Shown here: positions 1 through 64,000 of the stretch, piece after piece
How the letters are laid out: the number at the start of each line of letters is the position of its first letter
How positions within the stretch are numbered: the first letter of the stretch is position 1
Assembly (NCBI RefSeq): GCF_004216905.1
Contig: NZ_SGXJ01000001.1
Span: 1,178,001 to 1,242,000 of the forward strand
Origin: Kribbella sp. VKM Ac-2569
GTDB taxonomy: Bacteria > Actinomycetota > Actinomycetes > Propionibacteriales > Kribbellaceae
Length of the DNA: 64,000 nt
Direction: 5' to 3'
Translations under genes and position numbers: made by a program
The notes under the pieces: model-generated
The model's database searches: none
What the model saw: the letters and a program-made list of their open reading frames with translations, nothing else
What the model was told of the DNA's origin: nothing

Positions 1-1
1 C

Positions 2-133
2 CAGGCCGGCGTCGCTCTCCCCGCCGTACTCCACACCTGGAACGCCCCGGAGAACGCGCCGATGATCGCCGTCAACACCAAGCTCGGCTTCCGCCCGGTC
101 GCCCAACGCACGATGTGGGAGCGAACGATCTAG
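2..133 (+). CDS. GNAT-family N-acetyltransferase, C-terminal fragment
   Basis: Only the last 43 codons are in the window; the gene begins to the left. The residues read as the end of a GNAT acetyltransferase: an Asn-rich segment (WNAPENAPMIAVNTKLGF) is followed by RPVAQRTMWERTI and a TAG stop. In GNAT proteins the pattern N..M..vN..LGF is the helix and strand after the acetyl-CoA site, where the conserved Asn contacts the cofactor. Substrate cannot be told from this piece. It is convergent with the next small gene, whose stop codon directly abuts this one. Confidence 0.8.
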   Translation, partial: QAGVALPAVLHTWNAPENAPMIAVNTKLGFRPVAQRTMWERTI

Positions 134-349
134 CTACAGCTTGCGCATCGCGCGGTAGGCGCAGTCGGCCAGGTGATCCAGCACCTGCGCCCGTCCGTCG
201 TGCGGATGCTCGCCGGCACAGACAACCACCTTGGTGCCGACCGCATGGACCCGACCGCGGTGTTCGATCGCGTCCCGGAACACCCAGGACAGCAGAACCA
301 CCGTCAGCACCAGCCACACGGCCAGCTTCCGAGAACCGATCACGACCAC
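134..349 (-). CDS. small hypothetical membrane-anchored protein (71 aa)
   Basis: Not recognised as a known family. The 71-residue product starts with a GTG codon, has one N-terminal hydrophobic segment (about residues 9-24, LAVWLVLTVVLLSWVF) after a basic start, and a short polar tail ending RAMRKL. This predicts a type II anchor with an outside or periplasm-like tail of about 45 residues. Its stop touches the stop of the acetyltransferase on the other strand. The ribosome binding site is weak. The hydrophobic stretch and lack of a competing gene support it, but a spurious frame is possible. Confidence 0.45.
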   Translation of the reverse strand: MVVIGSRKLAVWLVLTVVLLSWVFRDAIEHRGRVHAVGTKVVVCAGEHPHDGRAQVLDHLADCAYRAMRKL

Positions 350-628
350 AGCGTCGCACCCGGCCCATCGGCCGTCGCAGCCGGTCCCCCTCCAAGCTCT
401 TGAAATTCGTCAACCACCACAGCGGATCGCTCGAAGTTGACTGCCGGTGCGCGAAGGGTTGTGCACGGGCGGTGATGAGCGGATCGTAAAACAAGAGCAG
501 CGACTTGGGGGCCGACTGTTCGGTGGGGGAAGACGGCAGGACCGTCTTCGATCGAGGGCGCGCTGGGGGTGGACTCTTCGGTTCGGCGTACGCCGGCCTG
601 CTCGTGCGCCCCCGCAGAAGGGGGAGAG
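350..628. other. intergenic region upstream of the metalloprotease operon
   Basis: No convincing gene is seen here. It lies between a minus-strand small gene and the plus-strand protease, so it must hold the protease promoter. An A-rich patch around 488-495 is the least GC-rich spot and could be part of a -10 region, but no clear -35/-10 pair was found. Confidence 0.4.
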
Positions 629-2905
629 ATGCCGAGGAAGGCCAACGGGCGGGCGGACAAGCACCGGGACGACTACCGGATGCCGGGCGAGGCCCAAGCG
701 ACCGAGCCGAACGGGCACGCCAAGAGCGACCAGCCCACGGCGGACGGCATGCCGACAGCCGGGATGACCGGCGCGCCGGCTTCCAGCAGTACGACGAACA
801 TGAGCGGAGGTGGATCGCCGGCCGCTGACATGGGCGGTGGCGGATCGCCGGGCGGCGCGGGAATGACCGGCGGCGGAGTGCCGGGCGGTGCCGGGATGTC
901 GGGTGGCGGCCAGGCCGGTGGTGCCGGTATGAGCGGCGCGATCGACGGCGGACGGACGGAGTTCCCGACCCGTCGCCAGTGCGGCGTGATGGACGTGCAC
1001 CGGCGACTGCTGTCGACCTCACCGGCGTACGCCGCCGCGCGATCGGCACTCGAGACCGCGACGATGAGCTACGTCGCCGCGCAGCAACGGTTCACCGGGA
1101 TCGCCCGTATCCCCTGTGTCGTCCACGTCGTCTGGAACACCAACGCGCAGAACATCTCACAGGCCCAGATCGACAGCCAGATCGACGTACTGAACCGCGA
1201 CTTCCGCGCCACCAACCCGGACACCAGCATCGTTCCGGGCGTGTTCAGCGGCCTGATCGCGGACACCCGGATCGAGTTCTTCCTGGCCACCGAGGACCCG
1301 AACGGGAACCCGACGACCGGCGTCACCCGGACCCAGACGAGTACGGCGGGCTTCGGCACCGACGACAAGGTGAAGTCGTCGGCGACCGGCGGGATCGACC
1401 CGTGGGACACCGCCCACTACCTGAACATCTGGGTGTGCCAGCTCGGCGGCGGCCTGCTCGGGTACGCGCAGTTCCCCGGCGGCCCGGCGAACACCGACGG
1501 CGTGGTCATCCTGCACAGCGGATTCGGCACGAACGGTACGGCGGCGGCGCCGTTCGACCTCGGCCGGACCACGACCCACGAGGTCGGGCACTACCTGAAC
1601 CTGCTCCACATCTGGGGCGACGACGGCAGCGGCTGCAGCGGCAGCGACGAGTGCGCCGACACCCCGAACGCGGCCGGCCCGAACTTCGGCGTACCGACGT
1701 TCCCGCACGTGACGTGCAGCAACGGGCCGAACGGCGACCTGTTCTACGACTACATGGACTACACCGACGACCGCGGCATGGTCATGTTCACCACCGACCA
1801 GGTGACGCGGATGCAGGCGTGTCTGGACACCGTGCGCAAGGATCTGCCGGATTTCGGCGGCACGGGTACGCCGGAACCCGCCGGATCGGTCGTGGCGTGG
1901 GGCTCGAACCGGCTGGACGCGTTCGTGCTCGGCACCGACCTGGCGATGTATCACAAGTGGTGGGACGGATCGGCCTGGGGACCGTCCGTCGCAGGTTACG
2001 AGTACCAGGGTGGTATCTGTATGAGCGCTCCTGAAGTCGCGTCCTGGGCGCCGAACAGGCTGGACGCGTTCGTCCTCGGCACCGATCACGCGCTGTACCA
2101 CAAGTGGTGGGACGGCACGGCCTGGAACGGGTACGAGTACCTCGGCGGCGTCTGTATGAGCCCGCCGCGGCTGGCGACCTGGGGCCCGAACCGGCTCGAC
2201 ACGTTCGTCCTCGGCACCGACCGGGCGCTGTACCACAAGTGGTGGGACGGCACGGTCTGGAACGGGTACGAGTACCTCGGCGGGATCTGCATGAGCCCGC
2301 CGGAAGTCGTTGCCTGGGGCCCCGATCGGCTCGACGCGTTCGTGCTCGGCACGGACAACGCGGTCTACCACAAGTGGTGGGACGGCACGGCCTGGAACGG
2401 ATACGAGTACCTCGGTGGCGTCTGCGCTTCGCCGCCGCGCGTCGTGGCCTGGGGCGAGAACCGTCTCGACATGTTCGTCATCGGCACCGACTCGGCGCTG
2501 TATCACAAGTGGTACGACGGCTCGGCGTGGTCGGACTGGGAGTACATGGGCGGCGTGTGTACGACGGCGCCGACCGTGGTCTCGTGGGGCCCGGACCGGC
2601 TGGACGTGTTCGTCCTCGGAACGGACTCGGCGCTCTACCACAAGTGGTGGGACGGGTCCGCGTGGGGACCGTCGCTCACCGGGTACGAGTCCTTGGGCGG
2701 GATCTGCACCGACGAGCCGCGCGTGGTCTCGTGGGACACGAACCGGCTGGACGTGTTCGTCACCGGAACCGACAAGCAGCTCTATCACAAGTGGTGGGAC
2801 GGCACGGCCTGGAACGGGTACGAGCCACTCGGCGGCGTCATCAGCGACTTCAGGGTGACGGTGCCCGATTCGCCCGCCACGATCCAGCAGGGGGTGGGGA
2901 TCTGA
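629..2905 (+). CDS. M43-family zinc metalloprotease with seven-blade PLL-like beta-propeller
   Basis: The start at 629 follows a GGGGGAGAG ribosome site; frames opening upstream at 569 lack one. The 758-residue protein has three parts. Residues 1-115 are polar, then Gly/Met-rich repeats (MSGGGxPGGAG-like) with no Sec or Tat signal. Residues about 120-410 are an M43 (pappalysin/cytophagalysin-like) protease: the zinc motif [11 protein letters not shown] sits at about 317-327 and a Met-turn (YDYMDY) near 375. Residues about 418-750 hold seven repeats of 43-50 residues with core [20 protein letters not shown], which resemble the PLL fucose-binding propeller. It heads an apparent operon with the next two genes. 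The protease should cleave proteins at sites chosen by glycan binding, which is inference. Export route is unclear. Confidence 0.85.
1880..2850 (+). repeat. seven tandem propeller-blade repeats inside the M43 protease gene
   Basis: Seven in-frame repeats of about 130-150 bases each encode W-x-x-NRLD-x-FVLGTD-x-x-x-YHKWWDG-x-x-W-x-GYExLGGvC. Blades 2, 3 and 4 are nearly identical at the DNA level. The first six blades each end with a Gly-Gly-(Val/Ile)-Cys; the seventh has Ile-Ser in place of Cys. Near-identity suggests recent duplication or gene conversion among blades. Confidence 0.85.
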
Positions 2906-3183
2906 CCACTCCACCGATCGGGCACTGGACGCATTCCGCCGAGGAGGACCACGACGGGATCAGCGTCTACCGCCGCGACGACTACGCCTTCCCGCCGGCC
3001 CGCGGCCGGCGGGGGGTGGAGTTCCGCGCGGACGGAACGTTCGTTCCCCTGATGATCGGCCGCGGCGACGCCCCGTCCCCCGGCCCACCCGGCCGCTGGG
3101 ACACCGCCGGCCGCCTGTCCGGTGTCCCCGGGCGCATCGTTTCTGTCACTCCTGACCGGCTGGAGATCGCATGGCAAACCTGA
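2902..3183 (+). CDS. 93-residue conserved-looking protein with probable CTG start
   Basis: The frame runs from a CTG at 2902 whose last two bases are part of the TGA stop of the protease (CTGA, a 4-base overlap), with an AGGGGGTGGGG stretch just upstream as ribosome site. No ATG, GTG or TTG start exists near this point in the frame; the first in-frame GTG would remove 40 residues. The product begins [18 protein letters not shown] and has a conserved-looking [12 protein letters not shown] segment and a GRWDTAG segment; it has no signal or membrane part. I recall similar short proteins in actinobacteria as hypothetical, with no function. It overlaps the M28 gene by 13 bases, so it sits in the middle of the operon and is probably translationally coupled to both neighbours. 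Confidence 0.6.
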
Positions 3184-4499
3184 CTGCAGGACCTGTGCGC
3201 TATCTGGTCGTACCGACTGCGGATGCCGCTGACGGCGCGCAGTCGGCGCGGTTCGGGGAGCGGACGCTCCTCTGGGTCCCGGCCGACCAACGCCTCGGCC
3301 GGGCCTCCCGAACCGCTCCCGGACTGCTGCTCGTCACCCAGGTGGGCCGCAGCTTCCAGGACGACTACCCCGACGTCACTCCCCTGCTCGATCACGGCCG
3401 GCATCTGGTGATCTCGGCCGCCGACAAGCCCCGTCGACGGTCCAACCACTGCTGGCGGATCGAGCCCCTGCGAGCCGGTACGACGGTTTTCGACACCCCT
3501 CCCGTCGTACCGGCGCGCGCTGACCCGGCCGTCGCGCAACTCGTCGCCGACGTGTCCACGACGTCGTACCAGAGCGACCTGACCTGGCTGGCGAGCCTGC
3601 CGACCAGGCACTCGCTGAGTCCGACGTTCAGGCAGGCGATGGACTTCGCCGACGACCGGATGGTTGCCCTCGGCTACCAAACGTCCCGGACGCCGGTCAC
3701 CGTCGGCGCCGGCCACTCCGCAAACCTGATCGGCGACCGGGCCGGTATCGGATCCAGCCGTGGACTGGTGATCGTCACCGCCCACCTGGACTCGATCAAC
3801 CTGGCGGGCGGCCCGGCCGCAGCGGCACCGGGGGCCGACGACAACGGCAGTGGCTCGGCCGGGGTGTTGGAGCTCGGTCGATTGTTGGCAATCCGATCGT
3901 GGAAACACGACATTCGCCTGATCCTGTTCGGCGGCGAGGAGGAGGGCCTGTTCGGCAGCAAGCAGTACGTCGCGACGCTGCCGCCGGCCGAGCGCTCCCG
4001 CGTCCGCGCCGTACTGAACATGGACATGATCGCGACCAAGAACAGCGCTATACCGACCGTTCTCCTCGAGGGCGCACAGGTATCGGCAGCTCAGATCAGT
4101 GCGCTGGCGACCGCGGCCGCGACGTACACGGGGTTGAAGGTGGAGACCTCGCTCAACCCCTTCGCCAGCGACCATGTCCCGTTCATCGACGCCGGGATGC
4201 CCGCGGTGCTGACGATCGAGGGCGCGGACAGCGCGAACGGTCACATCCACTCCGCCAACGACACGCTGAACTTCATCGACTGGTCGTTCGCCACAGAGAT
4301 CCTGCGGATGAACATCGCCGCCCTGGCCGGCTGGCTGGAGCCCGCGGCCGTCCGCCCACGCCCGGCCGGCTCGGTCGTCTCCTGGGGCCCGGGCCGCATC
4401 GACGTCTTCGCGGTCGGCACGGATTCCGCCTTGCTCCACAAGGCTTTCGACGGATCCTGGCACGATTTCGAGTCGTTGGGAGGTGTTGTTCTAAGCTGA
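3171..4499 (+). CDS. M28-family zinc aminopeptidase with a single C-terminal propeller blade
   Basis: The 442-residue product carries the M28 metal and catalytic motifs in order: TAHLDS near 203, GADDNGSGS near 222, [10 protein letters not shown] near 254, NMDM near 283 and GHIHSAND near 357. These bind two zinc ions and provide the general base Glu. Residues 1-115 form an extra N-terminal region not needed for the fold. At the end (about 398-440) there is exactly one blade of the same repeat as in the M43 protease ([18 protein letters not shown]...), then a stop. No signal peptide is visible. The start ATG at 3171 overlaps the preceding gene. With the M43 enzyme it suggests endoprotease plus exopeptidase working on the same target. 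One blade cannot form a propeller alone, so the tail may be truncated or may associate with other chains. Confidence 0.85.
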
Positions 4500-4504
4500 C
4501 AGGT

Positions 4505-5827
4505 ATGTGGAGCCCGAATGCGCGTGACGTTGGCGGACTTCCGACGCGGTACGGCGTCCAGACCCGGCCGCGGGCCGTCGTACGCAGCGATGCTCTCGAC
4601 GCTGCGGACCTGGCGGATTTCGAGGCGCTCGACGCGGGACTCGTTCTTGATCTGCGGTCCGACTGGGAGATGCAGCAACCCCATCCGCTCGAGGGCACAT
4701 CGGCGTACCAGAGGATCCCGTGGATCGACCCGGAGGCCGAGCTGCTGCGTGACGCGGATGCGGAGCCGCGGCTGGTCGATGTCTACCGCAACAGCCTCAC
4801 GCGCAACGCGACCCATATCGGCCGCGTCTTCAGCGCGATCGCGGACGCGCCGGCGGACCGGCCGGTCGTGGTGCACTGCAAGGCGGGCAAGGACCGGACC
4901 GGTCTGACCATCGCGGTGCTGCTCGACCTGGCCGGCGTACCGCGGGAACAGATCGCGGCGGACTACGCGATCAGCGAGGTGCACCTCGGGATCCAGGACG
5001 GACCGGAGTTCACCCGGACCCTTCCGGAGACGATCCTCGGGTCGCTCGAGCACCTGGACGACCTCGGCGGTGTGCGTGCGTACCTGTCCTGGCTGGGGTT
5101 GAGCGCGCTCCAGATCCATCGCCTCGCAACCCGACTCGTGCCGGTGGAAGTGCAGTCGATCGTCTTCGATTTCGACGGCCTGCTGATGGACACCGAGACG
5201 ACGATGGTCGAGAGCTGGCAGGCCGAATGGGCGCACCACGGTCTGGAACTCGAGCTGGACGGCTTCTGGCCGGGCCACGGAGGCAACGTCACCGACGACC
5301 GGTACGCCACACTCGCCGCGGCCGTCGGCCCGGGCTTCGACCTGGCCGAGAGCCACGCCCGCCGCATCGCGCACCGAGAGCTGCTGCACGCCGAACTCGA
5401 CTTCCGACCGGGGATCCGGGCCTGGATCGCGGGAGCACGGGAGCTAGGGCTTCGGGTGGCGATCGCCAGCAGCTCGCCACGCGAGTGGGTGGTCGGCCAC
5501 CTGGAACGAGTCGGTGCGATCGACCTGTTCGACCACATCGTCACCGGCGACGAGGTGGAGACACACAAACCCGATCCGGCGATCTACGAGCTCGCCCTGC
5601 AGCGTCTCGGCGTACCCGGCTCATCGGCGATCGCCGTCGAGGACACTGCCCACGGCGTGGCTGCAGCACAGGCGGCCGACATGTACGCGGTCGCCGTACC
5701 CAATCCCTTCGTCACAGCCGCCGCGGTGGCGGAGGCCGACCTCGTTCTGGGCAGCGCTGACGAGCTCTTGCTCACCGATCTGCTTCTTTCCGCCGCGCCG
5801 AAAGGGTCGACGTCCGTAACTGAGTGA
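4505..5827 (+). CDS. tyrosine phosphatase-HAD hydrolase fusion protein
   Basis: One 440-residue chain holds two phosphatase folds. Residues 1-205 are a bacterial protein-tyrosine/phosphoinositide phosphatase with the P-loop HCKAGKDRTG at about 123-132 (catalytic Cys and Arg present). Residues 215-440 are a HAD-superfamily domain of the beta-phosphoglucomutase type: DFDGLLMDTE (nucleophile Asp and DxD acid/base) at about 221, the Ser motif IASSS, the Lys motif THKPDPAIY and the acidic motif VEDTAHG. All key residues are intact in both halves. The gene starts 5 bases after the M28 stop with only a weak ribosome site, so coupling to the upstream operon is possible. Substrates are unknown; a sugar phosphate for the HAD half is usual for the family. 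Confidence 0.85.
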   Translation: MWSPNARDVGGLPTRYGVQTRPRAVVRSDALDAADLADFEALDAGLVLDLRSDWEMQQPHPLEGTSAYQRIPWIDPEAELLRDADAEPRLVDVYRNSLTRNATHIGRVFSAIADAPADRPVVVHCKAGKDRTGLTIAVLLDLAGVPREQIAADYAISEVHLGIQDGPEFTRTLPETILGSLEHLDDLGGVRAYLSWLGLSALQIHRLATRLVPVEVQSIVFDFDGLLMDTETTMVESWQAEWAHHGLELELDGFWPGHGGNVTDDRYATLAAAVGPGFDLAESHARRIAHRELLHAELDFRPGIRAWIAGARELGLRVAIASSSPREWVVGHLERVGAIDLFDHIVTGDEVETHKPDPAIYELALQRLGVPGSSAIAVEDTAHGVAAAQAADMYAVAVPNPFVTAAAVAEADLVLGSADELLLTDLLLSAAPKGSTSVTE

Positions 5828-5873
5828 CCTAATCTGCTGACCCTCTGTAGGTTTCCAACAGGAGGGTGGTCAG

Positions 5874-6242
5874 ATGCGGAAACTCGTAACGACGGTCGCG
5901 GCCGTTGCGGCGGCTGCGGCAGGTCTGACGGTCGCGGCGCCGGCCCAGGCGTCGACCTCGGCCTGCGATCTGGTGACGGCGAAGTCGGTCGGGTACTCGG
6001 CGTTGATGCTGTACGTCGCCGTGGGCCTGGAGGGCTGCTCCAACAGCGTGACCGAGGTGCGCGTCGAACTGCAGAAGGGCGACAGCGCGAGCGGACCGTT
6101 CACCACGGTTGCGGAGACGTACGCGTACTCCGGCGGCGGCGCCTGGTTCGACGAAGGCACCGGCTGCGGGTACTACGTCGGCGTAGCCCACTGGCAGGAC
6201 CAGACCGAAACAACCCCAACCCCGGCGTACTACTGCAACTGA
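5874..6242 (+). CDS. small secreted protein (122 aa)
   Basis: A strong AGGAGGG ribosome site precedes the ATG. The product has a classic Sec signal peptide: a basic start (MRKLV), an Ala/Val-rich core and an AQA-S cleavage site near residue 26. The mature part of about 95 residues has four cysteines, probably in two disulfides, and aromatic-rich strands (ETYAYSGGGAWFDEG). I do not recognise a family. A terminator hairpin follows the gene. Confidence 0.8.
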   Translation: MRKLVTTVAAVAAAAAGLTVAAPAQASTSACDLVTAKSVGYSALMLYVAVGLEGCSNSVTEVRVELQKGDSASGPFTTVAETYAYSGGGAWFDEGTGCGYYVGVAHWQDQTETTPTPAYYCN

Positions 6243-6250
6243 AGGCTCGA

Positions 6251-6279
6251 GGGGCCTGCGGCGTCGCGCCGCAGGCCTC
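6251..6279. terminator. bidirectional terminator hairpin
   Basis: An 11-base perfect stem, GGCCTGCGGCG paired with CGCCGCAGGCC around a TCG loop, sits between two convergent genes. It can serve both the small secreted protein gene and the radical SAM gene, whose stop lies in its right edge. Confidence 0.75.
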
Positions 6280-8209
6280 ACACCACGGACAGCGGCAGCA
6301 GCTTCTTGCCGGTCGGGCCGATCTGGATGCTCGTGTCCATGGCAGGACACACGCCGCAGTCGAAGCAGGGGGTCCAGCGGCAGTCCTCGACCTCGATCGC
6401 GCCGTCCTCCTCGAGTGAGTCCTGCCAGTCCTCCCACAGCCAGTCGCGGTCCAGCCCCGAGTCCAGGTGGTCCCACGGCAGTACTTCGGCGTACTCGCGC
6501 TCCCGCGTCGTGTACCAGGCGAGGTCGACCGGCTCGTCGGCGAGCGCCTTCGCGGTGCAGTCGATCCAGCGGTCGTACGAGAAGTGCTCGCTCCACCCGT
6601 CGAAGCGGCCGCCGTCGCGCCACACCGCCTCGATCACGCGGCCGACGCGCCGGTCGCCGCGGGACAGCAGTCCCTCGATGATGCCGGGCTTGCCGTCGTG
6701 GTACCGGAAGCCGATCGCCTTCGCGTAGCCCTTCTCGGACCGGATCGCCGCGCCGAGCTTCGCCAGCCTGGCGTCCGTCTCCTCCGCGCCGAGTTGGGCG
6801 GCCCACTGGAACGGCGTGTGCGGCTTCGGTACGAACCCGCCGATCGACACCGTGCACCGGATGTCGCGCCGGCCGGACACCTCGCGGCCGGTCTCGATGA
6901 CCCGCTTCGCGAGGGCGGCGATCGCCAGTACGTCCTCGTCGGTCTCGGTCGGCAGGCCGACCATGAAGTACAGCTTCACCTGCCGCCAGCCGTGGCTGTA
7001 CGCCGCCGCGACCGTGCGGATCAGGTCCTCCTCGGTGACCATCTTGTTGATCACCTTGCGCATCCGGTCCGACCCGCCCTCCGGCGCGAACGTCAGACCG
7101 CTGCGTCGGCCGTTGCGGGAGAACTCGTTGGCCAGCGTGATGTTGAACGCGTCGACCCTTGTCGAAGGCAACGACAGCGAGACGTTGCTGCCCTCGTACC
7201 GGTCCCCCAGGCCCTTCGCGACATCCGCGATCTCGCTGTGGTCGGCACTCGAGAGACTGAGCAGTCCGACCTCCTCGAACCCGGACTGCTTCAGCCCGTT
7301 CTCGACCATGTCGCCGATCGTGCTGATGCTGCGCTCGCGCACCGGCCGGGTGATCATGCCCGCCTGGCAGAACCGGCAGCCCCGGGTACAGCCGCGGAAG
7401 ATCTCCACGGAGTACCGCTCGTGCACGGTCTCGGCGAGCGGGACCAGCGGCTTCTTCGGGTACGGCCACGCGTCGAGGTCCATGACCGTGTGCTTCGCGG
7501 TCCGGAACGGAACGCCGTGGCGGTTGGGTACGACGCGCTGGATCCGGCCGTCCGGCAGGTAGTCGACGGTGAAGAACTTCGGGATGTACACACCGCCCGA
7601 CTTCGCCAGCCGCATCAGTACCTCGTCGCGGCCGCCCGGGCGGCCCTCGTCCTTCCACTCCCGGATCACCTCGGAGATCGCCAGTACGATCTCCTCGCCG
7701 TCACCGAGCACCGCGGCGTCGATGAAGTCCGCGATCGGCTCCGGGTTGAACGCGGCGTGTCCGCCGGCCAGCACGATCGGGTCCTCGTCGGTCCGATCGA
7801 CCGCCTGCAGCGGGATCCCGGCGAGGTCGAGCGCGGTGAGCATGTTCGTGTACCCGAGCTCGGTCGAGAACGACAGCCCGAACACGTCGAACGCCCGCAC
7901 CGGCCGGTGGCTGTCGAGCGTGAACTGCGGGATCTCGTGGTCCCGCATCACCTTCTCCATGTCCGGCCAGACGGAGTACGTCCGCTCGGCCAGGATGTGG
8001 TCGCGCTCGTTCAGCACCTCGTACAGGATCTGCACGCCCTGGTTCGGCAGCCCGACCTCGTACGCGTCCGGGTACATCAGCGCCCAGCGGACACTGACCG
8101 CGTCCCACTCCTTACTGACCGAGTTCAGCTCACCACCGACGTACTGGATCGGCTTCTGCACACCCGGCAGCAGAGCCTCCAGGCGCGGGAACAGCGATTC
8201 GACAGTCAT
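6278..8209 (-). CDS. B12-binding radical SAM protein of the TIGR03960 family
   Basis: The 643-residue protein matches the TIGR03960 group of cobalamin-binding-domain radical SAM proteins. After an N-terminal B12-like domain (LALMYPDAYEVGLPNQG-type region, first 180 residues) the radical SAM motif RGCTRGCRFCQAG lies near 274-282 and would hold the 4Fe-4S cluster that cleaves S-adenosylmethionine. A second Cys group (CRWTPCFDCGVC) near 610-620 is typical of this family. ATG at 8209 is preferred over a GTG six bases earlier because of spacing to a GGAAG site. In many actinobacteria a DUF2344 partner and an RNase E/G gene follow; here neither does. The reaction is unknown; tRNA or rRNA modification has been suggested for the family. 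Confidence 0.85.
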   Translation of the reverse strand: MTVESLFPRLEALLPGVQKPIQYVGGELNSVSKEWDAVSVRWALMYPDAYEVGLPNQGVQILYEVLNERDHILAERTYSVWPDMEKVMRDHEIPQFTLDSHRPVRAFDVFGLSFSTELGYTNMLTALDLAGIPLQAVDRTDEDPIVLAGGHAAFNPEPIADFIDAAVLGDGEEIVLAISEVIREWKDEGRPGGRDEVLMRLAKSGGVYIPKFFTVDYLPDGRIQRVVPNRHGVPFRTAKHTVMDLDAWPYPKKPLVPLAETVHERYSVEIFRGCTRGCRFCQAGMITRPVRERSISTIGDMVENGLKQSGFEEVGLLSLSSADHSEIADVAKGLGDRYEGSNVSLSLPSTRVDAFNITLANEFSRNGRRSGLTFAPEGGSDRMRKVINKMVTEEDLIRTVAAAYSHGWRQVKLYFMVGLPTETDEDVLAIAALAKRVIETGREVSGRRDIRCTVSIGGFVPKPHTPFQWAAQLGAEETDARLAKLGAAIRSEKGYAKAIGFRYHDGKPGIIEGLLSRGDRRVGRVIEAVWRDGGRFDGWSEHFSYDRWIDCTAKALADEPVDLAWYTTREREYAEVLPWDHLDSGLDRDWLWEDWQDSLEEDGAIEVEDCRWTPCFDCGVCPAMDTSIQIGPTGKKLLPLSVV

Positions 8210-8270
8210 AGCCACTTCCAGTCAGCGATCAGAGCGCCTACCAGCCTAACCGCGACTCACCCCCAGATCA

Positions 8271-10070
8271 TCATCGCTCGGGCTTCGGCGGCAACACAGG
8301 TGCCAGTACGCCGACCATCGCGTCCCGGCGCTCCCAGGTGCAGTCCTCCGGTTGATCACCGCACTGCGCCATCAACAGCGGACCGACCTCGCGGAACCCG
8401 GTGAACACCCCGGACGCCTCCAGAGCACCCCGTCCCCCGAGCAGCCGAAGATGCTCCGGCCCCAGCAGAATCTGCCACGCCGGCCCGCGAACGCTGCTCC
8501 GCGGATCACGCCGTACGTCGGAGCGCACTCCGGCGAACGACTCGTACCGCGACTGACCGTCGCCCAGGTAGAACCGCCGCGCAGCGTCGATCCAGCCCCC
8601 GACGACCGGCAAGGTCTCGACCGCCCGAGTGACGAGATCGCTCACGAACAGTCCTGAGACGAACGAGCGCATCGGATGGGAGATCTCGACAGTGAGATGG
8701 GCGGGCAGGCTGTACAGGCGCTGGTCCGCTGCGAGCTGAGCACCGATCAGCAGATCGCCCCACCGTGCCGCGTCACCCACCACCTTCCCCTCGAACTTGA
8801 CCGACGTCAGCTCTCCGGACCGGAGCCGCTTTTGCACCCGATGCCAGGCCTTGTCGTCCGCACCGCTGGTCGCGTAGCGGCCGCGAGCCGATGTGTAGAC
8901 GAGCGTCAGCGTCAGGCCGTACAGGGGCACATCCTGATTGTCGAAACGAACCTGCCCGCCGAGCTCCGCGTAGCCGTCGGCCACCGGGGTCAGCAGCAGG
9001 CCGCGGGCCTGTTCGAGCCAGTCCGCGACCTCATCGACCTTGTCCAGAAGGTCCGTACCCATCGCGAGCTCGATCGCCACGTGCTGCGGTCCGGCGATCG
9101 AGTGCCGCCACCCCTCCTGCCTGCTGAGGTCGTGGTACCAGGGCACCTCCTCGACGCCGTCGGGGTAGTCCGGCGGTACTTCGAGGTTCAGCGGCAACCG
9201 GTGCTCGTCCGCCGGCCGGCCCTGGACTCCGACGTTCTCGCGTGCCCAGGTGGCGGCGGCCGGCAAACTGCCGGCATGACTGGAGGGCACCTCTTGCCAC
9301 TCCACGCCGAGGTGTTCCGAGACCCAGGCGCGGTCGGTGTCAGGGCCGTAGCTGACCAGGCTGATGGGCGGATCGAAGGCGACGTGCAAGGATCCGTCGA
9401 TCGCGACGAAGGACGGCGGCTCACCGAAGCTCTGCAGTGAATGCTCGACGACCAGCCGGCGCCAGGCCGCGGAACTGTGGTCGATCGGCGCCGCGAACAC
9501 CCCGGCCATGGTCGGCCCAGCCGGCGCTTCCTGTTCGGTCTCGGCCGCACCGAACGGCTTGCCGTCGGCGTCGACCGTGGGATCGAGATCCTGGTACTCG
9601 GTAGGGCTGTCGGCGGACACGATGCCGAGTGCCTCCAGCACCTCGCTGACGCCTTCCTCGGCGAAGACGTAGCCGCGTTGCAGGATCTCCGTCAACGCCT
9701 CCCCGTCGACAGCGAGTCCGGTCCCGGTTGCCCACTCCGCGATCAGCTGCGACGCTGCCCTGGCCCGTCCGGGCAGGGTGGTCTCGAGTTCGAGATGGTC
9801 GACGGGTCGCTCTTGGAACGCGGCGAGCATGGCCTCTCCGTACACCCACTGCCAGGCGGGTTCCCCCGCGACCAGCCCCCGGATGTCCGCGACGTCGCTG
9901 TCGAAGATGTGTGCGACGACGGCATGGCCAGGTCCCGGATCCCAGTCGGCACCCCTGGCCAGCGGAAGCTCCCACCAGACCCATCCCGGCACGGTTTTGC
10001 TGTGCCGGGCGTACGCAGCCGGAGGATCCTCCCGCTCACGCGCGATCAGGTACGTCGCCCAACGCCCCAC
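8271..10070 (-). CDS. hypothetical protein (599 aa)
   Basis: I do not recognise this protein. The start is a GTG at 10070 with a GAGGAG ribosome site seven bases upstream; the open frame further upstream is only the shadow of the hydrolase gene on the same strand in another frame. The sequence is soluble in character, rich in Trp and acidic residues, with no signal peptide or long hydrophobic segment. It opens VGRWATYLIARERED and ends APVLPPKPER. It lies downstream of the Lrp and alpha/beta hydrolase genes on the same strand with a 53-base gap, so it may have its own promoter or be the last gene of that unit. Confidence 0.7.
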   Translation of the reverse strand: MGRWATYLIAREREDPPAAYARHSKTVPGWVWWELPLARGADWDPGPGHAVVAHIFDSDVADIRGLVAGEPAWQWVYGEAMLAAFQERPVDHLELETTLPGRARAASQLIAEWATGTGLAVDGEALTEILQRGYVFAEEGVSEVLEALGIVSADSPTEYQDLDPTVDADGKPFGAAETEQEAPAGPTMAGVFAAPIDHSSAAWRRLVVEHSLQSFGEPPSFVAIDGSLHVAFDPPISLVSYGPDTDRAWVSEHLGVEWQEVPSSHAGSLPAAATWARENVGVQGRPADEHRLPLNLEVPPDYPDGVEEVPWYHDLSRQEGWRHSIAGPQHVAIELAMGTDLLDKVDEVADWLEQARGLLLTPVADGYAELGGQVRFDNQDVPLYGLTLTLVYTSARGRYATSGADDKAWHRVQKRLRSGELTSVKFEGKVVGDAARWGDLLIGAQLAADQRLYSLPAHLTVEISHPMRSFVSGLFVSDLVTRAVETLPVVGGWIDAARRFYLGDGQSRYESFAGVRSDVRRDPRSSVRGPAWQILLGPEHLRLLGGRGALEASGVFTGFREVGPLLMAQCGDQPEDCTWERRDAMVGVLAPVLPPKPER

Positions 10071-10123
10071 CCTGGCCTCCTCGCCGATGTGGGTGGGAGC
10101 GTAGCGGCTGCGTCGGACAGTCC

Positions 10124-10867
10124 TCAGCCGAGGTGGGCGAGGAGGAGGGGATTGATGACGTCGGGGTGGGAGTAGGTGACCAGATGGGCGGCGTTTTCGA
10201 TGATTTCCAGGTGGGCGCCGGGGATCTGGGTGGCTACGGGTACGACGGTTTCGGGTGGGATCGAGGTATCGGAGTCGGCGGTGACGACGAGGACCGGGGC
10301 GGTGATGTCGCTCAGCCCGGGGAGGAGGTTGGTGGTACTGAGGGCCTCGCAGCAGGCGGCGTAGCCCTCGGCGGGGCAGTCCTGCAGCATCCGTCGTACG
10401 GGCTCGATGTCCTTGAATTCGGGGAGGAACCAGCGGCCGAGGGTCGCGTCGGTGATCGCTTGGGTGCCCTCGGCACGTACCTGCGCGGCGCGGTCGATCC
10501 ACATCTGCGGGTCTGCGGCCGGGTTCGACGGCGGGCAGATCACGACGAAGCGGTGGAAGCGTTCCGCGGCGTTCTGCGCGAGCCACAGGCCCACCGCGCC
10601 ACCGAGCGAGATCCCGACGTACGACGCCTGCTCGACTTCGAGCGTGTCAAGCAGTTCGACGACGTCGCCGCCCAGGTCGTCGATCGTGTACGGCCCGTCG
10701 GGGACCTCCGACCCACCATGACCCCGGTGATCGAACGCCACCACCCGGAACCGCTTGGCCAGTACGTCGACCTGCGGCGCCCACATCCCCTGATCCGCAC
10801 CGAGCGACGACCCGAGCAGCACTACGGGCGCATCGGCCGGTCCTGTCTCCACGTAGTTCAGTCGCAT
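10124..10867 (-). CDS. alpha/beta-fold hydrolase, 3-oxoadipate enol-lactonase-like
   Basis: The 247-residue protein is a complete alpha/beta hydrolase. The nucleophile elbow is GISLGG (Ser near 87), the oxyanion region is GSSLGADQGMW near 19-29, the acid is in VVTADSDTSIP and the His is in ENAAHLVTYSHP near the C-terminus. Length and the GSSLG...W pattern resemble PcaD, which opens the enol-lactone ring in the beta-ketoadipate pathway, but no other pca genes are nearby, so the substrate is open. It starts 9 bases after the Lrp-type regulator stops, which points to co-transcription. Confidence 0.8.
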   Translation of the reverse strand: MRLNYVETGPADAPVVLLGSSLGADQGMWAPQVDVLAKRFRVVAFDHRGHGGSEVPDGPYTIDDLGGDVVELLDTLEVEQASYVGISLGGAVGLWLAQNAAERFHRFVVICPPSNPAADPQMWIDRAAQVRAEGTQAITDATLGRWFLPEFKDIEPVRRMLQDCPAEGYAACCEALSTTNLLPGLSDITAPVLVVTADSDTSIPPETVVPVATQIPGAHLEIIENAAHLVTYSHPDVINPLLLAHLG

Positions 10868-10876
10868 GCCCCCACC

Positions 10877-11332
10877 CTACGAAGTCAGCGGCATGATCGT
10901 GGTGCGGCGGTGGTGTTCGAAGACGACCGAGCTGCGGATGTCGGCGATTTCCTGGCGTTTCGCGAGGGCTAGGACCAGATCGCGGAGGGCCTCGGTGTCC
11001 TTCACGGCGACGTGGGCGAGGAAGTCGGAGCCGCCGGAGACCATGTACATGTCCAATGTCTGCGGCAGGTCCATCACGTACTTCTGGAACGCGGTTGCTA
11101 CCGCCATCGCCTGCGGGCGGAGCTTGATCGAGATGATCGCCTGGGTGGACCGGTCGATCGCCTTCAGGTCGACGGCCGCGTGGTACCCGCTGATCACGCC
11201 GCGGTCGCGCAGCCCGCGGATCCGCTCCAGGCAGGTCGACGGCGCGATCTTGAGCTCGGCCGCCATGTCCCGGTTGGTCCGGCGGGCGTCGTTCTGCAGC
11301 ATCCGCAGCAGCGCCGTATCAAGTTCGTCCAT
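10877..11332 (-). CDS. Lrp/AsnC-family transcriptional regulator
   Basis: The 151-residue product has an N-terminal winged helix-turn-helix (MDELDTALLRMLQNDAR..., recognition helix in IAPSTCLERIRGLRDRG, residues about 18-48) and a C-terminal RAM ligand-binding domain with the usual Gly turn (MVSGGSDFLAHVAV). Such proteins form octameric rings and sense amino acids. The start at 11332 gives the usual family length. It is divergent from a DUF2000 gene 70 bases away and just upstream of a hydrolase gene, so those two are its likely targets. Confidence 0.9.
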   Translation of the reverse strand: MDELDTALLRMLQNDARRTNRDMAAELKIAPSTCLERIRGLRDRGVISGYHAAVDLKAIDRSTQAIISIKLRPQAMAVATAFQKYVMDLPQTLDMYMVSGGSDFLAHVAVKDTEALRDLVLALAKRQEIADIRSSVVFEHHRRTTIMPLTS

Positions 11333-11402
11333 GCCGCCCAGTTTTCCAGATCCGCCGAACGATGTTCGGAGTACGCCGAGATCGGCCGCCCATCGAGCTA
11401 GC

Positions 11403-11822
11403 GTGACCGCCGTGCTGACGAACAAGATGGTCGTGATCATCGCGGCCGAAGCCCCCATCGGTGTCGCCTTCAACACCGCCGCTCTGCTCGGAGTCGGCGT
11501 CGGCAGGCACCACGACGACACCGTCGGACCCGACACCGCCGACGCCGCCGGCGTCCCCCACACCGGCATGTGCGCGTACCCGATCCCGATCCTCCGCGCC
11601 CCCGCTGACACCCTCAGCACGCTCCGTGCCGAGGCTGCCGCGCGTCCCGACGTCACCATCCACGACATGCACCAGGTCGCCCAGCAGGCCCGCACTTACG
11701 ACCAGATGTCCACGACGCTCGCCGGCACCAAGCCTGATGACATCGAGTACTTGGGCCTGGCCCTTTACGGTCCTCGCGCCTCGATCGACTCGCTGACCGG
11801 AGCGCTCCCCCTCTACCGCTAG
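11403..11822 (+). CDS. DUF2000-family protein
   Basis: The 139-residue product (VTAVLTNKMVVIIAAEAPIG...) matches the DUF2000 family, small proteins of unknown role. No signal or membrane part is seen. The start is one of two in-frame GTG codons, at 11403 or 11412; the first gives the fuller N-terminus, and there is no clear ribosome site. It is divergent from an Lrp/AsnC regulator, a pairing that suggests control by that regulator. Its TAG stop shares the bases CTAG with the stop of the decayed gene on the other strand. Confidence 0.75.
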   Translation: MTAVLTNKMVVIIAAEAPIGVAFNTAALLGVGVGRHHDDTVGPDTADAAGVPHTGMCAYPIPILRAPADTLSTLRAEAAARPDVTIHDMHQVAQQARTYDQMSTTLAGTKPDDIEYLGLALYGPRASIDSLTGALPLYR

Positions 11823-11985
11823 TCCGGCAGGTGTGGGGCGATGAGTTCGAGCAGGATCGCGTGGCTCTTCTCATCAGCCGCAGCGATGACTCCCGGACCG
11901 GAATGGAGCGGCCCCCCACGCAGATCGGTGACGACGCACCCGGCGGCGCGGCCGCCGCGATCGCCAGCTCGAGATCAGAACTCAT
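11819..11985 (-). pseudogene. remnant of an inositol-monophosphatase-family gene
   Basis: On the minus strand an ATG at 11985 starts MSSDLELAIAAAA, like the N-terminus of an inositol monophosphatase-type phosphatase. After about 15 codons the reading frame must shift; the second frame then reads AAGCVVTDLRGGPLHSGPGV and continues to ELIAPHLPD and a TAG, which resembles the C-terminal end of the same family (the GG.vTD..G.P......viAA segment). The roughly 200 residues of the catalytic middle are missing. The best reading is an internal deletion that joined the two ends out of frame. Confidence 0.6.
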
Positions 11986-12003
11986 TCCGTCATCTAACAC
12001 GCG

Positions 12004-12825
12004 TCACACAGCGGAAAGCTTCTCCGGGTTGGCCACGACGCGGATCGCCGTGATCGCCGTGCCGTCGGAGTCCACGGTCAGCAGATGGTGGTTGCCTCGG
12101 ACAACCACCATCAAACCGGGTCCGGTGATCAGGTCCACCGGGGTAATCGTCACGTCAGGACGCCCGTAGATGTGGGCGAAGAAGGTGGCGACCTTCTCGC
12201 GGCCCGTGACGGGTTTGCGGGCGGCCCGGCGGCGACCGTTGGCGTCGGTCCAGGAGATGACGTCGTCCCTGAGCATCGACTCCAGACGCGGCAGGTCGCC
12301 GTCGCGCGCGGCGGCCACGAAGTCCAGGAGCAGGCGCCGCTGTTCGTCGACAGTCGGCTCGTAGCGTGGCCGGTCGTCGGCCAGCGCATGCGTGGCCCGG
12401 CGGTGCAGTTGGCGGCAGTCGTCCGGCGTACGGTCGAGGATCTCGGCGATCTCGTCGTACGGGAGGGTGAACGCGGTCCGCAGTACATAGACCGCGCGTT
12501 GCGGCGGGGTGAGGCGCTCCATCACGTGCAGGAGCGCCATCGACACCTCCTCGAGGTCGAGCGCGTTCGCCGGGACCGGCTCGGGAAGCCACTCGCCGAT
12601 GTAGCTCTCGCGGCGCGACTGCCGAGCTCGCAGTACGTCGACGGACAGCCGCGTCACCACCCGCGTCAGGTAGCGGCGCGGCTCGGCCACGTCGGAGCGG
12701 TCGGCGGCGGACCAGCGGACGTACGCCTCCTGCAGCACGTCCTCGGTGTCGTGCCAGCTGCCCAGCATCCGGTACGCGAGCCCAGCGAGCATGCCGCGCG
12801 CCGACTCGTACTCCTGCAGGATCAA
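12004..12825 (-). CDS. ECF41-type RNA polymerase sigma factor with SnoaL-like C-terminal domain
   Basis: The 273-residue product has sigma-70 region 2 (AYRMLGSWHDTEDVLQEAYV), region 4 (LTPPQRAVYVLRTAFTLPYDEIAEIL) and a C-terminal extension of about 110 residues that reads as a SnoaL-like domain ending NPEKLSAV. ECF41 sigma factors carry this extension with a conserved NPDKL-like motif and are encoded beside a carboxymuconolactone decarboxylase, oxidoreductase or epimerase gene, as here. The chosen start is a TTG at 12825 that overlaps the TGA of the upstream gene (TTGA), which suggests translational coupling. A frame opening further upstream overlaps the partner gene and does not look like protein. 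The extension is known in the family to control sigma activity in place of an anti-sigma factor. Confidence 0.85.
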   Translation of the reverse strand: MILQEYESARGMLAGLAYRMLGSWHDTEDVLQEAYVRWSAADRSDVAEPRRYLTRVVTRLSVDVLRARQSRRESYIGEWLPEPVPANALDLEEVSMALLHVMERLTPPQRAVYVLRTAFTLPYDEIAEILDRTPDDCRQLHRRATHALADDRPRYEPTVDEQRRLLLDFVAAARDGDLPRLESMLRDDVISWTDANGRRRAARKPVTGREKVATFFAHIYGRPDVTITPVDLITGPGLMVVVRGNHHLLTVDSDGTAITAIRVVANPEKLSAV

Positions 12826-13265
12826 CCGGCCAGTTCCGGCTGTTTCCGGGTCGCGACGTTCAGACGGGTCCACAGGTTGATGGTGCCAATCGCGAGCAGC
12901 ACGTTGGCAGCCCCCTCCTCGCCGAACTGCTCCAGCGCCGCATCCCACACGTCATCCGGTACGCCGGTGCGCTCCAGCACCGTGACCGCGTCGGTCAACG
13001 CCAGCGCCGCGCGCTCCCGGTCGTCGTAGAACGACGAGTCGTGCCAGGCGGCGAGACCGAACAGGCGCTGGCTGCTCTCGCCGTCCTTCAGCGCGTCCGT
13101 GGTGTGCATGTTCAGGCAGAACGCGCACCCGTTGAGCATCGACGCCCTGACCTTGATCAGGTGCAGCAACGTGTGGTCCACCACGCCCTGCACGTACTTC
13201 TCCACGCCGAACACGGCCCGGAAGCCGGCCGGCGAGACCTTGCTGAAGTTCATCCGCTCGTCCAT
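12822..13265 (-). CDS. carboxymuconolactone decarboxylase/AhpD-family protein (ECF41 partner)
   Basis: The 147-residue protein has the AhpD-like active site CAFCLNMH, with the two Cys and the His that act as a thiol-disulfide or alkyl hydroperoxidase centre. The start could be the ATG at 13265 or the Met five residues later. It lies directly upstream of, and overlaps, the ECF41-type sigma factor gene. In that family the decarboxylase-like gene is normally the main target of the sigma factor. The physiological substrate is unknown. Confidence 0.85.
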   Translation of the reverse strand: MDERMNFSKVSPAGFRAVFGVEKYVQGVVDHTLLHLIKVRASMLNGCAFCLNMHTTDALKDGESSQRLFGLAAWHDSSFYDDRERAALALTDAVTVLERTGVPDDVWDAALEQFGEEGAANVLLAIGTINLWTRLNVATRKQPELAG

Positions 13266-13309
13266 GCCAACACGACGGCGGCTCGGCCGTCCTACGTGAC
13301 GACTACGCC

Positions 13310-13316
13310 TGTGACA
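13310..13316 (-). promoter_or_regulatory. TGTCACA element upstream of the ECF41 target gene
   Basis: The minus strand shows TGTCACA about 45 bases before the decarboxylase-like gene. This equals the -35 consensus reported for ECF41 sigma factors. The expected CGTC -10 element at 16 bases is not present; a CGTA lies at 13 bases. Treat it as a half-matched promoter. Confidence 0.35.
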
Positions 13317-13320
13317 CCGA

Positions 13321-14037
13321 TCACGCGGGCTTCAGGACGTGCCTGGCCTTCGTGACAGCCGCCTCGGTCGCGGGGTCGAGCTCGGTGCCCTGGCCGGCGA
13401 GGACGCCGACGGAGATGATCACGTCGTCGACGCCCGTGACGGCGGCGGCGTACTCGAGGCCGCGCTTCGGGCCGCTGGTGCCGGTGAGGCGGAATGCGAA
13501 GGGCTTCGAGCCGTACTGCGGGGCGGTGATCTTCTCGACCTTCATCGACGTACTGGCGGCGCCGTCGGTCTTCAAGGTCACCTTGGCGCAGGAGTCGACG
13601 GCCTCGGCGTACGCGTCGCGCAGGTCCGTGACCTCGTCCGCGGTGCCCATCGAGTCGAGGCCGTAGTCGATGTACGGGCCTTCCTGACCGCCGGTGAACG
13701 TGCGGGTCACGCTGGCCTTGGAGCCGGGCGCCTTGGTGGCGTTCAGGTACTTCACCAGCGTCTTGCACCGGCTGCTCGACGACGAGAACGGCTTCGTGTC
13801 CTCGTCGGCCTCGTCCTTGTCCTCCGCGAAGCCGGTCGGGAGGTCCGCGAGCTCGAGGAGTGCCTTGGTGAGCTCGGTGGTCGTCCGGGTGACGGGCACG
13901 GCCGGCGTCGACGCAGTGGCGCTGGGCGTCGGCGTCGGTGTGGTCGCCGGTGGATCGGCGGCAGGCTTGTCGTCCCCACCGCCACAGGCAGCGAGGGACA
14001 GCGTCAAGACGGCAAGTAGCGCAACGAACCTGGTCAT
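13321..14037 (-). CDS. putative lipoprotein (238 aa)
   Basis: The start at 14037 follows a GGGAGG ribosome site. The product has a lipoprotein signal with lipobox LAAC at about residues 15-18, then a Thr/Pro/Ala linker (PATTPTPTPSATAST) and a globular part of about 180 residues. The second part (TELTKALLELADLPTGFAED) resembles the sensor-like or PknH-type extracellular lipoproteins seen in actinobacteria, but I cannot name the family. Its function is unknown. It sits alone between the ECF41 pair and rodA. Confidence 0.75.
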   Translation of the reverse strand: MTRFVALLAVLTLSLAACGGGDDKPAADPPATTPTPTPSATASTPAVPVTRTTTELTKALLELADLPTGFAEDKDEADEDTKPFSSSSSRCKTLVKYLNATKAPGSKASVTRTFTGGQEGPYIDYGLDSMGTADEVTDLRDAYAEAVDSCAKVTLKTDGAASTSMKVEKITAPQYGSKPFAFRLTGTSGPKRGLEYAAAVTGVDDVIISVGVLAGQGTELDPATEAAVTKARHVLKPA

Positions 14038-14227
14038 GGGGCCTCCCGGTCTGGACTGAGGAGCGGAGGGAGCGAAGCGACCGGAGCGACGAGGGAAGGC
14101 CGGGAGTAACAGCCCCATGACCCGCCGCGCCGGAGGCGTGGCATTCAACAGAGTCATCGGGCCTTCCAGCGGGGCTCTGGGCGGGGGCCGAGCAGGGAGC
14201 AGCGTACCTGACGGGTCAGTCGAGCGA

Positions 14228-15394
14228 TCAGTAGCGGTGCGAGCGGAGGTGGATGTTCTGCAGCAGGCCGACCGCCAGCAGGCACGCGAACATCGAGGAA
14301 CCGCCGTACGACACGAACGGCAGCGGCAGGCCCGTTACCGGCATGATGCCGAGCGTCATCCCGATGTTCTCGAATGCCTGGAACGCGAACCAGCAGACGA
14401 TCCCGGTCGCCACCAGCCGGCCGAACGCGTCGCGCGCGTTCACCGCGATCCGCAGCCCGCGGAACAGGATGATCGCGAACAGCACGATGATCGCGCCGGC
14501 GCCGATCAGCCCGAGCTCCTCCCCCGCGACCGTGAACACGAAGTCGGTGTGCTGCTCAGGGACGAACGCGTTCTGCGTCTGGCCGCCGTGGAACAGGCCC
14601 TGCCCGAACACGCCGCCGTTCCCAATCGCGATCCGCGCCTGGTTCACGTTGTACCCGATGCCCTGTGGGTCGGACGACGGATTCGCGAACGCGGTGAAGC
14701 GGGCGATCTGGTAGTCCTTCAGCACCTGCAGCTTGATCGCGATCGCCGCCACCAGTACCCCGCAGGTGAGCAGCCCCAGCATCCAGCGTTTCGGTACGCC
14801 GGACACTGCGATGATCCCGAACACGATCGACCCGAGCACCATCACGGTGCCGAGGTCCGGCTGCAGCATCACCAAGATCACCGGTACGGCGGCGACCCCG
14901 ACCGCTTGCGCGACGTCGATGGTCCGGGCGTCCTCGTTGCGGTCGGTCTCGCTCTTCTCCGCGATCAGCAGCGCCATGCCGACGATCACCGCGAGCTTGG
15001 CGAACTCGCTCGGCTGGATCGACATGAACGGCAGCTGGATCCACGACCGGGAACCGTTGATCGTCGAGCCGACGCCGGGCACCAGGACCAGGATCAGTCC
15101 GACGACCGAAGCGGCGTACAGCAGCGGGGCGAGGATCCGGACCCGGCGGTGGTCGGTGATCGCGGCGCCGATCGCGAGGACCAGGCCGATCGCGAAGTTC
15201 AGCGCGTGCCGGAGCAGGAACGCGTCCGGTTTGCCCTCGGTCAGCGAGGTCCGGTTGTGGGTCGCGGACCAGATCAGCAGGGCGCCGATGAACGACAGGG
15301 CGACCACGCCGAACACCAGGATCCAGTCGACGTGCCACACCGTCGACCGGCGATCCATCCGCGGCCGGGTCCGGATCGGAGTCAGGAACGCCAT
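14228..15394 (-). CDS. rodA: rod-shape peptidoglycan polymerase RodA
   Basis: The 388-residue SEDS-family protein has about ten membrane segments and the family signatures INGSRSWIQLPFMSIQPSEFAK (middle; cited in two parts, INGSRSWIQ and QPSEFAK) and a C-terminal GLPLPFVSYGGSSM. It polymerises lipid II into glycan strands together with the class B PBP encoded immediately upstream. The ATG starts one base after the stop of mrdA, so the two are translated together. The strict RodA or FtsW identity is decided by the neighbours mrdA and mreBCD. Confidence 0.92.
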   Translation of the reverse strand: MAFLTPIRTRPRMDRRSTVWHVDWILVFGVVALSFIGALLIWSATHNRTSLTEGKPDAFLLRHALNFAIGLVLAIGAAITDHRRVRILAPLLYAASVVGLILVLVPGVGSTINGSRSWIQLPFMSIQPSEFAKLAVIVGMALLIAEKSETDRNEDARTIDVAQAVGVAAVPVILVMLQPDLGTVMVLGSIVFGIIAVSGVPKRWMLGLLTCGVLVAAIAIKLQVLKDYQIARFTAFANPSSDPQGIGYNVNQARIAIGNGGVFGQGLFHGGQTQNAFVPEQHTDFVFTVAGEELGLIGAGAIIVLFAIILFRGLRIAVNARDAFGRLVATGIVCWFAFQAFENIGMTLGIMPVTGLPLPFVSYGGSSMFACLLAVGLLQNIHLRSHRY

Positions 15395-15395
15395 T

Positions 15396-17450
15396 TCACC
15401 GCACCGGCTTTTCTTGGCCGGGCGGCGGTGCGGGCTTGATGTTGTACAAGGTCTCGTAGATCTTGCGGACCGCGTCACCGCCGGCACCCGAACCGGTACC
15501 GGCCTGGCTGAGCATCATCACCACGGCGTACCGATCGGTGTACGACGCGAGCCACGACGTGGTCTGCTTCCCGTACACCTCGGCCGTACCGGTCTTGGCG
15601 CGGACCGGGATCTTGTCGAGCGGGAAGCCCTGGAACTTCCACGCCGCCGTACCGGTCTTGGTGGTGCCCTTCAGCGCGGTGTCGATGTACTTCAGGGTGT
15701 TCCGAGGCACCGGGAGCTTCGACTTCACGACCGGCTTGATCTCGTGCGGCTTGCCGTTCGCGCCGACCCAGGACTGGACGACGCGCGGCTCGTACAGCGT
15801 GCCGCCGTTCGACAGGGCCGAGTAGACGGTCGCGAGCTGCAGCGGCGTGATCGTGGTGTCGCCCTGGCCGATCGCGAAGTTCACCGCGTCACCGGCGCGG
15901 TACTTGTACCCGTCGACGCAGAACTCGCGGGCGAACTGCTTCAGGAACGCCGACGTCCCGGCGGGCGGGGTGGACGCGATCTTGCAGTAGTAGTCCTTCT
16001 GCGAGTCGTAGTACGTCTTCTTCCACTTGCGGTCCGCGATCCGGCCGCTCACCTCGCCGGGCAGGTCGATCCCGGTCGGCTTGCCGAGCCCGAACTTCTG
16101 CGCCATCTCGACCAGCGGGTCGCGGGTGCTGGTGTCGCTGGAGTTGCCGCCCTCCTTGAGCCAGAGCGCGTACGCGATCCGGTAGAAGAATGTGTCGCAG
16201 GACAGCGCCAGCGCCTGGTCGAAGCCGATCGACCCGTACGACGCGGACTCATAGTTCTTGAACCGGCGGTTGCCGACCTCGAAGTACGACGAGCAGTCGA
16301 GCCGCGTCTTCGGACCGTACCCGGCGCTCATCGCGGCCGCCGTGGTGATCGGCTTGAACGTCGACCCCGGCGCCAGCTGGCCCTGCAGCGCGCGAGACAC
16401 CAGCGGCGTCCCGGACTTGGTCGAGTAGAGCGCGTCCAGCTCGCGCTGGCTGATACCGCCGACCCAGACCCCCGGGTCGTACGTCGGGTAGCTGGCCATC
16501 GCCACGACTCGGCCGGTCTTCGTGTCCATCACGACCGCGGCGCCGGAGTCGGCGACGTACTTCTTCTTGGTGATCTTGTCGTACTGCTTCCGGGCGGTCA
16601 TGATCGCGTTCTTCAGCTGCGCCTCGACGGACGCCTGGATGCGGGCGTCGATCGTGGTCACCAGCGTCGCGCCCGGGACCGGAGCGGTCTGCTTCTTGAT
16701 GCCGGTGGTGTACCCGACCGCGTCGACGATCACGTCCTTCTCGCCCGGCGTACCGCGCAGGAGCTTGTCGTACGACCGCTCGACGCCGGCCCGGCCGACC
16801 AGGTCCGAGCGGTGCGGGACCGAGTCCTGCCCGGCCTTGTCCATGTCCTCGAGCTCTTCGGTGGTGATCGGCGACAGGTACCCGAGGATGTGCGCCGCGT
16901 TCACCTTGTACGGCGAGGGGTACGCGCGCAGCGTCTGCGAGTCGGCGGCGATCCCGGGGAAGTCCTCGCGACGCTCCATCACCTCGATCGCGACCTGCTC
17001 ACTGACGTCCTTGGCCACCGGGATCGGCTGGTACGGCGTCCCGTTCCAGCAGGCGGGTGGTTTGGACGCGCCCGGCTCACCGCACAGCATCGTGCGCGCC
17101 TTCAGGTCCTTCGGCTTCTGCCCGAGCACCTTCGCGAGGCGGGCGAGGACGACGTTCTGCTGGCTCTCCGGGAGCTTGGCGAGCACCGAGCGGTCGACCG
17201 TGATCACCACCGAGACCCGGTTGCCGACGAGGGTCCGGCCCTGCGAGTCGACGATCGTGCCGCGCGGGGCCGGGACGAGCACCTGCCGGATGTGCTGCGC
17301 GGTCGCCGCCTGGCTGTAGTCGGCGCTCGACATCACCTGCATGTACCAGAGGCGGCCGAACAGCGTGCACAGCAACGAGAAGACCAGCACCCCGATCACG
17401 AACAACCGGAGCCGTGCCTTGAGCGGGGCCTCGAACCCGTCCCAGCTCAC
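15396..17450 (-). CDS. mrdA: penicillin-binding protein 2 (class B transpeptidase)
   Basis: The 684-residue protein has a short cytoplasmic tail, one membrane segment (about residues 16-38), a PBP dimerisation domain and a transpeptidase domain with the active-site motifs GSTFKP (Ser near 363), SCD and KTGTAE (near 616). It cross-links peptidoglycan for side-wall growth as the partner of RodA. The GTG start overlaps the stop of mreD by four bases (GTGA). A long Lys/Tyr-rich stretch near 470-520 (KKTYYDSQKDYYCK) is an insertion relative to E. coli PBP2. Confidence 0.92.
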   Translation of the reverse strand: MSWDGFEAPLKARLRLFVIGVLVFSLLCTLFGRLWYMQVMSSADYSQAATAQHIRQVLVPAPRGTIVDSQGRTLVGNRVSVVITVDRSVLAKLPESQQNVVLARLAKVLGQKPKDLKARTMLCGEPGASKPPACWNGTPYQPIPVAKDVSEQVAIEVMERREDFPGIAADSQTLRAYPSPYKVNAAHILGYLSPITTEELEDMDKAGQDSVPHRSDLVGRAGVERSYDKLLRGTPGEKDVIVDAVGYTTGIKKQTAPVPGATLVTTIDARIQASVEAQLKNAIMTARKQYDKITKKKYVADSGAAVVMDTKTGRVVAMASYPTYDPGVWVGGISQRELDALYSTKSGTPLVSRALQGQLAPGSTFKPITTAAAMSAGYGPKTRLDCSSYFEVGNRRFKNYESASYGSIGFDQALALSCDTFFYRIAYALWLKEGGNSSDTSTRDPLVEMAQKFGLGKPTGIDLPGEVSGRIADRKWKKTYYDSQKDYYCKIASTPPAGTSAFLKQFAREFCVDGYKYRAGDAVNFAIGQGDTTITPLQLATVYSALSNGGTLYEPRVVQSWVGANGKPHEIKPVVKSKLPVPRNTLKYIDTALKGTTKTGTAAWKFQGFPLDKIPVRAKTGTAEVYGKQTTSWLASYTDRYAVVMMLSQAGTGSGAGGDAVRKIYETLYNIKPAPPPGQEKPVR

Positions 17451-17983
17451 GGCGCTACTCGTCTACTGCGTTCACGTGCCGGTTTGACGCGGCCCATGAG
17501 CCACATGACCAGCGGAATCACGACGATCGCGCCAACGACGTCGTACCCGGCGGCGATGCCGAGGCGGACGCCGAACTCGCCCCAGTCGACCGACGGGTCG
17601 TGCAGCAGCGATCCGGTCGCGCTGTAGATGAAGAACGAGACCGCCGTCCCGAGCACGACCGTCAGCGCGACACCGAGCGGCCCGACCGGGCTGCCGGAGG
17701 TCTCGCGGCGGATCAGCCCGGCGATGTACCCGGCGATCGCCAGCGACAACGCCCAGCGTCCGGCGGTGTGGTCGGCGGGGGGCACGACATCCAGCAGCAG
17801 ACCGCCCATGAACCCGGCGATCGCGCCCCACTCCGGGCCGCGGGACAGCGCCAGCGCGATCACCACGATCAGCGTCAGGTCGCACGTCACACCGGCGACC
17901 GCGATGTTCGTCAGCACGGACGTCTGCACGGTGACGGCGAGCATCAGGAAGAGGGCAGCCAACCCGATCCGTAGTGCAGTCAC
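17447..17983 (-). CDS. mreD: rod shape-determining protein MreD
   Basis: The 178-residue product is very hydrophobic, with five or six membrane segments, and has the family landmark GFMGGLLLDVVPP near residues 57-69. MreD links MreC to the RodA/PBP2 pair in the elongasome. It lies between mreC (one base away) and mrdA (overlapping) in the standard order. GTG start. Confidence 0.9.
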   Translation of the reverse strand: MTALRIGLAALFLMLAVTVQTSVLTNIAVAGVTCDLTLIVVIALALSRGPEWGAIAGFMGGLLLDVVPPADHTAGRWALSLAIAGYIAGLIRRETSGSPVGPLGVALTVVLGTAVSFFIYSATGSLLHDPSVDWGEFGVRLGIAAGYDVVGAIVVIPLVMWLMGRVKPARERSRRVAP

Positions 17984-17984
17984 G

Positions 17985-18929
17985 TCAGTTCCCCTTCCCT
18001 GTGATCTGAGTGCGCGGCGGACGGGCGGGTGGCCCGGTCACCACGCCGACGGTGTCGATCCGGGTCGGATCGACGTACGGCTTGACGGTCGCGGTGGACC
18101 CGAGAGACCCCTCGTTCGCCGTCACCGAGGTGACGACGCCGATCGGGACCCCCGGCACGTACGGCGCGTTGCCGCTGGAGCCCCAGGTGACGATCCGGTC
18201 GCCGACCTTCGGCCGCGCCTTCGGGTCGATCAGCTTGTAGTCGAGGGTGCCGCCCACCTCGCCGCGCCCGGAGACGAAACCGAGCGCCATCGACGCGTTC
18301 AGCCGGCCGCCGACGGTCGAGTTGCGGTCGCCGATCAGCAGCACGGTCGCGGTCGCCTGGGTGGTGCGCACCACCCGGCCGACCAGACCGGTTCCGTTCA
18401 GCACCGTCATGTCGGTGTGCACGCCGTCCGCCGTCCCGGCGTCGATCGTGACCGTGTGGCTGAACGTCTGCGCGCTGCCGATCCCGATCACCCGGGCCGG
18501 CGTCATCGTGTACGCCGGCGCGATCTTGAGCAGCTTGTCCAGCTCCTGCGCCCGGTTGCGGGCGTAGTCGGAGGTGGTCAGCTCCCGGGTCAGGTCCTCG
18601 TTGTCCTTCTTCAGTTTTTCGTTCTCTGCTTTCAACCTATCCATTTCCGCGAATCGGTCGCGGAGGTTGTCCACAGGCTGCCGGGCCGAGGTCGCGGTGG
18701 ACTCCAGCGGGCCGAAAACGCCGGCCGCGGCCTCCCGCAGCGGCTCGACCGGCGATCCGGCCGACCGGCGGGCGTCGAGCACGATCAGCGTGAAACAGGC
18801 CAGGATCACCAGCACCAGCACGGTACGGCGGCGGCGCACGTCACGCGGCGTACCGGCCGAACGCAGCGGGGTCTCCCCCGCCGACCGGAACGCGCTCCTG
18901 GTCGTCGGGGTACCGAGGTCTTTGAGCAT
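17985..18929 (-). CDS. mreC: rod shape-determining protein MreC
   Basis: The 314-residue bitopic protein has a cytoplasmic tail of about 35 residues, a membrane segment (TVLVLVILACFTLIVLD), a coiled coil near 90-125 (RLKAENEKLKKDNEDL) and the two beta-barrel domains typical of MreC, with the G..VG.V.......V.L..D segment present (GLVGRVVRTTQATATVLLIGD). It scaffolds the elongation complex outside the membrane. It starts 12 bases after mreB stops. Confidence 0.92.
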   Translation of the reverse strand: MLKDLGTPTTRSAFRSAGETPLRSAGTPRDVRRRRTVLVLVILACFTLIVLDARRSAGSPVEPLREAAAGVFGPLESTATSARQPVDNLRDRFAEMDRLKAENEKLKKDNEDLTRELTTSDYARNRAQELDKLLKIAPAYTMTPARVIGIGSAQTFSHTVTIDAGTADGVHTDMTVLNGTGLVGRVVRTTQATATVLLIGDRNSTVGGRLNASMALGFVSGRGEVGGTLDYKLIDPKARPKVGDRIVTWGSSGNAPYVPGVPIGVVTSVTANEGSLGSTATVKPYVDPTRIDTVGVVTGPPARPPRTQITGKGN

Positions 18930-18940
18930 CGCCTGCTACC

Positions 18941-19969
18941 TCAGCGCCGGTTGTCGGTGACCAGGATGCGGTTGAGGGTCTCGATGTTGTCGACGCACTT
19001 GCCGGCACCCAGGACGACCGCGTCCAGCGGGTTCTCGGCGACGTGGATCGGGATGCCGGTCTCGTGCCGCAGCCGCTCGTCCATGCCCTTCAGCAGCGCA
19101 CCGCCGCCGGTCAGCACGATGCCGCGGTCGACGATGTCGCCGGCCAGCTCCGGCGGGGTCTTGTCCAGCGTGGCCTTCACCGCGTCGACGATCGCGGTGA
19201 TCGGCTCCTCGATCGCCTGCCGCATGTCCGCCGACGACACCTTCACGGTCCGCGGCAGGCCGGAGATCATGTCCCGGCCGCGGATCTCGCTGTCCGGGCC
19301 GTCGGTGGTCGGGAACGCCGACCCGATCGTCATCTTGATCTGCTCCGAGGTGGCCTCGCCGAGCAGCAGCGAGAACTCCTTCTTGCAGTAGTTCACGATC
19401 GCCTTGTCGATGGCGTCGCCGGCCACCCGGATCGACTGGCTGGTGACAATGCCGCCGAACGAGATGACCGCGACCTCCGTCGTACCGCCGCCGATGTCGA
19501 CGACCATGTTGCCGGTGGCGTCGCGGACCTCGAGGTTCGAGCCGAGCGCGGCGGCCATCGGCTCCTCGATGATGTACACCTTGCGGGCGCCGGCCATGTA
19601 TCCGGCGTCGCGGACCGCGCGCTGCTCGACCGCGGTGATCCCGGACGGGACGCAGACCACGATCCGCGGCTTCGCGAAGTACCTGCGGCGGTGCACGCGC
19701 TGGATGAAGTACCGCAGCATCTGCTCGGCGGCGTCGAAGTCGGCGATCACGCCGTCCTTGAGCGGCCGGATCGCGGTGATGTTGCCCGGCGTACGGCCGA
19801 TCATCTTCTTCGCCTCGTGCCCGAACGCGACCGCCTCGCGCGGCTCGTCCGTCCGGGTCGCCACGACGGAAGGCTCGTTCAGTACGACGCCGCGGCCACG
19901 CACGTACACCAGCGTGTTCGCCGTCCCGAGATCGACCGCCATGTCGCGGCCCAGCATGCTGTTCGCCAC
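18941..19969 (-). CDS. mreB: rod shape-determining protein MreB (actin-like)
   Basis: The protein has actin-fold motifs: phosphate 1 MAVDLGTANTLVY, connect 1, phosphate 2 VVDIGGGTTEVAVIS and adenosine GIVLTGGGALLKGM. The start is set to GTG at 19969 because a GGAGGT ribosome site lies six bases upstream; this gives 342 residues, the usual length. MreB polymerises under the membrane and directs the MreCD-RodA-PBP2 machine. It heads the unit with mreC, mreD, mrdA and rodA. Confidence 0.95.
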   Translation of the reverse strand: MANSMLGRDMAVDLGTANTLVYVRGRGVVLNEPSVVATRTDEPREAVAFGHEAKKMIGRTPGNITAIRPLKDGVIADFDAAEQMLRYFIQRVHRRRYFAKPRIVVCVPSGITAVEQRAVRDAGYMAGARKVYIIEEPMAAALGSNLEVRDATGNMVVDIGGGTTEVAVISFGGIVTSQSIRVAGDAIDKAIVNYCKKEFSLLLGEATSEQIKMTIGSAFPTTDGPDSEIRGRDMISGLPRTVKVSSADMRQAIEEPITAIVDAVKATLDKTPPELAGDIVDRGIVLTGGGALLKGMDERLRHETGIPIHVAENPLDAVVLGAGKCVDNIETLNRILVTDNRR

Positions 19970-20152
19970 CGCGGCACCTCCCACTCGGACCAACTCAGGC
20001 TAAGCGCCGCCCGCGCACAGCCCGTGGACCGACACGACCGGCCCGCCCAGAACAGATCGTATCGGTCCACACACCTGCAGTCCGCAACGGCCTGCAACTA
20101 CAGCGTTCCTGCGACCTTCTCCAGGTCACACAGGACCGCTTTCCGCACGCGG
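19970..20152. other. gap between ndk and mreB
   Basis: About 180 bases with no gene. It must carry the promoter for the mreB operon. Apart from the mreB ribosome site (GGAGGT at about 19976-19981, minus strand) I see no clear motif. Confidence 0.4.
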
Positions 20153-20563
20153 TCAGGGGAGGTCGGGGAACCAGATCTTGATTTCTCGGGTGGCGGAGTC
20201 CTCGGAGTCGGAGCCGTGGACGAGGTTTTCGCGGTTGGAGAGGGAGAGGTCGCCGCGGATGGTGCCGGGGGCGGCCTTGCGGCCGTCGGTGGCGCCGTTC
20301 AGGGCACGGACCACCTCGATCGCCTCGTCGCCCTCGAGGACCAGCGCGACCATCGGGCCGCTGGTGACGAAGTCCCGCAGCGGCGGGTAAAAGGCCTTCT
20401 CGACGTGTTCGGCGTAGTGCTGGTCGGCCAGTTCGCCGTCGATCGTGCGCAGATCCATGGCGACGATCCGGAGCCCCTTGGCCTCGAACCGGCCCAGCAC
20501 CTCACCGACCAGGCCGCGGCGGACCGTGTCGGGCTTGAGCAGGACCAGGGTGCGCTGCGACAT
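20153..20563 (-). CDS. ndk: nucleoside diphosphate kinase
   Basis: The 136-residue protein is a standard Ndk with the active-site segment NLVHGSDS, where the His near 116 is phosphorylated, and an N-terminal RTLVLLKPD. It transfers the terminal phosphate between nucleoside triphosphates and diphosphates in the cytoplasm. The order folC, DUF4233, ndk is conserved in actinobacteria and holds here. Confidence 0.95.
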   Translation of the reverse strand: MSQRTLVLLKPDTVRRGLVGEVLGRFEAKGLRIVAMDLRTIDGELADQHYAEHVEKAFYPPLRDFVTSGPMVALVLEGDEAIEVVRALNGATDGRKAAPGTIRGDLSLSNRENLVHGSDSEDSATREIKIWFPDLP

Positions 20564-20601
20564 CTGTCAACTCTCTCTCGAAGTAGCCGGGGCGGATGAG
20601 C

Positions 20602-20937
20602 CTAACCGGTCTGTGCCTGGTGTGCCTTCTTGGCCACTTCGATGCGGCGGCCGAGGACGATGGCCGCGACCCAGAAGGCCGCGAAGAAGACGCCGAGGAC
20701 GAACATCACGGAGACGACGAAACCGAGCCCGACCGCGCCGACCTGCACCACCGAGCCGAGGACGTACCCGGCCTGGAACCGGAGCAGACCGGCCGAGACG
20801 ATCGCGAGCGCCGCCAGGCCGAGACAGACCGGGACGGCGATCGCGGGGCGGATGTCCGCGACCGAGATCATTACCGGCGTGACCAGGGCGAGCACGATCG
20901 ACTCGAACGCGAGCACGATCGACGCGAGCGACCTCAC
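20602..20937 (-). CDS. DUF4233-domain membrane protein
   Basis: The 111-residue protein starts at a GTG that overlaps the stop of folC (GTGA). It has three or four membrane segments (ASIVLAFESIVLALVTPVMI, IAVPVCLGLAALAIVSAGLL, YVLGSVVQVGAVGLGFVVSV, FFAAFWVAAIVLG) and a basic C-terminus. It belongs to DUF4233, whose members are found between folC and ndk in actinobacteria. The role is unknown. Confidence 0.85.
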   Translation of the reverse strand: MRSLASIVLAFESIVLALVTPVMISVADIRPAIAVPVCLGLAALAIVSAGLLRFQAGYVLGSVVQVGAVGLGFVVSVMFVLGVFFAAFWVAAIVLGRRIEVAKKAHQAQTG

Positions 20938-22292
20938 TGCTCGGCCTTGCCCTTGCGGACCAGCAGCGCCCGCGCCTCGCCGGCGGTGATGACCGATCCT
21001 GTGATCAGTACGCCGCCACTGCCGAGCGCGACCGCATCCTCCTCGGCGAGCCGGATCGCGTCGTCGATCGCGTCGATCAGGTGCAGGCGGACCAGGACGC
21101 GGTCCTCGCCGAACACCTCGGCGGCCAGTTGGCCCAGCTCCTCGGCCGGCATCGACCGCTCGACGAAGCTGTTCCGGGTGCAGATGACCGTTTCCATGAT
21201 CGGCTCGTACGCCTCGAGGACGCCGTACACGTCCTTGTCCTTCATACAGCCGAGTACGCCGATCAGCGGCTGGAACTGGAACGCCTCCGAGACCGTGGCC
21301 GCGGTCGCCTCGGCGCCGTGCGGGTTGTGCGCGGCGTCGACGACGATCGTCGGGCTGTTGCGGACGACCTCCATCCGGCCGGGGCTGGTGACCTGCTCGA
21401 AGCCGGCCTGCAGCAGTTCGGTGGTGACCCGGCCCTCGGTCTCCGGGCTGGCGCCGAGCAGGGCCTCGACCGCGGCGACCGCGGTGGTCGCGTTGTGCGC
21501 CTGGTACTCGCCGTGCAGCGGGATGAACAGGTCGTCGTACTCGCCGCCGAGGCCCTTGATCGAGACGACCTGGCCGCCGACCGCCAGCGCGCGGCTGACG
21601 ATGCCGAACTCGATCCCCTCGCGGGCGACCTGCGCGCCCACCTCGGCGGCCCTGCGGAGCAGGACCTCGAAGACTTCCAGGCTCTGCTGCGCCATCACCG
21701 TCGTACCGCCGGGCTTGATGATGCCGGACTTCTCGCCCGCGATGGTGACCGGATCCGCGCCCAGCAGGTGCGCGTGGTCGACCGCGATCGGGGTGATCAC
21801 CGACACCGTGCCGTCGGCGACGTTGGTGGAGTCCCAGCTCCCGCCGAGGCCGACCTCGATCACCGCGACGTCGACCGGGGCGTCCGCGAAGACGGAGTAC
21901 GCCATCGCGGTCATCACCTCGAAGAACGTCAGGGGGTGCTCCTGCTCGGCGTCGACGACGTCCAGGTACGGCGCGATCTCCTCGTACGCCTCGACGAAAC
22001 GCTGCTCGCTGATCGGTTCGCCGTCCAGCGTGATCCGCTCCCGGACCGACTCCAGGTGCGGGCTGGTGAACCGGCCGGTACGCAGCCCGGCCTCGCGCAG
22101 CAGGGTGTCGATCATGCGTGCCGTGGACGTCTTGCCGTTGGTCCCCGTCAGGTGCACCACCGGGTAGGCCTTCTGGGGGTCGCCGAGCAGCTCGACGAGC
22201 CGCTGGACGCGCTCCAGGGTGGGCTCGATCTTGTGCTCCGGCCAACGCTGCTGGAGCCGTGCCGATACCTCGGCGAAGGAAAGGTCGCTCAT
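20934..22292 (-). CDS. folC: bifunctional folylpolyglutamate/dihydrofolate synthase
   Basis: The 452-residue Mur-ligase-family enzyme has the P-loop LTGTNGKTS near residues 48-56, the SPHLESVRERI segment, and the VIEVGLGG motif. It adds glutamates to folates and may also make dihydrofolate from dihydropteroate. The ATG at 22292 gives the family N-terminus (SDLSFAEVSARLQQRWP). No good ribosome site precedes it on this strand. It is divergent from valS, whereas in many relatives valS and folC point the same way. Confidence 0.92.
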   Translation of the reverse strand: MSDLSFAEVSARLQQRWPEHKIEPTLERVQRLVELLGDPQKAYPVVHLTGTNGKTSTARMIDTLLREAGLRTGRFTSPHLESVRERITLDGEPISEQRFVEAYEEIAPYLDVVDAEQEHPLTFFEVMTAMAYSVFADAPVDVAVIEVGLGGSWDSTNVADGTVSVITPIAVDHAHLLGADPVTIAGEKSGIIKPGGTTVMAQQSLEVFEVLLRRAAEVGAQVAREGIEFGIVSRALAVGGQVVSIKGLGGEYDDLFIPLHGEYQAHNATTAVAAVEALLGASPETEGRVTTELLQAGFEQVTSPGRMEVVRNSPTIVVDAAHNPHGAEATAATVSEAFQFQPLIGVLGCMKDKDVYGVLEAYEPIMETVICTRNSFVERSMPAEELGQLAAEVFGEDRVLVRLHLIDAIDDAIRLAEEDAVALGSGGVLITGSVITAGEARALLVRKGKAEQ

Positions 22293-22353
22293 CAGGAGGC
22301 CAAGTCTAGGAGGGGTTGTGGATAAAGCGGTCGGAGCACCCCTTGACAACCAC

Positions 22354-22366
22354 TAACATTGTGCGC
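22354..22366 (+). promoter_or_regulatory. possible -10 element for leaderless valS transcription
   Basis: TAACAT lies seven bases before the valS ATG, the spacing and form (TAnnnT) common for leaderless actinobacterial transcripts. The perfect TTGACA at 22343-22348 is only five bases upstream of it and cannot be its -35. No ribosome site precedes the ATG. Confidence 0.35.
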
Positions 22367-24907
22367 ATGAGCCAGACGTCCCGTGTTCCAGACAAGCCCA
22401 GCCTCGACGGTCTCGAGGAGAAGTGGGCTGCCGTATGGAAGGAGCAGCAGACCTACGCCTTCGACCGCACCGCCGAGCGCGCCGATGTCTACTCCATCGA
22501 CACGCCGCCGCCGACGGTCTCCGGGTCGCTGCACGTCGGGCACATCTTCAGCTACACCCACACCGACCTCGTCGCGCGGTTCCAGCGGATGCGCGGGAAG
22601 AAGGTCTTCTACCCGATCGGCTGGGACGACAACGGCCTGCCCACCGAGCGCCGGGTCCAGAACTACTACGGCGTCAAGTGCGACCCCTCGCTGCCGTTCG
22701 ACCCCGACTTCACCCCGCCGGCCAAGCCCGACCCGAAGAAGCAGGTCCCGATCTCCCGGCAGAACTTCGTCGACCTGTGCGGTGAGCTCACCCACATCGA
22801 CGAGCAGGCGTACGAGGCGATGTGGCGGCAGGTCGGCCTCAGCGTCGACTGGTCGTACCTCTACACCACGATCTCCGAGGATTCCCGGCGTACGTCGCAG
22901 CGCGCCTTCCTGCGCAACTTCGCCCGCGGCGAGGCGTACCTGTCCGAGGCGCCGACGATGTGGGACGTCACGTTCCAGACCGCCGTCGCGCAGGCCGAGC
23001 TGGAGCCCCGGCCGTACCCGGGCGCCTATCACCGCATCTCCTTCCACAGCGCAGACGGCCCGATCTACATCGAGACCACCCGCCCGGAGCTGATCCCGGC
23101 CTGCGTCGCGCTGATCGCGCATCCGGACGACGACCGCTACAAGCACCTGTTCGGTACGACGGTGAAGTCGCCACTGTTCGGTGTCGAGGTCCCGGTCCTG
23201 GCGCACGAGGCCGCCGAGACGGACAAGGGCGCCGGCATCGCGATGTGCTGTACCTTCGGCGACCAGACCGACATCCAGTGGTGGCGCGAGCTGCAGCTCC
23301 CGGTCCGCACGGTCATCGGCCGCGACGGCCGCCTGCTGCGCGACACCCCGGCCTGGCTCGAGGGTTCGGAGCTGTACGCCGAACTCGCCGGGAAGACCGT
23401 GTTCAGCGCGCGCGAGCTGATGGTCCAGAAGCTCCGGGAGTCCGGCGACCTGGACGGCGAGCCGAAGAAGACCGAGCGGATGGCGAACTTCTACGAGAAC
23501 GGCGACAAGCCGCTCGAGATCGTCTCCACCCGGCAGTGGTACATCACCAACGGCGGCCGCGACGCCGGGCTCAAGCAGGAGTTCCTCGAGCGCGGCAACG
23601 AGCTCGCCTGGGCCCCGGAGCACATGCGGCACCGCTACCTGAACTGGGTCGAGGGCCTGAACGGCGACTGGCTGATCTCCCGCCAGCGGTACTTCGGCGT
23701 CCCGTTCCCGGTCTGGTATCCGCTGGACCACGACGGCGAGCCGGACTACGACCACCCGTTGATGCCGTCCGAGGCCGAGCTACCGATCGACCCGACCTCT
23801 CAGGCGCCGCGCGGGTACGACGAGTCGCAGCGCGGCAAGCCGGGCGGGTTCGAGGCCGACCCCGACGTGATGGACACCTGGGCGACGTCGTCGCTGACGC
23901 CGCACATCGTCTGCGGGTGGGAGCGGGACGACGACCTGTTCCGCCGTACCTTCCCGATGGATCTGAACACGCATGCCCACGAGATCATCCGCACCTGGCT
24001 GTTCTCGCGCATCGTCCGGGCGCACTTCGAGAACGGCTCGCTGCCGTGGGCGCGGTCGCTGATCTCCGGGTTCGTCGTCGACCCGGACCGCAAGAAGATG
24101 TCGAAGTCCAAGGGCAACGCGATCGTCCCGTCGGAGATCCTGGAGAAGTTCGGATCGGACGCGGTGCGCTGGCGCGCCGCGATGGCGCGCCCAGGAATGG
24201 ACTCGCCGTTCGACGAGTCACAGATGAAGGTCGGGCGCCGGCTCGCGATCAAGGTCCTGAACGCGTCGAAGTTCGTTCTCGGGTTCGGGGCGACCACGGT
24301 CGACCCGTCGGCGGTCACCGAGCCGGTCGACCTGGCGATGTTGCAGCGGTTGCGGGCGGTCGTGACCGACGCCACGGCGGCCTTCGAGCGGTACGACTAC
24401 ACCGGGGCGCTGGAGATCGGCGAGCGGTTCTTCTGGACGTTCTGCGACGACTACGTCGAGCTGGTCAAGGAGCGCGCGTACGGCGGTCAGGGTGACGCCG
24501 CTGCCGCCTCTGCGAAGGCGGCACTCGCGGTTGCGTTGTCGGTGCAGCTCCGGCTGCTGGCGCCGTACCTGCCGTTCGCGACCGAAGAGGTCTGGTCGTG
24601 GTGGCAGGAGGGCTCGATCCACCTGTCGTCGTGGCCGACTCCGGACGGGGATCTCGCGGTCGCGGAGCAGGAGCCCGAGGTGCTGGACGCGGTCTCCGAG
24701 GTGCTCGCGGGCATTCGCGGCGCGAAGTCCGAGGAGAAGGTCTCGATGAAGACCGAGGTCTCCAAGGTCGAGGTCACCGGGCCGGCCGCGCGGCTGGAGC
24801 TCGCCGAGCGCGCCGAGCCGGACCTGCGCGCCGCCGGGCGGATCACCGGCGAGATCGTCTGGCATGCGGACGACTCCGACACGGTCAAGGTCGTCGCGAC
24901 GCTCTGA
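22367..24907 (+). CDS. valS: valyl-tRNA synthetase
   Basis: The 846-residue class I synthetase has the HIGH-type motif HVGH at 56-59, a KMSKS motif near 576 and a Val/Ile-type editing domain between them. It charges tRNA-Val. The ATG at 22367 matches the conserved start of the family ([19 protein letters not shown]). It is divergent from folC, with 74 bases between start codons, and is followed by a hairpin terminator. Confidence 0.95.
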
Positions 24908-24917
24908 ACACATGCCC

Positions 24918-24951
24918 AGGTGCCCGTCTCCTGCTGGGAGGCGGGCACTTG
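24918..24951 (+). terminator. valS terminator hairpin
   Basis: GTGCCCG pairs with CGGGCAC around an inner CTCC/GGAG stem, starting about 12 bases after the valS stop. The run of T after it is short, so it is a hairpin of the U-poor type common in high-GC genomes. Confidence 0.65.
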
Positions 24952-25048
24952 TGCGTTCGGAGGTTCGACTACGGTTTGTCATGATGTGGAACCATCGGGA
25001 CGAGCCGACCGCTGCACCCCGTGACCCTGACGTCCGAGGAGCCAATCG

Positions 25049-25768
25049 ATGAGCGACCCCACCAACCCGGCAGATCCCAAGAACCAGAGCGACGACGCCG
25101 GCGCGGACACCACCGAACTGGCCCCCGTCCCAGCGGTCCACCCGAACGCAGCCGAGACGGCGAAGGATGCCGGGGGGGCGGCTGTCGCGGCAAAGGATGC
25201 GCCGGCCGACGCGGGTGAAGAGCCGAAGAAGAAGGGGTCGCGGCGGTTCAAGGTTCGTGGGCCTTGGGTGACTGTTGGCAGTGCGGTTGTCGTGCTGATC
25301 GTGTTGGCGGTGCTCGGGTATTTGTGGGGTCTCGGGCCGCTCAGCCGACTGAACGCGGAGCGTGCGATCACCCCACCCGCCAACGTCGCGGGCCTGGACC
25401 GGATCACCGACCCCGAGATCCGCAGTCAGGCACAGCTCGATCAGACCCGAGACGCGTTGAGCAGGATCAACGACGGCAAGAAGGTGATGGTCGAGGCGTA
25501 CGGCAGCCTCGAGGGCGACCGGTTCTACGTGCTGATCGCGCTCCGCGGCCGGGTCGACATCGACAAGGTCGTCGCGGACTCCGGCGCTAGCGCGGACAAG
25601 GTCAAGAAGATCGGCAACTCCACCTGCATCGAAGCCGCCGGCAACCTCCCGACCCAGTGCTACCGCGGCTCCAACACCCTCACCGTCATAGCCCAATCCG
25701 CCAACGAAGGCGTAGCAGTAGACCAGGTAGAACCCATAGCCGAAGAAGCCTTCAAAGCGATGAGGTAG
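25049..25768 (+). CDS. single-pass membrane protein of unknown function (239 aa)
   Basis: The product has a disordered Ala/Asp/Pro-rich cytoplasmic N-terminus (residues 1-58), a basic cluster (KKKGSRRFKVR), one membrane segment (about 73-95) and an external domain of about 140 residues with two Cys (STCIEAAG and PTQCYRGS) that could form a disulfide. I do not recognise the family. A GAGGAG ribosome site lies at the right distance. An inverted repeat right after the stop is its likely terminator. Confidence 0.75.
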   Translation: MSDPTNPADPKNQSDDAGADTTELAPVPAVHPNAAETAKDAGGAAVAAKDAPADAGEEPKKKGSRRFKVRGPWVTVGSAVVVLIVLAVLGYLWGLGPLSRLNAERAITPPANVAGLDRITDPEIRSQAQLDQTRDALSRINDGKKVMVEAYGSLEGDRFYVLIALRGRVDIDKVVADSGASADKVKKIGNSTCIEAAGNLPTQCYRGSNTLTVIAQSANEGVAVDQVEPIAEEAFKAMR

Positions 25769-25775
25769 CGGGTAC

Positions 25776-25805
25776 GTCCTATTTGCGCCAGCGGCGAAAT
25801 AGGAC
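25776..25805. terminator. inverted repeat after the membrane protein gene, likely terminator
   Basis: The arms GTCCTATTT-g-CGCC and GGCG-AAATAGGAC pair around AGC, starting eight bases past the stop codon. The AT part of the stem is unusual here. It can act on either strand. Confidence 0.6.
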
Positions 25806-26393
25806 TCTCCTGTCCGATGTGTGGGTGGTGATCAGGCCGATCTGGTGACTGGGGACACGCAATGGTGAGTCGGCACCTGATATTGCCTGTCCCCAGTCAC
25901 CAGCGCATGTCCCCGCTCCCCGCCGTCGTTCGCCGGTCAGGCTGCCGTCGTCCCACCGGTCGGTCAATAACCCGTCGAGCAGACGACGGGTTATCCCCTC
26001 GAATTATGGGTTCTCTACTGGTACGCGAGGGGAGAACCCCGCAAACGAGAGGATAACCCTCTGCTGATGGCGCTCCTCGGGCTCCGGTGTGGGCGGGTCG
26101 GTGCGGCTGTCGCGCGGAACGCCTGCCTTGTCCAGGATCGCGCCGAGTCGTGGCGTTTGGTTGGCCACTGGAACGTCGAGTCGTGAATCGAGGCTGCTGC
26201 TGGCCGCCAAGGTCCACGACTCGAGAACCACGGGTGCCTGCGGCACGGCGGTCGAGAGGTCGCCAGCAGCCCAAACCACCCACACATGCATCACAAGAGC
26301 CGGAAATAACCCGCCAGCGGCAACAGGGACAACCAAACTTGGTGCGTTCAATTTTGATTGTCTCCTGCGTGGGACCCTTCGCGCGGTTCTCGC
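25806..26393. other. gene-free stretch with clustered inverted repeats
   Basis: About 590 bases with no supported gene. Besides the 62-base palindrome it has ATAACCCGTCG/CGACGGGTTAT at 25967-25994 with a six-base loop, and overlapping arms (GGGTTATCC with GGATAACCC; CCCCTCG with CGAGGGG; GGGTTCTC with GAGAACCC) spread over 25988-26058 that could form alternative structures. Base composition is lower in GC than in the flanks. From 26060 to 26393 short frames exist on both strands but none has a ribosome site or family likeness. Confidence 0.55.
25842..25903. repeat. 62-base near-perfect palindrome, MITE-like
   Basis: A 16-base arm CTGGTGACTGGGGACA at 25842-25857 is matched exactly by its reverse complement at 25888-25903. 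One base further in, GCAAT pairs with ATTGC, leaving an 18-base loop. Neither arm belongs to a gene. The form suits a repetitive extragenic palindrome or a small non-autonomous mobile element. Confidence 0.6.
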
Positions 26394-27320
26394 TCAGGTG
26401 AGTAGGCCGGCTATGAGGATCATTACGGGGATTGAGAGCAGGGTGCTGAGGAGTACGGCGCTGCGGGCCAGGGTGCGGCTGGCTCGGTAGTGGACGGCGT
26501 AGACGTAGACGTTTTGGGCTGTGGGTAGGGCGGCTAGGAGCGTTGGGGCCAGTAGGGCCGTGCCGTGTAGGTCCAGGGCCCAGCGGGCGATGGCGTAGGC
26601 CGCGAGCGGTTGTACGAACGTCTTCAGTGCAACGGCTAGTACGACGTCCCGCCGTACGGTGATCGAGTCCTTGGTGCCTGCGCTCAAGCTGAGGCCGTAT
26701 GCGACCAACGCGACCGGGACCGCCGCAGCCGCGACCAGGTCGATCGGTCGCATCACCATCTCCGGCAACCGCACGCCGAGCAACGACACCAGCAGCCCGA
26801 GCAGCGATGCCACCGTCAACGGATTGCGGAACGGCCGCGTAATGACGGTCCGCAGGGACACCCGCCGCCCGCTCCCCTGCCGGTCACCGTCCAGTACGGC
26901 GAAGGCCACCGGCGCCATGATCAGCACCTGGAACAACACGATTGGCGCGACCAACGCACCGTCCCCCAGCACGTACGCCGCCACCGGTACGCCGAGATTG
27001 CCCGCGTTGACGTACGACGACGCGAGCACACCGATCGTCGCCTGGGACCGCGTCCGTCGCCAGATCACCGCGGCGATCAACAGGAACAGCGCCTGCACCA
27101 CGAACAGGCTGACGAGGTTGGTGACGAGCACCACCGAGAAGATCGTCCGCAGGTCCGCCCGCGCGACGGTCGTGAACAGCAGCGCCGGGGTCGCCACGAA
27201 GAACGCCAGCCGGGAGAGGACGAGCTCGTCGTCCTTCCGCAGTACGCCGAAGACGCCGACGACGTACCCGAGCACGGCCACAGCGACCAGTGCGCCGAAG
27301 GCACCGACGACGGCGGACAT
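26394..27320 (-). CDS. AEC-family transporter (auxin efflux carrier type)
   Basis: The 308-residue protein has about ten membrane segments in two halves, with the family's helix-breaking motifs in the first half (YVNAGNLGVPVAAYVLGD) and second half (AALPTAQNVYVYAVHYR). AEC proteins export or import small organic acids such as malate, malonate or auxin-like compounds. It lies 68 bases downstream of a MarR gene on the same strand and may be co-regulated. Confidence 0.85.
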   Translation of the reverse strand: MSAVVGAFGALVAVAVLGYVVGVFGVLRKDDELVLSRLAFFVATPALLFTTVARADLRTIFSVVLVTNLVSLFVVQALFLLIAAVIWRRTRSQATIGVLASSYVNAGNLGVPVAAYVLGDGALVAPIVLFQVLIMAPVAFAVLDGDRQGSGRRVSLRTVITRPFRNPLTVASLLGLLVSLLGVRLPEMVMRPIDLVAAAAVPVALVAYGLSLSAGTKDSITVRRDVVLAVALKTFVQPLAAYAIARWALDLHGTALLAPTLLAALPTAQNVYVYAVHYRASRTLARSAVLLSTLLSIPVMILIAGLLT

Positions 27321-27388
27321 CTCAGCTTCTCAGCGGGGTGGACACCCGTCGATCGTAGGGGTAAGCGCTGTCCGAAACGCCTGGCGGC

Positions 27389-27931
27389 TCAGGAGCTGGA
27401 CGGTGATGTGCGGCACCTCGTGATGATGCCGGCCATGACGACCCGGAAGTGTTCCCGATCGGCCGGGCTGAGCTGCCCGATCAGCTCGTCCAGCGCCTCG
27501 CCGACGTCCGCGTGAAAGGCCTTGGCTGCGCGACGGCCAGGCTCGGTCAGCGTCACCTGCACGGCCCGCCGGTCGCCAGGGACCGGCGAGCGCTCGGCCA
27601 GGCCGCGCTTCTCGGCGCGATCCATCAGACCGGTGAGAGCGGCCTTCTCGACGCCGAAACACTGCGCGAGCTCGGCCATGCCCTTGGGTCCGTCGAGCAG
27701 GACACACAGCAGTTTGGCCTGCACCGGCGTCAGATCGTGCCGCTCGGAGATGCCGGCGTACATGGCCTGCACCAGACCGGTGAGCTGCACCAGCCCGGTA
27801 GCGACGTCCAGGTCCGCGGGATCCAGGCCGGCGCCGTGCACCTGGGCGAACCCGGCGAACCGCCCGCCGCCCCGCCGGGCGCGGGCCGGTCCCGGGGGCG
27901 TCTGCGTCTCACTCACCTCTCCACGGTACAT
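27389..27931 (-). CDS. MarR-family transcriptional regulator
   Basis: The 180-residue product has an N-terminal flexible part and a winged helix domain (LTPVQAKLLCVLLDGPKGMAELAQCFGVEKAALTGLMDRAEKRGL; recognition helix in VEKAALTGLMDRAE) with the wing SPVPGDRRAVQVTLT, as in MarR. It should bind as a dimer and be released by a small ligand. It is divergent from an oxidoreductase pair, with a candidate operator in between. ATG 27931 is used; a GTG five codons later is possible. Confidence 0.88.
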   Translation of the reverse strand: MYRGEVSETQTPPGPARARRGGGRFAGFAQVHGAGLDPADLDVATGLVQLTGLVQAMYAGISERHDLTPVQAKLLCVLLDGPKGMAELAQCFGVEKAALTGLMDRAEKRGLAERSPVPGDRRAVQVTLTEPGRRAAKAFHADVGEALDELIGQLSPADREHFRVVMAGIITRCRTSPSSS

Positions 27932-27938
27932 GGGATGT

Positions 27939-27975
27939 ATAGTTAATGACGCATACAGTAAATGTCATGAACTAT
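27939..27975. promoter_or_regulatory. candidate MarR operator between divergent genes
   Basis: ATAGTTAATGAC at 27939-27950 is mirrored by GTCATGAACTAT at 27964-27975, 11 of 12 positions pairing. It sits in the 56-base gap between the MarR gene and the PPOX gene, overlapping a TATAGT that resembles a -10 box. This is where an autorepressing MarR dimer would bind. Confidence 0.5.
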
Positions 27976-27987
27976 CGAGGAGATTCG

Positions 27988-28419
27988 ATGTCCTTCAGCG
28001 ACGAGGAGCTCGACTACCTGCGGTCCCAGCGCATCGCCCGGTTCGCCACGGTCGGGTCTGATGGGCAGCCGGACGCGGTACCGGTCGGGTTCGAGTACGA
28101 CGGGGCCCACCTCTACATCGGCGGCGGCATGGACCCGCTGAAGACCCGCAAGTTCCGCAACGTCGAGGCGGGCAACACCAAGGTCGCCGTGATCCTCGAC
28201 GACCTGCTCTCGGTCGACCCGTGGACCCCGCGCTACCTGCGGATCTACGGCACCGCCGAGCTCGTCGAGCGGACCGGCCAGTTCGGTGCCAGCAGCTATC
28301 TGCGGATCACGCCGGCGATCTCGTGGAGCTTCAACCTCGAAGGCCGGCCGTTCACGTACGACGACAAGGTCACTACGACCCGCACCGTGCACACCCCTGA
28401 GGCGGTGGAGGCCCGATGA
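27988..28419 (+). CDS. PPOX-class F420-dependent oxidoreductase
   Basis: The 143-residue protein has the split beta-barrel of the pyridoxamine-oxidase-like family (FSDEELDYLRSQRIARFATVGSDGQPDAVPVGFEYDG). Small actinobacterial members with this opening use the deazaflavin F420. The ATG at 27988 has a GAGGAG site six bases before it. The stop overlaps the start of the next gene (ATGA), so both reductases are made together, probably under the adjacent MarR protein. Substrates are unknown. Confidence 0.82.
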   Translation: MSFSDEELDYLRSQRIARFATVGSDGQPDAVPVGFEYDGAHLYIGGGMDPLKTRKFRNVEAGNTKVAVILDDLLSVDPWTPRYLRIYGTAELVERTGQFGASSYLRITPAISWSFNLEGRPFTYDDKVTTTRTVHTPEAVEAR

Positions 28420-28877
28420 GCTTCGACACTCGTCCTGGCACCCGAGGCGCGCGGCAGCCCGGCGGCCGGATCCTGCACTGGTTCAACAAGTTCAACGCCC
28501 GGCGCATCCGGCGGCGAGGCGGCGGCAAGTTCAGGGGCGGCGACGCGCTGGTACTGCGGACGATCGGGCGGAAGTCCGGTGCCGAGCGAGCGACGCCGGT
28601 CGCCTGGTTCACGGACGCTGACGGCAACCGGCTGATCGTCGCCTCCGCGGCGGGCGCGGCCGGCAACCCGGCGTGGTACTACAACCTGGCCGCGAACCCT
28701 GACCAGGTCCGCATCGAGGTCGGCGGCGAGGCGATCGAGGTCCGCGCCGAGCAGTTGCACGGAGCGGAGCGTGCGGACGCGTGGGAACGCATCACCAAGG
28801 CATCGCCCGGTTTCGCGGAGTACCAGAAGCAGACCGATCGCGAACTCCCGGTCATCCGGCTCGTCGAGCGGCGCTGA
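28416..28877 (+). CDS. nitroreductase-family deazaflavin-dependent oxidoreductase (Ddn-like)
   Basis: The 153-residue product shows the Ddn/DUF385 pattern: a Lys/Arg-rich N-terminal helix, LVLRTIGRKSGAERATPV, and NPAWYYNLAANPDQVRIEVGG. In this family F420H2 reduces quinones or nitroimidazoles near the membrane. It overlaps the preceding PPOX gene by four bases. Two F420-type reductases in one unit suggest a small redox or detoxification module. Confidence 0.85.
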   Translation: MSFDTRPGTRGARQPGGRILHWFNKFNARRIRRRGGGKFRGGDALVLRTIGRKSGAERATPVAWFTDADGNRLIVASAAGAAGNPAWYYNLAANPDQVRIEVGGEAIEVRAEQLHGAERADAWERITKASPGFAEYQKQTDRELPVIRLVERR

Positions 28878-28953
28878 ACCGTCACCTGGAAGATGCTGAC
28901 AAGTCAGAGGGAGGTCTAGAAAGATTCCACCGCCTGCTCGGAGGATAGGCGGC

Positions 28954-30231
28954 ATGACTACTTCCGCTCGAGTGTTCAAGGCCGCCCTCAGCACGGCCGC
29001 GGTGTTCGGCGTATTGGCAACCGGGTTGTCGACCGCCGGCGCCGCGCCGGCGCGCGAACAAGTGCAGGGCCTGCCGATCGGGGACGCTGACCTGGCCGAG
29101 ACCCGCACCGTCCAGACGCTGGCGCGCGGCGTGACGCTGACCCGGATCGTCCGCGGCACCGACCCGGCGCCGGCCGACCAGATCAACACCACGCCGCGCG
29201 GCCCGTGGGTCGTCAATGTGCTCACGATCGATCCGCGGACGGCCGACGGCCAACTGAAGGCGACGTACGGCCCTGACCTGGCCCGCGTCGAGAAGACCTC
29301 GGACCTGGTGAAGTCCTCCGGCGCACTGGCCGGCGTGAACGCGTCGTTCTTCACCTTCACCGCGAACCCGCAGTACCCGGGCGACCCCGTCGGGCTCGGC
29401 CTCTTCGATGGCAAGCTGCTCAGCGAACCGCTCGCCGATCCGACCGAGGCCAACCTGGTGATCGATGCCAAGAGCAACAGAGTGGTGACCGGCCACCTGC
29501 GCTGGACAGGCACCGTCCGCAACCTCTTCACCGGCGTCGGGCTCCCGCTCGAGTTCCTCAACCACCCGCCTGTGGTCCCGACCGCGTGCGCGACGCTGCC
29601 CGACCAGACCACGTGCACAGTGCCGGGCGACGTCGTCCGGTTCACGCCCGAGTTCGCCGCGGCGACACCGGCCGGCGCCGGAGTCGAGGTCGTGCTCGAC
29701 CGCCGCGGTTGCGTCGTCCGTACGTCGACCACACGCGGTACGGCGCTCAGCCCGAGCCAGACCTCGTTGCAGGCGACCGGCCAGGACACCGTCGCGCTTC
29801 TCAAGCTGGCAAAGGGCTGCCTGGGCACGGACCTCGCGGTATCGGACGAGGACGGCCGCACGGTCCCGTTGCGCAGCGGCCTGTACGGCGTGACGGGTCG
29901 CTACCAATTGACGAAGAACGGCGAGATCGTCGTACCGGACGGCACCGGCAGTTTCTTCGATCGCAACCCGCGCACGATCGCCGGTACGACGCGCGGCGGC
30001 AAGATCGTCCTCGCCACCATCGACGGCCGCCAGACCACGAGTGTCGGCACCACGATGGACGAGACCGCCGCGGTCGCCAACGCACTCGGCCTGTACGACG
30101 CCATCAACCTCGACGGCGGCGGCTCCACCGCGATGGCGCTCGGCGACGGCACCGTCGTCAACCACCCGAGCAGCACCGGCGGCGCCGAACGCGCGGTCGG
30201 CGACGCAGTCGTGTTCGTCCCCAACCACTGA
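28954..30231 (+). CDS. secreted phosphodiester glycosidase-family protein (NAGPA domain)
   Basis: The 425-residue protein has a Sec signal peptide (AGAAPA cleavage region near 31) and a C-terminal NAGPA-type domain with the hallmark NLDGGGSTAM near residue 384 and an NASFF segment near 130. This domain removes N-acetylglucosamine from phosphodiesters in animals and is found in bacterial wall- or capsule-active proteins (YjcG/DUF2233-like). A GGAGG ribosome site precedes the ATG. It stands alone, followed by the regulatory region of the sugar operon. Substrate is not known. Confidence 0.8.
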   Translation: MTTSARVFKAALSTAAVFGVLATGLSTAGAAPAREQVQGLPIGDADLAETRTVQTLARGVTLTRIVRGTDPAPADQINTTPRGPWVVNVLTIDPRTADGQLKATYGPDLARVEKTSDLVKSSGALAGVNASFFTFTANPQYPGDPVGLGLFDGKLLSEPLADPTEANLVIDAKSNRVVTGHLRWTGTVRNLFTGVGLPLEFLNHPPVVPTACATLPDQTTCTVPGDVVRFTPEFAAATPAGAGVEVVLDRRGCVVRTSTTRGTALSPSQTSLQATGQDTVALLKLAKGCLGTDLAVSDEDGRTVPLRSGLYGVTGRYQLTKNGEIVVPDGTGSFFDRNPRTIAGTTRGGKIVLATIDGRQTTSVGTTMDETAAVANALGLYDAINLDGGGSTAMALGDGTVVNHPSSTGGAERAVGDAVVFVPNH

Positions 30232-30243
30232 ACCGATCAATGA

Positions 30244-30259
30244 TGTGACTCAGGTCACA
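30244..30259. promoter_or_regulatory. CRP-type palindrome upstream of the beta-galactoside operon
   Basis: TGTGACTCAGGTCACA is a perfect match to the TGTGAN6TCACA site bound by CRP/GlxR-type regulators. It lies 98 bases before the LacI gene and about 20 bases upstream of a TTGACG that could be a -35 box. Confidence 0.55.
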
Positions 30260-30278
30260 CGGGACGAGCCATTGACGT

Positions 30279-30315
30279 TCTGACTACGTAGACAGAGTCT
30301 GACTGCGTAGTCAGA
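30279..30315. promoter_or_regulatory. two tandem LacI-family operators
   Basis: TCTGACTACGTAGACAGA (30279-30296) and TCTGACTGCGTAGTCAGA (30298-30315) are 18-base near-palindromes, one base apart, sharing TCTGACTRCGTAG.CAGA. Each has a central CG as in LacI-family sites. They lie just upstream of the LacI-type gene. Confidence 0.65.
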
Positions 30316-30356
30316 ACAGTCAGAAGCACGGCACAAACGTCCCGAGATGAGGCCCG

Positions 30357-31412
30357 ATGACCGTGGCGAAACCGGGCTCCGAGGACGGTCGGGCGCGCCG
30401 TCGTCCCGGGAGTACGGACGTCGCCCGGCTGGCGGGTGTGTCGCAGAAGACCGTGTCCCGCGTCATCAACGGCGAGCCGTACGTCAAGGACGAGGTCCGG
30501 CTCCGGGTCCAGGCCGCGATGCGAGAGCTCGGGTACCGCCGCAACGACGCGGCGCGAGCGCTCAACTCCGGCCGCACGCAACGGATCGGCGTCGTCTGCC
30601 TCGGTACGGCGCTGTTCGGCCCGGCGACGCAGTTGGTGGCGATCGAACGCGCCCTCCGCACCACCGGCTACTCGGTCAGCATCGTCAACACCCTCGAAGG
30701 CGACACCGTCGCCGACGCGATCGAGCACCTGCTCGTGCAGGGGGTGGACGGCATCATCCTGTCCGAACCGATCGACGAGGGCGACGGCGCCCGGCCGATC
30801 GACGTCGACCTCCCGGTGCTGAGTTTCGGCCGCTTCCCAGGTCTCACCGCGAAGCCGAGCCTGGACACCGGCGCCGGCAACGTGGAGGCCGGCCGGACCG
30901 CGACCGAGCATCTGCTCGGTCTCGGGCACCGGACGGTCTGGCACGTCGCCGGCCCGCAACGCTGGTGGGCCGCCCGGGAACGGATGACCGGCTGGCGTCA
31001 GGCCCTCGCCGAGGCCGGCGCCCCGGAACCACCTGTACTGGAAGGTGATTGGCTCCCCACTTCCGGCTATGCCGCCGGCCGGGAGCTGGCCGCCGACGAC
31101 GACGTCACCGCGATCTTCGTCGCCAACGACGACATGGCCATCGGCGTCCTGCGCGCGCTCACCGAGGCCGGCCGATCGGTCCCCGGCGACGTCAGCATCG
31201 TCGGATTCGACGACATCCCGACGGCGGCGTACCTGACTCCCCCACTGACCACCGTCCCGCAGGACTTCGACGTCCATGTCGCCCGCGGGATCGAAAGCCT
31301 CGTCAAGGAGATCGAGTCGCCTACCGGCGACCGGTCCCCCGCGCCGCAGCCGCCACCGCTCCGGCTGGTCATCCGTCACTCCACCGCCGCTCCACCCGAG
31401 CGGCACCGCTGA
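30357..31412 (+). CDS. LacI-family transcriptional regulator of the beta-galactoside operon
   Basis: The 351-residue protein has the LacI DNA-binding head (TDVARLAGVSQKTVSRVING, residues about 20-39, followed by a hinge helix) and a periplasmic-binding-protein-like sugar domain with the typical FVANDDMAIGVLRAL and VSIVGFDDIP segments. It is the first gene of a unit with a sugar ABC system and a GH42 enzyme, and tandem operators lie in front of it, so it probably represses itself and the operon until a galactoside binds. Confidence 0.92.
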   Translation: MTVAKPGSEDGRARRRPGSTDVARLAGVSQKTVSRVINGEPYVKDEVRLRVQAAMRELGYRRNDAARALNSGRTQRIGVVCLGTALFGPATQLVAIERALRTTGYSVSIVNTLEGDTVADAIEHLLVQGVDGIILSEPIDEGDGARPIDVDLPVLSFGRFPGLTAKPSLDTGAGNVEAGRTATEHLLGLGHRTVWHVAGPQRWWAARERMTGWRQALAEAGAPEPPVLEGDWLPTSGYAAGRELAADDDVTAIFVANDDMAIGVLRALTEAGRSVPGDVSIVGFDDIPTAAYLTPPLTTVPQDFDVHVARGIESLVKEIESPTGDRSPAPQPPPLRLVIRHSTAAPPERHR

Positions 31413-31505
31413 ACGCACACGTCCGCCCTGAGGGGTGGTCCGCGCCGGCCGGCCGAGGCCGCGATCCCGGGTGAAGTCTGCTCAGATCCCAAGGAGTTGT
31501 TCCAC

Positions 31506-32885
31506 GTGTTCCGTTTCCAGCACACATCCCTGCGGCGCCGGGTCGCGCTCGCCGCGGCACTCGTCCTGAGCGGCAGTCTCGCCCTGGCCGCCTGCGGCGG
31601 TGGCGGTGACAGCTCCAGCGACCAGCCCGCGGCCAAGACCGTCAGCCAGGCCGACATCGACAAGGCCATGTCCACACCCACCGATCTGACGTTCTGGACC
31701 TGGGTGCCGAACATCCAGAAGGAAGTCGACCTGTTCCAGAAGAAGTACCCCGCGATCAAGGTCAAGGTGGTCAACGCCGGCCAGGGCGGACCGCAGTACA
31801 CCAAGCTGCGCACGGCTCTGAAGGCCAAGGCCGGCTTCCCGGACGCCGTTCAGATCGAGTTCCAGTACATCCCGACGTTCTCACTCACCAAGAGCCTGAT
31901 GGACCTGCGCCCGTACGGCGCCGAAGGGCTGAAGGACAAGTTCGTCGGGTGGACCTGGCAGCAGGTGGTCGGATCCAACGGCGAGGTCTGGGCGGTCCCG
32001 CAGGACAGCGGACCGATGGGGATGCTGTACCGCAAGGACATCTTCGACAAGCACGGCATCGCCGTACCCAAGACGTGGGACGAGTTCGCCGCGGCGGCCC
32101 GCAAGTTGCACGCCGCGGATCCCAAGGTCTACCTGACGAACCTCGCGCAGAGCCAGGCCGGCGTGTGGCTCGGCCTGCTCTGGCAGGCCGGCGTGAAGCC
32201 GTTCGAGAACACCGGCGCTGACTCGGTCAAGGTCGATCTGAACGGTGCGGAGTCCAAGAAGATCGCCGACTACTGGAGCGGACTGATCAAGGACGGCTCG
32301 GTCTCGACCGACGCAGACTTCAACGACCAGTGGTACCAGGCGCTGAACCGCGGCAAGTACGCCACCTGGATCACCGCGGCATGGGGCCCGGTCTTCCTCG
32401 AAGGCAGTGCGAAGGCGACCAGCGGTAAGTGGCGCGCGGCACCGCTCCCGCAATGGGAGGCGGGCAAGAACGTCTCCGGCAACTGGGGCGGCTCCACGAC
32501 CGCGGTCGTGCAGGGGACGAAGAACCCGATCGCGGCGGCGAAGCTGGCAGAGTTCATCAACACCGATCCCGAGTCGACCAAGATGTTCGCGACCCAGCAG
32601 TTCCTCTTCCCGGTGACGAAGTCCCTGCTGGCCGACACCTCGTTCGTCGACCGCCCGCTGCCCTTCTACGGCGGCCAGACGGTGAACAAGCTGTTCGCCG
32701 GGATCAGCGACACCGTGGACACGAAGTTCCAGTGGCCGCCGTTCCTGGACCAGGCCTCCAGCGACTGGGGCGAGACCGTCGGTAAGTCGTTCGCGAACAA
32801 GACCGACACCAGCGCCGCACTCGACCAGTGGCAGGACCGGACCACGAAGTACGCGAAGAACCAGGGCTTCAAGGTCGGGCAATGA
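31506..32885 (+). CDS. sugar ABC transporter substrate-binding lipoprotein
   Basis: The start is GTG 31506, nine bases after AAGGAG; an in-frame TTG at 31497 is too close to that site. The 459-residue protein has a lipobox LALAAC with Cys30 and a type I binding-protein fold ([22 protein letters not shown] near 55-75), as in the family 1 sugar binders. It captures an oligosaccharide outside the cell, most likely a beta-galactoside given the enzyme in the operon. ATGA overlap with the first permease gene follows. Confidence 0.9.
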
Positions 32886-33823
32886 GCGTCAACACGACCG
32901 ATCGGCTCGGGACGCGGGCCCCGAGCCGGGCTGAGCCTCGCCGGCGGGGGCGTGGCGTGAGCCATGCCCGCACCGGGTACCTCTTCGTCGCGCCGTTCAT
33001 GCTGGTCTTCCTGGGCCTGCTGGTGTTGCCGCTGGTGTACGCGGCCTACCTGAGCCTGTTCCAGGAGCGGCTGATCGGCGGCACGGTGTTCGCCGGGCTG
33101 GACAACTACACCCGGGCGCTGACCGATCCGCGGCTGCTGCACGGAGTCGGCCGGGTCGGGCTGTTCTTCCTGATCCAGGTGCCGATCATGCTCGCGATCG
33201 CGTTGTTCGCGGCGCTGGCGATCGACAGCGGGCTGCTCCGGGTGGCGAAGGGCTTCCGGCTCGGCATCTTCCTGCCGTACGCCGTCCCGGCCGTGGTCGC
33301 CACCCTGATGTGGGGCTACCTCTACGGCCAGGACTTCGGCCCGTTCGCCCAACTGGCCGACAAGCTGAGCCTGTCGCCGCCGAAGTTCCTCAGCAGCGAC
33401 TGGATGCTCGGTTCCATCGCGAACATCGTCACCTGGGAGTTCACCGGCTACAACATGATCATCCTGTACGCCGCTCTGCGGGCCGTGCCGCACGACCTGT
33501 ACGAGGCCGCCGCGGTGGACGGCGCCGGGGCGATCCGGACCGCGTGGAGCATCAAGATCCCGGCGCTCCGGCCGGCCCTGCTGGTCTGCCTGATCTTCTC
33601 GGTCATCGGCAGTTTCCAGCTGTTCAGCGAGCCGCAACTGATGCAGCGGCTGGCGCCCAGCGTCATCGACAGCGGCTACACGCCGAACCTCTACGCGTAC
33701 ACCCTGGCCTTCACCGGTCAGGAGGTGAACTACGCCGCAGCGGTCTCGTTCCTGCTCGGCGCCGTCATCGTCGTCGCGTCGTACGCCGTGCTGCTGGTCA
33801 CCACCCGAAGGAGCCGGTCATGA
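32882..33823 (+). CDS. sugar ABC transporter permease (MalF-like)
   Basis: The 313-residue protein has six membrane segments and the EAA loop that docks the ATPase ([21 protein letters not shown]). Its ATG overlaps the stop of the binding-protein gene, and its stop overlaps the start of the second permease gene, both as ATGA. It forms the import channel with that permease. No ATPase gene is present in the operon. Confidence 0.92.
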
Positions 33824-34671
33824 GTAAACGCCGCAGCAGCGTGCTGACCATCTGCATGGTGGCGTTGCTGATCTACTTCCTGCTCCCGTTGTTCTGGCTG
33901 TTCGTCGCCTCGACCAAGACGGTGGGCGACCTGTTCTCGAGCTTCGGCCTGTGGTTCGCCGGCGACTTCTCGCTGTGGTCCAACATCCGCGCGACCTTGA
34001 CCAACGGTGATTGGGTGTTCTCCCGCTGGATGGCCAACACCGTCTTCTACTCGGTGGTCAGCGCGGGCGGCGCGGCGTTCCTCTGCGCGCTCGCCGGGTA
34101 CGGCTTCGCGAAGTACCGGTTCCGGGGGAACGCGGCGATGTCCGGGCTCGTGCTGGGCGCGATCATGGTGCCGACCACGGCCCTCGCGATCCCGACGTAC
34201 CTGCTGTTCAGCAAGGCTGGGCTGGTGAACACGCCGTGGGCGATCATCCTGCCGTCGCTGGTCAGCCCGTTCGGCCTGTACCTGATGCGTGTCTATGCCC
34301 AGGACGCGGTTCCGGACGGGATCATCGAGGCCGCCCGGATCGACGGCGCGGGCGAGTTCCGGATCTTCTTCCAGGTCGCGGCTCGGATGCTTGCCCCGGG
34401 CATCGTCACGGTAGTGCTGTTCACGCTGGTCGCGACCTGGAACAACTACTTCCTGCCGCTGATCATGCTCAACAACCCTGATCTCTACCCGGTCACGCTG
34501 GGGCTCGCGCAATGGTCGTCGCAGGCCAGTGCCGGCGGCGGGACGACCGGTGCCGTGCTGTCCCTGGTGATCACCGGGTCGTTCCTGTCGGTGATCCCGC
34601 TGATCGCCGCGTTCCTGCTGCTGCAGCGGTACTGGCAGTCGGGGCTGGCCTCCGGCGGCATCAAAGCCTGA
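33820..34671 (+). CDS. sugar ABC transporter permease (MalG-like)
   Basis: The 283-residue partner has six membrane segments and the EAA loop EAARIDGAGEFRIFFQVAAR. It follows the first permease by a four-base overlap and ends 27 bases before the beta-galactosidase. An ATPase must be supplied from elsewhere, as in other actinobacterial CUT1 systems that share one MsiK-type subunit. Confidence 0.92.
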   Translation: MSKRRSSVLTICMVALLIYFLLPLFWLFVASTKTVGDLFSSFGLWFAGDFSLWSNIRATLTNGDWVFSRWMANTVFYSVVSAGGAAFLCALAGYGFAKYRFRGNAAMSGLVLGAIMVPTTALAIPTYLLFSKAGLVNTPWAIILPSLVSPFGLYLMRVYAQDAVPDGIIEAARIDGAGEFRIFFQVAARMLAPGIVTVVLFTLVATWNNYFLPLIMLNNPDLYPVTLGLAQWSSQASAGGGTTGAVLSLVITGSFLSVIPLIAAFLLLQRYWQSGLASGGIKA

Positions 34672-34698
34672 TTCCCTTCTGAGTTTGGAGAAAATACT

Positions 34699-36741
34699 GT
34701 GCACGAACGGGTGCTCTTCGGGGCTGCGTACTATCACGAATATCAACCGAACGACCGGCTCGAGCTCGATCTCGACCTGATGGCCGAGGCGCGGTTCTCG
34801 GTGATCCGGGTGGGCGAGTCGGTGTGGTCGACGTGGGAGCCGGAGAACGGGCGGTTCGACCTGGACTGGCTGCAACCCGTCCTCGACGGCGCGCACTCCC
34901 GCGGGATCGCGGTGCTGCTCGGCACCCCGACGTACGCCGTGCCGCCGTGGCTGGCCCGGCTGTACCCGGAGATCACCGGCGAGCGTAAGACCGGTCAGCG
35001 GATCGGGTGGGGCGCGCGACAGGAGGTGGACTTCACAAACCCCGGCTTCCGTTTCCACGCCGAGCGGGTGATCCGCAAGATCGTGGAGCGGTACGCCGAT
35101 CACCCGGCCGTGATCGGGTTCCAGGTCGACAACGAGCCGGGGAACGAGCTTCTCCACAATCACGGAGTGTTCCAGCGGTTCGTGGACAGCCTGCGGCACA
35201 AGTACGGCGACGTACAGAAGCTCAACGACGAGTGGGGCCTGGTGTACTGGTCACATCGGCTGTCGGACTGGGCGGACCTGTGGACGCCGGACGGCAACGT
35301 GCAGCCGCAGTACGACGTCGCGTGGCGGCGGTTCCAGGCCGAGCAGACCACCGACTTCATCGGGTGGCAGGCCGACATCGTCCGCGAATACGCGCGCCCT
35401 GACCAGTTCGTCACGACCTGCATCTCGTACGGGCGTCCTGCGGCGGCTGACGACGAACTGGTACGCCGTCTCGACGTGACGGCCGGCAACCCGTACTACG
35501 CGATGCAGGACGGCCTCCTCCATCCACAAACCGAGCAGGCGTCGCAGAGCTGGACCACGAACGGCACGTGGGCGCTGTACCAGAGCGCGGACCGCATGTA
35601 CTCGTCGCAGCAACGGCCGTTCCTCGTCACCGAGACGAACGCGCACTCCATCGGCTTCCCGTGGGACAACCGACCCGCGTACGACGGGCAGTGGCGTCAA
35701 GCCGCCTGGGCGCTCGTCTCGCGGGGAGCCACGATGATCGAGTACTGGCACTGGCACACCCTGCACTTCGGCGCCGAGACCTACTGGGGCGGAGTGCTGC
35801 CGCACAACGGACTCCCGGGCCGCACCTATCGCGAGATCGCCCGTCTCGGTGCGGAACTGAAGACCGCCGGCTCGCTGGTTGCGGGTCTCACGCCGGACAG
35901 TGACGTGACGATGCTCTACTCGCAGCCGAGCAAGTGGCTCATGGAGAAGTACCCGCCGCTCTCGCACGAGGACGGCAGGCCGGACTACCAGTCGTACCAC
36001 GGTCTCTTCGATCCCTTCTACCGCGGGGCTTTCGACGCCGGACTGCAGGTACGCATCCTGCACGTCAGTCAGTTCACCGGCTCGGTCGACGAGCATCCAG
36101 TGCTCGTCGTACCAGGGCTGTACCTCGCGGACGACGAACTGCTGAGCCGTCTGTTGGCCTACGCCGCGGCAGGCGGTCATCTGGTCGTCGGCCCGCGGAC
36201 AGGTTACGCGGACCACGAGGCACGGGCTCGTACGGCGACGATGCCGGCCGGGCTCGCTGACGCGGCCGGTGTCCGGTACGACGAGTACAGCAACGTCGGC
36301 GCGGAGCTGCCGGTCCGGTCAGCAACCCTGGAGCTCGGTGACGAGGCCGCCGCGACCCGGTGGGTCGACGGCCTCCAGGTGGACGGCGCCGACGTACTCG
36401 CGAGCTACGAGCACCCACACTTCGGTCGATGGCCGGCGATCACCACGCGTGCCCATGGTGACGGCCGCATCACCTACGTCGGGACAGTTCCCAACGCGCC
36501 GTTGGCCACCGCCCTGCTCCGGTGGATCAAGCCAAGCCGTTGGCAGGACCTACCGAGCAGCGTGACGGTCACGTCCGCTACGGCTACGGACGGGCGCCGA
36601 CTGCGCTTCGTGCACAACTGGTCGTGGGACAGCGTGAGCATCGACCTGCCAGACCCGGTGTACGACGTACTGGCCGACACCTCGCCCGGGGAGAAGCTCC
36701 ACCTCGGGCCGTGGGACGTCAGGGTGCTGCTGGTTCAGTAG
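34699..36741 (+). CDS. beta-galactosidase, glycoside hydrolase family 42
   Basis: The 680-residue enzyme has the GH42 barrel, with the acid/base Glu in VDNEPGN near 146 and the nucleophile Glu in VTETNAH near 311, followed by the trimerisation domain and a small C-terminal beta domain. No signal peptide: it acts in the cytoplasm on imported galactosides. The start is a GTG after GGAG. Its end overlaps the end of the convergent lipoprotein gene by seven bases. It closes the LacI-controlled operon. Confidence 0.92.
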   Translation: MHERVLFGAAYYHEYQPNDRLELDLDLMAEARFSVIRVGESVWSTWEPENGRFDLDWLQPVLDGAHSRGIAVLLGTPTYAVPPWLARLYPEITGERKTGQRIGWGARQEVDFTNPGFRFHAERVIRKIVERYADHPAVIGFQVDNEPGNELLHNHGVFQRFVDSLRHKYGDVQKLNDEWGLVYWSHRLSDWADLWTPDGNVQPQYDVAWRRFQAEQTTDFIGWQADIVREYARPDQFVTTCISYGRPAAADDELVRRLDVTAGNPYYAMQDGLLHPQTEQASQSWTTNGTWALYQSADRMYSSQQRPFLVTETNAHSIGFPWDNRPAYDGQWRQAAWALVSRGATMIEYWHWHTLHFGAETYWGGVLPHNGLPGRTYREIARLGAELKTAGSLVAGLTPDSDVTMLYSQPSKWLMEKYPPLSHEDGRPDYQSYHGLFDPFYRGAFDAGLQVRILHVSQFTGSVDEHPVLVVPGLYLADDELLSRLLAYAAAGGHLVVGPRTGYADHEARARTATMPAGLADAAGVRYDEYSNVGAELPVRSATLELGDEAAATRWVDGLQVDGADVLASYEHPHFGRWPAITTRAHGDGRITYVGTVPNAPLATALLRWIKPSRWQDLPSSVTVTSATATDGRRLRFVHNWSWDSVSIDLPDPVYDVLADTSPGEKLHLGPWDVRVLLVQ

Positions 36742-37232
36742 CCGTAGTTGCCGCCGTCCGACGACGAAGGAGGCTGGGTAGGGGCGGCGGCTGTGGTGGT
36801 TGCGGCGTGCCAGGTGAAGTCGACGCCGGAGAACGCGTCGGCGAGGTTGTTGCCCTTGGCCTCGCCGGCGGCGGTGTCGAGTTTGAACGTGTAGAGCGGC
36901 TTGCCCTGGAAGGTGAGCTGCTCTGCGCCGGTGTCGGTGCGCTTGATCGTGGCCAAGCCCTTCACAGCCTGCGCGTCGCCGGTCGCGGGCATCCAGAAGC
37001 TCAGGCAGCTGGCGGTGCATTTGATCGTGCCGCCGGCCTCCTGGTCGGCGAAGTACAGCGTCTTACCGGAGGCGTCGACCAGCGTCTGGCCGACGCCGCT
37101 GACATCCTTGACCGAGACCGCAGCCGCGGCACCACCGGCGTCACCGCCGGCAGGCTGGGAGTCGTCACCGCAGGCAGTCAGCGCGCCGAGCGCCGCCACC
37201 GTTGCTCCTAGCAACAAGATTGTGGTTTTCAT
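36735..37232 (-). CDS. secreted-repeat lipoprotein (PF03640/COG4315-like)
   Basis: The 165-residue product has a lipobox LTAC at Cys21 and two copies of the short repeat GxTLYfadqEAGGtIKCtasClsfW / GKPLYTFKLD typical of COG4315 lipoproteins, with a Cys pair in the first. The family is seen next to ECF sigma factors in actinobacteria. It is divergent from such a sigma gene and has a matching promoter element upstream, so it is a likely member of that sigma regulon. Function at the membrane surface is unknown. AGGAG precedes the ATG. Confidence 0.85.
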   Translation of the reverse strand: MKTTILLLGATVAALGALTACGDDSQPAGGDAGGAAAAVSVKDVSGVGQTLVDASGKTLYFADQEAGGTIKCTASCLSFWMPATGDAQAVKGLATIKRTDTGAEQLTFQGKPLYTFKLDTAAGEAKGNNLADAFSGVDFTWHAATTTAAAPTQPPSSSDGGNYGY

Positions 37233-37252
37233 CGAATCTCCTCTCCCGGCTA

Positions 37253-37280
37253 GATACGCGAGATCGGGCCCGGCGGTTCA
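37253..37280 (-). promoter_or_regulatory. ECF-type promoter for the lipoprotein gene
   Basis: On the minus strand TGAACC, 16 bases, then CGTATC. The -35 and spacing equal those of the divergent sigma gene promoter and resemble mycobacterial SigL-type promoters (TGAACC ... CGT). Confidence 0.6.
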
Positions 37281-37282
37281 GT

Positions 37283-37310
37283 TGAACCTTTCACCGCCGT
37301 ACCGCGTAGT
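37283..37310 (+). promoter_or_regulatory. ECF-type promoter for the sigma/anti-sigma pair
   Basis: TGAACC, 16 bases, then CGTAGT, ending nine bases before the GTG start. A GTG so close to the -10 suggests a leaderless or nearly leaderless transcript and autoregulation. Confidence 0.6.
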
Positions 37311-37318
37311 TCCTGGGT

Positions 37319-37819
37319 GTGGATGACGACACAGTGATCCGCGCGTTGTACGACAAGTACCGGCGGCCGTTGTTCGGGTACGTCCTGCGTTCCGTGGGCG
37401 ACCGGCAGTACGCCGAGGACATCGTGCAGGAGACGATGGCGCGGGCCTGGACGCATGCGGCCGACCTGGACCCGGACCGGGCCGGGCGCTGGCTGTTCAC
37501 GGTCGCCCGCAACCTGGTGATCTCCGGCCGCCGTCGGCAGAGCGCGCGGGTGACGGAGGTACCGATCGAGGATCGCGAGTTCCCGGCCCTCACCGACGAC
37601 ATCGACCGCGTGCTGCAGGTCTGGCAGGTGATCGACGTACTGCGGGGTCTCAGCACCGACCACCGGCAGGTGATCGTCGAGCTGTTCTACCGCCGCCGCA
37701 CCGTCAACGAGGCGGCCGCTGTCCTCGGCGTACCGCCGGGAACGGTGAAGTCGCGCAGCTACTACGCGCTGCACGCGTTGCGCGCCGCACTGGAGGAACG
37801 AGGGGTGACCGGTTCATGA
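37319..37819 (+). CDS. ECF RNA polymerase sigma factor (SigL/SigK-like)
   Basis: The 166-residue sigma factor has region 2 (YVLRSVGDRQYAEDIVQETMARAW) and region 4 (LSTDHRQVIVELFYRRRTVNEAAAVLGVPPGTVKSRSYYALHALR). GTG at 37319 is the only start that gives the complete region 2. It overlaps the anti-sigma gene by four bases (ATGA). Promoter-like elements upstream of itself and of the divergent lipoprotein gene suggest it controls both. Confidence 0.9.
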   Translation: MDDDTVIRALYDKYRRPLFGYVLRSVGDRQYAEDIVQETMARAWTHAADLDPDRAGRWLFTVARNLVISGRRRQSARVTEVPIEDREFPALTDDIDRVLQVWQVIDVLRGLSTDHRQVIVELFYRRRTVNEAAAVLGVPPGTVKSRSYYALHALRAALEERGVTGS

Positions 37820-38418
37820 CGTGCCCAGAGACGATGTCGATCGGCGCCTACGTGCTCGGTGCGCTCGAGGCGTCCGAGCGTCGCGCGGTCGAGGAGCACG
37901 TTGTGACCTGTACGGCGTGCCGCGAGACGTTGCTGCAGTTCGCGCATCTGCCGGGGCTGCTGCACGCCGTACCGGTCGAGGACATCGAAGCGGAGCAGCC
38001 GGAACCTGCGCCACTCCAGCTGAGCAGGAAGACGCGGCCGCGGTGGGTGCTGGCCGCGGCAGCAGCGGCAGCGATCGCTGGTGTCGCTAGCTGGGGCCTG
38101 CTGTCCGCGCCGGCGTCAGCAACGTGGACGGCGACGGACGGGGTTGGTGGCCTCGACACCACGGCGAAGCTGGTCAGCCGCGGCTGGGGCACGGACATCC
38201 AACTCCGACTGACCGACCTGCAGCCGTACGAGCACTGCATGCTCGTCGTCCACGGCCGCGACGGAACCGTAGAGACAGCCGGTTGGTGGGCAGCGAACGG
38301 CAGCTACCACGCACAGGTCCCCGCGAGCACGTCGATCCCGCTGGGCGAAATCGACCACCTCGAAGTGGTCGACGCAGGGGACACCGTACTGAGCACGGTG
38401 TCCCCCACGACGCACTGA
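37816..38418 (+). CDS. anti-sigma factor with zinc-finger head (zf-HC2)
   Basis: The 200-residue protein has the zinc-binding pattern H28-x3-C32-x2-C35 (HVVTCTAC), a membrane segment near 77-97 and an external domain of about 100 residues that ends HLEVVDAGDTVLSTVSPTTH. It should hold the adjacent sigma factor at the membrane until an outside or redox signal frees it. The external part (LTDLQPYEHCMLVVHGRDG) resembles RskA/RslA-type sensor domains. It is convergent with the propeller-like gene next to it, two bases apart. Confidence 0.88.
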   Translation: MTCPETMSIGAYVLGALEASERRAVEEHVVTCTACRETLLQFAHLPGLLHAVPVEDIEAEQPEPAPLQLSRKTRPRWVLAAAAAAAIAGVASWGLLSAPASATWTATDGVGGLDTTAKLVSRGWGTDIQLRLTDLQPYEHCMLVVHGRDGTVETAGWWAANGSYHAQVPASTSIPLGEIDHLEVVDAGDTVLSTVSPTTH

Positions 38419-38419
38419 T

Positions 38420-39661
38420 TCACCAGCTGTTGTTGGAGATTCCGGTGCCCAGGTAGACCTGGTCGTACGTGTTTCCGTCGTTGTCGTCGGTGTAGGCGAC
38501 CGCTACTTCGGCGTACGGCGAAACTGCGACTGTCATCTGCTCCTGCCTACCTGTGGCCACGGAGCTCAGCCGCTGCGCCGAGAGCCGACCCGTGTCGGTG
38601 CCGTCGGTGCCGAAGCCACGTACCCACACGTCCGGGTCAGCGCCGGCCACTGTCCAGCCAACAACGGTCTGCGACTGGTCGTCGATGCCGATCGATGGCC
38701 CCACACCAGCAGTCGCCACCTGTACGTCGGCGTACCCGGCCGTGCCCGCAGTGTTGAACGCACGCGTCGCGACGGTACCGGCCGACTCCCAGGCGACCGC
38801 GAAGTCGCCGTTGAAGTTGGCTGCCGCAGCTGGATGCGTCTGCTGACCTGTGGTGTTCGAGTTGGCCACCCGGCGCGACAGCGTGGCTGCGCCGTTCGTA
38901 CGGCCCAGCCGGATCAGTCCGATGTTGTAGTCGCCGTTGGCGTCGCCGTCCTCGTCCCACACGACGACCGCGTCACCTGACGCCGACACGGCCACATCCG
39001 GGTTGTGGTGCTGGCCGGTCGTCTGCGAAGCGGTCACCTCCCAGGCGCGTGTGGTCGGCCCGGTGAAGCCGGCTGCCTTCACCGTTGCCGGCGTACCGGT
39101 CTGGATGTCCTCCCACGCCACGGTGAACGCGACAGCAGCACCGGACGGTGCGCCGTCCGGGTCGACAGCAACTCGTGGGTTGATCTGCTGGCCCGTGGAG
39201 CTGCTGTTGGAGTTGCCGGACGCTGTCACGGTGCCGGCAGTGTTCACGACGCGGTACGGGATGTTGTAGTACCCGTTGCCGTCCGGGTCGTCCTGCCAGA
39301 CCACGACCGCGTTGCCCTTGTCGTCCAGGCCGACGTCCGGGTGCAGGTGCCGCCAGTTCGTCACACCGCTGCTTCCACCGGCGGACAGCTTCGTCTCGTA
39401 CACGGCAGTGCCGTTGTGGAAGAGCCGCAGGTAGATCTCGCTGTGCACGTTGTCGGTCGCGTTGTCGGTGTCGCGGTCGTCCTCCCATGCCACAGCGACG
39501 TACCCGTTGCGGTTGATCGCGACAGAGGCAGCGTCCTGGTCGCCGGTGGACACACTGTTCGCCGCCACCCAGGTGGGAGCGGCAATGTGTGCGTCGGCGT
39601 TCGTCGCAGTGAAGGTGAGCACCGTCGCCGCGATCGCAGTCATAGCAAGCGTCTTCTTCAT
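38420..39661 (-). CDS. secreted repeat protein, probable seven-bladed propeller, downstream of phoD
   Basis: The 413-residue product has a Sec signal peptide (ATNADA-H, about residue 24) and seven repeats of 45-65 residues with the pattern hPdVavd..GnaVVvWqDD.DG, e.g. DVGLDDKGNAVVVWQDD and DVAVSASGDAVVVWDED. Seven such units suggest a beta-propeller; acidic DD.DG turns could bind calcium. It starts two bases after phoD stops, so it is made with that phosphatase. No catalytic motif is recognised; a surface or phosphoester-polymer binding role is only a guess. Confidence 0.75.
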   Translation of the reverse strand: MKKTLAMTAIAATVLTFTATNADAHIAAPTWVAANSVSTGDQDAASVAINRNGYVAVAWEDDRDTDNATDNVHSEIYLRLFHNGTAVYETKLSAGGSSGVTNWRHLHPDVGLDDKGNAVVVWQDDPDGNGYYNIPYRVVNTAGTVTASGNSNSSSTGQQINPRVAVDPDGAPSGAAVAFTVAWEDIQTGTPATVKAAGFTGPTTRAWEVTASQTTGQHHNPDVAVSASGDAVVVWDEDGDANGDYNIGLIRLGRTNGAATLSRRVANSNTTGQQTHPAAAANFNGDFAVAWESAGTVATRAFNTAGTAGYADVQVATAGVGPSIGIDDQSQTVVGWTVAGADPDVWVRGFGTDGTDTGRLSAQRLSSVATGRQEQMTVAVSPYAEVAVAYTDDNDGNTYDQVYLGTGISNNSW

Positions 39662-39663
39662 CG

Positions 39664-41211
39664 TCACACCGCCTGCAGTCCGGGCTGACCCTCTTGGATG
39701 ACGAACGATTTCGCCGTACTCACCGCGGCGCCGTGCTCCGACACCTTCGCCACCGCACGGAAGTCGGCCCGCAACTGGGTCGGGCTGATCGTCGTCCGGA
39801 TGTAGCCGCGACGGTTCTGGTAGAACCGCAGCCACGGGTTGTCCGCGAGGTTCGGGATCGTCGTGGCTCCGTCGCCGTCGCCGCTCGAGGTGACCGAGCT
39901 CGTCACCAGCTCGGACCCGATGACGGCCGAGTTCGCGTTGCTGTAGTCGGCTTTCAGGTCACTGGCCCAGGCGCGATGGACGTCACCGGTCAGGACGACG
40001 GGGTTGCGGGTTCCGCGGTCGATCCAGCCTTGCTGGATGCGGGCCCGCGAGGCTCGGTAGCCGTCCCACGAGTCCATGCTTCCCGCACCGGCCGAGTCGA
40101 ACCGGCGCGCGAAGAACACCTGCTGTCCAAGGATGTCCCACGTGCCGTAGTGCTGGTTGAGACCGTCGAGCAGCCAGGTCTCCTGGGTGTTGCCGGGCAA
40201 ACTGCGGCTGGCGAGGTCGGCGTCGGAGCACACCTTCCAGCCGTCGCCACAGGCCTGGTCGTTGCGGTACTGCCGCGTGTCGAGCATGTGGAACGTCGCG
40301 AGACTCCCCCACCGCAGCCGGCGGTAGAGCGGGATCGAGTTGCCGCTGTTCGCCTGCGCCGGCCGCAGCGGCATGTTCTCGTAGTACGCCTGGTACGCCG
40401 CGGTCCGCCGGGCGGTCCACTGCGCTGTCGTGAGAGACGGCGTACTGTCCGCCCGCACCATGTTGGCGTAGTTGTTCTCCACCTCATGGTCGTCAGGTAC
40501 GACGAGCCACGGCGCGACGGCATGCGCTGCCTGCAGGTCGGGGTCCGACTTGTACTGCGCGTACCGGCGACGGTAGTCCGCCAGCGACACGATCTCGCTC
40601 GCACCCGCGTGCAGACGAGGCCTGCCGGCGGTGGCGCCGTACTCGTAGATGTAGTCACCCAGGAAGAGGATGAGGCCCGGGTTCTCCTCGGCCATGCGCC
40701 GGTAGACCGTGTAGTAGCCCTCCTCGTAGTGCGCACAGGAGGTGAAGGCCATCACCAGGTCACGCCCGTTGGTGCCCACAGCCGGAGCGGTGCGGGTGCG
40801 GCCGACGGGTGAGAGGTGGCCCTGCGCGCGGAAGCGGTAGAAGTAGTCGGCGTCCGGGCTGAGGCCGCCTGCGACGACATGGACTGAGTGAGCGGAGGCG
40901 TACTTCGCTGTCACCGTGCCGGACGCGACCAGCGTGCTGAAGGTGTCTGTGGTCGACACCTGCCAGTCAACGGCGACGTCGGCGTTCGCCATGCCGCCCT
41001 GGCCGTCGGCATTCAGCGGCGACGGTGCCAGGCGGGTCCAGAGCACGACGCTGTTCGCGTCGGGCTCGCCGGACGCGATGCCGAGCCGGAACGGGTACGG
41101 AACGGCGGCGGTGGCGGTGATCACGGACGACTGGGCGGCAGCCGGGAGGGCGCCGGCCCCGGCCGCGGCGAGTCCGCCGAGAACAAGGGTCCTGCGACTG
41201 ATTGGGCTCAT
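39664..41211 (-). CDS. phoD: PhoD-family alkaline phosphatase/phosphodiesterase
   Basis: The 515-residue protein has a Tat signal (SRRTLVLGGLAAAGAGALP), an N-terminal Ig-like domain and a PhoD metallophosphatase domain: FTSCAHYEEGYYTVYR, FLGDYIYEY, VPDDHEVENNYAN and LTGDVHRAWASDL hold the Fe/Ca ligands including the Cys of the site. It hydrolyses phosphate esters outside the cell. It is followed by a co-translated repeat protein and preceded by a candidate PHO box. AAGGTGAGG ribosome site. Confidence 0.9.
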   Translation of the reverse strand: MSPISRRTLVLGGLAAAGAGALPAAAQSSVITATAAVPYPFRLGIASGEPDANSVVLWTRLAPSPLNADGQGGMANADVAVDWQVSTTDTFSTLVASGTVTAKYASAHSVHVVAGGLSPDADYFYRFRAQGHLSPVGRTRTAPAVGTNGRDLVMAFTSCAHYEEGYYTVYRRMAEENPGLILFLGDYIYEYGATAGRPRLHAGASEIVSLADYRRRYAQYKSDPDLQAAHAVAPWLVVPDDHEVENNYANMVRADSTPSLTTAQWTARRTAAYQAYYENMPLRPAQANSGNSIPLYRRLRWGSLATFHMLDTRQYRNDQACGDGWKVCSDADLASRSLPGNTQETWLLDGLNQHYGTWDILGQQVFFARRFDSAGAGSMDSWDGYRASRARIQQGWIDRGTRNPVVLTGDVHRAWASDLKADYSNANSAVIGSELVTSSVTSSGDGDGATTIPNLADNPWLRFYQNRRGYIRTTISPTQLRADFRAVAKVSEHGAAVSTAKSFVIQEGQPGLQAV

Positions 41212-41253
41212 GAGGCCTCACCTTCACGGGTACTCAGGGCGGTAGGCCCCCGG

Positions 41254-41286
41254 ATCGGTCGAACTGCGGGTGACCATTCGGGAACC
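41254..41286 (-). promoter_or_regulatory. candidate PHO box upstream of phoD
   Basis: On the minus strand three successive 11-base units begin GGTTCCC, GGTCACC and GTTCGACC. Actinobacterial PhoP sites are direct repeats of 11-base units with a GTTCACC-like core. The site ends about 43 bases before the phoD ATG. Confidence 0.45.
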
Positions 41287-41338
41287 TTGAGTGTGTGCGG
41301 TGCTCCGTGCCCATGATTGCGCAGAATTGGTAAATTTC

Positions 41339-41713
41339 CTACAGCAGGACGAGCAGCAGCAGTACGGCGGCCGGAACCCCTTCGAGCAAGGTGTTCAACC
41401 AGAGTCGCCGCTCCGTTGCGAGCAGGACGAGCGCGAGGAAAACGTGCTGCGCCGCGGTGAACGCGACCAGCGCCTCGCCCTGCGGAACATGCCCGGTCCG
41501 GGCGAGGACGACCCCGAGCGCCAGCGCGACACCGGTCGTGAAGTTGTAGAACCCGAGGTTCACGATCCACAACTTGACCGCGTCGAAGTCCCGGGGCTCC
41601 AGCAGGAACAGCGGATACAGCCGCGGATGGCGGTAGAAGAACGACTCCATCAGCCAGACCGAGGCCAGCATGACCGCGATGGCGATCGCGAGGATCTGTG
41701 CCGCCGTACTCAT
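41339..41713 (-). CDS. DUF1304-family membrane protein
   Basis: The 124-residue protein has four membrane segments and reads as DUF1304 (ESFFYRHPRLYPLFLLEPRDFDAVKLWIVNLGFYNFTTG...). Members are small inner-membrane proteins of unknown role. It overlaps the cupin gene as ATGA, so the two are co-translated. They are divergent from a LuxR regulator. Confidence 0.85.
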   Translation of the reverse strand: MSTAAQILAIAIAVMLASVWLMESFFYRHPRLYPLFLLEPRDFDAVKLWIVNLGFYNFTTGVALALGVVLARTGHVPQGEALVAFTAAQHVFLALVLLATERRLWLNTLLEGVPAAVLLLLVLL

Positions 41714-42147
41714 GCCGTCGCCCCCAGCCGGACGCCGTGCCGGCTGGTGATCTCGCCCAGCGCGGCGTAGTCGGCCGGATCGGCACCGGCCAGATCCGCG
41801 AAGAACGCGCCCATCCGGCCGGTCTGGCTGATGGTCAGGAACTTCGCCGACGGCGTCAGCACCGAGAACGTGTTCACGGTGCCGGCCGGGATGCTGATCG
41901 AGGCGCCGGGACCGAGGTCGTAGCCCTGATCCCCTGCCTGGACGAGGATCCGGCCCTGCAGGACGTAGAACGCCTTGCTCCACGACTCGCTGTGCGGCGG
42001 CGAGGCGTCGGCGCGCGGCGCGTCGATCTCGAACAGCTCGTACTGCCCGCCGGTGTGCTCGGCGCCGATCTTCACCGTCACGGTCGCGTCCGGGGCGGCG
42101 TACTCGACACCGCTGCCCGCATTGCTCAGATGCACTGTTTCGTTCAT
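41710..42147 (-). CDS. cupin-domain protein
   Basis: The 145-residue product has a single cupin barrel; metal-binding-type motifs are partly kept (PPHSESWSKAFYVLQG and SIPAGTVNTFSV), but the usual G.xxH.H is changed to PPHSE, leaving one His. It could bind a metal or a small ligand. The start at 42147 gives the usual length. It overlaps the DUF1304 gene and lies 122 bases from a divergent LuxR-type gene. Confidence 0.8.
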   Translation of the reverse strand: MNETVHLSNAGSGVEYAAPDATVTVKIGAEHTGGQYELFEIDAPRADASPPHSESWSKAFYVLQGRILVQAGDQGYDLGPGASISIPAGTVNTFSVLTPSAKFLTISQTGRMGAFFADLAGADPADYAALGEITSRHGVRLGATA

Positions 42148-42216
42148 GACTGCGACGGTAGGAACCGGCGTACGACAGAGGTATCCCGTGCGGATGGGCT
42201 CGTCGGGACCGCCGGA

Positions 42217-42235
42217 ATCCCCACATTTCGGGGAT
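42217..42235. promoter_or_regulatory. inverted repeat between cupin and LuxR genes
   Basis: ATCCCC and GGGGAT pair around ACATTTC, 35 bases upstream of the LuxR-type gene. The spacing suits a regulator dimer site serving both divergent genes. Confidence 0.4.
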
Positions 42236-42269
42236 AGGCGGCGGTGGTACGTCGGCGCATACTGAGCGC

Positions 42270-43295
42270 ATGTGGGAGGGCCGGGCGCGGGCCGCGCGCC
42301 GGGACATCGCGGCACTGGCGACCTCGGGTATGGGCGTCGCCGAACTGCACGCGGCCGCGATCGAGGTGGTCGAACAGGTCGTCGGCAGCGAGCTCACCTG
42401 CTGGGCCGGGATGGATCCGGGCACGCTGGTGATCAGCTCGATGACCAGCGGCGCGGCCCGCATCCCATCGGAGTACGAGCCGCGGCTGGCGGAGACGGAG
42501 TACGCCGGAACCGTGCCGAACTCGTTCGCCGAACTGGCCCGCACCTCACACCAGGTCGCGCGATTGTCGGACCTGCCGTACCGCGAGGTCGTCGGTCACC
42601 GGCGACTGAACGAGGTGTGGCGGCCGCTCGGGATCGAGCACGAGGTGCGGACGACCTTCGTCGTCGACGGGGACTGCTGGGGCGCGGCCGGGTTCGTCCG
42701 CAGCGGTCCCGACTTCAGCGATCGGGAGGTCGAGTTCCTCGGGTCGGTGGCGCCGGTCATCGGCGCGGCGACGCGGGTCGCCGTACGCACGGACGCACAC
42801 GGGTACCGCGGAGGGGTCGGCCCGTCGATCGTCGTCACCGGCCCGACCGGCGAGCTGCGGGCGATCACCGCGGCCGCACGGACCTGGCAGGACGAGCTGG
42901 ACGAGATCGCGCCGGGACGCTTTGGCGTACTGCTCCGGGCTGTCGTCACGGGCACGCGTGCCTCCGGCACCTTCCAGGCGCGGGTGCAGACCGCGTCCGG
43001 CGAGTGGGTTCTGATGCAGGGCAGCCGGCTGTTCAGCGAGATCGAGGACGAGATCGTGGTGACGATCGAGCCTGCCTCGGGTCAGCATCTGGTCGGCATG
43101 CTGCTCGCGGCGTACGGCCTGACGACGCGGGAGCGGGAGATCTGCCTGGAGATCATCTCCGGGCACACCACCGGCGCGATCGCCGACCGGCTGTCGATCT
43201 CGCCACACACGATCCAGGACCACCTGAAGTCGGCGTTCGCCAAGGTCGGCGTCCGCAGCCGCGGTGAACTGGTCGCGACCCTCAGGCCGGGATGA
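42270..43295 (+). CDS. LuxR-family transcriptional regulator with GAF-like N-terminal domain
   Basis: The 341-residue protein has a GAF-like region (residues 10-165) and a C-terminal LuxR helix-turn-helix (LTTREREICLEIISGHTTGAIADRLSISPHTIQDHLKSAFAKVGV). It has no receiver domain, so it is probably ligand-controlled. It is divergent from the cupin/DUF1304 pair, its likely targets, with an inverted repeat between them, and convergent with an AraC gene (14 bases of overlap). Confidence 0.88.
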   Translation: MWEGRARAARRDIAALATSGMGVAELHAAAIEVVEQVVGSELTCWAGMDPGTLVISSMTSGAARIPSEYEPRLAETEYAGTVPNSFAELARTSHQVARLSDLPYREVVGHRRLNEVWRPLGIEHEVRTTFVVDGDCWGAAGFVRSGPDFSDREVEFLGSVAPVIGAATRVAVRTDAHGYRGGVGPSIVVTGPTGELRAITAAARTWQDELDEIAPGRFGVLLRAVVTGTRASGTFQARVQTASGEWVLMQGSRLFSEIEDEIVVTIEPASGQHLVGMLLAAYGLTTREREICLEIISGHTTGAIADRLSISPHTIQDHLKSAFAKVGVRSRGELVATLRPG

Positions 43296-44181
43296 CCTGC
43301 TTGCGATAGGTGCCGGGCGGTACGCCGAAGTCGCGCTTGAACGCCTTCGCGAACGCGAACTCCGACGTGTAGCCGATCTCCTTCGCCACCGTGGCGAGCG
43401 GGCGATCGCAATCCCGCAGCAGCCGCGCCGCGGTCGTCATCCGCCAACGGGACAGGTACGTCAGAGGAGGCTCCCCGACCGCTTCGGTGAATCGCCGCGC
43501 GAAGGCGGCCCGCGAGAGACCGACATCGGACGCCAGGTCGGCGACCGTCCACGCGGCGCCCGGCCGCTCGTGGATGAGCTCCAGCGACTGCACGACCGCG
43601 GGATCGGTCAGGGCCCGTGCCCAGCCCCGATCCGCCGGGCAGTCGTTGTTCTCGAACCAGGCCCGCAGGATCAGCACCAGCAACGCATCCACCAGCGCCG
43701 GCACCACGGCAGCCGCGCCGGGGCGCTGCGCGTCGAGCTCCTCACCCAGGATGCTGATTGCCGTATGCAACGAACGGTGGCGTCCCGGGTTCGCCGGTAC
43801 GACGACCACGTCGGGCAGCCTGCTCAGCACCGGGTGCGGGCGCTCGCGGTCCAGCCGGTACGTGCCGCACAGCAGCAACGACCGCGCACCCTGACCCTGC
43901 GGCGGCTCCTCGACGGACGGGTCGAAATCGACCAGCGGCGAATCCGGGTGGTCGGCGATCGCGTGCTCGACGCCGCGTGGCATCAGGACCGCGTCGCCCG
44001 GGCCGAGCGGGATCGGGTCTCCCTCCGGCGGCAGCAACCACGCCGTACCTTGCAGGACGAGGTGGAAGGTGGCGCCGAAGGAGTGCACCATCCGCAGCCC
44101 CCACGGACCCCGGACGTCGGTGCGCCCGGACGTGGCCGGGCCGGTCTTCATCGCGGAGACAACATCGGCGAGCACATCCAT
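43282..44181 (-). CDS. AraC-family transcriptional regulator with cupin sensor
   Basis: The 299-residue product has an N-terminal cupin_6-type ligand domain (residues 1-170) and two helix-turn-helix units at the end (LASDVGLSRAAFARRFTEAVG and VAKEIGYTSEFAFAKAFKRDFG). The start is ATG 44181; a second ATG three codons upstream (44190) is possible and neither has a clear ribosome site. It is divergent from a quinone-reductase-like gene, a common pairing for this subfamily. Confidence 0.88.
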   Translation of the reverse strand: MDVLADVVSAMKTGPATSGRTDVRGPWGLRMVHSFGATFHLVLQGTAWLLPPEGDPIPLGPGDAVLMPRGVEHAIADHPDSPLVDFDPSVEEPPQGQGARSLLLCGTYRLDRERPHPVLSRLPDVVVVPANPGRHRSLHTAISILGEELDAQRPGAAAVVPALVDALLVLILRAWFENNDCPADRGWARALTDPAVVQSLELIHERPGAAWTVADLASDVGLSRAAFARRFTEAVGEPPLTYLSRWRMTTAARLLRDCDRPLATVAKEIGYTSEFAFAKAFKRDFGVPPGTYRKQVIPA

Positions 44182-44302
44182 ACCTGTCATGATACGCGCA
44201 GCGGTCAAGACGATCGGATATAAAGGCGCGCTCAATGGACATAGATCCGCTCGCACAGACGGCCTACTGTCGGTGACAGAACACCAACGACTAGGAGTAT
44301 GA

Positions 44303-45154
44303 ATGAGCATCGTTGTCACCGCCGCCACCGGACACCTGGGCACGCTCGTCATCGACGGGCTGCTGCAGCGCGTCCCCGCCGATCAGGTCGTCGCGGTCGC
44401 GCGGAGCGCCGCGAAGGCGGCCCCGATCGCGGACCGCGGCGTCGAGGTCCGGGTCGCCGACTACAACGACCCGGACGCGCTGGCGAAGGCCTTCGGCGCC
44501 GGTGACACGGTCCTGCTGATCTCGGGCCTCGAGCCGAACCGCCGCGAGCAGCACCAGGCGGTCATCACCGCCGCCACGAACGCCGGGGTCGCGCGGATCG
44601 CGTACACCAGTGTGCTCGGCGGACCTGACGCCGACTTCGATCTGGCTGCCGACCACATCGCCACCGAGCAGGCGATCCTCGATTCCGGTCTGCCGTACAC
44701 GTTCCTGCGCAACGGCTGGTACAGCGAGGTCTACACGGACCAGATCGCCGTACAGCTGGCCAACGGCGTCTTCGGCGGTGCCGGGGACGGTCGGATCGCA
44801 TCGGCCGCGCGGCGGGACTACGCGGCGGCGGCCGCCGTCGTACTGACCGGCGAGGGGCACGAGAAGAAGGCGTACGAGCTGAACGGCGACTCGGCCTTCA
44901 CGCTGACCGAGTACGCCGCCGAGCTGTCCAAGCAGTCGGGTCAGGACGTTGCCTACAACAACCTCTCCCCCGAGGACCTCACCCAGGTGCTGACCGGCGC
45001 CGGGATCCCCGCGCCGTTCGTCCCGATCCTCGTCGGCGTCGACAACGCCATCGAACGCGGCCTCCTCGCGGGCCGCGGCTCCGACCTCAGCCGCCTCATC
45101 GGCCGCCCGACCACGCCCATCGCCGACACCATCGCCGCCGCCTTGAAGGTCTAA
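44303..45154 (+). CDS. SDR-type NAD(P)H:quinone oxidoreductase (QorB/NmrA-like)
   Basis: The 283-residue atypical short-chain dehydrogenase has a GxxGxxG dinucleotide site (TAATGHLG at 6-13) and the family segments RIAYTSVLGG and YTFLRNGWYSEVY. Members reduce quinones or act as redox sensors with NADPH. An AGGAG site lies just upstream of the ATG. It is divergent from an AraC-type regulator, which probably controls it, and overlaps the end of the FAH gene by four bases. Confidence 0.85.
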   Translation: MSIVVTAATGHLGTLVIDGLLQRVPADQVVAVARSAAKAAPIADRGVEVRVADYNDPDALAKAFGAGDTVLLISGLEPNRREQHQAVITAATNAGVARIAYTSVLGGPDADFDLAADHIATEQAILDSGLPYTFLRNGWYSEVYTDQIAVQLANGVFGGAGDGRIASAARRDYAAAAAVVLTGEGHEKKAYELNGDSAFTLTEYAAELSKQSGQDVAYNNLSPEDLTQVLTGAGIPAPFVPILVGVDNAIERGLLAGRGSDLSRLIGRPTTPIADTIAAALKV

Positions 45155-45978
45155 GGAGCCGCGACGAGCTGGTTGTGCTGCTCGCCCAGGCCGTCTGCCC
45201 ACACCCGCAGTACGTCGCCCGCGCGTAGGTACCGGGGTGGTTTCTGCCCCGCGCCTACGCCGGCCGGCGTGCCGGTGCTGATCACGTCGCCCGGGTAGAG
45301 CGTCATGAACTGCGTGATGTAGTGCACCAGGTGCGCGACGCCGAAGATCATCTCGGCCGTCGAACTGTCCTGCAGCGCCTCGCCGTTCACGTCCAGCCCG
45401 AGCTTGATCGCCTGCGGATCCGGCACCTCGTCCGCGGTCAGGATCCACGGACCGAGCGGGCAGAACGTCGCCGAGTTCTTGCCCTTGTCCCATTGCCCGC
45501 CGCGCTCGAGCTGGAAGTGCCGCTCGGACACGTCGTTCACCAGGACATACCCGGCGATATGCTCCATCGCCGACGCCTCGTCGGCGAGGTACGACGCCGT
45601 ACGCCCGATCACCACGCCCAGCTCGACCTCCCAGTCGGTCTTCTCGCTGCCACGCGGAATCACCACGTCGTCCTGCGCACCGACCACGGTGTCCGGCGCC
45701 TTCATGAACAGGATCGGCTCGGCCGGCGCCGCCTGACCGCCCTCGGCCGCGTGGTCGGCGTAGTTCAGTCCGACGCACACGATCTTCCCGGGGCTGAGCG
45801 GCGCAGCCAGCCGTACCGCCTCGAACTCCACCGCCGGGTCGGTTGCCGCGGCGGCCCGTTCGCGCCAGCGGTCCGGGTCGAACGCCTCCGACGTACCCGG
45901 CAACGTCACCACCCGGCCGTCATCGGTGAGTACGGCGTCGCGCAGTCCGTCGTCGGTGTGGATCCGGAGCAGTCTCAC
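45151..45978 (-). CDS. fumarylacetoacetate hydrolase-family protein
   Basis: The 275-residue enzyme has an FAH domain with the metal-binding Glu/Asp pattern in EKTDWEVELGVVIGR, ERHFQLERGGQWDKGKN and GDVISTGTPAGVG. Members hydrolyse beta-diketo acids or remove water or CO2 from keto-sugar acids. GTG 45978 has a GGAGG site and overlaps the stop of the epimerase-like gene (GTGA). In this cluster it could act on a keto-deoxy sugar acid, which is inference. Confidence 0.88.
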   Translation of the reverse strand: MRLLRIHTDDGLRDAVLTDDGRVVTLPGTSEAFDPDRWRERAAAATDPAVEFEAVRLAAPLSPGKIVCVGLNYADHAAEGGQAAPAEPILFMKAPDTVVGAQDDVVIPRGSEKTDWEVELGVVIGRTASYLADEASAMEHIAGYVLVNDVSERHFQLERGGQWDKGKNSATFCPLGPWILTADEVPDPQAIKLGLDVNGEALQDSSTAEMIFGVAHLVHYITQFMTLYPGDVISTGTPAGVGAGQKPPRYLRAGDVLRVWADGLGEQHNQLVAAP

Positions 45979-47492
45979 TTGTTCCTCCAACCAGAGTTCT
46001 TCGCCCAGTTCAGGTAGGCGATACCCAATGCGTGCGAGCCTTGCACCGGGACGAGCTGTACGGCGTCGTACACGCGCAGGGACTGCTGATAGACAAGCAG
46101 ATCCTGTTCGGCATAAGCACCCCAGCGTGCACACTGCACCGCGTTCGCCGGCACCGCGTCGCCGGTCCCGTCGACCCGGTACCAGACCTCGGTCGCCGAC
46201 CGGATCAGCTTCTGCGTGAACGTCTTCGTGAAGCGCTGGATGTCCGTCGCGGGTCCACCGGCGATCCCCGCGTCGTACGCCGCATGCACGAACTCGGTGC
46301 TGATCGCGGCGTGGCTCAGATCCTCGATCTGCTTCGAGGCCGGGTACGACGGCGTGTACTCCGAGATGCCCGCGGTCTTCGGGTACCCGGCGTACAGCTG
46401 GCTGTACGGCGGCCAGTAGGTCCAGACGTAGGCGTCGCCAACGAGTCGTAGCGCGGGCTCGTACGCCTTCAGCATCTGCAGGACCCGGGTGCGGTAGCGC
46501 GGCTGCTTGGTCACGCGGAACAGCTCGACCAGCACCTGGCCGATGCCCTGGCTCTGGTTGTACGGCTGGATGGTCCCGTCGAACGGGATCGGCGCGCCCT
46601 TCGGCCACACGTAGTCGCCAGTGCCGTCAGCGCGCGACACCCACTCCGGGTCATGGAACGCCACCGCCGCGGTCGCAGCGTCCAGAACCTCCCTCGCGAA
46701 CTCCTGACTGCGTCGGAGCTTCGGCGATTGCAGCACCATCCGGGCGTAGCGGGCCAACGGGAACGCGATCATGCCGGTGTGCACGGCGAACACGTAGTAC
46801 TGCGATTTGAACGCGATCGTGGTCGCCGCCGGTGCGGGCGCGGCCGCGGGAGCCGTACGCAGATCGACTGCGGTCCAGCGCAGGGACGCGTTGTAGGCGT
46901 TGTTGACCGCTGTCACGACGTACGTCGGTGACGCCGGATCGAGGCTGACAGCGGGCAGCGTGACGACGCTGGTCGTGGCGGGGTTGCGGAGCACGAGGTC
47001 GAAGGTGCCGTCGGCAACGTTCAGGACCTCGGCTGTTGACTCGGCCGACCTGATTCCGGCCCAGCGGAGCTGGATCGCCGGAGTGCCGTTGCCGTCGGGG
47101 AGCACGCCGTGGCCGGCGGTGTAGTTGCCGGCCGTGCGCCAGACCTTTCCGGACCGGCCGGCGTAGTCCTGGACGCGCCGGGCGTGGTCGGTGGTCTTCA
47201 TCAGGTGCCGGGCGCGGTCCTCGAACGTGCGCAGGTAGCGCTCGTCCTGGTAGGCCTCGTACATCCGTAGCAGGGCGAGCAGGAAGTAGGACTCGCCCCA
47301 GGCGTACAGACCGACCTCGTTGTCCTGGGCGTTGGACGCGAGATATCCGGCCTGCGCGGCGTCGAACGCGGCCGGAGAGTCGTAGACGAGTGGATCGGCG
47401 GAGGCCGACAGGGCCGGGAGACCGGCCCAGGCGGCGACCCCGCCGGCGGCGCTGGTGAGTAGGAGCGTGCGGCGGCTGAGCTCAGGGTGCAT
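45975..47492 (-). CDS. Tat-exported alpha/alpha-barrel protein, D-glucuronyl C5-epimerase-like
   Basis: The 505-residue product has a Tat signal (SRRTLLLTSAAGGVAAWAGL) with cleavage near ASA. A C-terminal alpha/alpha region (residues about 230-420, e.g. QSQGIGQVLVELFRVTKQPRY) resembles the C5-epimerase C-terminal domain and related six-hairpin glycosidases; a beta domain lies between (GHGVLPDGNGTPAIQLRWAG). It is followed by the FAH gene with a four-base overlap and preceded by two permeases. A role in changing or cleaving the polymer outside the cell is likely. The exact family is uncertain. Confidence 0.6.
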   Translation of the reverse strand: MHPELSRRTLLLTSAAGGVAAWAGLPALSASADPLVYDSPAAFDAAQAGYLASNAQDNEVGLYAWGESYFLLALLRMYEAYQDERYLRTFEDRARHLMKTTDHARRVQDYAGRSGKVWRTAGNYTAGHGVLPDGNGTPAIQLRWAGIRSAESTAEVLNVADGTFDLVLRNPATTSVVTLPAVSLDPASPTYVVTAVNNAYNASLRWTAVDLRTAPAAAPAPAATTIAFKSQYYVFAVHTGMIAFPLARYARMVLQSPKLRRSQEFAREVLDAATAAVAFHDPEWVSRADGTGDYVWPKGAPIPFDGTIQPYNQSQGIGQVLVELFRVTKQPRYRTRVLQMLKAYEPALRLVGDAYVWTYWPPYSQLYAGYPKTAGISEYTPSYPASKQIEDLSHAAISTEFVHAAYDAGIAGGPATDIQRFTKTFTQKLIRSATEVWYRVDGTGDAVPANAVQCARWGAYAEQDLLVYQQSLRVYDAVQLVPVQGSHALGIAYLNWAKNSGWRNK

Positions 47493-47522
47493 CGGTGCCT
47501 CACAAAGGAAGGAAGGGATGGG

Positions 47523-48371
47523 TCAGCCTTTGACTGCGCCGCCCATGCTGTTGAGGATGCGTTTCTGCAGCAGGAGAAAGACGACAATTACCGGGACGAG
47601 CGAGATCACAGTGCCGGCGGCGAGACCGCGGACGTCGGTGCCGGAGACGCCGCTCAGATAGGCGATCCCGAGCGCGATCGGGAACTTGGACTGGCTGGTC
47701 AGCACCACGAGCGGCCAGATGAAGCTGTTCCACACCGACACGAACCCGAGGATCGCCAGTACGGCGAGCGTCGGCGCGACGATCGGCACGCAGATCCGCC
47801 AGAAGATCGCGAACTCGTTCGCGCCGTCGACGCGGGCGGCCTCGACGATCTCGTCCGGGATCTGCGAGAACGCCTGGCGGAGCAGGAAGATCCCGAGCGA
47901 CGACAGGATCGCGGGCAGGATCACCGCGGCGAACGTGTCGGTCAGCCCGAGCTCGCTCATCACCAGGAACCGCGGGATCAGCATCAGCTCGCCGGGCAGG
48001 AACATGATCGACAGGAACAGCATGAAGAACACGCCGCGGCCGCGGAACGCGATCCTCGCCAGCGGGTACGCCGTCAGCGCGGACACCACGAGGTACACCG
48101 GGACGGTGATGCCGACGTACAGCACCGAGTTCACCAGGAACCGCGCGTACGGGATCGTCGTCCACGCCTCGCGGAACCATTCGAACACCGGCGGGCGCGG
48201 GATCAGGTCGGGCGGGAACCCGAACACGTCCTGGCTGGCGGGTTTGGTCGCGGCGCTGAGCAGGATCAGGAACGGCCCGATGAACAACGCGGCGACCGCG
48301 ATCAGCAGGACATAGAGACCGATGCGCCGTCCGTTGATCGGCGGCTTGGGCCGGTACAACCTGCGGGCCAT
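47523..48371 (-). CDS. sugar ABC transporter permease (MalG-like), second system
   Basis: The 282-residue protein has six membrane segments and the EAA loop EAARVDGANEFAIFWRICVP. Its ATG shares one base with the stop of the first permease (TGATG). It is the last permease before the epimerase-like gene, 30 bases away. It pairs with the next protein to form the channel. Confidence 0.92.
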   Translation of the reverse strand: MARRLYRPKPPINGRRIGLYVLLIAVAALFIGPFLILLSAATKPASQDVFGFPPDLIPRPPVFEWFREAWTTIPYARFLVNSVLYVGITVPVYLVVSALTAYPLARIAFRGRGVFFMLFLSIMFLPGELMLIPRFLVMSELGLTDTFAAVILPAILSSLGIFLLRQAFSQIPDEIVEAARVDGANEFAIFWRICVPIVAPTLAVLAILGFVSVWNSFIWPLVVLTSQSKFPIALGIAYLSGVSGTDVRGLAAGTVISLVPVIVVFLLLQKRILNSMGGAVKG

Positions 48372-49252
48372 CAGACGTCCCTCCGCCGGGTCACCAAGAG
48401 GTTGAAGCCGGCCAGGACGATCATGATCGCCCACAGCAGCAGGCCGACGGCGCTCGCATAGCCCATGTCGTAGTCCTCGAAGGCTTTCGACCAGATGTAG
48501 TAGCCGAGGGTGAGAGTGGAGTCGAGCGGCCCGCCGCGGGTCAGCACGTACACCGACTCGAAGGCCCGCATCGCCTCGAGCATGCTGAGCACGAGCGTGA
48601 CCGCGAACGTGGGCCGCAGCGACGGTACGACGACGTTCAGCAGCCGCTGCCACGCGTTCGCGCCGTCGATCGTGGCCGCTTCGATCTGGTCCGACGGGAC
48701 GGACTGCAACCCGGCCAGGTAGATCATCATGAACAGACCGGCGTTCTTCCACGCCTCCAGCAGGACGACGGTCGGCAGGGCCCAGTGCCGGTCGAGCAGG
48801 AAGTCGGTCGGCCCGGCGCCGAACAGGCCGAGCACCCAGTTCACGACGCCCTCGCGGTTGAACACGTACCGCCAGGTGACCGCCACCGCGACCATCGACG
48901 TGATCACCGGCAGGTAGTAGAGCATCCGGAACGCCTGAATCGCCCGCAGCTTGAGGTTCACCAGCATCGCCAGGAACAGCGGCGCGACCACGGTCAGCGG
49001 CAGGAACATCAGCACGAACAGCAGCGAGTTCCGCAGCGCGATCCAGACCCGCGGGTCGTGGGCCAGCCGGACGAAGTTGTCCAGCCCGGAGAAGCGCACC
49101 GGATGCACGATGTCGTAGTCGGAGAACGCGAGCTGGATCGCGATCACGGCCGGCCACGCGAACATCGCGGCGTAGAACAGCAGCCCGGGCAGCATGAACA
49201 CGTACGGCGTGTACCAGTGCTGACCGACCACGCGGCCCCGGAGACCCGGCAT
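48371..49252 (-). CDS. sugar ABC transporter permease (MalF-like), second system
   Basis: The 293-residue protein has six membrane segments and the EAA loop EAATIDGANAWQRLLNVVVP. It is the first gene of the minus-strand unit and is divergent from the binding-protein gene. The two share a 191-base control region. No ATPase gene is nearby. Confidence 0.92.
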   Translation of the reverse strand: MPGLRGRVVGQHWYTPYVFMLPGLLFYAAMFAWPAVIAIQLAFSDYDIVHPVRFSGLDNFVRLAHDPRVWIALRNSLLFVLMFLPLTVVAPLFLAMLVNLKLRAIQAFRMLYYLPVITSMVAVAVTWRYVFNREGVVNWVLGLFGAGPTDFLLDRHWALPTVVLLEAWKNAGLFMMIYLAGLQSVPSDQIEAATIDGANAWQRLLNVVVPSLRPTFAVTLVLSMLEAMRAFESVYVLTRGGPLDSTLTLGYYIWSKAFEDYDMGYASAVGLLLWAIMIVLAGFNLLVTRRRDV

Positions 49253-49264
49253 GCGCTACTCCTC

Positions 49265-49412
49265 GTGTCTGAAACCAGGATTTCGGATACCAAGCTGACG
49301 GGAACCGTAACGCAGAACTCAGCGCCCCGGAAGCGGTAACTCCAGAAAATTTCCCCATCTTCCGTTGACTCGCGCGAGTTGATGGCGAACACTCTGGTGT
49401 CTGTAAGCCAGG
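49265..49412. promoter_or_regulatory. direct repeats in the control region of the second sugar cluster
   Basis: GTGTCTGAAACCAGG (49265-49279) and GTGTCTGTAAGCCAGG (about 49397-49412) lie near the two divergent starts. Between them is a 12-base palindrome ACTCGCGCGAGT (about 49368-49379). These are candidate binding sites for a regulator of both units. Confidence 0.35.
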
Positions 49413-49443
49413 TTTAGGACATTCCCCTCCTGAGGAGCCAACG

Positions 49444-50751
49444 ATGGCCCGACTCCGACTCACCGCTGTTGCCGCCGCTCTCGTCCTCGCGCTGTGCGCC
49501 AGTTTGGCCGGCTGCGTGTCCGGCAGTCCGGCGGGCGGGAGCGACGACCAGAAACAGTCCGGCGACGCCTACTCCGGTGACGTCGAGTGGTGGACGATCA
49601 ACCTGCAGAAGAACTACGGGCCGGATATCCAGAAGTGGATCGACGCCTACCAGAAGGAGCACCCGAAGGTCTCGATCAAGTGGGTCGACGTACCGGGTGC
49701 CGACATCACCACCAAGCTTCTGGCCGCGATCGCCAGCGGCAAGGTGCCGGACGTCGTCAACTTCACCTCCGCGACCACCGGCCTGTTCGCCGGCTCGATG
49801 GCCGACCTGAGCTCGCTGTTCAGCACCGACGACGTCGCCGCGTACCTGCCGAACCTGGCCGAGCCGTTGGTTGTCGACGGCAAGCGCATCGCGATCCCCT
49901 GGTACAACGGCGGCACGTCACTGGCGTTCTACAACAAGGATCTGCTGGCCAAGGCCGGCTTCGACGCGGCCAAGCCGCCGAAGACGTACGACGACGCGCT
50001 CACGCTGGCGAAGACGTACCACGACGCGACCGGCAAGTCGGCGACCAACTTCATGGCGTACTCGAGCGTCGTCCAGGCGAACGGCGTTCCGCTGCTGTCG
50101 GAGGACGGGAAGAAGGCCGCCTTCAACACCCCCGAGGCCCTCGCGCTGCTGGAGAAGTTCAAGCCGCTCTTCAGCTCGGGCGCGATCGCCCCCGGAAGCC
50201 TCAGCGAGAACCCGCGGGACATGCCGCAGTCGCTGGAGAACAAGGGCATCGCGTTCAACCCGGCCGCCGTGTCCAGCTCGCTGCTGAACGTCGAGAAGAA
50301 CGCACCCGATGTCTACTCGTCGATCACGGTCGGCCCGCCGGTGACCGGTGCCGGCGGCAAGTTCTACATGCCCGGCCAGCAGGTGATGGGCATCCCCGCG
50401 AAGTCGGACAACCAGGCCGCCGCAGCCGCCTGGCTCAAGTACGTCGCCGCGCCCGAGCAGCAGCTCGCGTTGTGCAAGCTGGTGCCGATCTACCCGTCCT
50501 CGGTCAAGGCGCTCGCGGATCCGTTCTTCACCGAGATCTCCGGCACCACGCCTGCTGACCAGGCGCGGAAGATCCTGGTCGACACCTTCAAGCAGAGCAT
50601 CGACGCGTCGATGGGGTCGGGCAACGACGAGCAGCTGCGGCAGCTGTTCGACGACCAGGTGCGGGCGTTCATGTCCGGGACCAAGTCGGCGAAACAGGCT
50701 TTGGATGACGCCGAGAAGGCGTGGAACGACACTCTGGCGAAGGGCAAGTAG
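49444..50751 (+). CDS. sugar ABC transporter substrate-binding lipoprotein, second system
   Basis: The 435-residue product has a lipobox LAGC at Cys24 and a type I sugar-binding fold (EWWTINLQKNYGPDIQKWID near 50-68; PWYNGGTSLAFYNKDLLAKAG). A GAGGAG site precedes the ATG. It would capture an oligosaccharide from the polymer broken outside the cell. It heads the plus-strand unit that includes a dehydrogenase, lyase, amidohydrolase-like proteins and an aminotransferase. Confidence 0.9.
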   Translation: MARLRLTAVAAALVLALCASLAGCVSGSPAGGSDDQKQSGDAYSGDVEWWTINLQKNYGPDIQKWIDAYQKEHPKVSIKWVDVPGADITTKLLAAIASGKVPDVVNFTSATTGLFAGSMADLSSLFSTDDVAAYLPNLAEPLVVDGKRIAIPWYNGGTSLAFYNKDLLAKAGFDAAKPPKTYDDALTLAKTYHDATGKSATNFMAYSSVVQANGVPLLSEDGKKAAFNTPEALALLEKFKPLFSSGAIAPGSLSENPRDMPQSLENKGIAFNPAAVSSSLLNVEKNAPDVYSSITVGPPVTGAGGKFYMPGQQVMGIPAKSDNQAAAAAWLKYVAAPEQQLALCKLVPIYPSSVKALADPFFTEISGTTPADQARKILVDTFKQSIDASMGSGNDEQLRQLFDDQVRAFMSGTKSAKQALDDAEKAWNDTLAKGK

Positions 50752-50752
50752 C

Positions 50753-51787
50753 GTGCTGCGTATCGGTATCGTCGGGGCCGGGATCATGGGGCGTGGCAAT
50801 GCGTTGTCGTTGTCCGGCCGGGCCGACGCCGAGATCACGGCCGTGACCAGCCGATCGGCCGACCCCGCCGCGCAGCTCGCGGACGAGATCGCCGAGCGCG
50901 GTGCGCCACGGCCGACGATCCATCCCGACCTCGGGGCCCTGCTGGCCGACGACGCGGTGGACGCCGTCGTCCTGACCACGCCGGACGACGTCCACGGCGA
51001 GATGATGGTCCGCGCCGCGGAGGCGGGGAAGCACATCCTGGTGGAGAAGCCGATGACGACGTCGGTCGCGGAGGCCGACGCCGCGGTGAAGGCGATCCGC
51101 GAGAACGGCGTGATCGCGATGTGCCTGTTCAATCACCGGTGGGTGCCGGCGTACGCGCAGGCCTACGAGTTGCTCGCGGACCTCGGCGACGCCGCGGTCG
51201 CGTACGCGCGCAAGGACGACACGATCTTCGTCCCGACCGAGATGCTGTCGTGGGCCGATCGCACGACCTGCGCCTGGTTCCTGTCCAGCCACGACATCGA
51301 CCTGGTGTCGTGGCTGCTCCGCGACCAGGTACGCCGGGTCTACGCGACCGCGCGCTGGGGCAAGCTCCGGTCGCTCGGGATCGAGACGCCGGACGCGATC
51401 CAGATCCAGGCGGAGTACTCGCGCGGCGCGGTGGCGACGTTCGAGTCTGCGTGGATCTACCCGAACACGTTCCCGACGACGGTTGATTCGTACGTCGCGG
51501 TGGTCGCGGACAACGGTGTGGTGCAGCTGGATCGGCAGCGGGAGAACGTCGTACTGGCCAAGCCGGACGGCTACAGCTACCCGCGGAACATGCTGCAGCG
51601 GGTCATGCACGGCATCCCGTCCGGTGCGTACGCCGACGCGATCGCGCACTGGGTCGACTGCTGCCGCACCGGCCGGGAACCGCTGATCACGATCGAGAGC
51701 AGCCGCAACGTCACCGCCGTACTCGAGGCCGCCCACCTGTCGATCGAGACCCGCCAGCCAGTCGACGTCTCCATGCTGGTCGCATGA
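50753..51787 (+). CDS. Gfo/Idh/MocA-family oxidoreductase
   Basis: The 344-residue enzyme has a Rossmann NAD(P) site (RIGIVGAGIMGRG) and the signature EKPMTTS at about 98-104, where the Lys takes part in catalysis. Members oxidise sugar hydroxyls. The GTG start is one base after the binding-protein stop, and its own stop overlaps the next gene as ATGA. It probably converts the imported sugar unit to a keto form. Confidence 0.9.
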   Translation: MLRIGIVGAGIMGRGNALSLSGRADAEITAVTSRSADPAAQLADEIAERGAPRPTIHPDLGALLADDAVDAVVLTTPDDVHGEMMVRAAEAGKHILVEKPMTTSVAEADAAVKAIRENGVIAMCLFNHRWVPAYAQAYELLADLGDAAVAYARKDDTIFVPTEMLSWADRTTCAWFLSSHDIDLVSWLLRDQVRRVYATARWGKLRSLGIETPDAIQIQAEYSRGAVATFESAWIYPNTFPTTVDSYVAVVADNGVVQLDRQRENVVLAKPDGYSYPRNMLQRVMHGIPSGAYADAIAHWVDCCRTGREPLITIESSRNVTAVLEAAHLSIETRQPVDVSMLVA

Positions 51788-53904
51788 GCGAAGGACCTGA
51801 GAAGCCTCGGCATATCGACGGGCGCGTCAACCGGATCGGGACGGACGACCTGATCAAGGCGTTCGGCTCACCTGCCGCTGATTTGGCAGGGCTGCGCGCG
51901 TACGTGGGTGAGCAGCTGAGGCGGCCGGCTTGGCCGTTGCCGGAGTGGGCTGAGGCGACTCGGTCCACACCGGACGCCGTACTAGCAGCTGCTGCTCCAC
52001 TACTGGACGGTGTTGATGTCACCGGACAGGGACTTGGGCGGTCGCAGCTGTATGGCTTCCACTACCTCGGCTGGCTCGCGCCTGGAGTGCAGGCGTGGTT
52101 GCTGACCGGTGACGAGCGCTACCTGCAGGCGTTCGAGCAACACCTCGATCAGTGGGTGGAGCAGCGTGACGCGGTGACCGGTGAGTGGCCGGGACTCGAC
52201 GTCATCTGGTACTCGCTCGGGACGTGGGCCCGCTGCCGCAGTCTGCTGCCGACACTCGAGGTCCTGACCTCCTCGCCACTGTCCGGACGCGTGTGGGGCC
52301 GGCTGGTCGCGACACTCATCGGCGGAGCCCGCTGGTCGTACGACGAGCATGACGTCTTCCGGCACGGGAACTGGCAACTGGTGTGCGCAACCGAGCTCCT
52401 GCACCTCAGCGCCGTACTTCCGTCTCTCGTGGAGTCTGCGGCGTGGGCGGAGCGTGCGCGGCAGCGGATCGAGGAGCACCTGCTGCTGGACATCTATCCG
52501 GACGGCGGGCACTACGAACGCTCCCCTGGGTACCACCGGATGGTGTTGACAGCTCTGCAGACCGCAGCACGGATCGACCCGGCTGTTGCGGCACATCCCC
52601 GTTTTGCCGCGATGCACACGTGGATGTGCGAACTGGTGTCGTCGGGCGGCTGGCTACCGCATCTGCAGGACAGTGGGATCGAGTGGCCGGCAGCGTCGTT
52701 GCTGCGCGGCAGCTACCTGCTGAACGACCCAGTGTTCGCGCGGGTCGCAGCGCAATGGATGTCGCCGTCGGAGCTCGCTGCGGAGGTGGCCACGTTTCCT
52801 GCCGGACCGGAGCAGTGGCTGACGCCGGGTGCGGTGCCTGAGTTGCCGCCGGCGACTGTGCTGCCGGAGTCGGGGTACACGATCCTGCGGAGCCCTGAAC
52901 TGCGTGCGGTGATCAACCACGGCCCGCACGTCGAGCACGAGTTGGAGTCGCACTCACATCGCGCCGTACTGGACCTGGTGCTCGACGGGTGGCAGCAGCC
53001 GTTGCTGTGGGAGGCGGGCGGTCCGCCGAGCTACGACGATCCGGAGTACCAGACGTGGTACCAGTCGGGCCGTGGCCACAACACGGTCCTCGTCGACGAC
53101 CAGGAGCTGTCGACGGACCGTGGTGTGCTCGTCGATCCGCTGGTGGACACCGGTGTGCTCGCGGTCTTCTCGGGCCGTCACCACGGCAACGGCATCGAGC
53201 AGACCCGAACGATCGCACTGGTCCGCGAGAGCCCGTCGTACGTCGTCGTCACCGACCACGCGCCGGACGCGCACACCTTCCGTGCTTGCTGGCATGCGCT
53301 GCACCCGTGGCGTGAGGTGGGCCCGCTCGCGTACGACGCCTCTGCACCCGACGGACCGGGCTTGCTGCTGATCGATGCCGGTGATGCTGCTGCAGTCGAG
53401 CTGACCGAGGGTGTGGCTCGTCATCCGGTGCTGGAGCGTCGGGCGGCTGAGTACGGCCCGCTGCATTCGCTCACGGTGACGCGGTCGACCGGCGACTTCA
53501 CGACGGTACTGGTGCCGCACGCCGGGGCTGAGCCGGGCGACGTGTCGGTGGATCGGGTCGATGGTGAGCTGGTGGTCGCCCTCGACGAGACGGTCGACCG
53601 GATCGGGCGGTCCACGTGGACACGGACCGTCGGCGGTCAGTTGTCCTGGGCAACCGGGTGGCGGGTGCGGACGCTGCCGGCACTCCTACGGGCGACCGAC
53701 GACGTCGACGTACTGGCCAGGCCGACCGGCGACAAGCTCCACTTCGAGATCACCTGTTCAGGACGCTGCGGGCTGTGGATCCGCGCACGCGGCGAGATCA
53801 GGCTCAACGGGATGCTGGTCGACGCGGTCGCCGAGGACGAGTGGGCGCACTTGACTCTTCCGTACGCCGGGGCGTGGACTGTTGACGGGGTTCGCTATGA
53901 GTGA
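51784..53904 (+). CDS. heparinase II/III-family polysaccharide lyase
   Basis: The 706-residue protein has an N-terminal alpha/alpha toroid (residues 60-350, with ARWSYDEHDVFRHGNWQL and the catalytic-region DGGHYERSPGYHRMVL) and a C-terminal antiparallel beta-sheet half with SHRAVLDLVLDG and a GHNTVLVDDQE-like strand, as in heparinase II/III and oligoalginate lyases. It cleaves a uronic-acid glycosidic bond by beta-elimination. There is no signal peptide, so it acts on imported oligosaccharides. The overlap with the dehydrogenase is four bases. Confidence 0.85.
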   Translation: MSEGPEKPRHIDGRVNRIGTDDLIKAFGSPAADLAGLRAYVGEQLRRPAWPLPEWAEATRSTPDAVLAAAAPLLDGVDVTGQGLGRSQLYGFHYLGWLAPGVQAWLLTGDERYLQAFEQHLDQWVEQRDAVTGEWPGLDVIWYSLGTWARCRSLLPTLEVLTSSPLSGRVWGRLVATLIGGARWSYDEHDVFRHGNWQLVCATELLHLSAVLPSLVESAAWAERARQRIEEHLLLDIYPDGGHYERSPGYHRMVLTALQTAARIDPAVAAHPRFAAMHTWMCELVSSGGWLPHLQDSGIEWPAASLLRGSYLLNDPVFARVAAQWMSPSELAAEVATFPAGPEQWLTPGAVPELPPATVLPESGYTILRSPELRAVINHGPHVEHELESHSHRAVLDLVLDGWQQPLLWEAGGPPSYDDPEYQTWYQSGRGHNTVLVDDQELSTDRGVLVDPLVDTGVLAVFSGRHHGNGIEQTRTIALVRESPSYVVVTDHAPDAHTFRACWHALHPWREVGPLAYDASAPDGPGLLLIDAGDAAAVELTEGVARHPVLERRAAEYGPLHSLTVTRSTGDFTTVLVPHAGAEPGDVSVDRVDGELVVALDETVDRIGRSTWTRTVGGQLSWATGWRVRTLPALLRATDDVDVLARPTGDKLHFEITCSGRCGLWIRARGEIRLNGMLVDAVAEDEWAHLTLPYAGAWTVDGVRYE

Positions 53905-54655
53905 CGATGTGACGAGCGGGTGGTTCGACGCGCGGATCGTCACCGGCGCGCATCCTGCCTCCCTGCTCCCACCCACCGACCGAGACGCGATCGCCGCGCA
54001 CCTGGACCGCTACGCGCTGTCCGGCGCCCTGGTGAGCGCGATGGCGTCGTGGTTGCACGACCCGATCGGCGGCAACGCGGAAGCCTCCGCGATCGCGCAC
54101 GACCTGGCCGACCGCGGCGTACTGGCGTGCTGGACCGCGGTCCCCGCGACGTCCGGTGAGCTCGACTCGCTGACCGCCCTGGTCGATCGCGCTGTGGACG
54201 ACGGCGTCGCGGCCTTCCGCATCCACCCCGCGTCGCACGGCTTCTCCCCCGCTTTGCTCAACGACCTGTACGCCGCACTCCAGACCAACCGCCTGCCGTT
54301 GTGCGTCGATGCCGCGGAACTCTCCTGGCCGGACCTGAACACGATCGCGACCCGCTTCCCGGAGCTGCCGATCGTCGTGTCGAACCTCGGCTACCGGAAG
54401 CTCCGCGAACTCTGGGCCGCGCTTGTTGGCCACACCAACGTCTTCGTCGATCTCGTCGATTTCGCCGCGCACCAGGGCGTCGAGTGGCTCGTCGCCAACG
54501 ACCTCGCCGACCGGCTGCTGTTCGCGACCGGTCTCGGGGTCCGTGATCCCGGCGAGAGCATCGTCCGGCTCGCATGGTCCGGTCTCGACGACGCGACGGT
54601 CCGCCTCGTCGGCTCCGAGAACGCGCGTCGGCTGCTCCAGGGAGTCCGAGCATGA
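53897..54655 (+). CDS. amidohydrolase-fold protein lacking catalytic metal ligands
   Basis: The 252-residue protein aligns by pattern with the next gene product along its whole length (same barrel, FRIHPASHGF against IKVHPSLHRY, FATGLGVRDPGE against FGSDFPFIDQ, ENARRLL against GNARKLF). The N-terminal metal-binding D-x-H-x-H is replaced by DARIVTG, the H of the GHAG segment by SNLG, and the catalytic Asp (FGSD) by FATG. It is therefore probably a non-catalytic partner or a changed enzyme. It overlaps the lyase gene by eight bases and the active paralog by four. Confidence 0.7.
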   Translation: MSDDVTSGWFDARIVTGAHPASLLPPTDRDAIAAHLDRYALSGALVSAMASWLHDPIGGNAEASAIAHDLADRGVLACWTAVPATSGELDSLTALVDRAVDDGVAAFRIHPASHGFSPALLNDLYAALQTNRLPLCVDAAELSWPDLNTIATRFPELPIVVSNLGYRKLRELWAALVGHTNVFVDLVDFAAHQGVEWLVANDLADRLLFATGLGVRDPGESIVRLAWSGLDDATVRLVGSENARRLLQGVRA

Positions 54656-55449
54656 TCGGGCGCCGGCCGCCGCATCGGATCGTCGACGTGCACGCGCACC
54701 TCGGCCCGTACTCGCTGTTCTTCATCCCCGAGTCGGACGCCGCGACGATGGTCGCGGTGATGGACCGGACCGGCACCGACGTCACCGTGCTCGCGGCGAA
54801 CCGCGCGATCCAGCAGGACGCGCACCTGGGCAACTCGCAGTCGCTCGCCGCGGTCGACGCGTACCCGGACCGGATCGCGGCGTACGCGGTCATCAATCCG
54901 TGGCAGGAGCCGGAGCGCGAGCTCGAGCGGCTCGCGGGCGACGACCGGTTCGTCGGCATCAAGGTGCACCCGAGCCTGCACCGCTACCCGGTCACCGGCG
55001 CGCGGTACGCCGCGGTGTGGGAGTTCGCCGAGTCCACCGGCTGTCCCGTGCTCAGTCACTCCGAGCACCAGTCGCCGTACGACGCGCCGCGGCTGTTCGA
55101 GGCGGTCGCGGAGCGCTACCCGGGTACGTCGGTGGTTCTCGGGCACGCCGGGATCACGCCAGCCGGGGTGGACGAGTCGATCGCGGCAGCCCGCCGGTAC
55201 GACTCGCTCTGGCTGGAAGTGTGCGGCTCTCAGATGACCGGGCCGCTGATCCGCGCAATGGTCGACGAGGTGGGCAGCGGGCGGGTGCTGTTCGGTTCCG
55301 ACTTCCCCTTCATCGACCAGCGCATGTCGCTGGGCCGCGTGGTCTGTGCACCGCTGACGGAGAGTCAACGCCAAGATGTTCTCAGCGGGAACGCCCGCAA
55401 GCTGTTCCGGTGGCGGCCGCTACCGGGAGAACGAGGGGTTGGCCAATGA
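54652..55449 (+). CDS. amidohydrolase-2 family enzyme (metal-dependent)
   Basis: The 265-residue TIM-barrel enzyme has the intact ligands: VDVHAHLG near 12-19, SHSEHQ, a GHAG segment and FGSDFPF. This set is that of the ACMSD/amidohydrolase-2 group, which hydrolyse lactones or amides or decarboxylate. It is co-translated with a degenerate paralog upstream and with the regulator gene downstream (both ATGA). In this cluster a sugar lactone is a plausible substrate, by inference. Confidence 0.82.
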   Translation: MIGRRPPHRIVDVHAHLGPYSLFFIPESDAATMVAVMDRTGTDVTVLAANRAIQQDAHLGNSQSLAAVDAYPDRIAAYAVINPWQEPERELERLAGDDRFVGIKVHPSLHRYPVTGARYAAVWEFAESTGCPVLSHSEHQSPYDAPRLFEAVAERYPGTSVVLGHAGITPAGVDESIAAARRYDSLWLEVCGSQMTGPLIRAMVDEVGSGRVLFGSDFPFIDQRMSLGRVVCAPLTESQRQDVLSGNARKLFRWRPLPGERGVGQ

Positions 55450-56813
55450 CGGAAGAGATGCAGCAGTCCGAGCCGGTGTCCGGCGAGCGGTTGCCGGCGG
55501 TGACGGTCGGGCTGTTCGGGCCGCGCCGGCTGGTCAAGACGATGTCGGAGGTCGGCCAGGAGGTCGCGGAGCGGTCCGTGCACGGCGTGCGGTTCCTGAC
55601 CGGCGGGTACGACGACCTGTCCGAAGCCGAGGAGCGCTACCTGCGGCTGCGGGACCGGATCGACGCGGCGGTGTTCCCCGGCCCGTGGGCGTTCGACCTG
55701 GCGACGACCGGCCACTGGCTCACCGTTCCGTCGACCCACCTGCCGCTGACCGGCGCCGCGCTGTACGCCGCCCTGCTGCGGGCCTCGCTGACGATCAAGG
55801 ACGTCGACCTGAGCCGGGTCAGCATCGACTCGCTCTCACTCGCGGACGTCTCCGAGGCGTACAGCGAGATCAGCCTGGACACCGCCCAGGTGTACGACGT
55901 CCCGTACGAGGGCCCCGAGTCCGTCGCGGGATTCGCTGCGTTCCACCGGGAGAAGTGGGAACGCCAGCACACCACGCTGGCGCTGACCACGATCCTGGCC
56001 GTGGAGCGTGAACTGCGCGCGGACGGCGTACCGGTGCTGCGGATCGCGCCGACGCGATCGAGCGTGCGGGATGCGCTGGAGACCGCCGTACTGCTCGGCC
56101 AGGGCACCCGGATGGGAGCGCATCAGCTCGCGATGATCGCCGTACAGGTCATTCCGACCGGTGCGTCGCGGGCAGAGTCGGGTGACTACTGGCAGCAGGA
56201 GCTGGCGCTGTCGACGCACCAGAAGCTGCTGTCCGAGGCCCGCCAGGTCGGTGCGTCAGTCACGCGCCGGTCCGACACGCTCTTCCTGGTCACCACGACG
56301 TACGGCGCTCTGCTGCGGCTGACTGAGCAGTTCGCGGTCGCGCCCTTCCTAGGCGCGTTGACTGCCCAGCTCGGCGTGCCTGTCGCTGTAGGCGCCGGCA
56401 CCGGCCAGACCGCTCGTGCTGCTGAGGCAAACGCCCTCATGGCCGTTGAGGACTCGGTAGCGGCAGGCGGCAAGGTGGCCGTGTACCTAGACGGCAGCAG
56501 CGACCGGGTGGACCTCGAGCCCGGCCCTGCGACGACTGAGTCCGCACCGGTCGACGGGACGTCGCCGATCGACCAGCGGGCGCTGGAGATCGTCACGTCG
56601 ATCGCCTCTGCCATGAGCTCGACTCCTGGTCGTCAGGTGGTCGTGGACGTCGAGAGCGTCGCCGCGATCATGCAGGTCACCCAGCGGACCGGCCGCCGGA
56701 TGCTGAAGGAGCTGGTCGAGGCAGGTCTCGCCTGGCCGCTGCCCCCGGCTCGCTCGACCGCTGGCGGCCGGCCACGCCAGCAGTTCCGCTTACTCACCGA
56801 GAAGCTCGACTGA
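55446..56813 (+). CDS. putative transcriptional regulator with C-terminal winged helix (455 aa)
   Basis: I cannot name the family. The N-terminal 110 residues (VTVGLFGPRRLVKTMSEVGQEV) look like a receptor-like alpha/beta domain. The middle (GQGTRMGAHQLAMIAVQVI to GVPVAVGAGTGQTARAAEANALMAV) resembles the degenerate GGDEF-like domain of CdaR/PucR-type regulators. The end (VESVAAIMQVTQRTGRRMLKELVEAGLAWPLPPAR) is a winged helix-turn-helix. Its position at the end of the lyase operon, overlapping the amidohydrolase by four bases, suggests that it regulates this cluster. Confidence 0.65.
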   Translation: MTEEMQQSEPVSGERLPAVTVGLFGPRRLVKTMSEVGQEVAERSVHGVRFLTGGYDDLSEAEERYLRLRDRIDAAVFPGPWAFDLATTGHWLTVPSTHLPLTGAALYAALLRASLTIKDVDLSRVSIDSLSLADVSEAYSEISLDTAQVYDVPYEGPESVAGFAAFHREKWERQHTTLALTTILAVERELRADGVPVLRIAPTRSSVRDALETAVLLGQGTRMGAHQLAMIAVQVIPTGASRAESGDYWQQELALSTHQKLLSEARQVGASVTRRSDTLFLVTTTYGALLRLTEQFAVAPFLGALTAQLGVPVAVGAGTGQTARAAEANALMAVEDSVAAGGKVAVYLDGSSDRVDLEPGPATTESAPVDGTSPIDQRALEIVTSIASAMSSTPGRQVVVDVESVAAIMQVTQRTGRRMLKELVEAGLAWPLPPARSTAGGRPRQQFRLLTEKLD

Positions 56814-56846
56814 CCTCTCTCGATTGACCTCTCTCGATTGACCTTG
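56805..56846 (+). repeat. three tandem 14-base repeats across the regulator stop codon
   Basis: CTCGACTGACCTCT, CTCGATTGACCTCT and CTCGATTGACCTTG follow each other without gap. The first holds the last codons and the TGA stop of the regulator; the others fill the space before the aminotransferase. Slippage is the likely origin. Confidence 0.8.
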
Positions 56847-56855
56847 GAGAAGCCT

Positions 56856-58157
56856 GTGCAGACTCGCCGTCACGACCACGCAGACCGCCTGTACGCGCGC
56901 GCCCGACAGGTGATCGCAGGCGGTGTCTCCAGCGACGCACGGCGCGCCGACCGGCCGCTGTTCGTGGACCACGCCCGCGGCGCCGAGCTGTGGGACGTGG
57001 ACGGCAACAGGTACCTGGACTACGTGCTCGGCCAGGGCCCGAACCTGCTCGGCCACGCCGCACCACTCGTCGCCGACGCGGTCTCCGACCAGGTACGCCG
57101 TGGCGTCGCGTACGCCGCCCAGCACGAGTTGGAGGCACAGGTCGCCGAACGCCTGTGCAGCATGGTGCCGGCTGCGGAACTGGTCCGCTTCAACACCGTC
57201 GGCTCGGAGGCGGTGCACGGCGCGATCCGGCTGGCCCGCGGCCACACCGGGCGCCCGAAGATCGTGAAGTTCGAGGGCAACTATCACGGCTGGCTCGACC
57301 CGGTCCTCTACAGCGTGCATCCGGACCTCGCGCTGGCCGGCGATGCCCGGCACCCCACCGCGGTCGGCGGTACGGCGGGCCAGCCGCGGCACGACGCCGA
57401 CGACCTGATCGTCCTGCCCTACAACGATCTGCCTGCTGTCGCTGAGGTGTTCGCACGGAGTGGGGACGAGATCGCCGCGGTCATCCTCGAGCCGCTGCTC
57501 TGCAACACCGGCTGCATCACGCCGGCACCTGGTTATCTCGAAGGGCTCCGGGAGCTGACCGAGCAGCACGGATCGTTACTGATCTTCGACGAGATCATCA
57601 CCGGGTTCCGGGTCGCTCCGGGCGGGGCCGGTGAGCTGCTGGGCGTCGTACCCGATCTGGCCGCGTTCGGGAAGGCGATGGCCGGCGGGATGCAGGTGTC
57701 CGCACTGGTCGGCTCGGCCGAGGTGATGGGGACGATCGCGGACGGGAAGGTCGCGCACGCCGGGACGTTCAACTCCCATCCGGTGGGGATGGCCGCCGCC
57801 GACGCGGTACTGCGTCATCTCGACGAGCACCGCGACGACGTGTATCCACCACTGACCGCGACAGGCCAACGGTTGATGGCCGGCCTGCGCGCGGCAGCTG
57901 CAAAGCATGGGGTGCCGCTGCTCGTGGACGGTCCCGGTCCGGTGCTCCAGACGTACATCACGGACCAGGCCGCCGTCACGGACTACCGCACGTTCGCTGC
58001 CTGCGACCGGGCCGCGATGACTCGCTTCCACGCGGGGCTGTTCGCTGCCGGCATCAGCATCGTCCCGCGCGGGTTGTGGTTCCTCTCCACCGAGCACACC
58101 GCAGACCACGTCGACGAGACTATTGCGGTAGCAGACTCAGTGCTCGCTGCGCTTTAG
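56856..58157 (+). CDS. class III aminotransferase, glutamate-1-semialdehyde aminomutase-like
   Basis: The 433-residue PLP enzyme has the fold-type I features: the cofactor-binding segment GSEAVHGAIRLAR, FEGNYHGW, the acid FDEIITGFR and the Lys in FGKAMAGGM near 273. It resembles HemL, but the catabolic setting argues for another role, for example transamination of an amino- or keto-sugar product. GTG 56856 is chosen because GGAG lies eight bases upstream; a TTG 18 bases earlier is also in frame. It is the last gene of the plus-strand unit. Confidence 0.85.
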   Translation: MQTRRHDHADRLYARARQVIAGGVSSDARRADRPLFVDHARGAELWDVDGNRYLDYVLGQGPNLLGHAAPLVADAVSDQVRRGVAYAAQHELEAQVAERLCSMVPAAELVRFNTVGSEAVHGAIRLARGHTGRPKIVKFEGNYHGWLDPVLYSVHPDLALAGDARHPTAVGGTAGQPRHDADDLIVLPYNDLPAVAEVFARSGDEIAAVILEPLLCNTGCITPAPGYLEGLRELTEQHGSLLIFDEIITGFRVAPGGAGELLGVVPDLAAFGKAMAGGMQVSALVGSAEVMGTIADGKVAHAGTFNSHPVGMAAADAVLRHLDEHRDDVYPPLTATGQRLMAGLRAAAAKHGVPLLVDGPGPVLQTYITDQAAVTDYRTFAACDRAAMTRFHAGLFAAGISIVPRGLWFLSTEHTADHVDETIAVADSVLAAL

Positions 58158-58270
58158 TCCCAGCAGGTGCCGGGGCGAACGGCTTGTGCGGTCCTGGTTG
58201 CAGGTCGCGCCGTGCCGGCGCCGGGGCGCGCGGCTAGTGCCCGGCTGCTCCTGTCGCGTCCGCCACGAGA

Positions 58271-58310
58271 AGGAGGCCGGGAACCCGTCTGGTGACGGTC
58301 CCGGCCTCCT
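58271..58310. terminator. terminator between aminotransferase and clpX
   Basis: AGGAGGCCGGGA pairs with TCCCGGCCTCCT, with an inner ACCCGTC/GACGGT stem. It lies just past the end of clpX on the minus strand and can also end transcription from the plus strand. Confidence 0.75.
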
Positions 58311-58327
58311 GCTGAAGCGTGAAGCTC

Positions 58328-59626
<1,299 letters not shown>

Positions 59627-59771
59627 CGGGGCAGATCCCTTCTATCCGATGCGCAATCGAACTGTGCAGAACATCATGGGCCGGGAGGGCGTAGGCCGCA
59701 GGAACCGGGACGATCGTCAGTACCCCGATCCGATTTCGACGGTACCCCGTCCGGGGCCGAAAAACCGCGCT

Positions 59772-59801
59772 CGCCACCGGGTTGTGACTACGCCGGTGGC
59801 G
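59772..59801 (-). terminator. terminator after clpP2
   Basis: On the minus strand CGCCACCGG pairs with CCGGTGGCG and is followed within ten bases by TTTTT. It separates clpP1-clpP2 from clpX. Confidence 0.65.
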
Positions 59802-59856
59802 AACGCGTCCTGCTCTTGACAACCGGTCAGACCGGCCCGGCCTGAACTGAACCCGT

Positions 59857-60468
59857 TCAGACGCCGGCCGGGACCGGGGCCTTGAGAGACTCGAACACCT
59901 GGTCGATCAGCCCGTACTCAACGGCCTGCTCGGCGGTCAGGAACTTGTCCCGCTCGATGTCGCGGGACACCTCCTGGATGTCCTTGCCGCTCGCGTCGGC
60001 GATCATCCTCTCCAGCAGCGCACGCAGCCGGAGGATCTCGTTCGCCTGGATCTCGATGTCGCTCGACTGGCCGTAGGTGCCCTCGGTCGCCGGCTGGTGA
60101 ATGATGATCCGGCTGTTCGGCAGCGCGAACCGCTTGCCCGGCGTACCGGCGGCGAGCAGCACGGCGGCGGCCGAGGCGGCCTGGCCGAGGCAGACCGTCG
60201 AGACGTCCGGCTTGATGTAGCGGATCGTGTCGTAGATCGCGGTCAGCGCGGTGAACGAGCCGCCCGGGGAGTTGATGTAGATGCTGATGTCGCGGTCGGA
60301 GTCCATCGACTGCAGGCAGAGCAGCTGCGCCATCACGGCGTTCGCGATCTCGTCGCTGATCGGCGTACCCAGGAAGATGATCCGGTCCTCGAAGAGCTTC
60401 GTGTACGGATCGATCCGGCGCATGCCGTACGACGTGCGCTCCTCCCACTGCGGGATGAAGTAGTTCAT
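59857..60468 (-). CDS. clpP2: ATP-dependent Clp protease proteolytic subunit ClpP2
   Basis: The 203-residue serine protease has the catalytic Ser99 (GQAASAAAV), His124 (IIIHQP) and the Asp near 171. It forms mixed rings with ClpP1 in actinobacteria. It lies 28 bases after clpP1. The names P1 and P2 follow gene order as in mycobacteria. Confidence 0.93.
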   Translation of the reverse strand: MNYFIPQWEERTSYGMRRIDPYTKLFEDRIIFLGTPISDEIANAVMAQLLCLQSMDSDRDISIYINSPGGSFTALTAIYDTIRYIKPDVSTVCLGQAASAAAVLLAAGTPGKRFALPNSRIIIHQPATEGTYGQSSDIEIQANEILRLRALLERMIADASGKDIQEVSRDIERDKFLTAEQAVEYGLIDQVFESLKAPVPAGV

Positions 60469-60496
60469 GTGCTTCCTTAACTGACGAAGTGGGAGA

Positions 60497-61120
60497 TCAG
60501 GAGTTCGGGCTGCCCGAGCTGAGCTGGGCAGCGCTGGTGACCACGTGGTCGATGAAGCCGTACTCCTTCGCCTGGTCGGCGGTGAACCAGCGGTCCCGGT
60601 CGGCGTCGTTCTCGACCTGGTCGAGCGCCTGGCCGGTGTGCTCGGAGATCAGCCGGAACAGCAGCGCCTTCAGGTGCAGTGACTGCTCGGCCTGGATCTT
60701 GATGTCGGACGCCGTACCGCCCATACCGCCGGAGGGCTGGTGCATCATGATCCGCGCGTGCGGCAGCGCGTACCGCTTGTTCTTCGCGCCGGCGCAGAGC
60801 AGGAACTGGCCCATCGAGGCGGCCAGGCCCATCCCGACCGTGGCGACGTCGTTGGAGATCCACTGCATGGTGTCGTAGATCGCCATGCCGGAGTCCACCG
60901 AGCCACCCGGAGAGTTGATGTACAACCAGATGTCCGCGTTCGGGTCCTGTGCGTTCAGCAGCAGCATCTGCGCGCAGATCGCGTTCGCGTTGTCGTCGCG
61001 GACCTCGGACCCCAGGAAGATGATCCGGTTCTTCCGCAACTCCCGGTAGATGTCGTTTTCGTCTCCGCCGGATCCGTTGCCGCCCGCGGCGGTGGGGCTG
61101 GCTGCAAATGTCTCGTTCAC
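60497..61120 (-). CDS. clpP1: ATP-dependent Clp protease proteolytic subunit ClpP1
   Basis: The 207-residue protein has a Gly-rich propeptide-like start ([18 protein letters not shown]), catalytic Ser102 (LAASMGQ) and His127 (MMHQPS). It is the first gene of the clpP1-clpP2 unit. Candidate ClgR boxes lie 50-90 bases upstream. Confidence 0.93.
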
Positions 61121-61443
61121 GAACCCGACATTACTGGGCGAGAGCGACAGACCTAAGGCTGGGCCGGAGGTGTTCGCTCACGGCGCACCGTTCGTCTGCT
61201 CTGAGCGAATTCGGGCGCATTCACCAGCCGCACAGGACAACGGATCCGGACTCGTCGTCCGCTGCCTCGTCAGGTACTTCGCGGCGGTCCGGCAGCTCCG
61301 GCTCCCGCCGTACCTCAGGCTCCTGCAGCAGCGCGGCCACACCCGCCCCCTCCGCGTTCGACCCACAACACTCCGGAAATCGTTTCACCGGCCACGCTAG
61401 GCCAGGTTTCTTACGGTCGCGTCGCAATCGTCCGGCGAACATG
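61121..61443. other. gene-free control region of clpP1
   Basis: About 320 bases with no supported gene. The right part, 61212-61443, shows no clear motif. The left part holds the ClgR-like boxes and the clpP1 promoter. Confidence 0.5.
61171..61211 (-). promoter_or_regulatory. candidate ClgR boxes upstream of clpP1
   Basis: TTCGCTCACGGCGCAC (about 61173-61188, plus strand) matches the CGCY-N-A-N-R-GCG core bound by ClgR, the activator of clp genes in actinobacteria. A second copy with one core change (TTCGCTCAGAGCAGAC read on the minus strand) lies at about 61194-61211. Confidence 0.55.
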
Positions 61444-61484
61444 CGTACGGCCCGGACCCACCCTGAGGGGATCCGGGCCGTACG
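61444..61484 (-). terminator. trigger factor terminator
   Basis: CGTACGGCCCGGA pairs with TCCGGGCCGTACG around a 15-base loop, 12 bases past the tig stop on the minus strand. The stem is 13 perfect base pairs. Confidence 0.8.
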
Positions 61485-61496
61485 GCGAGACGTTGC

Positions 61497-62888
61497 TCAG
61501 GCCTGCGCGGGCTCCGCGACCGGGGCCTCGGCGGCCTCGTCGGCGGCCGCCTCCGGGTCGGCGTACGAGCCGTCCGGCTGCAGGGTCTTCAGCTCGACCG
61601 TGTTGCCGGAGGCATCGGTGACCTTGGCGTTCTCCACCAGGTACGCGAGCGCCTTGCCGCGGACGACCTCGGACACCAGGCTCGGGACCAGGTTGTTCTC
61701 CACCGCGTGCTGCGCGAACTGGTCCGGGCTGACGCCGGAACGCTGCGCGTGCCGGACGATGTGCTCGGACAGCTCCTGGTCGTTGACGCTCAGCTCCTGC
61801 TGCTCGGCCACCAGGTCGAGCACGAACTGCGCCTTGATCGCGTCCTCGGACCGCTTCTTCAGGTCCTCGTCGAACTCGTCCTGGGTCTGCTCCTCGCCCT
61901 CGAGGAACTGCTCCATGGTCATCCCGGAGTACCCGAGCTGCTGCTCCAGGTTCTCCTTGCGGGCGGCCAGCTCGTCGGTCAGCAGGCCCTCGGGGACCGG
62001 CACGTCAACCAGCGTCAGGATCTTCTCCAGTACGGCGTCGCGCGCCTCACCGGCCTGCTCGAGCCGCTTGCCGCGCTCCAGCCGGGTCTGTACGTCGGTC
62101 TTCAGCTCGTCGGCGGTGTCGAACTCCGACGCGGTCTGCGCGAACTCGTCGTCGAACTCCGGGAGCTCCTGCTCCTTGACCGCGGTGACGGTCACCTCGA
62201 CGTCGACGTCCTCGCCCTTCAGCGAGCCGCCCACGAGCTGGGTGACGAAGGTCTTCTTCTCGCCGGCGCTCAGGCCGAGGACAGCCTCGTCGAGGCCGTC
62301 CAGCAGCTGACCGCTGCCGACCTGGTACGACAGGCCGGTGGCCTGCGCCTCCTCGACCTTCTCGCCGTCCTTGCTGGCCGACAGGTCGAGGGTGATGAAG
62401 TCGTTGTCGCCGACCGCGCGCTCGACCGGGTTCAGCGAGCCGAACCGCTGGCGCAGCGACTCGATCTGCTCGTTCACCTCGTCGTCGGAGATCGCGATGT
62501 CCTCGACCTCGGCCTCCAGGCCCTCCAGGTCCGGCAGGGTGATCTCCGGGCGGACCTCGACCTCGGCGGAGAACTGCAGGCTCTCCTTGTCGTTGAACTC
62601 GGTCACGTCGACCTCGGGCCGGCCGATCGCCTTGACCTGGTTGTCGCTGACCGCCTGCGAGTACAGCTTCGGGAGGGCGTCGTTGATCGCCTCCTCGAGC
62701 ACCGGACCGCGGCCGACGCGCTGGTCGATGACCTGCGGCGGGATCTTGCCCTTGCGGAAGCCCGGCACCACGATCTGCTGGCCGATGCTCTTGTACGCCG
62801 CGTCGAGGCTCGGCTTGAGTTCCTCGAACGGCACCTCGACGATGAGCTTGACCTTGGTCGGGCTCAAGGACTCGACGGTGCTCTTCAC
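61497..62888 (-). CDS. tig: trigger factor (ribosome-associated chaperone and PPIase)
   Basis: The 463-residue protein has the ribosome-binding N-domain with the signature GFRKGKIP, a central FKBP-like domain (VGDNDFITLDLSASKDG...) and a helical C-terminal chaperone domain, with an acidic Ala/Glu-rich tail. It shields nascent chains at the ribosome exit. GTG 62888 has AGGAG ten bases before it and gives the family start (KSTVESLSPTKVKLIVEV). It precedes clpP1 in the standard order. Confidence 0.94.
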   Translation of the reverse strand: MKSTVESLSPTKVKLIVEVPFEELKPSLDAAYKSIGQQIVVPGFRKGKIPPQVIDQRVGRGPVLEEAINDALPKLYSQAVSDNQVKAIGRPEVDVTEFNDKESLQFSAEVEVRPEITLPDLEGLEAEVEDIAISDDEVNEQIESLRQRFGSLNPVERAVGDNDFITLDLSASKDGEKVEEAQATGLSYQVGSGQLLDGLDEAVLGLSAGEKKTFVTQLVGGSLKGEDVDVEVTVTAVKEQELPEFDDEFAQTASEFDTADELKTDVQTRLERGKRLEQAGEARDAVLEKILTLVDVPVPEGLLTDELAARKENLEQQLGYSGMTMEQFLEGEEQTQDEFDEDLKKRSEDAIKAQFVLDLVAEQQELSVNDQELSEHIVRHAQRSGVSPDQFAQHAVENNLVPSLVSEVVRGKALAYLVENAKVTDASGNTVELKTLQPDGSYADPEAAADEAAEAPVAEPAQA

Positions 62889-62966
62889 GGTGGCGGTTCT
62901 CCTTGATTCGGTGACATTCACAGCACGCGCGACACCCCGCGCTGCAGCGGTGCTACAGGGGGTTTG

Positions 62967-63039
62967 TCGGGGCGACAGGACTCGAACCTGCGGTCTCCTG
63001 CTCCCAAAGCAGGCGCGCTAGCCACTACGCTACGCCCCG
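62967..63039 (-). tRNA. tRNA-Pro (anticodon TGG)
   Basis: On the minus strand acceptor arm CGGGGCG pairs with CGCCCCG, the anticodon stem CCTGC/GCAGG holds loop TTTGGGA, and the T arm has TTCGAGT. The anticodon TGG reads proline codons CCA/CCG. CCA is not encoded. Confidence 0.92.
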
Positions 63040-63146
63040 CAGTGACCGGTCGAGTGTAGTCGACCGGAACCAGTGCTCGCGCCACCGGGGTCCCAGCACC
63101 ACGGTTTTGAGTCCGACCCACCTCATGTGGAATCATGTCCAAGCAC

Positions 63147-63217
63147 GCGGGTGTAGCTCAATGGTAGAGCCCCAGTCTTCCAAACTGACTACGCGAGTTC
63201 GATTCTCGTCACCCGCT
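63147..63217 (+). tRNA. tRNA-Gly (anticodon TCC)
   Basis: Acceptor arm GCGGGTG pairs with CACCCGC, the D arm is GCTCAATGGTAGAGC, the anticodon loop is CTTCCAA (anticodon TCC) and the T arm has TTCGATT. The anticodon reads GGA/GGG. CCA is not encoded. Confidence 0.93.
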
Positions 63218-63222
63218 CGGGC

Positions 63223-63275
63223 GAGAGGGCGAGGTGTGCCTGCGGAAAGCGCAGGCTTCCTCGCCCTCTTCTGTT
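63223..63275 (+). terminator. terminator after tRNA-Gly
   Basis: AGAGGGCGAGG pairs with CCTCGCCCTCT, with an inner CCTGCG/CGCAGG stem and GAAA loop, and is followed by TCTGTTGT. It begins six bases after the tRNA. Confidence 0.75.
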
Positions 63276-63327
63276 GTGCGCCTTCGCTTCGCTCGGCGCG
63301 GGCGGGGGCTTCGCCACCCGCACCCCC

Positions 63328-63410
63328 TGGCGTGGGTCGGGTTGGGTGCGTCGGCCCCGGGGCGTGGGTCGGGTTGGGTGCGTGGGCCGGGTGTGGGTTG
63401 GGTTGGGTGG
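63328..63410 (+). repeat. G-rich direct repeat between tRNA-Gly and the NOS gene
   Basis: A 23-base unit made of GCGTGGGTCGGGTTGGG and its edges occurs twice, at about 63328-63350 and 63360-63382, followed by further GGGTTGGGTTGGG runs. The spaced G triplets could form a quadruplex on the plus strand. The repeat lies just past the end of the minus-strand gene. Confidence 0.6.
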
Positions 63411-63414
63411 GGGC

Positions 63415-64000
63415 TCAGGGGAAGGCTGGGGGGCCTCCTCTTAGGGCTCGGCAGGTGGCTTCTGGGTCGTTGACGAAGTTCGGGACCTGGTTGTCTGTCT
63501 CGTAGTAGCGGTGGAAGACCGGGGTCTGGGAGCCGGACATCGGCGGGACGATCCAGCTCCAGTCGGCGGGGCAGCCGCGGCCGGCGCGCTCCTCCTTCTC
63601 CAGGTGGATGAGGAACCTGCGGGACTCGGTGTGGTGGTCGGTGACCGTCACGCCGTTGGTGTGGAACGAGTGCAGGACCGCCCGGTTGATCTCGACCAGG
63701 GCCTGGTCCCGCCACAGGGTCGCCTCGTGCGAGGTATCGAGGCCCATCCGCGCCGCGACCTCCGGGACCAGGTCGTAGCGGTCGCTGTCGCCTAGGTTGC
63801 GAGCCCCGATCTCTGTGCCCATGTACCAGCCGTTGAAGGGCGCGGCCGGGTAGGAGACACCGCCGATCACGAGGCGGTTGTTGCTGATCACCGGGACCGC
63901 GTGCCACCGGAGTTCCAGGTCCGCGAACCACTTCAGCTCGGGGTGCTCGAGTGGGACCTCGTGGACCGCTTGCCCGGGCAGCTGGAACATCCGCGGCCCT
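63415..64000 (-). CDS. nos: bacterial nitric oxide synthase oxygenase, C-terminal part
   Basis: The gene runs off the right edge; only about 195 C-terminal codons are here. The residues match NOS oxygenase: VPLEHPELKWFADLELRWHAVP, then SYPAAPFNGWYMGTEIGARN (with the substrate-binding Glu), YDLVPEVAARMGLDT, ALVEINRAVLHSFH and WSWIVPPMSGSQTPVFHRYY. The heme-binding Cys must lie beyond the edge. The Met at 63990 is internal, since upstream codons in frame (GPR) also fit. It makes nitric oxide from arginine with an external reductase. The C-terminal tail RALRGGPPAFP is unconserved. Confidence 0.88.
   Translation of the reverse strand, partial: GPRMFQLPGQAVHEVPLEHPELKWFADLELRWHAVPVISNNRLVIGGVSYPAAPFNGWYMGTEIGARNLGDSDRYDLVPEVAARMGLDTSHEATLWRDQALVEINRAVLHSFHTNGVTVTDHHTESRRFLIHLEKEERAGRGCPADWSWIVPPMSGSQTPVFHRYYETDNQVPNFVNDPEATCRALRGGPPAFP

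Follow-up and report, generated by a model that had tools for sequence, protein, structure and literature searches.

The 64,000-nucleotide stretch of the Kribbella sp. VKM Ac-2569 genome that was analysed here (hereafter the window) carries at positions 45151-58157 a compact set of transport and enzyme genes, and the question that it raises is which compound these genes serve to consume, and by what route. The answer that we favour, with slightly more confidence than doubt, is that they form an island, self-contained and under its own regulation, for the use of an acidic oligosaccharide that probably contains uronic acid. The island runs exactly from the stop codon of the FAH gene to that of the aminotransferase (AT) gene, and a gene-by-gene check gives it 11 genes, not the thirteen counted in the first-pass annotation, in the two divergent units which that annotation had described, four on the minus strand and seven on the plus strand.

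The leftward unit consists of FAH (45151..45978, minus strand), a 275-aa protein of the fumarylacetoacetate-hydrolase family; EPI (45975..47492, minus strand), a protein assigned to no family; and the ABC sugar-type permeases PERM2 (47523..48371, minus strand) and PERM1 (48371..49252, minus strand), which were named from their sequence and from relatives in the same place. The rightward unit reads, all on the plus strand, as the solute-binding protein SBP (49444..50751), with a lipoprotein-type start by eye; the Gfo/Idh/MocA dehydrogenase GFO (50753..51787), whose nearest NCBIfam models are inositol 2-dehydrogenases; the heparinase II/III-type protein HEP (51784..53904); the two amidohydrolase-family proteins AH1 (53897..54655) and AH2 (54652..55449); the putative regulator REG (55446..56813); and AT (56856..58157), a class III aminotransferase of the glutamate-1-semialdehyde aminomutase subfamily. 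A Pfam scan covering nine of the 11 proteins (the two permeases were left out) placed FAA_hydrolase, SBP_bac_1, GFO_IDH_MocA, the N- and C-terminal Hepar_II_III models, Amidohydro_2 (twice) and Aminotran_3 over their cut-offs. Most of the gene names proposed earlier (FAH, Gfo/Idh, heparinase II/III, class III aminotransferase) are thereby borne out, with the exception of "epimerase-like", which finds no family support; both of the amidohydrolase-fold proteins are indeed Amidohydro_2 members, albeit AH1 is devoid of metal ligands. The island encodes no ABC ATPase.

That this gene set is not a chance assembly follows from the colinearity of all 11 genes in nine of nine named Kribbella loci; these nine are what a search of genome contigs with AH1 returned, with none outside Kribbella. 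Twenty of 38 Kribbella genomes contain AT (E 1e-125), AH1 (E 1e-15), a REG orthologue (at least 81%) and the promoter site described below all together, and at these thresholds the other 18 contain none of the three proteins; the island is inherited as a unit, and few gain or loss events may account for the pattern of presence and absence. Neither EPI nor HEP matched any plasmid record, and none of the 133 plasmid records matched by AT reaches 60% identity (the first has 44.8%).

The two units share a promoter region with a near-palindromic 24-bp site at either end. In a pattern scan, putative operator site 1, TATCCGAAATCCTGGTTTCAGACA (49266..49289, minus strand), adjoins the PERM1 start, and putative operator site 2, TGTCTGTAAGCCAGGTTTAGGACA (49398..49421, plus strand), lies upstream of SBP and downstream of a conserved TTGACT element, which was noticed by eye in this divergent promoter; the stretch 49200-49500 gave no sigma-70 consensus promoter. 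At up to two mismatches the site is found at two places in 8.4 Mb, both in the divergent promoter, with none for the reversed control, and at up to three mismatches the window gives four strand matches at two places, against a shuffle mean of 0.06. In the 20 cluster-bearing Kribbella genomes the site lies 5.9-6.4 kb upstream of REG, and four of the 18 cluster-free ones contain one stray match apiece. One cluster-bearing genome, G003, has a copy of EPI 1.7 Mb from the cluster with its own site pair just upstream. The pattern was found in none of the 12 non-Kribbella stretches scanned, so that outside Kribbella REG is not accompanied by the site; a half-site pattern is present in the window and in loci L024 and L028, and absent from L030 and 14 other loci scanned. 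REG itself has no match in Pfam or NCBIfam and nothing significant in a PDB sequence search, with members of its family (E 1e-12) in 63 of 394 genomes of the class, its own included. Its place, its relatives and its C-terminal segment suggest a regulator, probably a repressor, which would bind the paired 24-bp sites. The earlier description of the locus, as a catabolic cluster that is uncharacterised and has a regulator of its own, is well supported by the all-or-none inheritance, the cluster-specific site, the occurrence of the core enzymes in other families, and the fact that among the matches listed (for AT, the best 25 of 70) no island protein reached an NCBIfam equivalog cut-off.

Diverged versions of the island exist in other families of the class, where gene calls, like all those outside the window, are GC-based and some starts are uncertain. 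Around the 12 AT places other than our own, FAH and AH2 are present in 12 of 12, and AH1 and GFO in 11 of 12, with both misses falling in L082, a short contig; the presence of AT itself in these distant loci is no evidence for its role, because the loci were selected by it. The depolymerase position is more variable: HEP accompanies AT in five of the 12 places (in L112 HEP is matched in two pieces, and so is GFO), and a different 718-aa protein does so in six. EPI is seen at only three of the 12. In the six type II loci the 718-aa protein occupies the place of HEP, and neither HEP nor REG was found within the stretches fetched. Pfam offers no match to this protein at E 0.01 and the PDB none below E 1, and it occurs in seven of 296 genomes of the class, all of one genus, at 83-100% identity. 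An AH1 search of the phylum found nothing stronger than weak matches (best E 8e-9) outside Kribbella, and AT served better as a marker.

What HEP contributes can be read in part from its residues. Both of its Pfam domains score well over their cut-offs (N domain 61.1 bits, cut-off 22; C domain 49.7 bits, cut-off 24), and N196, Y250, H390, H392 and H432 are invariant in seven of seven aligned rows. The catalytic residues of heparinase II/III-type lyases are Asn, Tyr and His according to PMC12088678, and HEP matches heparinase III in spacing, the 54 residues from N196 to Y250 equalling the distance from Asn240 to Tyr294. At the level of sequence, then, HEP appears to retain the Asn/Tyr/His lyase triad, with the catalytic His being one of several candidates. 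It shares the two domains and these residues with the PL12, PL15, PL17, PL21, PL35 and PL39 lyases that carry the heparinase II/III module, but differs from them in scoring far below the cut-offs of the NCBIfam HepC equivalogs (38.1 of 700 and 22.4 of 600 bits) and in its best PDB match, which spans 172 residues at E 7.6e-6. No N-terminal signal is seen by eye, and the earlier reading of HEP as a family lyase without a signal agrees with this.

A lyase of this kind invites a conventional reading, namely ordinary uronate catabolism, in which HEP would yield an unsaturated uronate, to be finished by KDG enzymes encoded elsewhere, while AT, GFO, the AH proteins and FAH handle a second sugar of the same polymer. 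The triad speaks for it, as does the presence elsewhere in the genome of a KDPG aldolase over its cut-off, both own-genome matches being on contig 2 (the window lies on contig 1); the first-pass statement that the gene set does not match the standard KDG route is accurate for the island, which has no KDPG aldolase, and for the island only. Against it, no KDG genes are seen in the island, and AT, GFO, the AH proteins and FAH stay together across families while the depolymerase changes, a pattern that a dedicated downstream route fits better, and we consider the conventional reading unlikely.

EPI begins with the twin-arginine segment SRRTLLL, as judged by eye; the Pfam TAT_signal model is unreported for it at E 0.01, and is reported, only below its cut-off, for two relatives in L068. 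The single family match at E 0.01 is to Pfam GH88 (E 0.0052, below cut-off), with none in NCBIfam and nothing significant in a PDB sequence search. The predicted fold, a helical barrel with a beta insert, gives best Z scores of 24.7 for GH76, 23.2 for cellobiose 2-epimerase and 22.4 for GH105, at 6-14% identity among the matches listed and a TM-score of at most 0.36 normalised by the query, so that the barrels of AGE/cellobiose 2-epimerase, GH76 and GH105 are about equally near, but EPI is set apart from all three by its extra beta part, its low identity and its want of a family match. Of the earlier label "Tat-exported epimerase-like", the twin-arginine start and the barrel superfamily stand, whereas the TAT_signal model and a sequence family do not; judging from the model, "epimerase-like" would be valid at the level of the fold superfamily only. 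EPI may well be a secreted glycan-processing enzyme.

In the AH1-AH2 pair, the HxH, GHxG and GxD motifs are present in none of nine AH1 rows and in all eight AH2 rows, and AH2 has the full HxH, His, His, Asp metal set in eight of eight (the remaining His was read from the alignment). One AH1 row (L094:15668-16465) retains the second His of HxH. In six of six type II loci the pair forms a single open frame, and all six fused N-halves have, by reading, lost the metal set. AH1 is under purifying selection despite its lost ligands (dN/dS 0.15-0.25, and 0.14-0.25 for AH2, in five comparisons each). It also carries a private R-x-x-R motif (GYRxxR in the island protein), kept alongside the ligand loss in Kribbella as well as in two genera from a different family. 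The loss of ligands could in itself suggest that AH1 is merely a decaying duplicate of AH2, which is very improbable in view of selection resembling that on AH2, of the same loss with a conserved motif in separate families, and of the fusions. We infer instead that AH1, a pseudoenzyme, and AH2, an enzyme, form a complex. The pTM of the fused model is 0.57, and the domain arrangement is therefore not confidently predicted. A fold search with this model covered residues 278-540 only, the AH2 half, at Z 22-27 to the ACMSD superfamily, and the relatives that it ranked (decarboxylases, hydrolases and uncharacterised proteins) differ by a few Z units; these close ranks and C-half coverage offer no choice between decarboxylase and lactonase and leave the AH1 half outside their scope. 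Like ACMSD, AH2 has an HxH, His, His, Asp set, but its partner is a separate dead paralogue, whereas ACMSD takes its arginine from an identical subunit. Among the open-licence papers listed, titles and opening lines of abstracts describe neither the island gene set nor such an amidohydrolase pair.

The remaining enzymes bear on the identity of the substrate. The best PDB match and closest solved relative of FAH is L-2,4-diketo-3-deoxyrhamnonate hydrolase, a resemblance within the FAA_hydrolase family that extends to acylpyruvases, and in L094 a second AH1/AH2 pair has an MR/MLE enzyme and an SDR in its neighbourhood. Both observations are consistent with a non-phosphorylative L-fucose/L-rhamnose-type pathway, compatible with our preferred explanation, in which GFO would oxidise a sugar, yielding a lactone, AH2 would be the lactonase, FAH would split a 2,4-diketo-3-deoxy acid and AT would be an accessory. 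The L-2,4-diketo-3-deoxyrhamnonate pathway includes a dehydratase and an SDR, however, and the island has neither an MR/MLE enzyme nor an SDR; FAH falls short of the corresponding equivalog NF053535 (304.3 bits against 500), AH2 has the five-ligand set of ACMSD, and AT is left unexplained, all of which makes such a pathway doubtful.

AT just passes the subfamily model NF000818 (399.5 against 398 bits), and its best PDB matches, over nearly its full length, are glutamate-1-semialdehyde 2,1-aminomutases (HemL/GSAM), but it does not reach the HemL equivalog TIGR00713 (385.8 of 527.3 bits), and the "psafE" C-terminal stretch of 4e77 aligns with "prgl" before "wfls" in AT. The lysine of its fgk-ggm segment, the PLP lysine of the class III fold, is aligned in five of five GSAM alignments listed, and the GGVxSxxR segment is retained. 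All 20 Kribbella genomes that bear the cluster have AT (G003 solely in the form of a 66% paralogue, located in a second cluster), and this retention is suggestive of a nitrogen-containing sugar acid; such a substrate is possible, with AT as the one gene that points to it. The first-pass reading of amino sugar acid catabolism, in which AT would take the nitrogen off an amino-uronate that HEP releases, draws on this retention and on the intact PLP segments and is likewise compatible with the explanation we prefer. No deacetylase or amino-sugar enzyme is recognised in the island, though, and AT could equally install or shift an amino group, as glutamate-1-semialdehyde aminomutase does; we regard this reading as possible but not the expected one.

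For the acidic oligosaccharide that we favour, all the reactions and their order being, like the substrate itself, conjectural, EPI would trim the glycan outside the cell, and SBP and the two permeases would import the oligosaccharide, drawing on an ATPase from elsewhere. HEP would then cleave it in the cytoplasm by beta-elimination, GFO would oxidise and AT would move an amino group, and a heteromeric AH1-AH2 enzyme would carry out a hydrolysis or a decarboxylation, AH2 providing the metal site and AH1 serving as the catalytically dead partner whose R-x-x-R loop may reach arginines into the AH2 active site, as an ACMSD subunit does for its mate. FAH would finally break a C-C bond in a keto acid, so that the product would enter central metabolism without KDG kinase or aldolase steps encoded in the island, and REG on its paired sites would repress both promoters until an inducer is present. 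Because the island has no gene for a dehydratase or a sugar-acid SDR, the route from the lyase product to the FAH substrate is incomplete on paper.

The broader proposal, which we put forward tentatively and as a less than even prospect, is that the island encodes a hitherto undescribed actinobacterial route for uronic-acid oligosaccharides that needs no kinase. In it, AT would move an amino group on the product of the lyase, the next step would be taken by an obligate heteromer of AH2 and a dead paralogue lending active-site arginines, and the depolymerase (heparinase-like, secreted heparinase-like, or the 718-aa protein) would be exchanged between lineages while the core stays. If true, it would give lyase products another downstream route next to the KDG scheme, it would provide an example of a metal enzyme working with a dead paralogue both as separate and as fused proteins, and REG with its private sites would be a ready-made sensor that could reveal the substrate.

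Between positions 45151 and 58157, where the first-pass annotation had placed a cluster of 13 catabolic genes, we recovered the cluster itself but only 11 genes. The leftward (-) unit consists of the ABC permeases PERM1 (49252-48371) and PERM2 (48371-47523), both outside the Pfam scan, the "epimerase-like" protein EPI (47492-45975), and the fumarylacetoacetate-hydrolase family protein FAH (45978-45151). The rightward (+) unit comprises a solute-binding protein (SBP, 49444-50751), a Gfo/Idh/MocA dehydrogenase (GFO, 50753-51787), a heparinase II/III-type protein (HEP, 51784-53904), two proteins with Amidohydro_2 matches (AH1, 53897-54655, and AH2, 54652-55449), a putative regulator (REG, 55446-56813), and a class III aminotransferase (AT, 56856-58157). 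Families were assigned by Pfam to FAH, SBP, GFO, HEP, and AT; EPI and REG had none above cut-off. Overlaps of 1 to 8 bases in six of the nine adjacent gene pairs inside the two units agree with an arrangement as two operons. Among the NCBIfam matches listed (for AT, 25 of 70), no island enzyme reached an equivalog cut-off, the only model passed being the subfamily model NF000818, by AT, with a margin of 1.5 bits.

The island is inherited as one unit. The order of all 11 genes is the same in the nine named loci retrieved with AH1 as query, all of them from Kribbella, the most likely source genus of the window, and the REG orthologue (at least 81%), AT (E 1e-125), and AH1 (E 1e-15) occur in the same 20 of 38 Kribbella genomes, our own included, while none of the three was found in the other 18 at the same thresholds; some of these 18 carry REG paralogues of 30-40%. 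One of the 20, G003, has no AT, FAH, or EPI in the stretch fetched around its cluster (L133), and the only AT it has, a 66% copy, belongs to a diverged second cluster that lies on a separate contig (L068). Relatives of EPI, GFO, FAH, and REG are also present there, as is a heparinase II/III protein with a Tat signal that scores under the Pfam cut-off.

The 191-base divergent promoter contains two 24-base imperfect palindromes, recognizable in nine of nine aligned Kribbella relatives and with at most 3 mismatches to the pattern in those scanned. With up to 2 mismatches, the pattern TGTCNNNAANCCNGGTTTNNGACA occurs at two places in the 8.4-Mb genome, 49266-49289 and 49398-49421, both in this promoter, and its reversed control at none; at up to 3 mismatches, shuffles averaged 0.06 matches within the window. 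Of the 38 Kribbella genomes, 24 match the pattern. Among these are all 20 that bear the cluster, and the coordinates put a site 5.9-6.4 kb upstream of REG in every one of them. The other four (G009, G011, G014, and G026, one place each) are cluster-free, and their matches look like chance because the reversed control gives 4 matches in 3 of the 38 genomes. In G003, a second site pair, 1.7 Mb off, immediately precedes an isolated EPI gene (L132:9854-11719, 67% to the island EPI) with a short 3' FAH remnant behind it, a case of sites and EPI occurring together away from the cluster. Scans of 12 non-Kribbella stretches (L106-L108 and L110 lay outside the scan) and of four Kribbella stretches around REG paralogues gave no match to the pattern. 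REG would be the protein that reads these paired sites. Pfam gave no family for REG or one tested relative (L097:8906-10198), and no NCBIfam model matched REG; its relatives, which include those of L009-L023 and L070-L078, occur at E 1e-12 in 63 of 394 class genomes, and a single Kribbella genome can give as many as six matches.

Across the class, 12 of 394 genomes, our own counted, carry AT at E 1e-125 or better, and all 12 non-own AT places, spread over 11 genomes, were fetched; since they were chosen by AT, its presence there is no evidence. Relatives of FAH and AH2 lie in all 12, and those of AH1 and GFO in 11, both misses falling on L082, a contig of 14.5 kb; REG and EPI relatives lie within the fetched stretch in six and three, respectively. 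HEP is present in five places (type I), and in six others, all belonging to the genus g274, the position between AH1 and the permeases is taken instead by a 718-aa protein family (type II); the same genus additionally has two type I places (L094 and L103). The 718-aa protein (L104:14806-16962, relatives in L105-L109) occurs in 7 of 296 class genomes, in one genus, and has no Pfam match and no clear PDB match. Taken over the 12 places, the AT-GFO-AH1/AH2-FAH-transporter core is therefore constant and the depolymerase is exchanged. Two further proteins with signal-like starts, alike by eye and lacking a Pfam match (L104:7575-8876 and L114:6497-7822), sit beside AT and further along in a type II locus.

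In the amidohydrolase pair, the DxHxH, GHxG, and GSD motifs are retained in eight of eight AH2 rows of the alignment and all lost in nine of nine AH1 rows, one of which still has the second DxHxH histidine; every AH1 row and no AH2 row carries R-x-x-R within a GYRxxR-like segment. AH1 is under purifying selection, and its reading as a relic is ruled out by dN/dS values of 0.15-0.25 (five comparisons), like those of AH2 (0.14-0.25). All six type II loci encode the two as a single reading frame of 531-651 aa, whose N-half lacks the ligands and whose C-half is intact. Passages in PMC9021598 and PMC11650718 describe the ACMSD monomer as inactive because its substrate-binding arginine comes from the neighboring subunit, and we propose that AH1 may likewise supply an arginine to AH2; the parallel is an analogy, since the arginines lie at different distances from the aligned motif. 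The predicted model of the fused protein (mean pLDDT 79.9) has a pTM of 0.57, so the arrangement of its halves is without support, and the fold search used the C-half only. A second AH1/AH2 pair (L094:13323-17618) adjoins an MR/MLE enzyme, with an SDR and an RraA-like protein (L094:11864-12529) near it. At L116:10704-13110, downstream of a gene resembling the DHDPS-family gene of L114 (Pfam match tested on L114:12508-13425), come two further amidohydrolase-like genes side by side; by eye, one of them has altered metal motifs.

HEP keeps N196, Y250, H390, H392, and H432 in seven of seven aligned rows, and its Asn-Tyr spacing of 54 equals that of heparinase III, which uses Asn240, Tyr294, and His424; PMC12088678, which reports these residues, also cautions that alginate lyases share the heparinase II/III module, so the family name gives no substrate. 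Our genome has nine Hepar_II_III_C matches over cut-off, HEP ranking fifth. The predicted EPI fold, a barrel of helices that carries a beta insert (pLDDT 80.5, pTM 0.81), matches GH76 (Z 24.7), cellobiose 2-epimerase (23.2), and GH105 (22.4) about equally, with query-normalized TM-scores of at most 0.36. The nearest relative of FAH is L-2,4-diketo-3-deoxyrhamnonate hydrolase, GFO is nearest to inositol 2-dehydrogenases but far under their cut-off, and AT resembles glutamate-1-semialdehyde-aminomutase.

We infer a route in which EPI would act outside the cell and SBP and the permeases would import the product, with elimination by HEP, oxidation by GFO, amine transfer by AT, hydrolysis or decarboxylation by AH1-AH2, and carbon-carbon cleavage by FAH probably following inside, under REG as a putative repressor. 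The earlier argument that missing KDG genes set the cluster apart from the standard route is weaker than it looked, as a KDPG aldolase scores over its cut-off on another contig of the genome; a nitrogen-containing substrate is possible. The island is real and conserved, probably a self-regulated glycan utilization locus, and its most unusual element is the pairing of an active with a dead amidohydrolase.
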